From Promethearchaeia archaeon (GTDB taxonomy: Archaea > Asgardarchaeota > Lokiarchaeia > Sigyniarchaeales > SOKP01), in contig JAHQWP010000089.1 in NCBI GenBank assembly GCA_029856235.1, forward strand, positions 1 to 35,100: DNA of 35,100 nt. The letters are read 5' to 3'. Under the pieces are notes generated by a model. The model was given only the letters and a program-made list of their open reading frames with translations, was not told the DNA's origin and did no database searches. The position numbers and the translations under genes are program-made. Below, piece after piece: positions 1 to 35,100 of this stretch; position 1 is the first letter of the stretch; every line of letters starts with the position of its first letter.

Positions 1-2
1 TC

Positions 3-932
3 GTACACCGTTATTCAGAGCTTAAGTTTATCAATGATTTTCAGAGTTTTATCTTAAAATTTGGTTTCTTACGCGATAGTGGAAACGATTTTTCACAACC
101 ATCATGGAGTGAAACACCCGAAATTATATTAAAAATGATTATAGAACACGAAGAATCAAAATTGATTAAAACTAATGAGGAGGGAATAGTTAACCTTAAA
201 CATGAAATATTTAAATCTCCAATATCCAAGTTTTTGTTCAGGAGAGCAATGCAATACATTGAATATCGACAAACGGTCACAAACCTCTACAGTTATGGAT
301 ATGGGCTCTTTAGATTGTTTTTCTTAAGAATAAGCAATATTTTTATAGAAAAAGGGCTAATAAAGGAAAGAGACGATATTTTTTATTTGACTTCAAAAGA
401 AATAAAAGAACTTATTGAAAATGTTCAGATCGCGAATAAATTGAGAAATAGAATCACTAAAAGAAAAAAAGAAATGACTGCTTACAAGAGTCTTAGACTT
501 CCAGAGATTATTTACGATGATTATTTACCAAAACCAATTAATAATGAAAAAATAACGAAAGAGATGGTAGGAATACCAACTTCTAAAGGATATTATATCG
601 GTCCTGTCAAGGTAGTTAAGGGAATTAAAGATATGGATAAAATAAAAAAGGGAGATATAATTGCTATTCCTTATTCGGATGTGAGTTGGACACCTCTCTT
701 TTCTAAAGCTAAGGCTGTAATCTCTGAATCAGGAGGGATTCTATCGCATTGCTCCATCGTAGCAAGAGAATACAAAATTCCTGCTATAGTTTCAGTTGAT
801 GGAGCAACCCTACTAAAGGATAATATGCTAATAGCAGTCGATGCCTTTAAAGGGAAGGTTTCTGTACTAAATGATAATTTTGAATTGGATGAAGTTTATA
901 AACCAAAAGAAAATCAGATAATAAATCTTTAA
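3..932 (+). CDS. PEP synthase / rifampin phosphotransferase-like protein, C-terminal part with PEP-utilising mobile (phosphohistidine) domain; 5' end outside window
   Basis: Frame is open from the window edge (VHRYSELKFINDFQ...), so the ATG at 135 is probably internal. The C-terminus GIPTSKGYYIGPVKVV...GGILSHCSIVAREYKIPAIVSV matches the PEP-utiliser mobile domain with its catalytic His; RQTVTNLYSYGYGLFRLFFLRIS...DDIFYLT matches the linker of this family. Confidence 0.85.
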   Translation, partial: VHRYSELKFINDFQSFILKFGFLRDSGNDFSQPSWSETPEIILKMIIEHEESKLIKTNEEGIVNLKHEIFKSPISKFLFRRAMQYIEYRQTVTNLYSYGYGLFRLFFLRISNIFIEKGLIKERDDIFYLTSKEIKELIENVQIANKLRNRITKRKKEMTAYKSLRLPEIIYDDYLPKPINNEKITKEMVGIPTSKGYYIGPVKVVKGIKDMDKIKKGDIIAIPYSDVSWTPLFSKAKAVISESGGILSHCSIVAREYKIPAIVSVDGATLLKDNMLIAVDAFKGKVSVLNDNFELDEVYKPKENQIINL

Positions 933-951
933 TAGTTGGGGGAAGAAAATT

Positions 952-1746
952 ATGGATATTTTGATTATTTTTTTATCATCATTGCTAGGTTATCTTTTGG
1001 GTTCTATTTCATTCTCAAGGATTTTTCTGAAAATTAAGGCCCCCAAAAAATCAATGGATGATCTTCAACTCAAATTAGATAATTCTCAAGAAGAAGTTAC
1101 TGTAATGATGGGTTCTGGTGCCAACAAAGCATCGATAATTTTAGGTACTAAATGGGGAATTATTATTGGAATACTTGATATGATTAAAGTCATAATACCT
1201 TTAATAATATTTAGGTATTTTATATTTCCAACAGATTCATACTTTCTTTATGTTGCTGCATTCGGATTAATTGGGCATAATTGGCCAATTTATTATCGAT
1301 TCAAAGGTGGTCGAGGTCATTCTGTAATGCTTGGAAGTCTAATAGTGATTGATTGGTTAGCTGTAATTATAAATATAATTTTAGGAAATTTACTAGGATT
1401 TGCATTATTAGGGAGTCTTGTTTTTGCATCATATTTATGGTTATGGATGATGATACCATGGTTTTTACTTAGCATATTTGATATTAATTTTGTAATATAT
1501 GCCATATTTATAAATATAATAGCAATACTAAGCCAAATTCCTGAAATCAACCTTTATATCCAACTCCGTAAAGAAGGTAAAGATAAGGAATATAAAAAAA
1601 AAATAACAGAGATGACGGCACAATTTCGAGGATTACAAAAAATGGAAAATTTCTTCAAATCCCTCGGAAACTGGAGAATAGTTATAGGTATTAGTACATT
1701 AATTGGAACCATAATCATATATCTATTTTTACCATTAATAAGCTAA
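952..1746 (+). CDS. PlsY-like glycerol-3-phosphate acyltransferase family membrane protein (divergent)
   Basis: Multi-TM; GYLLGSISFSRIF, MGSGANKASIILG (compare GSGNxGATN) and GHNWPIYYRFKGGRGHSVMLG (compare GHxFPxFxxFKGGKGVAT) occur in PlsY order. Confidence 0.75.
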   Translation: MDILIIFLSSLLGYLLGSISFSRIFLKIKAPKKSMDDLQLKLDNSQEEVTVMMGSGANKASIILGTKWGIIIGILDMIKVIIPLIIFRYFIFPTDSYFLYVAAFGLIGHNWPIYYRFKGGRGHSVMLGSLIVIDWLAVIINIILGNLLGFALLGSLVFASYLWLWMMIPWFLLSIFDINFVIYAIFINIIAILSQIPEINLYIQLRKEGKDKEYKKKITEMTAQFRGLQKMENFFKSLGNWRIVIGISTLIGTIIIYLFLPLIS

Positions 1747-1771
1747 AGATTTAAGAGAGTGAATAAATTAG

Positions 1772-3040
1772 ATGGTAAGGTTAAAATTTAGATACTTACT
1801 AAAATTTAGCGCAAAAAATGCATTTCGCAAGAAATCCACGGCTATTTTATCAAGTTTTGGAGTATCAATTGGATTAATGCTAGTTTTTGTAGTTGGTGCG
1901 TACACAGCAGGAGTGCAGGCACAATTTAATGATAATTTGACAAGAACTTTAGGAATTGTGAATATAATTGAGGAAACTGAAATTCTAATACCATCACCTG
2001 ATAGTAATCTCCCACTTACGATAATCGATGATTTAAAAAATACTAATGATGTAGGAGATTTTATAATTGATTATAATGTTGAATCACAAGCTCCCTATTC
2101 ATACACTGTTGAGTATTGGGATAAACTCGAAAATCCAGATGATAAAATAATAGTTCTTGGGTTGAATAAGTCTTTAGATACCAATTGGCGTGGTTTTACA
2201 ACTAGGATTATCCAAGGGCGAAACTTTGAAATCGGACAAAATGAAACGATCATCAGTTCAAGATTAGCCAATATTGCCGATTTTCCCGTTTCAATCGGAA
2301 GTAAAATTAAGTTGACATTAGATTTACTTGGCACGGAAACTCTGAACCTAACGATTGTTGGTATATATGAGCAAATTGAGGATGGAACTCCACCCTTTGT
2401 TCCAAGGAATTATGCAATCTATACAGACATTCAAACAGTTTGGGATGCGAGAAATCAATCCGGGGTTGAAACGGATATTTATACAATGGTTTCTCTTAGA
2501 TTTGATGTAAACATTCATGAAGATACTATAACTTTAGTTGACCGAATTAATAATTTTTCCAATAATGGAGGGTACGATCCCACTTATGTCTCAGCTTATT
2601 CATTATATGCGTTTTATGAAACGGTAGAACAAAATTTAGAGATAATCAATAGTTTTACTGGCGTATTAGGAACCATTACTGCTTTAGCTGGAGGAATGGC
2701 GATTATAGTTGGCCAGCTAATGTCAGTATCTTCTCGAATGAAGGAATTTGCCATCTTAAAAGCTACTGGTTGGAAAAGTAGGCACATTATGACAAATATT
2801 ATTTATGAATCACTTACTCTAAGCTTATTGGGTGCTGGAGGTGGTTTAGCAATTGGAGCATTGTTGATTTTTCTATTGAGTGGAAATTTAACTGCTTTTG
2901 GCAATACTCCCATTATAATAACTTTACCAGGTATTATTGAAGTTGTAATATATGCGGTATTATTGGGTGTATTAGGTGGTTTGTACCCTGGAATTAAAGC
3001 TTCTAAAGTAAGACCTATAAAAGTGCTAAAGGAATTATGA
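1772..3040 (+). CDS. ABC transporter permease, FtsX/MacB type
   Basis: N-terminal TM, large extracytoplasmic domain, C-terminal three-TM FtsX domain (SSRMKEFAILKATGWKSRHI...GLYPGIKASKVRPIKVLKEL); directly followed by an ATPase gene. Confidence 0.9.
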   Translation: MVRLKFRYLLKFSAKNAFRKKSTAILSSFGVSIGLMLVFVVGAYTAGVQAQFNDNLTRTLGIVNIIEETEILIPSPDSNLPLTIIDDLKNTNDVGDFIIDYNVESQAPYSYTVEYWDKLENPDDKIIVLGLNKSLDTNWRGFTTRIIQGRNFEIGQNETIISSRLANIADFPVSIGSKIKLTLDLLGTETLNLTIVGIYEQIEDGTPPFVPRNYAIYTDIQTVWDARNQSGVETDIYTMVSLRFDVNIHEDTITLVDRINNFSNNGGYDPTYVSAYSLYAFYETVEQNLEIINSFTGVLGTITALAGGMAIIVGQLMSVSSRMKEFAILKATGWKSRHIMTNIIYESLTLSLLGAGGGLAIGALLIFLLSGNLTAFGNTPIIITLPGIIEVVIYAVLLGVLGGLYPGIKASKVRPIKVLKEL

Positions 3041-3041
3041 G

Positions 3042-3758
3042 GTGATCTTGATAACTCTAATAAAGCTAAAAAAAACTAGTAAGGTTTATGGCGAGCAAAA
3101 TAATATTATTAAAGCACTTGATAATGTGGATTTAGAAATAGAAGAAGGAAAAGTTATAACAATTATGGGTCCATCCGGAAGTGGAAAAAGTACATTGTTA
3201 AACTTAATTGGAGCAATGGATAATCCAACTTCTGGAGAAATTTTTGTACAAGATAATGAAATAGGTGGATTAACTGAAAGAAAATTATCAAAATTTAGAA
3301 AAGAAGTAGTAGGATTTGTATTTCAGAATTATTATCTACTTCCAAATGTTGATATGTTAGATAATGTGTTAATTCCACTAATACCTTATGGAATTTCATT
3401 GCAGGACAAAGAACGAGCAATTAAATTATTAGAAATGGTTGGATTGAGGGATAGAATTCATAGTAAAGTGGGTAAATTATCTGGAGGAGAATCACAAAGA
3501 GTTGCGATTGCCAGAGCATTAATTAATGACCCTTCTGTAATACTTGCAGATGAACCAACCGGTAATTTGGATTCTACCACAGGCAAATCGATTGTGGAAT
3601 TATTAATAAATTTAACAGAAAGAGGTAAAACTGTTATAATTGTAACGCATGACCATAGGATTGCTAAAATGGTTTCAGAACATCCCTTAGGCAAAAATAT
3701 TTGGATTAAAGACGGACAGCTTACGGATGATCCTGAATTTGATATTTATGGATGGTAA
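3042..3758 (+). CDS. ABC transporter ATP-binding protein, LolD/MacB type
   Basis: Walker A GPSGSGKST, signature LSGGESQRVAIARAL, Walker B VILADEPTGNLDS; GTG start 1 nt after the permease stop. Confidence 0.95.
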   Translation: MILITLIKLKKTSKVYGEQNNIIKALDNVDLEIEEGKVITIMGPSGSGKSTLLNLIGAMDNPTSGEIFVQDNEIGGLTERKLSKFRKEVVGFVFQNYYLLPNVDMLDNVLIPLIPYGISLQDKERAIKLLEMVGLRDRIHSKVGKLSGGESQRVAIARALINDPSVILADEPTGNLDSTTGKSIVELLINLTERGKTVIIVTHDHRIAKMVSEHPLGKNIWIKDGQLTDDPEFDIYGW

Positions 3759-3907
3759 TATCATTAGTACAATCTGATAAACTTTTTCTATACTATTGCA
3801 ATAATTTTTAATATGAAAAAAACAAGTATATTATAATCTTAATTACGCTTTAGTTAACTATCTAGTGTTAAGTTCATTAGTTCACCTAACGTACCGAGGT
3901 AAATTAT

Positions 3908-5557
3908 TTGGTCAAATATAAAAGAGGTCATCTTTATTATCCCATAATTCCTATTCATGAAGTTTTAGAGAGCACAGCTGAAAGATTTCCTGATAAGTTA
4001 GCATTTCTTTACCCTATGGAAATGACATTTAAACAATTTAAAGAGCACGTAGATATATTCGCTACAGCATTGAAAAACTTAGGGGTGAAAAAAGGCGACA
4101 GAGTTGCCCTATATGCCCATAATTCAATCGAATGGGAAATCGCGTTTTATGGGTTAGAGAAAGCGGGAGCAATTTTGGTTCCTATGAACCCTCAATTTAA
4201 AGAAACGGAGGTTAAATACGAGGCTAACGACTCTGGAGCTGAAACTATAATTATTCTCAGATCATTATACCCCGTGGTAGCTACAGTCAGAGATGAAACA
4301 AACCTGAAAACTATAATAATTATCGAGTCAGAAGAGGATAAAGAGAATCTTAAGATGCCAGAAGGTGCATATAGTTGGTCAACACTTATGCAAAACACAA
4401 AACCTGATCCTCCCGAGTATGAGTTCAATCCTAAAGAAGACCTCGCAGCTTTAATGTACACAAGTGGAACGACAGGCTTACCAAAAGGGACAATGCTCAC
4501 GCACTACAATATTGTATCAAACATAATACAAGGAGGCATAGTTTATGAGTTGAGCGAGTTTGATATCGCTATGACCGTACTTCCGCTTTATCATATTTAC
4601 GGCCTTAATGTGTGTATGAACCAAGCTGTTTGGTTAGGCGCATCCCAAGTGGTAACTCCTCGATTCGAAGTGAAAGAGTTTTCTGAGCTAATAGAGAAAT
4701 ATAGAGTCACTTATAGCCTTTGTGTACCTCCTATTTTTCTCGCAGTAGTACGACACCTCGAAGAACCCGGGGTTAAAGAGTACGATTGGGAGGATCTTAA
4801 GGTTGTTAACAATGGTGGTGCCCCTATTCCACTTGAACTTCTTGAGAGGTTTTATGAATTAGCAAAAAAGAAGTGTAAAGCAAAAAATGTGACCATCCAA
4901 CATGGTTGGGGTTTAACCGAAGCTTCCCCCGTAGTCGCCGTTAATCCTATGTCCCGAGCTAAGATGGAATCTCAAGGAACTTTAATACCCGATACTTTCC
5001 ATAAAATTATTGACTTAGAGACCGGTGAAGAACTACCAAAACGTGGAGATGTTGGTGAGTTGGTCATAAAAGGACCTCAAGTTATGAAAGGTTATTGGAA
5101 CCGCCCAGAAGCAACTGAAAGTTCCTTTTGGACCGACCCTAAAACCGGAGAAAAATGGTTAAGAACTGGGGATATGGCATACATAGACGAAGAAGAGTAC
5201 GAACATCTTCTTGATAGGATAAAGGAAATGATTAAATATAAAGGTTGGAGTATCGCACCTGCAGAACTTGAAGATTTACTCTTTAAAAATCCTCATATCT
5301 CTGACGCTGCAGTTATTGGTAAACCATCTAAAGAATTGGATGTGGGGGAAATCCCGAAAGCTTTCGTCATTTTAAAGTTAGAATCGAAGGGAAAAGTCTC
5401 TGAACAAGAGATTATTGATTGGGTTGCAGAAAAGATTTCGGCTTATAAAAAGATCAGGGAGGTTGAATTCGTTGACGAAATCCCAAAATCGGGATCTGGA
5501 AAGATTTTAAGAAGAGAACTGGTCAAATTAGAAAAAGTAAGACTTGGAATAAAATAA
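3908..5557 (+). CDS. AMP-binding acyl-CoA synthetase (long-chain fatty-acid--CoA ligase type)
   Basis: YTSGTTGLPKGTMLTH, GWGLTEASP, LRTGDMAYIDEEEY, DRIKEMIKYKGWSIAPAELE, PKSGSGKILRREL; TTG start preceded by gaggt. Confidence 0.95.
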   Translation: MVKYKRGHLYYPIIPIHEVLESTAERFPDKLAFLYPMEMTFKQFKEHVDIFATALKNLGVKKGDRVALYAHNSIEWEIAFYGLEKAGAILVPMNPQFKETEVKYEANDSGAETIIILRSLYPVVATVRDETNLKTIIIIESEEDKENLKMPEGAYSWSTLMQNTKPDPPEYEFNPKEDLAALMYTSGTTGLPKGTMLTHYNIVSNIIQGGIVYELSEFDIAMTVLPLYHIYGLNVCMNQAVWLGASQVVTPRFEVKEFSELIEKYRVTYSLCVPPIFLAVVRHLEEPGVKEYDWEDLKVVNNGGAPIPLELLERFYELAKKKCKAKNVTIQHGWGLTEASPVVAVNPMSRAKMESQGTLIPDTFHKIIDLETGEELPKRGDVGELVIKGPQVMKGYWNRPEATESSFWTDPKTGEKWLRTGDMAYIDEEEYEHLLDRIKEMIKYKGWSIAPAELEDLLFKNPHISDAAVIGKPSKELDVGEIPKAFVILKLESKGKVSEQEIIDWVAEKISAYKKIREVEFVDEIPKSGSGKILRRELVKLEKVRLGIK

Positions 5558-5666
5558 AAAAGAAATTTCTTAGCACTAATCTTCCCATAAAATCACCTCT
5601 TAAATTATGAAGATAAAAATCTACGGTAGTTATAAAAACGTTCTTCTTATAATGTAACGATTTTAC

Positions 5667-6275
5667 CTACACTTTTCTTTCTTTTTTCTCTGCCTTTCTT
5701 ACAATAATAAAACCTAATAGAGCTCCTATTATAAATGGGAGAATTATTTGAAGCCACATCAATGCAATTGGAAGCAGAAATGTTGGCGGAGGATGTGTTT
5801 GTGGCGGACCTGAAGGTATGGTTCTCAAATAATAAGAAAACGCAGAAGTAATCCAATTAAGGGACCATGCGATAAAAGTCGCTGCACCTAACCATCTCCA
5901 TAGTTTATAAATGTGGGGTTTTCGAAAATATGATATATATGTTTTCCATATAATAATAACGGCAATTGCAAAACTAGGCCATACATGAAAGTTAAAACTT
6001 AAATCAGATATTTCAAAAAATGGAGGTCCTCCGAAAAAGATTGCCGTAATAAAACCTGTTAACCCCGCAAATAAACCTAAAAAGTATAAGGTCGTCGCAA
6101 ATCCTCCAAAAGCTCTATGAGACCTAAATAATATATCGTTTGTTTTAAGTAACGATATTTTTTTCTTCTTGTAACCAGCATATGCTCCAGTTACCGCTTG
6201 TACTGTAGCACATAAGCAACCGAGCATCGTGATTATAGTGTTAAATTCTGCTACACTATATGTAAGTCCTGCCAT
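5667..6275 (-). CDS. Multi-TM membrane protein with conserved-looking His residues (cytochrome b561/DUF4079-like, tentative)
   Basis: About 5-6 hydrophobic segments; His in RSHRAFG, NFHVWPS and RKPHIYKLWRWLG at membrane edges. Confidence 0.5.
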   Translation of the reverse strand: MAGLTYSVAEFNTIITMLGCLCATVQAVTGAYAGYKKKKISLLKTNDILFRSHRAFGGFATTLYFLGLFAGLTGFITAIFFGGPPFFEISDLSFNFHVWPSFAIAVIIIWKTYISYFRKPHIYKLWRWLGAATFIAWSLNWITSAFSYYLRTIPSGPPQTHPPPTFLLPIALMWLQIILPFIIGALLGFIIVRKAEKKERKV

Positions 6276-6393
6276 AATATCTTAAACCTCTAATTTTAAT
6301 AATAATATCTTATGTTCAGAGTATCTTTATCTTCTTAAAAATTTTGGTTAAGTTTTATCTATAATTGAACTAAATTTTTACAATGCAGTTAGA

Positions 6394-6405
6394 TTTATAT
6401 ATAAG
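6394..6405 (+). promoter_or_regulatory. Archaeal TATA-box-like element of copy 1 (tttatatataag)
   Basis: A/T-rich TATA motif; the same element (tttatatataaa) recurs at about 6920-6931 before copy 2. Confidence 0.5.
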
Positions 6406-6449
6406 AACAATCATATCTTTTAATTAAAACAATGTTTTAGAGGGATTGA

Positions 6450-6857
6450 ATTATTACTAAAAAAAAAACGATAATGTATATCTGCATAGCTAGCTTTATT
6501 CCAATAGCCATAAGTGCAATACTGACACCCATGTTCTCTTTTGCATTGAGCATCACGAATATTGTATTAATTTTCGTTTATCTGATACTCATGCTCATCA
6601 CACTCAAATACATTAGAAAGGATATTATAGCCCATAGTTTAAGAGCGGGAAAAATGACCGCTCGTACTGGTTTCTTTTTTCAAACATTTCCTATTTTTTC
6701 GTACATTATAATCTTCCTCATTGGACCAACAGAGTGGGGAATTACAGTTACAGCTATAGATTATACTCTTTTCATTTTTTGGGGTGTGAGCCTCGTTTTA
6801 AACGTCATAGGAGCAATTTTATACAAAGTACCCCAAAAGAAACAATCAACTTTTTAA
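6450..6857 (+). CDS. Small 4-TM membrane protein, copy 1 (likely start ATT 6450; ORF track start ATG 6474)
   Basis: Paralog of 6976..7377; the homology including KKxTIxYxC extends upstream of the ATG. Confidence 0.7.
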   Translation: MITKKKTIMYICIASFIPIAISAILTPMFSFALSITNIVLIFVYLILMLITLKYIRKDIIAHSLRAGKMTARTGFFFQTFPIFSYIIIFLIGPTEWGITVTAIDYTLFIFWGVSLVLNVIGAILYKVPQKKQSTF

Positions 6858-6975
6858 TTTTTTTTCTTCTATCATTAAATTTCTTATCTCTCAAGAAAGC
6901 CTTCCACAGTGCAGTCAAATTTATATATAAATATTGTTCTATCTAAGTATTAATACTAAATTTTCGAGGGATGGA

Positions 6976-7377
6976 ATTATTATAAAAAAACACACGATTT
7001 TGTATCTCTGCTTAATTAGTTTTATTCCTATACTCATCAGCGTATCTCTAATAACAGGATATTCTTTTGAATTGAGCCTAATGATAATCATACTAACTCC
7101 TGTTTACTTTATATTTATGCTTATCACACTTAAATATATCAGAAAGGATATAATTGCACATAGTCACAGAATGGGAAAAATGACTGCTCGAACGGGTTTT
7201 ATTATTCTAGCAGTTTTTCCTATTGGAGTTCTTCTCTTAGCTCCTATTGCAGGTTTTGAAATTGATTTCCTTGGCTTTGAGATTACAGTCTTCATTTTAT
7301 GGGGCATAAGCAGTATGATTAATATCATAGCAGCAATTTTATACAAAACACCGCAAAAGAAACAAGAAGCTTCTTAA
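6976..7377 (+). CDS. Small 4-TM membrane protein, copy 2 (likely start ATT 6976; ORF track start 6934)
   Basis: Paralog of copy 1; no ATG aligned near the start of the homology; the ORF track start at 6934 lies within the promoter/leader. Confidence 0.7.
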   Translation: MIIKKHTILYLCLISFIPILISVSLITGYSFELSLMIIILTPVYFIFMLITLKYIRKDIIAHSHRMGKMTARTGFIILAVFPIGVLLLAPIAGFEIDFLGFEITVFILWGISSMINIIAAILYKTPQKKQEAS

Positions 7378-7445
7378 GTATAATTATTATTTATTTTTCT
7401 TAAACTGATAACTAGAGATTTAAATAAGAGCAGATTTTTTAGAAT

Positions 7446-8549
7446 TCAAGACTTAAAATCTAATTTTGTTTGACGATATTTATTTTCTTGCTCCTTTTTC
7501 TGTAATAAGGACTTCTTAAAATGTTCAATCCTTTTTTGTATACTTCTCTTAAACGAATTGTCTAAATTTAGATTATTTAACACATTGTTAAGGATTTGAT
7601 AATAATTTAATTCAGCTTTAGACTTTATAGCAGGTGATTGTATTGAGGAGTCTGACAACAAATTGTTTAACAATTTTATGGATAACTCTAAATGAGGTAT
7701 TAGATTTTCTTCGCTTTCTTGAAATTCTTTACCTTCGAGAATTCTTGATTTTATTACTTCTACGCGGGGATATTTCTCGTAAGCGTACCCTTTTACACCT
7801 AATATTAAACATGCTGCTAATGTCGAACAGGTCCCTCCAAAGGGGTCTAGAACCGTTTTAACATTAGGGACCAATTTGATACATTTATAAGGAAGACCAA
7901 TTGGAAACGGAGCTTCGTGCCCCTTTTTAACTGTTGCCCCTGTTGTTTTGATATAGGGAATTAACCACACATTACCAGGATCTCTTAAATCCGTATCGGA
8001 ATATCTGCCAATATTCGACTTATCGGTGTATGGTATTCCAATAGACTTTGGTTCTATCTTATACTCGTTTTTATCCTTTACAAAAAGATATACATGTTCC
8101 CAGAGGTTATTTAATCGCCGGGTCCCTCCTGAGGGCGTATAATGGCCTTTTCCAAGAAAAGATTTAACCCAAATAACGTCTTGAATTCGCTTCCAAGATG
8201 CTTTTTCTGCTGACATCGCAACTTTTTCGGATTTACCTTGATCGAGAGCAGAATCTCCTATATTGAGAAAAAAAATAGAACTCTTTTTGGCTACTCTGTA
8301 TCATTCCTCCCAAATTTTAGTTAAAAACGATAGATACTCATCTTCATCCATTCTATCGTCGTGACTCTCACCAGTATCTGAAGTATAAATTTTGCCTCTA
8401 TTATATGGAGGAGAAGTAATAATAACATCAATCGATTCGTCTTCTAATTCTGACATATCCTCTGACGATTTAAAGAATACTGTTTGATCCTTAAGTATTA
8501 AACATATGTTCTCATTCATCGAATTAGAAGGTATTTTTCTTAATGTCAA
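7446..8549 (-). pseudogene. Beta-class (motif IV before motif I) DNA N4-cytosine/N6-adenine methyltransferase, interrupted by one in-frame TGA at 8301-8303
   Basis: ORFs 8301..8549 and 7446..8216 are in the same frame. The codons between them read ...FLTKIWEE-[TGA]-YRVAKKSSIFFLNIGDSALDQGKSEKVAMSAEK...; motif IV is TSPPYN and motif I is DPFGGTCSTLAACLILG. Confidence 0.85.
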
Positions 8550-8812
8550 TCGTATTATAATAAGATTAGTAAATCCTTATTTAATTATATGCGCCATATG
8601 TTGTTAATAACAATTAGTTCAATTGCGAATATAATTTTTTCAGAATAAAATAAAAATCAGATATGGAATTTAAAATTTGTATAAACGAACAACTATATAA
8701 AAAAACATTCGGTTAAGGAATTTAGAGTTTATAATAGTTATATTTAATAATCTCAAATTGTTAATTAGTATCGAAAAAGAAAGGTTACTCTTTTTTATTG
8801 AGGAGGTATAAA

Positions 8813-8983
8813 ATGAATATAGAAGTCGAACCTAAGGAAGACTCGTTATTATCGTGCCCATTTACCCGATCGTGCCATCTCCCAAAAGATAAAGAAGTTT
8901 GTGGCTTCCCTAATTATAAAATGTGTCCGGAATATCAATCGGGGCTAAATAAACTTAAATCTACTTCTACAATATTACATTAA
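8813..8983 (+). CDS. Four-cysteine mini-protein (probable Zn or Fe-S site)
   Basis: ATG at 8813 follows a strong SD (gaggaggt), so the track start at 8798 (TTG) is likely too early; CPFTRSCHLPKDKEVCGFPNYKMCPEYQ. Confidence 0.75.
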   Translation: MNIEVEPKEDSLLSCPFTRSCHLPKDKEVCGFPNYKMCPEYQSGLNKLKSTSTILH

Positions 8984-9097
8984 AAATATTATACTCCCAT
9001 TTCAAAGCCTTTTATCTCATTTCATTGTATTCAAGTAGATTTAATATGCGACAATTAATTTAGATACTCAATATCAAATTTAAATTAGTGAATAATA

Positions 9098-10435
9098 ATG
9101 GCTAGACCTAAAGTAGTATTACCAGATAAGGGAATATCTGAAAAAGAAGTTCTCAAAAAAATGGAAGAAATACGGGAAGACGACATAAACTGGAAGGATG
9201 GTAAGGTTTGGAGCCTTGTATATCACGCATCAGAAGATCACACAGAAATGCTTAAAAAAGCCTCTAATATGTTTTTCTCTAAGAACGCTCTTAGTCCCAT
9301 GGCTTTTCCTAGCTTAAAGAAGTTTGAAACGGAAGTGATTTCCATGGCAGTTGATTTGTTTGGAGGAGATAATCGGTGTTGTGGAAGTATGACTTCGGGT
9401 GGAACAGAAAGTCTTTTAATGGCGATAAAAACATATAGAGAGTGGGCACGGGAAAAATACCCCGAGATTAAAGAACCTGAAATGGTTGTACCTAGTTCCG
9501 CACATCCCTCCTTTGACAAAGCAGCAGATTATTTTGGAGTGAAAATAGTTAAAGTGCCGGTAGATAAAGAAACCCATCGAGCAGATGTGAAAGGTATGGA
9601 AAACGCAATAACCAAGAACACTATTTTAATGGTAGGTTCTGCGTGTGATTTCCCAAGAGGTGTGGTGGATCCCATTACAGAACTTGCGAATATTGCAAAG
9701 GAGCGAGGCATTGGGATGCATGTTGATGCGTGTCTTGGAGGTTTTATGCTTCCCTTCGTAAAGAAACTTGGTAATAATGTTCCTGATTTTGATTTCTCGG
9801 TACCAGGAGTAACCTCTATTTCTGCAGATGTCCATAAATATGGATATGGTGCAAAAGGTGCTTCTACAATAATGTATCGCAGAGAAAGAGTCTGGAAGCA
9901 CCAATTTTCAGTATATACGGATTGGACCGGTGGCATCTACATATCCCCTTCTATGAGAGGGACTCGACCTGGTGGCCCTATTGCTGCCGCGTGGGCTTCA
10001 ATGAAAGCTTTAGGGGAAGACGGATATTTGGGGTTGGCTAAAGTCGTCATGAAAGCTACAAAAGAATTAATTGATGGAATTAATCAAATCCCTGAACTTT
10101 ACATTATTGGAGACCCTGTCATGAGCGTTTTCTCCTTTACATCGGACTCTTTGGATATTTATAATTTAGGAGATATTATGGATAAGAAAGGGTGGCACTT
10201 AGATAGAATTCAATTCCCAAACGCTTTACATATGATGGTTAATCCTCATCATGCTAGCATTGTAGATACATTCTTGAAAGATCTTAAGGAAGCTGTTAAA
10301 CAAATTAAGGAGCATCCCGAAGCATCTTCAGACGGAGACGCTGCTATATACGGCATGGTTGCAAGTTTACCGGACCGAAATAAAGTCAAAGACTACATCG
10401 TCAATTTCTTAAAAAGTCAATACAAATTTAAATAA
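9098..10435 (+). CDS. Sphingosine-1-phosphate lyase-like PLP-dependent decarboxylase/lyase
   Basis: TSGGTESLLMAIKTYR, HVDACLGGF, PGVTSISADVHKYGYGAKGASTIMYR, TDWTGGIYISPSMRGTRPGGPIAA and AIYGMVASLPDRN closely match eukaryotic SGPL1/Dpl1 motifs. Confidence 0.9.
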   Translation: MARPKVVLPDKGISEKEVLKKMEEIREDDINWKDGKVWSLVYHASEDHTEMLKKASNMFFSKNALSPMAFPSLKKFETEVISMAVDLFGGDNRCCGSMTSGGTESLLMAIKTYREWAREKYPEIKEPEMVVPSSAHPSFDKAADYFGVKIVKVPVDKETHRADVKGMENAITKNTILMVGSACDFPRGVVDPITELANIAKERGIGMHVDACLGGFMLPFVKKLGNNVPDFDFSVPGVTSISADVHKYGYGAKGASTIMYRRERVWKHQFSVYTDWTGGIYISPSMRGTRPGGPIAAAWASMKALGEDGYLGLAKVVMKATKELIDGINQIPELYIIGDPVMSVFSFTSDSLDIYNLGDIMDKKGWHLDRIQFPNALHMMVNPHHASIVDTFLKDLKEAVKQIKEHPEASSDGDAAIYGMVASLPDRNKVKDYIVNFLKSQYKFK

Positions 10436-10458
10436 CTAAAAATCTTATTTTTATTTTT

Positions 10459-10797
10459 ATGAAGTTAAATCGATTAAAATCTATAGTTAATGACTTGATT
10501 AGAACCTCTATTTCTAGACCGAATGGTCAATATTTAATTGATCCTTTTGAACATTATACTCCTGAAATAGAAATTAATATAGATTTAAAAAGTAAAACAT
10601 TTGCACCAGATTTAGATGGGGACGCCGTTGAAAAATATTATAGCGCTATTTCTGACTGGTTTCACGAGGTCTTACTAAAAGAAGGGATACCAATTGAGAT
10701 TATAAGTAAAGCTTCTCTAAAAATTAGTCCAATGGGTAAAGAATGTATTATAGTAGCGAATGGTAGGAAATTTAGATCATCATTAATATATAAATAA
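10459..10797 (+). CDS. Hypothetical protein, 112 aa
   Basis: Intact ATG ORF in an intergenic slot, same strand as the upstream lyase; soluble composition. Confidence 0.6.
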   Translation: MKLNRLKSIVNDLIRTSISRPNGQYLIDPFEHYTPEIEINIDLKSKTFAPDLDGDAVEKYYSAISDWFHEVLLKEGIPIEIISKASLKISPMGKECIIVANGRKFRSSLIYK

Positions 10798-10963
10798 TAG
10801 GAAAACTACTTTTAAGTTCTAATACAATGCCCCCAAGATTTAAATTAAAAATTCCAATTTTCACATAATTGAGAAAAGTATTTATTGGCAACAGATGAAA
10901 TTAATATGCAAAATTATATTTACATCTCATAAAAAAATAAAAAATGGTAAAAAGTGAATTCAT

Positions 10964-11671
10964 ATGGCTCTCTCTTTTATAGGTTGGTTAAATGGGCTTA
11001 CAGCTTCAGGTGTTTTTCTCTTCTCTATTATTTTCGGATTATTTGCGATATATAAAGCAAGAAAAACACATTCAAATCCTCTATTATATCTAGGATTAAC
11101 TTATTTTTTCGCGGGTCTTATTTTTACAGGAGATTTCTTGGACTTCATAACTGTCCTCATAACTCAAACAAATATTGATAATTCTTTAGGAATAATCGGT
11201 CTAATTAATTGGATGTGGTTTCCTGGCGTCGCAATATTTGGCATGTTCTTTGGAGCTGAATTAATTATACCTAAGAAAAAATGGACGATTTTTACAATTT
11301 ACTTAATCTTAGGTATTATTTTCGATGTATTATTAATCTATGATCCTTCAACTGCTTTAACCTACACTACTCCTGATCCTCTAGGTAGCGATCTCATTAA
11401 CGACAGTCTTGTCTTTGAATCAATTGTTGGGATATTAGCTCTTCTTTTTCTAGTATCAATCCTCATCCTTGACGGTTTTGGCTTCTTAGCAAAAGGTATA
11501 AAAGGAACTGGTATAATCAGAAGAAAATTCTTTTATTTATCCCTAGGAGCTTTCTTGTATATAATAGGTGGAATTTTAGACGGTTTATTTGATCCAGGGA
11601 TTAGTTTAATATTTATCAGAGCAGCTATGATTATAAGCGCTTTATTATTCTACTTAGGGGTAAAAACTTAA
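10964..11671 (+). CDS. Multi-TM membrane protein (about 7 TM), unknown function
   Basis: Seven hydrophobic segments; ATG ORF followed by a T-rich terminator. Confidence 0.75.
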   Translation: MALSFIGWLNGLTASGVFLFSIIFGLFAIYKARKTHSNPLLYLGLTYFFAGLIFTGDFLDFITVLITQTNIDNSLGIIGLINWMWFPGVAIFGMFFGAELIIPKKKWTIFTIYLILGIIFDVLLIYDPSTALTYTTPDPLGSDLINDSLVFESIVGILALLFLVSILILDGFGFLAKGIKGTGIIRRKFFYLSLGAFLYIIGGILDGLFDPGISLIFIRAAMIISALLFYLGVKT

Positions 11672-11681
11672 ATCAAAATCT

Positions 11682-11698
11682 TTTTTCTTTTTTTTTTA
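11682..11698 (+). terminator. Oligo-T transcription terminator
   Basis: ttttttctttttttttt just after the stop at 11671; archaeal terminators are typically T-rich. Confidence 0.5.
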
Positions 11699-11787
11699 CA
11701 ATTATAATATTCTTTGAGATTATTGATAATTTCAATCTGATCTTATTAAATTTCGAAAAATTTGAAGTGTCACACTCTCAAAATAAG

Positions 11788-12300
11788 TTAGAATCTATTT
11801 AACATTATTCTTGTTAAAGTCTTAAATGAATTTCCCACATTTTCACCCGTTCTGCTAGAACATTCCGTGAAGCCGCTAAAACCCTTTTCTTTAGCTAATT
11901 TTTTTCCTTCTTTGAAAGGAATTTGTCTAATAATATCTAAATCCGCTTTGCCGCCAAGCAAAACAAGCGGAATTTTTTCCTTCCTACCATTTATGACTGA
12001 TAACCAATTGTCAACATGAGCGAGAGAAGGATAATTTGTGATATCGTACATCAATATCCCTCCCATCGCACCATTAATATATTCAGGTAGAATGAATCGA
12101 AATCTCTCTTCGCCCCCGAAATCCCAGATCATTAACTTTACTGTTTTTCCATCCACCTCAAAAGTTACCGTTTCAAAGTCAACTCCGATAGTCATCTGAG
12201 AATCTGATATGAATTCGTTTGTCTTAAATCGTTTTGTTAACGTTGTTTTTCCACTACCTGCATCGCCAAATATAACGATTTTAAAAATTGCGTCAAGCAT
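11788..12300 (-). CDS. Ras/Rab-like small GTPase
   Basis: P-loop GDAGSGKTTLTKRF, G3 WDFGGEERFRF, G4 position GGKADL, G5 ECSSRTG. Confidence 0.92.
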   Translation of the reverse strand: MLDAIFKIVIFGDAGSGKTTLTKRFKTNEFISDSQMTIGVDFETVTFEVDGKTVKLMIWDFGGEERFRFILPEYINGAMGGILMYDITNYPSLAHVDNWLSVINGRKEKIPLVLLGGKADLDIIRQIPFKEGKKLAKEKGFSGFTECSSRTGENVGNSFKTLTRIMLNRF

Positions 12301-12582
12301 GTTATCCTAATTAAAACTCTTTATTTTTCTTAACCAACTTTATTAAATATGTATTATTCTTACACAACCTGACCCTGTGGCATTCTTTCTAATAAATACG
12401 CCTTTTATGTAAAAATTATTACAAAGCTAGACATAATAGTTTTCATATTTAAATCTTTTCTACATCCTTAACCTAAATTCCATTTATTCTATGTGGGTTA
12501 ATGAAAAAGACAGGTTCAGAAACACTACTAAATTGTTTTCCTTTTTGTCCTATGAATTGAGGGAAAAAATCCTTTGGTATGA

Positions 12583-13005
12583 TTAGTTTCGTTTTTGAAC
12601 TATGCAAGTACTACTTGCTTTAGCTACTAATTTCCCTTGTTCGTTAACAATTTCACATTCTACATAGCCCAACCGCTTACCCCGCTTAATTATCTTGCTT
12701 GTAGCTATAAGTTTTCCCGTTGTTACTGGTTTAAGGTAATTTATTCTTAAATCTACTGTAGTAAACAACTCATCTTTGTTTAAAGTGGTTAAAAAAGAAA
12801 ATCCCATAGCAATATCAGCTAAATCGCAATATACACCTCCATGCAAAGTATTCATAGGATTCCAATATTTATTGGTCGCTTCCATTTCAACAGTCGTACA
12901 CCCCTCGCAAAAATCGGTAACTTTAAGCCCTAATAATTGGGCAATGGGGGGTGGCGAAACCTTACCTTGAATCAAGTCTTCAATATACCGTTGATATACA
13001 TTCAT
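12583..13005 (-). CDS. PaaI-type hotdog-fold thioesterase
   Basis: PMNTLHGGVYCDLADIAMGFS and DLRINYLKPVTTGKLIATSKIIKRGKRLGYVECEI. Confidence 0.88.
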   Translation of the reverse strand: MNVYQRYIEDLIQGKVSPPPIAQLLGLKVTDFCEGCTTVEMEATNKYWNPMNTLHGGVYCDLADIAMGFSFLTTLNKDELFTTVDLRINYLKPVTTGKLIATSKIIKRGKRLGYVECEIVNEQGKLVAKASSTCIVQKRN

Positions 13006-13175
13006 TTTATTTTAAACCTCCTTGAGAAATCTAATCTATGCTGTTTTTTATTGTTTGTTCTTTACATAAGTGAAGTGAATAATTGTCTGGTAGATAATTT
13101 AGCTTTATAACATAAGATTTCTTAAAGTATAGTAGAACCTTTACGATATTATTAAGATAATGAGAGGGAATCAAG

Positions 13176-13361
13176 TTGCCAGAATATGAAGTTAAGGTAA
13201 AATTCCACATTTTTCCGTATAGAAAATTTAAAGTAAGCGCTAAAGACGAAGAAGAAGTAAGAGAACTCGCGACTGCCCAAGCTCAACATATCATAGATAC
13301 GTTAGATTTTAGCATAACTAATATAAAGGCAAAGAAATACCTTATGGACAAATTTCTGTGA
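13176..13361 (+). CDS. Hypothetical small protein, 61 aa
   Basis: TTG start after gagaggga-like leader; beta-alpha-beta-like composition. No family recognised. Confidence 0.55.
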   Translation: MPEYEVKVKFHIFPYRKFKVSAKDEEEVRELATAQAQHIIDTLDFSITNIKAKKYLMDKFL

Positions 13362-13459
13362 AAATTCTCATTATCCAAATACTATTTTTTTTCTTTAAAG
13401 TATAAATAGTAAAAAATAATATGAGATTTATACCTCAGATTATTTAGGTAGTACTCCAA

Positions 13460-14746
13460 ATGGAAGAACGAAAAACTTCAAAGAATTTAGGATATTATTT
13501 CTTCATTTTAGGGGGTCACGCAACCTCTCTTTTTGGTTCTTCAGTAGTACAATTCATTATTATCTTGTGGATTACATCTGAAATATCGAGTGTTTTTTAT
13601 GTATCATTAACATTATTTTTGACTTTTCTGCCCCAAGTAATTATTACACTGTTTGCGGGCGTACTTTCTGATATATTAAATCGCAAACTAATATTGATTA
13701 TAGCGAATACTTTACGGATTTCAACAACATTCGTTCTAATTTTTCTTTTTGCATTTGGGACCTTCGAATTAAATATACTTTTATTCATCTCCATAATTCG
13801 CGGTATATCTCAGGCTTTTTATCTACCTACGTTTTATACTATCCTTCCCTCGATGGTTTCTCAAAAACATTTAGGAAGGATAAATGGAATAACCTATCTC
13901 TTAATGATGGTGTTTCAAATGGTTACACCCCTATATAGTTCCATCTTATTCAATGATTTTCCAATAAATCTCAGTCTTTGGGTTATGGTTATTGTAAGTG
14001 GAATCACACTAATTCCTTTAATTTTTATTAAAATTCCCCAAGTCAAAGACTTAAGCCTTAAATCTGAGAATCATGAGGTAAATTCCTCTATAGTTCACTA
14101 TTTTAGACATTTCAAGGAAGGCTTTAGAACTCTCGTCTTAATTCCGAGCATTATCATACTTTTTGGGGCCATTTTAATTTTTGACTATTTTACCATACAA
14201 TTCAATACTCCCTCAACATATTATCTTTTCATGTTCCATGGGGGGTCATTCTTTTTAATTTCAATCCTTTCTACGATCATGTTTATCGGAATAGTAATTG
14301 GGACTATTGTATTTGAGATTAGGAAATACTGGAGCCCAACGATACTCATCTTTTTTCTTTCCATGTTTCTTATATTTCTGGGAAACTTAGTGTTTATCCT
14401 GGCTCCTTATCAGATGTTTGGCTTACTTATTATTGTTTATTTTATTCAAGGTTTTCATATGGTTTTCGTTTATACGATGTTCCAGACTTTTATTCAATCT
14501 ACCGTGCCGAATAACAAATTAGGACGCGTTAGCGCCATATATTTCACTATGTCGTCCTTCGTTACATTATTCGCTCCATTCTCATTAAATTTAGTGTTTA
14601 TATTTATTTCTGATATTAGACTCATCCTTTTACTAATTACGATAACGGGAATTATCTCCTTGATCGCACTCTATATGTTTACAGGGATTAGGAAGCTACA
14701 GTTTGAAAATTATAAAAATCAATCTAATGGTCAGATTCATTCTTGA
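13460..14746 (+). CDS. MFS transporter
   Basis: 12-TM pattern; GVLSDILNRKLILI loop; overlaps the convergent flavodoxin-like gene by 23 bp. Confidence 0.88.
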   Translation: MEERKTSKNLGYYFFILGGHATSLFGSSVVQFIIILWITSEISSVFYVSLTLFLTFLPQVIITLFAGVLSDILNRKLILIIANTLRISTTFVLIFLFAFGTFELNILLFISIIRGISQAFYLPTFYTILPSMVSQKHLGRINGITYLLMMVFQMVTPLYSSILFNDFPINLSLWVMVIVSGITLIPLIFIKIPQVKDLSLKSENHEVNSSIVHYFRHFKEGFRTLVLIPSIIILFGAILIFDYFTIQFNTPSTYYLFMFHGGSFFLISILSTIMFIGIVIGTIVFEIRKYWSPTILIFFLSMFLIFLGNLVFILAPYQMFGLLIIVYFIQGFHMVFVYTMFQTFIQSTVPNNKLGRVSAIYFTMSSFVTLFAPFSLNLVFIFISDIRLILLLITITGIISLIALYMFTGIRKLQFENYKNQSNGQIHS

Positions 14747-15134
14747 TATTCCAAAAAACAATCTCATTAGGAATGCCCCCATTTTTCGTAATTAAATCTG
14801 TAACCTGACTTTCAGTTTCGCTGTAATCCTGCGTATAAGTAAAAATACATCTAATTTTTTTATTTTGTAATCCTATATTCTCCAGGAGTTTTATTATCGC
14901 AGGTGCAGGTTTACCAGCCCAAATAGGTCCGCATATAATTAAATTATTATAATTTTTGATGTCGATTTTCCTCGCTTTTTTAGCTAAACGCTTTTTTCTA
15001 ACAAAAAACTGAAACACGCGAAAGATAGTTCCCGGATTGAATTCAACGATATCGTAATTATTTACTTGTGCGATATTTGTGGCGATACCTTTATTATTCC
15101 CAAAGATTGAATAATATACAACTAAAGTATCCAT
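14724..15134 (-). CDS. Flavodoxin-like domain protein
   Basis: MDTLVVYYSIFGNNKGIA phosphate-loop-like N-terminus, LIICGPIWAGKPAPAIIKLLE. Confidence 0.8.
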   Translation of the reverse strand: MDTLVVYYSIFGNNKGIATNIAQVNNYDIVEFNPGTIFRVFQFFVRKKRLAKKARKIDIKNYNNLIICGPIWAGKPAPAIIKLLENIGLQNKKIRCIFTYTQDYSETESQVTDLITKNGGIPNEIVFWNIKNESDH

Positions 15135-15259
15135 TTTTCATCATTAAAGTTGTTTTATTAAAATATTTATTATTAAAATTAGATAGTGATAACAAAATAT
15201 ATATCTCGTATATAGTCCAATAATTGGATACAATATTCTAGATATACCAATAAAATATC

Positions 15260-15817
15260 TTAATTAGATTTCTTTCTGTTAATAAGTGATAAAATCCCGA
15301 TTAATAGTATCCATATTATAACGATAATCAATAATATCCATTTTATCAACGCGAAAACCGAATGAGTTATAGCCCAATAATCTGGAAAATCCACCGGATC
15401 CGTGAGCATCAACAAAATAAAAATATTTTCAATCGCATCACAACAAGCAGCTATTACTCCAGAAGTTGCTATGATGAACCCTCCTTTTTGAATCATAGAG
15501 GAAGCTCGATATCTCCTCGCAATAAGTACCGATGAACTAAAAAGAATTAACCCATAACCCACCATAAAGAAGTAATCCAAAGATGGAGCAATGCGGTATA
15601 GTTCAATATCGGTTAAGGCATAATACGATTTCATTAATTCTCCACTAAAACTAAGTTGGCTTGAAAATATTTCTGCTGGAAATCCCGATAGCTGTGTAAA
15701 ATATTGCATTACGGGTATTACTCCAAAACATAACGCAAAACCAATAATTAGAGAAATTTTAAGAATTTTTGATGTAGGCCATTGTGAAAATTTCTTAAAG
15801 ATCATAATTATTACCAA
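15260..15817 (-). CDS. Multi-TM membrane protein, unknown
   Basis: 4-5 hydrophobic segments; intact ORF upstream of the UspA gene's 3' end on the same strand. Confidence 0.6.
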   Translation of the reverse strand: MVIIMIFKKFSQWPTSKILKISLIIGFALCFGVIPVMQYFTQLSGFPAEIFSSQLSFSGELMKSYYALTDIELYRIAPSLDYFFMVGYGLILFSSSVLIARRYRASSMIQKGGFIIATSGVIAACCDAIENIFILLMLTDPVDFPDYWAITHSVFALIKWILLIIVIIWILLIGILSLINRKKSN

Positions 15818-15839
15818 TAAAAAAATGAAAAATAATAAA

Positions 15840-16304
15840 TTATTTAGCGATTAAAATATCGACATCCACATTATTAACAACGTATTCAGGAACTGTACCG
15901 GCAAATGTGCGCCTTAACTTCGAATGTTTACCTCTACATCCTAACACTACTAGATCAAAACCCTCTTCTTTTACTCTTTCTTCGATGTAATATTCAGGAC
16001 CAAAATCAAAAATCCTTCGAATCTCAACCTTTTGCCCTTTACTCTCAAATTTCGCCTTAATATCGTCCAAGAGTTTGGTACCCTCCTTGACAAGATCATT
16101 ATGAATCTCATAACTCAAAGTATCTGGTGAACCCATTAACGAAAAAGTAGGTCTTATTTCTGATAGGTGGTGTAAAAAAGAATGAAACACTACTACTTCA
16201 GCGCCGGTTTCTTTCTGTATCTCCAAGACTTTATTGACCGCTTTCATGGAATTTTCAGAACTATCCACACCTAATATTATTTTTTTAAACATGCTATTCA
16301 TCAT
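15840..16304 (-). CDS. Universal stress protein (UspA family)
   Basis: KIILGVDSSENSMKAVNKVLEI, DLVVLGCRGKHSKLRRTFAGTVPEYVVNNVDVDILI. Confidence 0.9.
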   Translation of the reverse strand: MMNSMFKKIILGVDSSENSMKAVNKVLEIQKETGAEVVVFHSFLHHLSEIRPTFSLMGSPDTLSYEIHNDLVKEGTKLLDDIKAKFESKGQKVEIRRIFDFGPEYYIEERVKEEGFDLVVLGCRGKHSKLRRTFAGTVPEYVVNNVDVDILIAK

Positions 16305-16508
16305 ATTATAATTATTTGTCTAATTATTAGATAATCAACTCACCCGTATAAAGCTCTTCATTATAGAATATTAAATTGTCCTACTTTTGATTTTAGACTC
16401 GTAATAATAAAAGCACCAGAATTAATGATTTATAAAATTCAAAAATAAGACCATTTTAAATAATGATATATTAAAAGAATTAACTAAAAAAAGGAAATTG
16501 ATGGAAAA

Positions 16509-17042
16509 ATGATATGGGTAACTCGAGATTATGTCCATATTGATAGGGTAGCGAGCCCTTGGTTAATCAAAAGATTCGTAGATAAATGTGCTCAATTCGT
16601 TTTCCTGCCAAGAGATGAAATAACCGATTTTGTAGCGAATACGGGAGCAACTCCATTTGATACTGCTGGTACGGGAGTTGACCTTGACCACCATGTATGC
16701 AACGGTGAAAAGCATTGCACATTTGATGCCATCGTGGAAAAATACAAGCTTGAAAGCGACGAAGCGTTGCAAAAAGTAAGAAAACTCGTTAGAGCTGCCG
16801 ATACGGGAGGAATAGATGAAGAACCTCTCGCATGGGCTTTAGAACTCGTAGCAGTTGGAACTCCATTTTTAGTAGATTCAGATCACGAAGCATTGGAAAA
16901 GGAATTCCCAGTTTACGATGCTGTATACACGTATTTTAAACAACAAATAGTCCGTGAAAAATATAAGGCTGAAATAGAGAAAATAAAAACACGACCAGAA
17001 AGACATGCCTTCATTAAACAAAAACTAAATGAATCTCTATGA
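16509..17042 (+). CDS. ChrB-type (chromate resistance) C-terminal-domain protein
   Basis: WVTRDYVHIDRVASPWLIKRFVDKCAQFVFLP, DLDHHVCNGEKHCTFDAIVEKY, VRAADTGG. Confidence 0.85.
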   Translation: MIWVTRDYVHIDRVASPWLIKRFVDKCAQFVFLPRDEITDFVANTGATPFDTAGTGVDLDHHVCNGEKHCTFDAIVEKYKLESDEALQKVRKLVRAADTGGIDEEPLAWALELVAVGTPFLVDSDHEALEKEFPVYDAVYTYFKQQIVREKYKAEIEKIKTRPERHAFIKQKLNESL

Positions 17043-18259
17043 CCAATGAAATAGAAAATAAGAACGGTTTCAAAAACCTAAAAATAACCTCTTTTTTTAT
17101 CGTCAGTTTTATCGGATTTTTTGCGTTGTTTAGTTCTACAATGTCTAAAAGCCCAATTTTACCTCTCTTCGCAGAATCTTTAATTACTTCGGAATTTGAA
17201 ATGCAATTTATTGGTTATGTCATTGCGGCCTCTACAATTCCAGGAATTTTAGTTAGTATGATCGCTGGACGATTGTCAGACATGTATGGGCGAAGGAAAC
17301 TAATCCTCGTTTCGACTGTAATTTTTGCGAGCGCACCCATTTTTTATCTCTTTGCGATAAATATATGGATTTTGATGATAATTCGTTTTTATCACGGCTT
17401 TTCAACAGCTATTTTCGTTCCGGTTGCCATGGCAGCTATTGCTGAATCGTATCCTGAAAATAAGGGGAAGTTTATCTCAACTTTTTCTTCAATTACTCTC
17501 GTAGGACGCTTCTTGGCACCTATAACTGGAGGAGCAATTCTTTTTATCACATCTAATTATTACTATGGCGTCTACATTGGATGTGCGATTTCAGGAACTA
17601 TCGCTTTTATGCTAACAGTGATCATTTATCGAGATCGAATTTCCACATCTGAACTCAATCCAGAAACGAAAAAGCCTTCACTTACAATTAAAGAATTTGT
17701 GAGAGGATTTAAAGAAGTCCTAACTCATAAGATGATACTTTCAACCTCGATCGTTCAGGCCTGCCAATATTTTGCCTTCGGGATTATTGAAGCCTATGTA
17801 ATATTATTTGCTGACTTACTTCATTTTGATGCATGGTTGATTGGACTAATCCCGGCGATCCTAACTTTGATGCTTGTTGGGTTTAAACCCTTAATGGGAT
17901 ATTTTTCAGATAAGCTTGGCCGCCGCATAATTATTCTTGTAGGACTCCTCCTCGGGGGAGGCGTATCGTGGGTGATCCCATTTACATCTAATTATTTCTG
18001 CGTAATTTTGGTACTTTGTCTATTCGGAATCGGGATGGCCATGGTTGTATCTTCTACCGCGGCTTATGTATCAGACCTTTCTAAAAAAGAGGATTATGGG
18101 GCTGCGATTGGAACTCTAAGCACTATTATGGATATTGGACAGACCATCGGCCCTATCCTAAGTGGATATGTCTTAATAGCTTTTTCTTTTGGAGGAGTGT
18201 TTTTAATGGTTAGCATAGTCCTTTTTATCTCCGCAATTATATTTTACTTAATTAAGTAA
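17039..18259 (+). CDS. MFS transporter, translationally coupled to the ChrB-domain gene
   Basis: ATGA overlap with the upstream ORF; 12-TM MFS with AGRLSDMYGRRKLILV and GYFSDKLGRRIIILVG. Confidence 0.92.
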   Translation: MTNEIENKNGFKNLKITSFFIVSFIGFFALFSSTMSKSPILPLFAESLITSEFEMQFIGYVIAASTIPGILVSMIAGRLSDMYGRRKLILVSTVIFASAPIFYLFAINIWILMIIRFYHGFSTAIFVPVAMAAIAESYPENKGKFISTFSSITLVGRFLAPITGGAILFITSNYYYGVYIGCAISGTIAFMLTVIIYRDRISTSELNPETKKPSLTIKEFVRGFKEVLTHKMILSTSIVQACQYFAFGIIEAYVILFADLLHFDAWLIGLIPAILTLMLVGFKPLMGYFSDKLGRRIIILVGLLLGGGVSWVIPFTSNYFCVILVLCLFGIGMAMVVSSTAAYVSDLSKKEDYGAAIGTLSTIMDIGQTIGPILSGYVLIAFSFGGVFLMVSIVLFISAIIFYLIK

Positions 18260-18354
18260 TCTCAAAAGTATCTACCTTTTTTTCATCAATTTTATAGACT
18301 ATTGAATATAAATCTAATTTAAAAAACAATTGAATTAGCAATTAACTGTTAAAA

Positions 18355-18912
18355 ATGACAGGACAAGTACCAGATACATTGATCTATAAAGAAACCTCCT
18401 ATTCCATAGTTGGGCTTAAGGGTGATGGATTACCACATCCCTTAGATTTTGACTTAAAGCCAGTATCTCCACATACGGCAAATTGGCGTGGTTTCATAAT
18501 GACTTATATAATTGTCGAAGACCAACTAATTTTACATGAAATGAATGTCACTATGGAAGACACTGAGGGGAAACCACCCCTAATAAACGATGTAAAACCT
18601 AAATTGAAGAAGGAAGGATTAATTCATCTCACCTACGAAAATTTAAAACTCAAAACTCAGTTTTCAGGTAAGATACTAATTGCTAAGGACTTTATTGAAT
18701 CAATGTACGTTCACATGGGATTTCAGAGTCCGGTATCTTTTGAAACGGTTATTGAATTGAAATTTAATAAAGGCAAGTTGACTTCTACTCTTGATTTGTC
18801 CAAGGAAATGAAAAAATATAGGAAACAGAATATTTCTGATGGAAAATTAGAACCTTCTGGTGATATTCAATCTTGGATAGCTCGAACTTTTTCTCTTGAT
18901 TATGATTTTTGA
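18355..18912 (+). CDS. Hypothetical protein, 185 aa (WRGF-containing)
   Basis: Intact ATG ORF; ANWRGFIMTYIIVEDQLILHEMNV. Convergent 13 bp overlap with the GTPase gene. Confidence 0.65.
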   Translation: MTGQVPDTLIYKETSYSIVGLKGDGLPHPLDFDLKPVSPHTANWRGFIMTYIIVEDQLILHEMNVTMEDTEGKPPLINDVKPKLKKEGLIHLTYENLKLKTQFSGKILIAKDFIESMYVHMGFQSPVSFETVIELKFNKGKLTSTLDLSKEMKKYRKQNISDGKLEPSGDIQSWIARTFSLDYDF

Positions 18913-19670
18913 CTCTTACTTCTATTTTTCTTTTTATATCTCCAATCTTCAAGTATTCTACTGATTTTGTTAGTTAACCAATTAGATGACTTCTTTAAGA
19001 AGGATATTATCTTTTGAATTTTCTTCTTTCCTCCTTCTTTAATAGAATCAGCAATCTCTGGTTTATGGAAGATTGGTTTATTAACTTTTAATGCTGAAGG
19101 ACTTTCATAATATTCTCCCTCATCTGGGCGATACCTGTCGAAAAGCATTTCCGTTATCACATCAAAAAGTTTTTCAACATTTAACCCGGTTTTTGATGAT
19201 ACTTCGATGAATCCAGCTAGGTTAAGAGCAATTGCCGCTTGAACACCTTCTTCTCTCGTGACTGCTCTTAAATCTTTTAGATCAACATTTGTCCCTACCA
19301 ACATTATAGGTATGTCTCCTGCATGCCCGCGAATGAGCTGAGTCCAATCCGATAAATTATCGAGCGCGTGCGGGTTGGTAATATTATAGAGAAAAAACGC
19401 GGCGTTAGCTCCTTTACAATATTGATGTAAGAGAAATCTAAAACGTTCTTCGCCTCCAAAGTCCCATATCTGTAATTTAACCTTCTTATCATGATAGTTG
19501 GTCGTCTTGGAATAAAAATCCACGCCGATCGTCAATTTAAGGTCATCAAGGAAAAAGCCGGAGATGTAGCGAATTGTTAAAGATGTTTTTTCGGTGTCTT
19601 CATCACCTAACATCATGATCTTCCAAGTATAATCGTAACTACTCATTTTTTTCACTTGAAACCCTGTCAA
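18900..19670 (-). CDS. Ras/Rab-like small GTPase with basic C-terminal extension and degenerate P-loop
   Basis: MLGDEDTEKTSLTIRY, WDFGGEERFRFLLHQY, GTNVDLKDLR, EVSSKTG; Lys-rich C-terminal about 60 aa. Confidence 0.9.
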   Translation of the reverse strand: MTGFQVKKMSSYDYTWKIMMLGDEDTEKTSLTIRYISGFFLDDLKLTIGVDFYSKTTNYHDKKVKLQIWDFGGEERFRFLLHQYCKGANAAFFLYNITNPHALDNLSDWTQLIRGHAGDIPIMLVGTNVDLKDLRAVTREEGVQAAIALNLAGFIEVSSKTGLNVEKLFDVITEMLFDRYRPDEGEYYESPSALKVNKPIFHKPEIADSIKEGGKKKIQKIISFLKKSSNWLTNKISRILEDWRYKKKNRSKSQKS

Positions 19671-19895
19671 TTAATTAACGACTCTTATTTTCCGCTACTT
19701 TTGTGTGCTTAAATCCAAAAAAACAATTGATTTATCGAATTCGTTCTCTTCTATATATTAAATAGACAAGTAAGCATATAAAGCTCACACTTCTGCCCCT
19801 TTTTCGCATGAAATTAAGGACAAATATAATAACGAGAGGGACGGATTTCCTTTATCTAAATGTAGAACAATTTTTTCCCATCTAGAGAATAATTA

Positions 19896-20126
19896 TTATT
19901 TATCGTATTTCTCTCTCAAGTATTCTTCAGAGTTTAAAAAAATTTCGCAATCGCAAAATCCACCAGAACTTCTGCAATCCTCTAGAAATTCTTTCTGCTC
20001 TTTTCTGGGTATGTTCATTTCATTTAGGATTATTTCCGCATTGGTTAAATCGCGCGCATTACATCCGTTAGTTTCCAATAATTCTTCCAATCTTAAAAAA
20101 AATTTCTCTAAATCCGATTTATTCAT
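19896..20126 (-). CDS. Small protein, DUF2695-like (CDCE motif)
   Basis: GGFCDCEIFLNSEEYL C-terminal signature. Confidence 0.6.
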   Translation of the reverse strand: MNKSDLEKFFLRLEELLETNGCNARDLTNAEIILNEMNIPRKEQKEFLEDCRSSGGFCDCEIFLNSEEYLREKYDK

Positions 20127-20147
20127 TTTTCATTAGCTCATTGTGTT

Positions 20148-20158
20148 AAAAAAAAAAA
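20148..20158 (-). terminator. Oligo-T (minus strand) terminator downstream of 20198..20707
   Basis: Run of 11 A on + strand about 40 nt after the stop of the minus-strand gene. Confidence 0.35.
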
Positions 20159-20197
20159 TTAAACTTAATTAATAAAAAGAGGTTCTATATTTTTTCT

Positions 20198-20707
20198 TTA
20201 TGTAGATACTTTTTGGACGAATAAAGTACTGTCAAAAATATAGTTAACCGTAGAATCCCCATATATCGCTACAGTAACATTATGAGTACCTGCTGATAAA
20301 TCGGTCCTAACAGTCTGCAAATGTAACATATAATTTATCATAAAATTCCCGTTGTACATCCCCACCTCACCAATCGGTTCAGTTTGTCTAATTCCATCTA
20401 CTCTAAAATATACAAAAATTCGTGACCAATCTAACGAAACAACTTCAGTGTGTGCTCGACTTGTAAAACTAAAATACACGGATTCATTCGATCCTAGTTC
20501 AAATTCAATTAATAAAGTTGAAAATGTCAAATAGGAATCAGAAGGATCACAAATAAATGGTGTATCGATAAATTTATACCAACTAGTTTCTTGCGTTTCG
20601 ATCGTTTCTATTGTTGATACCGAATACAACGCAAACCCTCCTAATCCCAAGCCACTTGCGCCTAATATCAATGCTAATATCCCTAAAACAACACTACCTT
20701 TACCCAT
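20198..20707 (-). CDS. Secreted or membrane-anchored hypothetical protein
   Basis: N-terminal hydrophobic helix GSVVLGILALILGASGLGLGGFALYSV, then a beta-rich extracytoplasmic domain. Confidence 0.65.
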   Translation of the reverse strand: MGKGSVVLGILALILGASGLGLGGFALYSVSTIETIETQETSWYKFIDTPFICDPSDSYLTFSTLLIEFELGSNESVYFSFTSRAHTEVVSLDWSRIFVYFRVDGIRQTEPIGEVGMYNGNFMINYMLHLQTVRTDLSAGTHNVTVAIYGDSTVNYIFDSTLFVQKVST

Positions 20708-20892
20708 TATTAATTACCTCCCTTAATTTTAAGTTCTTAATGCTAGAATAATTTTAGTTAGAGTTAAACACAATTGTAAAAAGTGCTTTAATTCTATCTT
20801 TACGTATGGATTATATTTAAATAAATCTAATAAGCAGAAAGATAACTGTATTTATAGATAATATTAATTATTAGGACTAGAATTATCCTTAT

Positions 20893-21486
20893 TTATTCCA
20901 TTTTTTTCAATATTAAGCTATATATCTCGTCAATATTTTTCTGAAAATCAAAAGGATCAAATTGTACTCCTAACCTCGTTTTTAAAAGGGGAGGTATATG
21001 ATCTGGATTATTAAAAATAGGAATTATTGGTTTGCCCATCATATCAGCTGCTGTCCACTCCTTTTCGACAGGCCCAGATGCTAATGCATTTGGAGAGCAA
21101 AATAAAAGCATTGTGTCACATTTGTCAAGATTATCGTTCATATATTTGATAATATTATCTTTCATATCTTCTTGCCAATAAAGAACATCGTTAATTCTTT
21201 CATATTTAGTTAAAATTTCAGCAAGCTTTCTAACTTTAAATATATCCGCGTCTTTTGTTGCATAACTTACAAATACTAATATACCTTCTTCCTTCCCGAT
21301 CGCTCTAGTAGGATGATAAAAGGGTTGCTGCTCACCTCTTTTTTTTTCTACTTTCTCCTCAATTATACCTAGGATCCTTCTCTTTTGAACCCTTTTTTTA
21401 ATTACTTTTTCGAGAATTTCATTTGGGAGAATTATTATTACAAAAATAACAGCATAAATGATAATGTTCATAAATTGTTGGTTCAT
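20893..21486 (-). CDS. Membrane-anchored TIR-like domain protein (N-terminus possibly longer)
   Basis: ILVFVSYATKDADIFKVRKLAEIL, DTMLLFCSPNALASGPVEKEW, GKPIIPIFN; N-terminal TM segment. Confidence 0.8.
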   Translation of the reverse strand: MNQQFMNIIIYAVIFVIIILPNEILEKVIKKRVQKRRILGIIEEKVEKKRGEQQPFYHPTRAIGKEEGILVFVSYATKDADIFKVRKLAEILTKYERINDVLYWQEDMKDNIIKYMNDNLDKCDTMLLFCSPNALASGPVEKEWTAADMMGKPIIPIFNNPDHIPPLLKTRLGVQFDPFDFQKNIDEIYSLILKKME

Positions 21487-21820
21487 AATATTCTGTATTA
21501 TAAAGACAACAATTACAACTATAAAAATCCCTGTGATAATTTCTACGATATATCTAAGAGTTTTCTCTTTTCGTGTGCAATATCTTAATTTTGGCTTAAA
21601 ATCTTTAGAGTCAATATGGTTTAGAGCAGATTTTTCACGTTTTTTTCTTTTATTTGAGATTCGATAATCATCCCTATTCTTTCTTAGTTTAACTCTAAGC
21701 TACAATTTAAATAATTTCTACAAGATTAAGGATGTGTTCAAGATATATAAAACTTACATTTTTGTCAAGTTTCTATTGCGCTTTTAGTATTTCCGATTCT
21801 TTTTGAAATTACAACGATTT

Positions 21821-22653
21821 TCAGCTTAGGTGTTCTTGGATAAAATTCCATATTATTCTATTGGTTTCTTTAGGGGCTTCAATGTTAAAGGCGTGACCTA
21901 CTCCGGGAATAATCTCCAATTTAGAATTCGGAATCTCTTCGTGCATAGATTGTATCTCCCCCGGTATTGACATTTTATCCTTTGATCCAGAAAGGATTAG
22001 CGTAGGTTGAATGATATCTTTTATTGAATCTCTCATATCAAAATTTTTTAAAGCTTCATTTTGGTTAATATAATCCTTATAGAGAGGAGGCTCTACTAAC
22101 TGAGAAAAAAAGTTCATGTCTTTGCTAATTTCATTAAAAAATTCTTTATCGCTCTCTAATCTTTTCTTAAACCCTCTGGAATAAATAAGGGGAAAATAAA
22201 ACATTACCCTTTGCTCTAAATCTAAGTCCTTCAATATATTAAATACGATAAGATTTTGATCGCTCGTTTTTGGGGGGTAATAAATAGTTGAAGCACACAA
22301 AATCAGAGTTTTGACCATCTTAGGATATTTCAGGGTAAATTTCTGAGAAATCTTGCGCCCATACTTGATCCACATAAGTGGATACCTTCCGTTATATTAA
22401 GATAATCAAGTAAATGTTTCAGATCTTCAAGAAAGATATCCATCGTATATGGATAGTCTGGACGAGAAGACTTCCCGGCTCCACGATTGTCTAACGCAAC
22501 TACCATCATTTTGTCTTTGAAAAAATCAATCTGATAATTCCACATTTGTAATTTCGTGAAGGTACCACTTACAAAGACTATTGGTTCTCCGCTTCCTTCT
22601 TTGATATAGTTTATTTCAATGTTGTTATACGAAAAACTAGGCATTAATTTCAC
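21821..22653 (-). pseudogene. Alpha/beta hydrolase split by a single-nucleotide frameshift near 22355-22365
   Basis: ORF 22330..22653 ends GIHLCGSSMGAR|FLRNLP*; overlapping ORF 21821..22375 resumes in another frame with (R)KISQKFTLKYPKMVKTLILCAS...SGSKDKMS...GVGHAFNIEAP. Confidence 0.85.
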
Positions 22654-22719
22654 CCATTTCTAATATGTAAACTAATAAAATCAGATATAAAAAGCTTTAA
22701 TAAAAATTCGAGAATTAAA

Positions 22720-23430
22720 TCAACTACCCTCTGAGGTAGCTCTTCTTATTGAAATGGGACTCTCAAACATATTCTGGTAAATCTCGTTTGCTCTTTGCTC
22801 TATAGTTTCTCTTATATGAGACTTACCTCTTTTAGAATTATGATACCTCTCAATAGCAATATTACGCCACTTCTTTTTCCACGCTGGAAAGCCCGTTTTA
22901 ACATAGCGTTCCCGATTTGGGAAGTCTTGACAAACCCAATTAAACAAGATAAAGTATCTCTTGATTCCTGAGTCCATCGTAAGATTTTTTGACTTTACAC
23001 CTAATCTTCTGAGGTGTTGAATAAATCTACCCTCTACAGCGTCTTGGAGCTCTCCTTCAACTATAGCTGGCTCGTAAAAAATATCGTTCTCTTCAAAATA
23101 TTGTCTAACAAGATCAAAACAATTACCACGGCATAGGAGTATTCTATCATTCTTGTTGTGGTTAAGCAATTTAAGAGCTTTAAGTATTACTTTTAATATA
23201 TGTTTCCTCGGTGCGTCATCACTCTTATTTTCTTCATTATAGAGCTCGACAGGTACCGATTGAAAAATAATCTTTCCCGTGCTCGCGTCTCGTAAGCCAA
23301 TAATAGCGTCGCCAACGAGATCGCCAGTCCCAGCGTCATCAATTTCTATTGTTCTTCCCTTCCACTCGCTGGGATTTAAAGTGGATTGGCACGACTCTTG
23401 GTCGTCTTTTTTCGTTTCTGTCTTCATCAC
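22720..23430 (-). CDS. Conserved-looking hypothetical protein with possible RNase H-like N-terminal motif
   Basis: WKGRTIEIDDAGTGDLVGDAIIGLRD... intact 236-aa ORF. Confidence 0.6.
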   Translation of the reverse strand: MMKTETKKDDQESCQSTLNPSEWKGRTIEIDDAGTGDLVGDAIIGLRDASTGKIIFQSVPVELYNEENKSDDAPRKHILKVILKALKLLNHNKNDRILLCRGNCFDLVRQYFEENDIFYEPAIVEGELQDAVEGRFIQHLRRLGVKSKNLTMDSGIKRYFILFNWVCQDFPNRERYVKTGFPAWKKKWRNIAIERYHNSKRGKSHIRETIEQRANEIYQNMFESPISIRRATSEGS

Positions 23431-23571
23431 TATTGTACATAATTGAAGCCATAAATAGATTTCGGTTTTCCTTGGAATTGCTCGTTAAGATTAAGGGGGA
23501 ATTTCATGGGTTTAAAATTTTTCTAGAATATTTTTTTTTAAGAATTGTTATTGCACTCAAAATATTAGACA

Positions 23572-23703
23572 CTAGGATACGGTGTTTACAAAAATTCCTA
23601 GGAAGTTTCTACCTTGCTTCTTCAAAGCAGCTTTAGCGAACTCACCTCTCGTCATTTCGCCTTCTTTATACTCAGCCCAAAAGTTTTTAACTTGAACTTT
23701 CAA
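23572..23703 (-). pseudogene. C-terminal remnant of a paralog of the coiled-coil gene at 26160..26756
   Basis: LKVQVKNFWAEYKEGEMTRGEFAKAALKKQGRNFLGIFVNTVS* aligns with ...IKNNWSMYKEGEITRSDFVKVALRKLGKNFLGIFVNVVS* (26 of 38 identical by eye, from KN to the terminal S). Confidence 0.8.
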
Positions 23704-23824
23704 AATAAGAAGGAAAAGAGGAAAAAAAATATGAATTGGATATCACTAGAACAAGAATCCTTATTAGATTAAAAAACAAATAAGTACTTAAATCCTTAAA
23801 TTGAGAGAGATAAAATAAGGCGTT

Positions 23825-24403
23825 ATGAACGAAAAAGAGAATTACGAAAAAATCTTTAAATTTTTCGAAAGTCTCCAAACTCAGCTTATGAACGAGAGTG
23901 TAGGATTTGAGATTTGTAAGACTATTGATTTAAATGAAAGAATAAATTTTATGGATTATGAAAATGAATTACTGATTTATGGAATTAATTATCGTTCCTC
24001 ATTATTAAAAAGCGCTCCATTAAATGATAGTAAAGTTAATGTGAGGGGATTATTAGAATTTTTAAAAAAAGAAGGATTAAAATATGGTAGAAATCCGATA
24101 CCGGTCTACAAGAAGGGAACCTATAGGAAAAAAATAAATGACAATTACATTTGGATTATGAATAATCTGGCCTTTTTGGTTGATATTTTTAAAATTAGAA
24201 TCGAAAATTATGAAGAAAAAGGGAGAAAAATTCAAAGCTCGCTAACGGATTATAAAAAGTACCTCTCTGAAGAAGGTCTTAAGATAGCTGAAGGTAAAGA
24301 CGGTTCCGAAATGACAAATTGTCCTTATTGCTTAAAGAAAATACAAAACGATAGTGTGATCTGTTCTTTTTGTGGAAGCAATATTTCAGACACTAATGAA
24401 TAA
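23825..24403 (+). CDS. Protein with C-terminal zinc ribbon
   Basis: NCPYCLKKIQNDSVICSFCGSNI (CxxC...CxxC). Confidence 0.75.
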   Translation: MNEKENYEKIFKFFESLQTQLMNESVGFEICKTIDLNERINFMDYENELLIYGINYRSSLLKSAPLNDSKVNVRGLLEFLKKEGLKYGRNPIPVYKKGTYRKKINDNYIWIMNNLAFLVDIFKIRIENYEEKGRKIQSSLTDYKKYLSEEGLKIAEGKDGSEMTNCPYCLKKIQNDSVICSFCGSNISDTNE

Positions 24404-24417
24404 TTTGTTATCTAAAA

Positions 24418-25194
24418 TTACATTTTCATCGCAACGGCAAGGATCCGTTTTGAATCGTTGATTGTAGGAAGAAGTTTCTTTGCTTCCATGATATATGAAA
24501 AAGCTCCGTCTCTTCCCATATCTTTGATTAGCTCTTTCTTTAATTCTAAAGTTTTTTGATAAACTTTGCTCTGGCGTTTTTTCCAATCTGGAGTTTCACC
24601 ATAACTTATTATACTAAAACCTGTATCTCGAAGATAGGAACGGTAACTGTTTAACACGCGCGATTTTTTAATTTCCCAAGTGGTAAATACGAAATACGCT
24701 TTTGATCGTAAAATTCTTGCTGCTTCTTTGAATACTGCGAGGGGATTAGGGATAAAAGAGATAACATCAACGCTTAGCGCGCCATCAAAACTGTTTTCAG
24801 GGAAGTTTAATGAGTACATGTCTCCTACTTGAAATTTGGATGTACCTTCAATTTTGAAATCTACTGAACGGTGAATGGCTTGGTTTATCGCGTTCTCAGA
24901 GAGATCGATACCTACATAATTTGTTCTAGTTTCACGAGCGATCCACAATCCTGGTCCCCCTCTACCACACCCCAAATCAAGTATTGTTTTCCCCGGCTCT
25001 ACATTAAGACTTTTAGCAATTGTGTACAGATCAGTAAGCGTAACGAAGCTATCTGGGTTAGCGTCTTCGGGATAATCATCTCCATATACTTCTCGGAAGA
25101 TATCTCGATACGACTCGCTTCTTTCTATTTTAAAAACTTGCTCAAAAAGGACTTTTAAATTGTCTAAGACTTTCTGGTCTTTCTGTTCGTTCAT
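24418..25194 (-). CDS. SAM-dependent methyltransferase (class I)
   Basis: GKTILDLGCGRGGPGLWIARET, FQVGDMYSLNFPENSFDGALSVDVI. Confidence 0.92.
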   Translation of the reverse strand: MNEQKDQKVLDNLKVLFEQVFKIERSESYRDIFREVYGDDYPEDANPDSFVTLTDLYTIAKSLNVEPGKTILDLGCGRGGPGLWIARETRTNYVGIDLSENAINQAIHRSVDFKIEGTSKFQVGDMYSLNFPENSFDGALSVDVISFIPNPLAVFKEAARILRSKAYFVFTTWEIKKSRVLNSYRSYLRDTGFSIISYGETPDWKKRQSKVYQKTLELKKELIKDMGRDGAFSYIMEAKKLLPTINDSKRILAVAMKM

Positions 25195-25214
25195 GGATAA
25201 CTCAATTATGATAT

Positions 25215-25970
25215 TTATGGAATCAGGTTTTTGTTAAATTCCGGGAAGTCGTCTGGTGGCCATCCGCTGGGAGTTTTGTAGTTTTTTACATATCTATGGT
25301 CACACATAGGAGCACCAAATCCCAGAGTTTGAATTCGAGTGAATCCAAATCCTAAAATATTTGCTTCAGAAAAGTCAGCTAAACAAAAAAACGGAACAAA
25401 TCTTTCAGCATCCAATCTCTTCAATACTTTTTGAAGTCCACATTCGTGAAAATTAAATCCCCACTCAAAAGTTCTGCCGTCACCCTCGACATAATCCGCA
25501 ACCCAGTCATCTGGATAATTTCTTAATTTTGATGTTTCGCAAAGTTTTTTAGCATAATCAATATAGACTGATTCAAAGGGATATTGAGCTGGATCTTTCC
25601 CAATTTTCTCCAGATTTCTTTTTCTGATTGTGTTATTTATATCTCGGAATTTAATATAGAATTCCCCAATTTCTCGAAGTTTAAATCCCTCTCTTTCTAA
25701 AACATAAAAAATAGCGAGACTGGATATACCACCAACAAGGAGACTAGTAAATGAATTTTTATTTCCTCCGATATAAGGTATTTCTGGGATTAACTTCTCA
25801 TATTCGGCTTTCATTTCAGTAAATAACGCATTGATTTTATCATCAGAAAACTTACTCATTAGAAGATTTCTCGCAACTTTTATGTGTTTAGAAAATTCCT
25901 TCATCAATTTTGGTGTTCTTTTAAGATAATAATCTTTTACTACTTTAACAGTCATTTTTACATGTCTCAC
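25215..25970 (-). CDS. L-2-amino-thiazoline-4-carboxylic acid hydrolase-family protein
   Basis: Family-like C-terminus FEWGFNFHECGLQKVLKRLDAERFVPFFCLADFSEANILGFGFTRIQTLGFGAPMCDHRY. Confidence 0.75.
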   Translation of the reverse strand: MRHVKMTVKVVKDYYLKRTPKLMKEFSKHIKVARNLLMSKFSDDKINALFTEMKAEYEKLIPEIPYIGGNKNSFTSLLVGGISSLAIFYVLEREGFKLREIGEFYIKFRDINNTIRKRNLEKIGKDPAQYPFESVYIDYAKKLCETSKLRNYPDDWVADYVEGDGRTFEWGFNFHECGLQKVLKRLDAERFVPFFCLADFSEANILGFGFTRIQTLGFGAPMCDHRYVKNYKTPSGWPPDDFPEFNKNLIP

Positions 25971-26159
25971 TAATATTAAGCTAAAATATGGATTAAGATT
26001 ACATCAAAATTATGATTCTTTCCTTTTAAAAATTGACTTTTCAGTCTAGACCGGTTAGATTTTCTATTGTATTTGGGAACATCAATTATTTTATTCTATA
26101 CAATCAGAATTCACAATAATCATCATTAAATCAATTGAGATATTTGTATAGTCTTACGA

Positions 26160-26756
26160 TTAGGATACTACATTAACAAAAATACCAAGAAAATTCTTTC
26201 CTAACTTCCTTAACGCCACTTTCACAAAATCACTCCTCGTAATCTCTCCCTCTTTATACATGCTCCAATTGTTCTTAATTTGATTCCAATCGCTCCCTAA
26301 ACTTCCCATCATGTAATCTTCCAGGTTCTCAATTTTTTCCATTTGAGATTCTACCATAAAAACCACAATCTTAATGTCTAACATTATTGTTTCGGTGTCT
26401 TCTTTAATTCGACTTGCAAGGTTCTGCGTTTTATCTACCGACTTTTCAATTTCTTGAAGTTGTCTTTTTAATTTCTTATTTTGGCGGTATAATTCTCTAG
26501 ATATTTCGTATTGTTCTTCTTCTATGCTTTTATCCCTAAAAATATTAAAAAATTTAAACCTAAAATATTTCAACGCGTTTCTCATAGATGTTATAAACTT
26601 TTTGAAAACCTCCCCGGATTTAACGTGAAATCTTTGGAAGCCATCGCTCATTTCTTCCATAAAAATAGTAAAATCATTTTTTTTGAACTCTATAGGTTCT
26701 AATTTTTCTGAATCCTCTCCCGTTGAACCAGTTCCCTTTTGATTTTCCACGTTCAA
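26160..26756 (-). CDS. Coiled-coil hypothetical protein, 198 aa
   Basis: Heptad-rich centre (YRQNKKLKRQLQEIEKSVDKTQNLASRIKEDTETI); paralogous C-terminal remnant at 23572..23703. Confidence 0.7.
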   Translation of the reverse strand: MNVENQKGTGSTGEDSEKLEPIEFKKNDFTIFMEEMSDGFQRFHVKSGEVFKKFITSMRNALKYFRFKFFNIFRDKSIEEEQYEISRELYRQNKKLKRQLQEIEKSVDKTQNLASRIKEDTETIMLDIKIVVFMVESQMEKIENLEDYMMGSLGSDWNQIKNNWSMYKEGEITRSDFVKVALRKLGKNFLGIFVNVVS

Positions 26757-26904
26757 TACTTCTGATTTGTTTTATAATTATATTTCTTATAATCAAGAAA
26801 TAAAAATAAAGCTATAAATTTCTACCGAAAAGTCATAAATTGGTAGGTCTTGCACTGAATTTTCCCAAAAAGTATCCAATAAATACCAATATACTCCCAA
26901 TAAA

Positions 26905-27564
26905 TTAGATTTGCAAAAAACCAAAATTAAAAGAAACTAGTAGAAATATAATAAATATACCACATATAATTAGAAAAAGCCACCATTTCATAAACATTGG
27001 AACCTTTTTTCTATAAATTTCATATTCTCCTTTGAAAACCTTTCCAATCGAATATTTTTCTTCAATTCTTGCTGTTAGAATATATATAATAACCACTATC
27101 GGAGATATAGTTAATGCTTCAAATGCTCCTCTTTCAAAAACAAGGCCAAAATAAATTAACATATGACTTAAATAAATTGGATGTCTTGAAATACCATAAG
27201 CGCCCTTAGTAAGCAGTCTGTCCATTTCTTCTGCTCCAATACCCCTTTTTTGAATAAATAACCAAACAAAATTGATAATTCCTAATATAACTAGAATCTG
27301 ACCAATAAGATCTAATATTTGGGTGAATTCTCCAGTAATTAATCTTTGAGGGGAGAATGGGATTAATATTATAACAACGATAATCCAAGCAATTACAATA
27401 ACAACATTGAAAATTCTATTAGTAAGTATTTTTTTAAAAAAGTTATTATTTTCCTTCTTAATTATCATAATCTGAATAACTAACCATACAAAAAACCATA
27501 CCGTTAGAATTATGATAGGAAGCATTATTATTGCATCTTTTAGATTTCTAATTTGAATAATCAT
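26905..27564 (-). CDS. Isoprenylcysteine carboxyl methyltransferase / phospholipid methyltransferase-like membrane protein
   Basis: TKGAYGISRHPIYLSHMLIYFG...ARIEEKYSIGKVFKGEYEIYRKKVPMF is the ICMT/PEMT C-terminal signature. Confidence 0.8.
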   Translation of the reverse strand: MIIQIRNLKDAIIMLPIIILTVWFFVWLVIQIMIIKKENNNFFKKILTNRIFNVVIVIAWIIVVIILIPFSPQRLITGEFTQILDLIGQILVILGIINFVWLFIQKRGIGAEEMDRLLTKGAYGISRHPIYLSHMLIYFGLVFERGAFEALTISPIVVIIYILTARIEEKYSIGKVFKGEYEIYRKKVPMFMKWWLFLIICGIFIIFLLVSFNFGFLQI

Positions 27565-27746
27565 TCGTTATTTATAATTATATTTCTAAAATAAAGAGAA
27601 TTGATAGGTTATATTTAATGAAACATTTAATAATTGATATCCAATCCCATCCGTAGAACCTATGATTAAAATAATTTTTTCTTCTACGAGAAATGACTCC
27701 GTATAACTCTTAGAATACTTTTAAGAGAAAATTTTAGAGAATTATA

Positions 27747-28349
27747 TTAATTTTTTTTCCCAAAAATCCAATATTGATATTCTCCCCCTCGTTCTAAAAC
27801 AGCTTCTGAGATTATTGAGAATCCTGCTTTTTTCACGAGATCTAGAGTAGTTTTTGGGCTGAAATTACTCCAAAACATTGGAACACCGAAAAATCTACTA
27901 GTTCCTTCTGATTCTGAGACACCTGAATTTATCATTAGAATACCACCCGGTTTCAATATTTCAAAAAATTTCTTAAATACATCGAAATGGTTTTCCTTAG
28001 GAACGTGGAAGAGCGCAAATACGCTTATTATCCCATCAAAAGTGTTTTCGTTAAATTCTAATTTGAGCATGTCCATTTTAACGAATTTGGCACTTGGTAC
28101 ATTATCTCGAGCTAAATTTAACATTTTATCAGATAAATCAATGCCAGTTACCTTAATTCCTCTTTCTGTTAGGAATTTCGCAGTAGGAATGCCCGCACCG
28201 CATCCTACATCTAATGTATGAGCATTTTTGGGGAGTAAAGACGCAAATTCCTCTAACTCATTATTGAATTTGCTTAAATTCCGATGGCTATAATAATCTT
28301 CAGCGATTCTATTATAACCTTGCTCTACTAACTTAGTAATTGCATCCAT
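27747..28349 (-). CDS. SAM-dependent methyltransferase (class I)
   Basis: AHTLDVGCGAGIPTAKFLTERGIKVTGIDLSDKML; FDGIISVFALFHV. Confidence 0.92.
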   Translation of the reverse strand: MDAITKLVEQGYNRIAEDYYSHRNLSKFNNELEEFASLLPKNAHTLDVGCGAGIPTAKFLTERGIKVTGIDLSDKMLNLARDNVPSAKFVKMDMLKLEFNENTFDGIISVFALFHVPKENHFDVFKKFFEILKPGGILMINSGVSESEGTSRFFGVPMFWSNFSPKTTLDLVKKAGFSIISEAVLERGGEYQYWIFGKKN

Positions 28350-28459
28350 ATTACTAATAAAATAGATAAATCTTAAGTAGGCTCTGGTAATATTTTATTA
28401 CTGAGTTGAGCCCTAGCCATTATAAAATTTAATCCCTTAAAGTTAAAAATTTATAATTC

Positions 28460-28924
28460 TTAACAATGAATTTCTTTAATTTGTCCAAAAGTCTCGGTTC
28501 TATCATATTTCTTGTTCTTAGATTGAAAATGCACGATAATCTGAGAATCTTCGATTTCGGGTATCTCCTCAATAAGTTTCTTATCACCATATGTAAATGC
28601 CTGAAGTACGAGTGGTAAGTGATAGCAAAAGATTCTGTCTCGTAATCCCGCCCAACCAAAACAAAAACCTCCACTAACATGCATGTAGACGTGTAATTCG
28701 TAATGATCGTTACTCTTTTGCCATTCAGCTAACACCTCGTCCCTCATGAAGCGTGTGTAAAGACTTGAAATTTGTTCAAAATCGTACTCTGAACCTATCG
28801 TAAGAAAAAGATCTCCAGTTGAATCAGAATGAGTTAATGTATATTTGCGAGGTAAATTTAGCGTGTATTTGTCAATAGAGTCTTTAAAAACGAGATGTAG
28901 TTTATTAGGATTAAAATCTGACAT
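28460..28924 (-). CDS. Staygreen (SGR / Mg-dechelatase) family protein
   Basis: FNPNKLHLVFK, PRKYTLTHSDSTGDLFLTIG, SSLYTRFMRDEVLAEW, LHVYMHVSGG, LPLVLQAFTYGD and IIVHFQS are diagnostic staygreen blocks in order. Confidence 0.9.
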   Translation of the reverse strand: MSDFNPNKLHLVFKDSIDKYTLNLPRKYTLTHSDSTGDLFLTIGSEYDFEQISSLYTRFMRDEVLAEWQKSNDHYELHVYMHVSGGFCFGWAGLRDRIFCYHLPLVLQAFTYGDKKLIEEIPEIEDSQIIVHFQSKNKKYDRTETFGQIKEIHC

Positions 28925-29171
28925 TATTATAATAGAGTATTATCACAAGAAGTTTAAACCATTTTCTTATGAATTATTAAAAAATGCTAGAAAAATGGAT
29001 TTAATTTAAACAATTTTTAATTGGACTTAGATATAGATTCTGATAGAATTTAGAACTATTTATTAAAAAGAAATGAATTTGGATTTTTTCCTATTTTTAA
29101 TTGATCTTATATAAAATTATTAGATTATTTATTATCTGAAGCCTTATTATGGTAATTTCACCTATTTAACT

Positions 29172-30431
29172 ATGATTAAGATAAAGTCTGAATATCAGAA
29201 ACTAACTCCTCTTTGGATTGCTGTTTTTGTAGACATTCTTGGTTTTAGTATAATATTACCATTTTTGCCTTTTTTTATTGCAGAATTCAATAGTTCACCA
29301 GTAATAATTGGATTTCTTTTAAGTTCGAATGCAATTTTTGGATTTTTCTTTGGACCTATCCTTGGGAAATTGAGCGATAATTACGGTCGGAAACCTGTAA
29401 TGTTGATTTCTTTAGCAGGAACCTTAGTAGGTTTTATTATTTTGATAATTTCCAATAACATCTTACTTTTATTTATCGCTAGAATTGTAGATGGAGTTTT
29501 TAGTGGTCAATTTCCAATAGCAAAAGCAATAATAGGTGATGTCGTACCTCCGAAGGAGCGACCAAAACAGATGACCAATATTGGAATCGCTTTTGGTTTG
29601 GCATTCTTAATAGGTCCCGCAATAGGTGGAATTTTATCTCCTTTTGGGCTAATTTGGCCGGGTATTCTTGCAGCTATTCTCACAGGTTTTTCCTTGGTTT
29701 ACACTACAGTCTATTTAGAAGAGAGCTTGCCTAAAAAGGTTCATTCAAAATGGCAGGATGTTGTTATAGAAACTCCTGATTTGAATAAGAAATCGATTTC
29801 GATTTGGAAAAATAATAAAACCTTAATGCTTATCATTCAATATAGTTTTATTGCAATCACGGGAGGAATCCTTCAAACAACCTTTAGCATATTCGCGGGC
29901 ATTCGACTTGGATTAAGCCCATTTGTAGTAGGAATTCTTTTGGCGCTTTTGGGCATATATCAAATCATATTTAGGGTATTGATATTCAATCGAGTTAGAA
30001 AATTAATTGGAGACCCAATTACTGCTCTCTTAGGATTAGGAACTTATATAATTGCATATTTATTCTTTGGAATTGTGACTCAAGTCTGGGAATTAGTAAT
30101 TCTATTGTTTTTTCTTAGTTTTGCTGGGTCATTATCTCAGGGAATCATCACTGGATTTATAAGTCGTTCTGTAGATAATAAAAACCAAGGTAAAATAATG
30201 GGTATTACTACAGGAATAGATAATCTAACTCAAATTATAGGACCGATTGTAGGGGGGATATTACTAAGTTTATCCGGTAATATTCCGTATGCACTAGTTT
30301 TGAGTTTATTAAGTGTTATACCTTTTCTTATAGGGTTTCGAGTGTTAAAATTCGGATATGACAATAGAGAAAAAGAGATTAAAACCGAGATTGTGCCAAA
30401 AGAAGTTATAGAGACTGGAATTATATCATAG
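29172..30431 (+). CDS. MFS transporter (TetA-like)
   Basis: LWIAVFVDILGFSIILPFLPFF, LGKLSDNYGRKPVMLISL, 12-TM pattern. Confidence 0.92.
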   Translation: MIKIKSEYQKLTPLWIAVFVDILGFSIILPFLPFFIAEFNSSPVIIGFLLSSNAIFGFFFGPILGKLSDNYGRKPVMLISLAGTLVGFIILIISNNILLLFIARIVDGVFSGQFPIAKAIIGDVVPPKERPKQMTNIGIAFGLAFLIGPAIGGILSPFGLIWPGILAAILTGFSLVYTTVYLEESLPKKVHSKWQDVVIETPDLNKKSISIWKNNKTLMLIIQYSFIAITGGILQTTFSIFAGIRLGLSPFVVGILLALLGIYQIIFRVLIFNRVRKLIGDPITALLGLGTYIIAYLFFGIVTQVWELVILLFFLSFAGSLSQGIITGFISRSVDNKNQGKIMGITTGIDNLTQIIGPIVGGILLSLSGNIPYALVLSLLSVIPFLIGFRVLKFGYDNREKEIKTEIVPKEVIETGIIS

Positions 30432-30620
30432 TTTTTCCTTTTTCTTATTATTTTTTTAAAAATAAGATGCACATATTTAGGTTCAGTTGGTTTGATATTT
30501 AGCTACACAATAAATTATTTTTAAACCCTATAATCTTATAATTTTTATAGAATTGCTTTAAGTTTGCCTAAATCTTTTTACTAATTATAAATAGGATTAT
30601 CAACATTAAAGGTTATTCTT

Positions 30621-31640
30621 ATGAATTTACCACTTGAATCTAAAATAGATCTGACTGCAAATCTTGAAATCTGCCGGATTTTAAACGGGATGTGGCAGGT
30701 TTCTGGAGCTCATGGTTATATTGATAAAAATGAAGCGATAAAAAGTATGAATTTACACGTAGAAAATGGATTTACAACTTGGGACTTAGCAGATCATTAC
30801 GGACCCGCTGAAGATTTTGTTAAAATTTTCAGAGAACAGAGAATTAAAGAACAAAAAGAAGCCTCCCTCGAGGATATAAATTTTTTTACTAAATGGGTGC
30901 CCAGACCTCAAAAAATCACAAGAGAACTAGTTAATAAGGCTATTGATATTTCTCGAAAAAGAATGGGAATGGAAGCTTTAGATATGCTCCAATTTCACTG
31001 GTGGGATTATCAAGATAAGAACTATCTTAAAGCAATTTCATTTTTAGATGATTTGCAGAAAGACGGAGTATTATCAAGCTTAGGATTAACTAATTTCGAC
31101 ACGGAACATACTGAAGAATTCTTAGAAATGGGAATTAATATCGTTTCAAATCAAGTTCAATATTCGTTAATAGACCGAAGGCCAGAGCTACTGATGGCTC
31201 CAATATGCAAAAAATATAATATTAAACTCCTAGCATATGGTACTCTATGCGGAGGTTTATTGTCTGAAAGATATTTAAATCAACCAGAACCTTTTGGAGA
31301 ACAGTTATATACCGCATCACTTTACAAATATAAAAATATGATCGATCGATGGGGAAACTGGAAACTCTTTCAGGAATTGCTTCAAACCTTGAAAAAAATT
31401 GCCTTAAAGTATAATGTCTCAATAGCGAATGTTGCTGTCCGTTACGTTCTAGAAAATCCGATTGTTGGAGGTGCTATAATAGGAGTTAGGCTAGGAGTTT
31501 CTGAACACATTGAGCAAAACTCTAAAATTTTTACCTTTGCTTTAGATCAAGGTGATATTGAACATATATATCAAGTTTTATCTAAATCTAATGACTTGCT
31601 TCAAATTATTGGGGATTGTGGAGACGAATATAGAAGATAA
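30621..31640 (+). CDS. Aldo/keto reductase family protein
   Basis: GFTTWDLADHYGPAEDFV, KWVPRP, LDMLQFHWWDY, GLTNFDTEH, VSNQVQYSLIDRRPE, VGGAIIGVRL. Confidence 0.92.
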   Translation: MNLPLESKIDLTANLEICRILNGMWQVSGAHGYIDKNEAIKSMNLHVENGFTTWDLADHYGPAEDFVKIFREQRIKEQKEASLEDINFFTKWVPRPQKITRELVNKAIDISRKRMGMEALDMLQFHWWDYQDKNYLKAISFLDDLQKDGVLSSLGLTNFDTEHTEEFLEMGINIVSNQVQYSLIDRRPELLMAPICKKYNIKLLAYGTLCGGLLSERYLNQPEPFGEQLYTASLYKYKNMIDRWGNWKLFQELLQTLKKIALKYNVSIANVAVRYVLENPIVGGAIIGVRLGVSEHIEQNSKIFTFALDQGDIEHIYQVLSKSNDLLQIIGDCGDEYRR

Positions 31641-31820
31641 TATACAAATGAACCACTCGAATCCAACAATTCAAAGGTTATTATATTTTATAGATTTTTA
31701 TGAGATTCTTTTTATCTATGATTAAATAAACCTTCTCTAACTGAATGTATCATTATAAGAGCTTTTTAATAACTTATTAAAATATTACTTATAAATAAGA
31801 AAAAAATATGAGATGAAAAC

Positions 31821-32279
31821 ATGAAATTTCCAGATATATCAGGTGAAAATTTAGAGAAAAAGAAATACAATATTCCATACGATCTCGAAGGTGAACTCAA
31901 TATAGTAATCGTACCTTTTCAGCGGTGGCATCAGAGCCTTGTAGATGAATGGAGTGCATTTTTAAACAATATTGAACGATCAAATCGTAATTTTCGATAT
32001 TATGAAGTTCCGACTTTAAACTCGGGATACAAAATCATGAGATTTATGATTGATGGAGGAATGAGAGCCGGGATTCCTGATAGAAGTGTAAGAGAGCGAA
32101 CAATTACGCTCTACACAAATAAACCCTTATTTGAAGAACTATTAAACATAAATTCTGAAGATACTATCTATTTGTTTTTAATACGGAGAAATGGCGAAAT
32201 TCTTTGGAGGAGCGAAGGAGAATACGACATTCAAAAAGGGGAAGAGCTCTTAAAAATAATAGAAAAGATAAATGCTTAA
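31821..32279 (+). CDS. Thioredoxin-fold-like conserved protein lacking CxxC
   Basis: MKFPDISGENLEKKKYNIPYDLEGELNIVIVPFQRWHQSLVDEW...IDGGMRAGIPDRSVRERTITLYTNK...LFLIRRNGEILWRSEG resembles AhpC/ATP10-like folds. Confidence 0.6.
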   Translation: MKFPDISGENLEKKKYNIPYDLEGELNIVIVPFQRWHQSLVDEWSAFLNNIERSNRNFRYYEVPTLNSGYKIMRFMIDGGMRAGIPDRSVRERTITLYTNKPLFEELLNINSEDTIYLFLIRRNGEILWRSEGEYDIQKGEELLKIIEKINA

Positions 32280-32306
32280 TTTTTTTCTTAAATACTTGAG
32301 AATATC

Positions 32307-33008
32307 TTAAGTTAATGAGAAATCTACAGCTGCTCTTAAATGAATTTTTAAAGTATCGTAAAGAGGAACGCTTACATCTTGAGAATTAATTAACATAGGA
32401 AGTTCTGTACATCCAAGAATTATCCCTTCTACCCCCTTTTTTATTAACTTTTCAATTATCCTTAAAAATTTTTCCTTTGTTGATTCAAGGAATTTTCCTT
32501 TCGCAAACTCTTGGTAAATTGCCTGATGGATGTATTCTCTTTCGCTTTTACCTGGGATTAATGTATTAATTTCGTACTTTTCGTTTAGTTTTTCAGTATA
32601 AAAGTTTCCTTCCATTGTAAATTTTGTGCCTAATAAACCCACGGTTTTAATATCCATAGACTTTATAGCCTTAGCGGTCTCATCTACGACATTAATTAGG
32701 GGGATTGAAATTTCGGTTTCAATTTCAGTAGCAATCTTGTGCATTGTGTTAGAACAGATGACGATTGCTTTACTTCCAGCTAATTCAAGTTTCTTACATA
32801 TTATGATCATTAATTTCACTAGTTCATTCCAATTATTTTGGTTTTGCAATTGAAGAACTTCTTCAAAATTGACCGAATATAATAAAATTTCTGCCGAATA
32901 CCACTCGCCTAACTCCTTTTTTACCATTTCATTAATAATACGATAATAATCTATTGTATTCTCCCAACTCATACCTCCAATTAAGCCAATTAACTTCAAA
33001 ATTAACAC
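32307..33008 (-). CDS. Aspartate/glutamate racemase family protein
   Basis: IGLIGGMSWENTIDYYRIIN, AIVICSNTMHK, GIILGCTELPMLI (both catalytic Cys motifs). Confidence 0.93.
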   Translation of the reverse strand: MLILKLIGLIGGMSWENTIDYYRIINEMVKKELGEWYSAEILLYSVNFEEVLQLQNQNNWNELVKLMIIICKKLELAGSKAIVICSNTMHKIATEIETEISIPLINVVDETAKAIKSMDIKTVGLLGTKFTMEGNFYTEKLNEKYEINTLIPGKSEREYIHQAIYQEFAKGKFLESTKEKFLRIIEKLIKKGVEGIILGCTELPMLINSQDVSVPLYDTLKIHLRAAVDFSLT

Positions 33009-33032
33009 TCTTAAAATACTAAGTCTTTTTAT

Positions 33033-33050
33033 AAAAAAAAAAAAAAAAAA
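33033..33050 (-). terminator. T18 (minus strand) transcription terminator of the heliorhodopsin gene
   Basis: Run of 18 A on + strand, 13 nt beyond the stop of the minus-strand gene 33064..33870. Confidence 0.6.
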
Positions 33051-33063
33051 TTAAAGCTTTAAA

Positions 33064-33870
33064 TTACGCTGGTTGTAATACTCCTGCGAATACTAACCAC
33101 GCTAAAAGAGTTTTAGACCACAAACTGAGTAGTATGTATCCTCGTTCTCCATGTAAATAATCCTTCCATTTCCCAACTTTTTTATATTGTAGGATCATAT
33201 TAATCGGGAATGTGTTAAAGAATACTACGTATGATCCGAAGATAGCCCACACAAACCATGGAATTTCGGCAATATTCCCGTTGCCAAATAGATATAATAG
33301 AATTACTATCCATGGAATAAGGCCTGCAAACGTTCCTATATAAAATGCTGTCCATTTCGTTTTCTCAGTCGTTTGGTTATGAAGTTCCATCATCAAACCT
33401 AAAAGATTCATCGTCGCGTTGATAGCAAAAATTAAAATTAAAGTGGAAAGATCGTAGACTCCGAAAAACCACGCAATTAATACTATCATCAAGGATGAAC
33501 TTAAACCGTATTCAAACCATCGAAAATAGTTAATCCCCTGACCCAATTTTTTATTATAGAAATCATTGACTTTAGGTAATACGATTAATAAATGAGCTAT
33601 AGCTGAGAGTAGTAAAAACATAGCAACCAGAGGACCAATAGGGACCGTCGTTAATTGAGTGTAATTAGGCAGCAGTCTTTGTAGTCCAACGTCATAATAA
33701 AGATAAGACGTTGTAATCGGTAACTCAAAATCCCTTATTTGAGGTATAGTATAAGACATGATTATCATTATACTGGCTTGGATTAAATGTAAAAATCCCA
33801 TAATTAAGTTGAATCGCCTTAAATAAGAGAAACTTATTTTAGATTCTGTTTTTTCATTCATAGAGTTCAC
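33064..33870 (-). CDS. Heliorhodopsin
   Basis: LRRFNLIMGFLHLIQASIM, FRWFEYGLSSSLMIVLIAWFFGVYDLSTLILIFAINATMNLLGLMME (Glu counter-ion position), IPWFVWAIFGSYVVFFNTFPINMILQY, YLHGERGYILLSLWSKTLLAWLVFAG (retinal Schiff-base Lys). Confidence 0.95.
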   Translation of the reverse strand: MNSMNEKTESKISFSYLRRFNLIMGFLHLIQASIMIIMSYTIPQIRDFELPITTSYLYYDVGLQRLLPNYTQLTTVPIGPLVAMFLLLSAIAHLLIVLPKVNDFYNKKLGQGINYFRWFEYGLSSSLMIVLIAWFFGVYDLSTLILIFAINATMNLLGLMMELHNQTTEKTKWTAFYIGTFAGLIPWIVILLYLFGNGNIAEIPWFVWAIFGSYVVFFNTFPINMILQYKKVGKWKDYLHGERGYILLSLWSKTLLAWLVFAGVLQPA

Positions 33871-34043
33871 ATTTTTATAATGTTTCTGTGATTTTTAAGC
33901 ATAATTCCAAATATAAAACTTTTTTATATAATTTATTAATAGGTAATTGAACATCTTAACTAGAAATATCTTTAATTAAACTAAAAATATGAATAATTAT
34001 TGGTCTATAATGCTTTTTTATTTTAATATTCTCATTTGATCAT

Positions 34044-34664
34044 ATGTTATCAAAAAAAGATGTAATAAAGTTAGATAAAACTCAAATTATAGCTGCTGGC
34101 GAAATTTTAGGGCGCGCTTTACAAGACGATCCCGTATCAGTCTATGATATTCCTGATAAAATAAAAAGGCACGCCGTAATGAAACACGTGTTTCAAATGA
34201 CATGTTGTTTGGGTGTGAAATACGGCGAAACATATGCGAATTCTCCCAATTTAGAAGGCATAGCTGTATGGCTTCCTTATATAAACAAAGAATTTAAAAT
34301 GATAATCAACATAGGATGTATGCTCAAATCAAAAATATATAAATTAGGTAGGCAAGCTCAGAAGCGAATTATGCCCATTGAAAAACATAGTACAAATGTA
34401 CATCGGGAGTTTGCCCCTGGTGATCACTGGTACTTACAAACACTTGGTGTAGAACCCAACCATCAAGGGAAAGGATATGGAAGTTTGTTGATGGAATTTA
34501 TGCTTGAAAAAATCGATAACTCTAAACCCCTACCCGTCTTTCTTGAGACTTCTACCGAAATAAATGTGAAATTTTATAAGCGGTTTGGATTTGAGGTAAT
34601 GAAAGAAGGGATCATACCCGATACTGATGTTGAACAATGGTATCTCCTCCGTAGTGCTAAGTAA
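34044..34664 (+). CDS. GNAT-family N-acetyltransferase
   Basis: HWYLQTLGVEPNHQGKGYGSLLMEFMLE, PVFLETSTEINVKFYKRFGFEVM. Confidence 0.9.
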   Translation: MLSKKDVIKLDKTQIIAAGEILGRALQDDPVSVYDIPDKIKRHAVMKHVFQMTCCLGVKYGETYANSPNLEGIAVWLPYINKEFKMIINIGCMLKSKIYKLGRQAQKRIMPIEKHSTNVHREFAPGDHWYLQTLGVEPNHQGKGYGSLLMEFMLEKIDNSKPLPVFLETSTEINVKFYKRFGFEVMKEGIIPDTDVEQWYLLRSAK

Positions 34665-34790
34665 ACTATAAATCCTATATTTATATCAAAAAGGTTTTAT
34701 ACAAAACTGTCTTAAACCACTTAACGAAATCTAACTAAAATTATCTAAATCATAATTTTATCTGTTAAATAATAAAAGGAGGTAAGACAT

Positions 34791-35090
34791 ATGGCTTATA
34801 TCGTTATCACGGGAAGTTTCCCACCTCACGTTAGTAAGGAAGTTGGAAAAAAGTTTTTAGAACTTGAAAAATTACCTGATTACATAAAAACTGAACACGT
34901 CTTTAACACTTCGCAGGGTGATTATGCTTTTTTCACAATTTATAAGCTTGAAGATGATAGTAAATACTTCGACGCTTTAAAAGCAATCACTAAAAGATTC
35001 TCTGGATATATGGACATAGTGGGCTATAAATATACTGTTCATCCTGTTTTAGAAGCTAAAGACGCCTTAAGTATGGTTGGTCTCGGTTAA
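34791..35090 (+). CDS. Hypothetical protein, 99 aa (possible ferredoxin-like or dimeric alpha/beta-barrel fold)
   Basis: Strong SD aaggaggt 5' of the ATG; beta-alpha-beta-beta-alpha-beta-like composition. Confidence 0.6.
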   Translation: MAYIVITGSFPPHVSKEVGKKFLELEKLPDYIKTEHVFNTSQGDYAFFTIYKLEDDSKYFDALKAITKRFSGYMDIVGYKYTVHPVLEAKDALSMVGLG

Positions 35091-35100
35091 AATGCTTTTT

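Follow-up and report, generated by a model that had tools for sequence, protein, structure and literature searches.

What might a Staygreen (SGR) protein do in a Lokiarchaeon? The question is raised by a 154-aa open reading frame, at 28460..28924 on the minus strand of the DNA analysed here (the whole stretch of 35,100 nucleotides, hereafter the window), that matches a protein family including the Mg-dechelatases of plants and algae. Staygreen homologs in archaea have already been published, which makes the bare finding less surprising, and the physiological role of the bacterial homologs is given as unknown in the literature, as is that of the family in non-photosynthetic prokaryotes generally. 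Here, a repeated link between Asgard SGR genes and genes for heliorhodopsin and UV repair leads to a testable hypothesis on this role. The homolog itself is of a known type; it is the light-gene context that appears to be the new part.

The window encodes a predicted Mg-dechelatase

The original prediction had named this frame a Staygreen homolog, with exact coordinates but no strand, and had suggested a search with the family profile. That search confirmed the assignment, returning PF12638 at E 2.2e-48 (score 164 bits, cut-off 27) over profile positions 2-146 of 147, and no match to the profile was obtained in 14 control genomes. A search of the PDB identified entry 7y5y, the assayed and crystallised Mg-dechelatase AbSGR-h of Anaerolineae bacterium SM23_63 (PMC8531759, PMC11006732), which is 52% identical over 148 residues (E 1.2e-48) with no gap in the alignment, so that the residue numbering is common to both proteins. 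His32, Asp34 and Asp62, which the prediction had named as functionally important, therefore carry the same numbers in AbSGR-h, and the choice of residues proved right, as the D34N and D62N variants of that enzyme are soluble but inactive and H32A is weak (PMC8531759). The residues R26, Y28, T29, T31, T36, R61, E63, R95 and D114 match as well. Altogether, 21 mutated or predicted cavity positions were compared with AbSGR-h, and all agree except E38D and W55L, which leaves 14 of the 16 predicted cavity residues equal to those of the chlorophyll-active enzyme.

The SGR fold of the window protein is near certain, a claim that rests on the gapless identity to 7y5y and not on the AlphaFold2 models, since two runs with shallow alignments reached a pLDDT of only 41 and about 50 (49.7 with nine sequences); 7y5y was nevertheless the one PDB entry that the latter model, itself weak, matched significantly (E 4.7e-11, TM 0.68). 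Plant-type SGR and SGRL proteins carry a plastid transit peptide and a C-terminal extension; both are absent here, the 154-aa frame being fully taken by the core domain (residues 4-151). The frame is open, and its dN/dS against five relatives (0.12-0.27) shows that the gene is under purifying selection. At the profile score given above, and with the control genomes empty, the family match is not due to chance. A scan for bacterial-type promoters around SGR gave no more matches than in shuffled sequence, although such models are bacterial and uninformative for archaea. Mg dechelation as the predicted chemistry of the protein is well supported by homology, and we infer the corresponding activity for the window protein.

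Conservation of the fold might nevertheless conceal another function, if the real substrate were not chlorophyll but a different metal complex, or if the protein served as a partner of another protein, perhaps of heliorhodopsin. Plant SGR also recruits other enzymes. In support of this notion, SGR homologs are found on a phage contig and in bacteria, Clostridioides difficile among them, that do not obviously encounter chlorophyll, and homologs vary in activity and substrate range (PMC8531759). However, the three catalytic residues are invariant across 34 aligned homologs (32 Asgard and two Bacillota), in which the invariant columns include T31, H32, S33, D34, D62, E63 and R95, and the predicted cavity is, as described above, nearly that of the chlorophyll-active enzyme. 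Moreover, the C. difficile member is without the motif, so that its retention in Asgard archaea argues for the same chemistry. We thus consider a non-chlorophyll function distinctly unlikely.

The C. difficile protein is encoded on a plasmid (L029, 3926-4378, NZ_CP149720.1) and has lost the conserved THSD motif; the Staygreen family thus probably includes members devoid of Mg-dechelatase activity. The phage-borne homolog shares about 40% identity with the window protein and is encoded near the genes for a terminase large subunit and a portal protein on a viral contig (L083, 4992-5444, IMGVR_UViG_3300033406_000373). This single IMG/VR contig was the only match in our phage search, with none in INPHARED.

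SGR is an archaeal gene with a probable history of transfer

The archaeal host that had been proposed from the sequence was upheld: the nearest named records, from a single-query contig search that returned Lokiarchaeia only, are Lokiarchaeia metagenome-assembled genomes (68-92% protein identity). Within the phylum, SGR was found in 49 of 228 genomes, and we regard the gene as native. A contaminating bacterial contig, or a pseudogene in a metagenome-assembled genome, could be suspected from the host assembly, which comprises 226 contigs with an estimated contamination of 8.3%, and from a family whose other known members come mostly from plants and bacteria. This explanation is ruled out for practical purposes by the presence of SGR in single-contig genomes (G138, G072 and G214) and by a gene order that is kept across independent assemblies, including an 83-kb contig from a different species (G002); the two Ras-family GTPases encoded in the window and the selective constraint on the open frame likewise stand against it.

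In a tree of 52 sequences, few of them bacterial, the Anaerolineae SGR is nested among the Asgard sequences (support 96/78), and the genera g1 and g13 are intermixed. Transfer of SGR between Chloroflexota and Asgard archaea, as well as among Lokiarchaeia, is therefore likely on the basis of this tree. The single-contig Lokiarchaeal genome G138 carries two SGR copies (G138:C1 596973-597416 and 3184683-3185129), one of which has an in-frame stop close to its end.

The Mg-pigment most likely comes from outside the cell

The original prediction had also stated that the window lacks chlorophyll biosynthesis genes, which holds, and holds genome-wide for two markers, HemB (porphobilinogen synthase) and CobN/BchH. 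HemB was not detected in any of the 49 SGR-bearing Asgard genomes, and CobN/BchH was not detected in the window's genome. By comparison, HemB is present in 11 of 14 control genomes and in 14 Asgard genomes without SGR, and although the genomes are metagenome-assembled, incompleteness does not explain an absence from 49 of 49. De novo synthesis of a Mg-porphyrin by an SGR-bearing host is accordingly very unlikely, an endogenous substrate is disfavoured, and the Mg-pigment acted upon is most likely exogenous.

An external origin would also suit the salvage of tetrapyrroles, in which SGR would remove Mg from scavenged chlorophyll for reuse of the ring or side chain, the ring being re-metallated or degraded for carbon and nitrogen, and in which the linkage to light genes described below would reflect nothing but a shared niche in sunlit sediment. 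The lack of HemB in every SGR-bearing Asgard genome means that all ring tetrapyrroles are external, and chelatases of the CobN/BchH type remain in 11 of these genomes. However, SGR shows no association with CobN/BchH, which is found in 11 of 49 genomes with SGR and 31 of 179 without (odds ratio 1.4, P 0.41), and we know of no pathway by which pheophorbide would yield heme, corrin or F430. Salvage furthermore leaves the adjacency to heliorhodopsin, photolyase and peroxiredoxin unaccounted for, and we hold it to be unlikely. Across the phylum, CobN/BchH-type chelatases occur in 42 Asgard genomes, all but one without HemB, which suggests that Asgard chelatases act on salvaged tetrapyrroles.

In some Asgard genomes SGR lies beside heliorhodopsin and UV-repair genes

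The original prediction was silent on a heliorhodopsin gene in the window (268 aa, 33064..33870, minus strand; PF18761 E 1.8e-97; NCBIfam HeR E 1.2e-93, score 313 bits, cut-off 100), which has the same orientation as SGR and is located 4.1 kb upstream of it. Comparison with solved heliorhodopsins revealed that the retinal lysine is kept, aligned with the lysine of 6is6 in LSLxxK. Four genes separate SGR from heliorhodopsin, three of them on the opposite strand. An ATP10/thioredoxin-like protein (31821..32279, plus strand; PF05176 E 7.8e-8; cluster c13) is also encoded in the window and recurs near SGR in six loci from several families. Downstream of SGR, at a distance of 111 bp and on the same strand, a class I SAM-dependent methyltransferase of 200 aa is encoded (27747..28349, minus strand; Methyltransf_25 E 1.7e-22); in family f1, 17 of 27 loci have a methyltransferase gene as the next one after SGR, with a gap of 108-112 bp where measured.

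Neither this methyltransferase nor the SDR found upstream of SGR in many relatives could be given a specific identity. For the methyltransferase, every NCBIfam model, BchM included, scored far below its cut-off, and for the SDR, considered as a chlorophyll b reductase, the only model shown above cut-off was a general SDR subfamily; in this window, the SDR does not adjoin SGR. Elsewhere in the window, an alpha/beta-hydrolase-like protein (21821-22653, minus strand) is split into two overlapping frames, 21821-22375 and 22330-22653, by a frameshift or sequencing error, and the genes for a ChrB C-terminal domain protein and, next to it, an MFS transporter, which overlap by a few bases in this order (16509-18259, plus strand), are possibly a chromate-resistance type pair.

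The proximity of SGR to heliorhodopsin is not confined to the window. In 15 genomes from three families (f1, f15 and f17), heliorhodopsin and SGR are no more than 10.4 kb apart. The gene that directly precedes SGR in the same orientation is heliorhodopsin in G129 and G136 (f1) and in G066, G067 and G068 (f15), and in G147 the two are divergent neighbours. In f28 genomes, the two genes are on separate contigs or far apart. Photolyase is found within 4.6 kb of SGR in 11 genomes. In G007 it precedes SGR by 66 bp in the same orientation, in G157 it lies 34 bp downstream, and in G087 and G089 it adjoins SGR but is encoded on the opposite strand. The latter two genomes, which belong to one family, have a peroxiredoxin gene 26 bp upstream of SGR, with a fasciclin-domain gene beyond it, and four f15 genomes hold photolyase and UvdE in the same island as SGR and heliorhodopsin. 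Under generous assumptions, random placement would link SGR and heliorhodopsin in about 0.7% of cases per genome; the observed 15 of 36 corresponds to a binomial tail of 2e-23, or of 1e-4 when just four independent arrangements are counted.

Heliorhodopsin and UvdE are also about 3 kb or less apart in genomes that have SGR at another locus or lack it (G127:C126, G135:C69, G138:C1, G139:C115, G141:C50, G142:C502 and G111:C49).

SGR and light-related genes co-occur across the phylum

Presence and absence were compared by Fisher test between the 49 Asgard genomes with SGR and the 179 without. Heliorhodopsin was present in 36 and 24 of these, respectively (odds ratio 17.9, P 1.5e-15), UvdE (E below 1e-10) in 20 and 12 (odds ratio 9.6, P 4e-8), and photolyase in 22 and 26 (odds ratio 4.8, P 2e-5). 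As Asgard genomes are related, these P values overstate independence, a concern that is lessened, not removed, by two contrasts. CobN/BchH, an unrelated control family of similar frequency, showed no association (see above), and within the window's genus heliorhodopsin was found in 9/9 genomes with SGR against 2/15 without (P 4e-5), or 8/8 against 1/5 among genomes at least 90% complete (P 0.007). Six SGR-bearing genomes have none of heliorhodopsin, photolyase and UvdE. In the window's own genome, there is no photolyase match, and the UvdE matches are only partial and on other contigs. Co-occurrence of this kind could be explained by a light-exposed habitat without any shared pathway, an explanation that accounts less easily for adjacency. 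The joint occurrence of SGR with genes for light sensing and UV repair suggests that it helps the cell to handle light and scavenged pigments.

A possible role in the disposal of photosensitising pigments

The explanation that we favour, and regard as probable by a modest measure, is that the Asgard SGR is a Mg-dechelatase of scavenged chlorophyll pigments that works within a response to light and photo-oxidative stress. By homology, the enzyme would release Mg2+ from the centre of a chlorophyll-type pigment and let two protons take its place, with Asp34 coordinating the Mg2+ and having its charge tuned by His32 and Asp62. Its substrate would be chlorophyll, chlorophyllide or related Mg-chlorins acquired from dead phototrophs. 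Heliorhodopsin would sense light, photolyase and UvdE would mend UV damage, peroxiredoxin would clear peroxide, and SGR would initiate the removal of photosensitising pigments, the whole response being carried by Asgard lineages that live where light meets pigment debris. What the analysis shows is homology, a conserved active site, purifying selection, linkage and co-occurrence, and the lack of HemB and, in the window's genome, of CobN/BchH; what the enzyme acts on, its service in photoprotection, where its hosts live and whether heliorhodopsin controls it are inferred. Since Mg-free chlorins, pheophytin included, are still photosensitisers, dechelation alone would not detoxify; no pathway step after dechelation was found, the methyltransferase and SDR beside SGR being generic.

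Other heliorhodopsins bind or regulate photolyase and glutamine synthetase. By analogy, heliorhodopsin in Asgard archaea may even bind or regulate the neighbouring Staygreen Mg-dechelatase, in which case light would switch the removal of photosensitising chlorophyll pigments in a non-photosynthetic lineage, an extension that we put forward as tentative and doubtful. Lokiarchaea are relatives of the archaeal ancestor of eukaryotes. A pigment-disposing role for SGR would show that the taming of chlorophyll, seen as a eukaryotic or plastid problem, has a counterpart among archaea of the eukaryote-ancestor lineage.

Comparison with known systems

The bacterial relative AbSGR-h strips Mg from chlorophyll a, chlorophyllide a, protochlorophyllide and chlorophylls b and c, by a mechanism proposed to involve Asp34, His32 and Asp62 (PMC11006732). 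The window protein shares its catalytic trio, its numbering and most of its cavity, and in the tree AbSGR-h clusters with part of the Asgard sequences; the window protein differs in its archaeal host, the E38D and W55L cavity substitutions and the heliorhodopsin neighbourhood. With the SGR/SGRL Mg-dechelatases of plants and algae it has the Pfam family and core motifs in common, and aspartates equivalent to D34 and D62 are required in Arabidopsis SGRL too (PMC8531759). Unlike those enzymes, the window protein is only 154 aa long and resides in a host without chlorophyll-protein complexes, and its pigment most likely comes from outside.

Heliorhodopsin operons offer a second comparison, as heliorhodopsin is known beside genes for partner enzymes and transporters, namely photolyase, glutamine synthetase and an ABC transporter (PMC9769723, PMC11109279, PMC8612252). 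The Asgard loci follow this pattern of heliorhodopsin beside an enzyme gene, with photolyase and peroxiredoxin among the partners in both. Staygreen is not among the ten heliorhodopsin partner groups of PMC11109279, and the word is absent from the main text of that paper and of PMC8612252; SGR would thus be a partner beyond those listed there. Finally, chlorophyll is established in microbial eukaryotes as a phototoxin that needs catabolic defusing, and algae-eating protists convert it to non-photosensitive cyclopheophorbide enols, products without Mg (PMC6775998). This protist route, in which Mg is likewise lost, forms a parallel to the role proposed here for the Asgard SGR.
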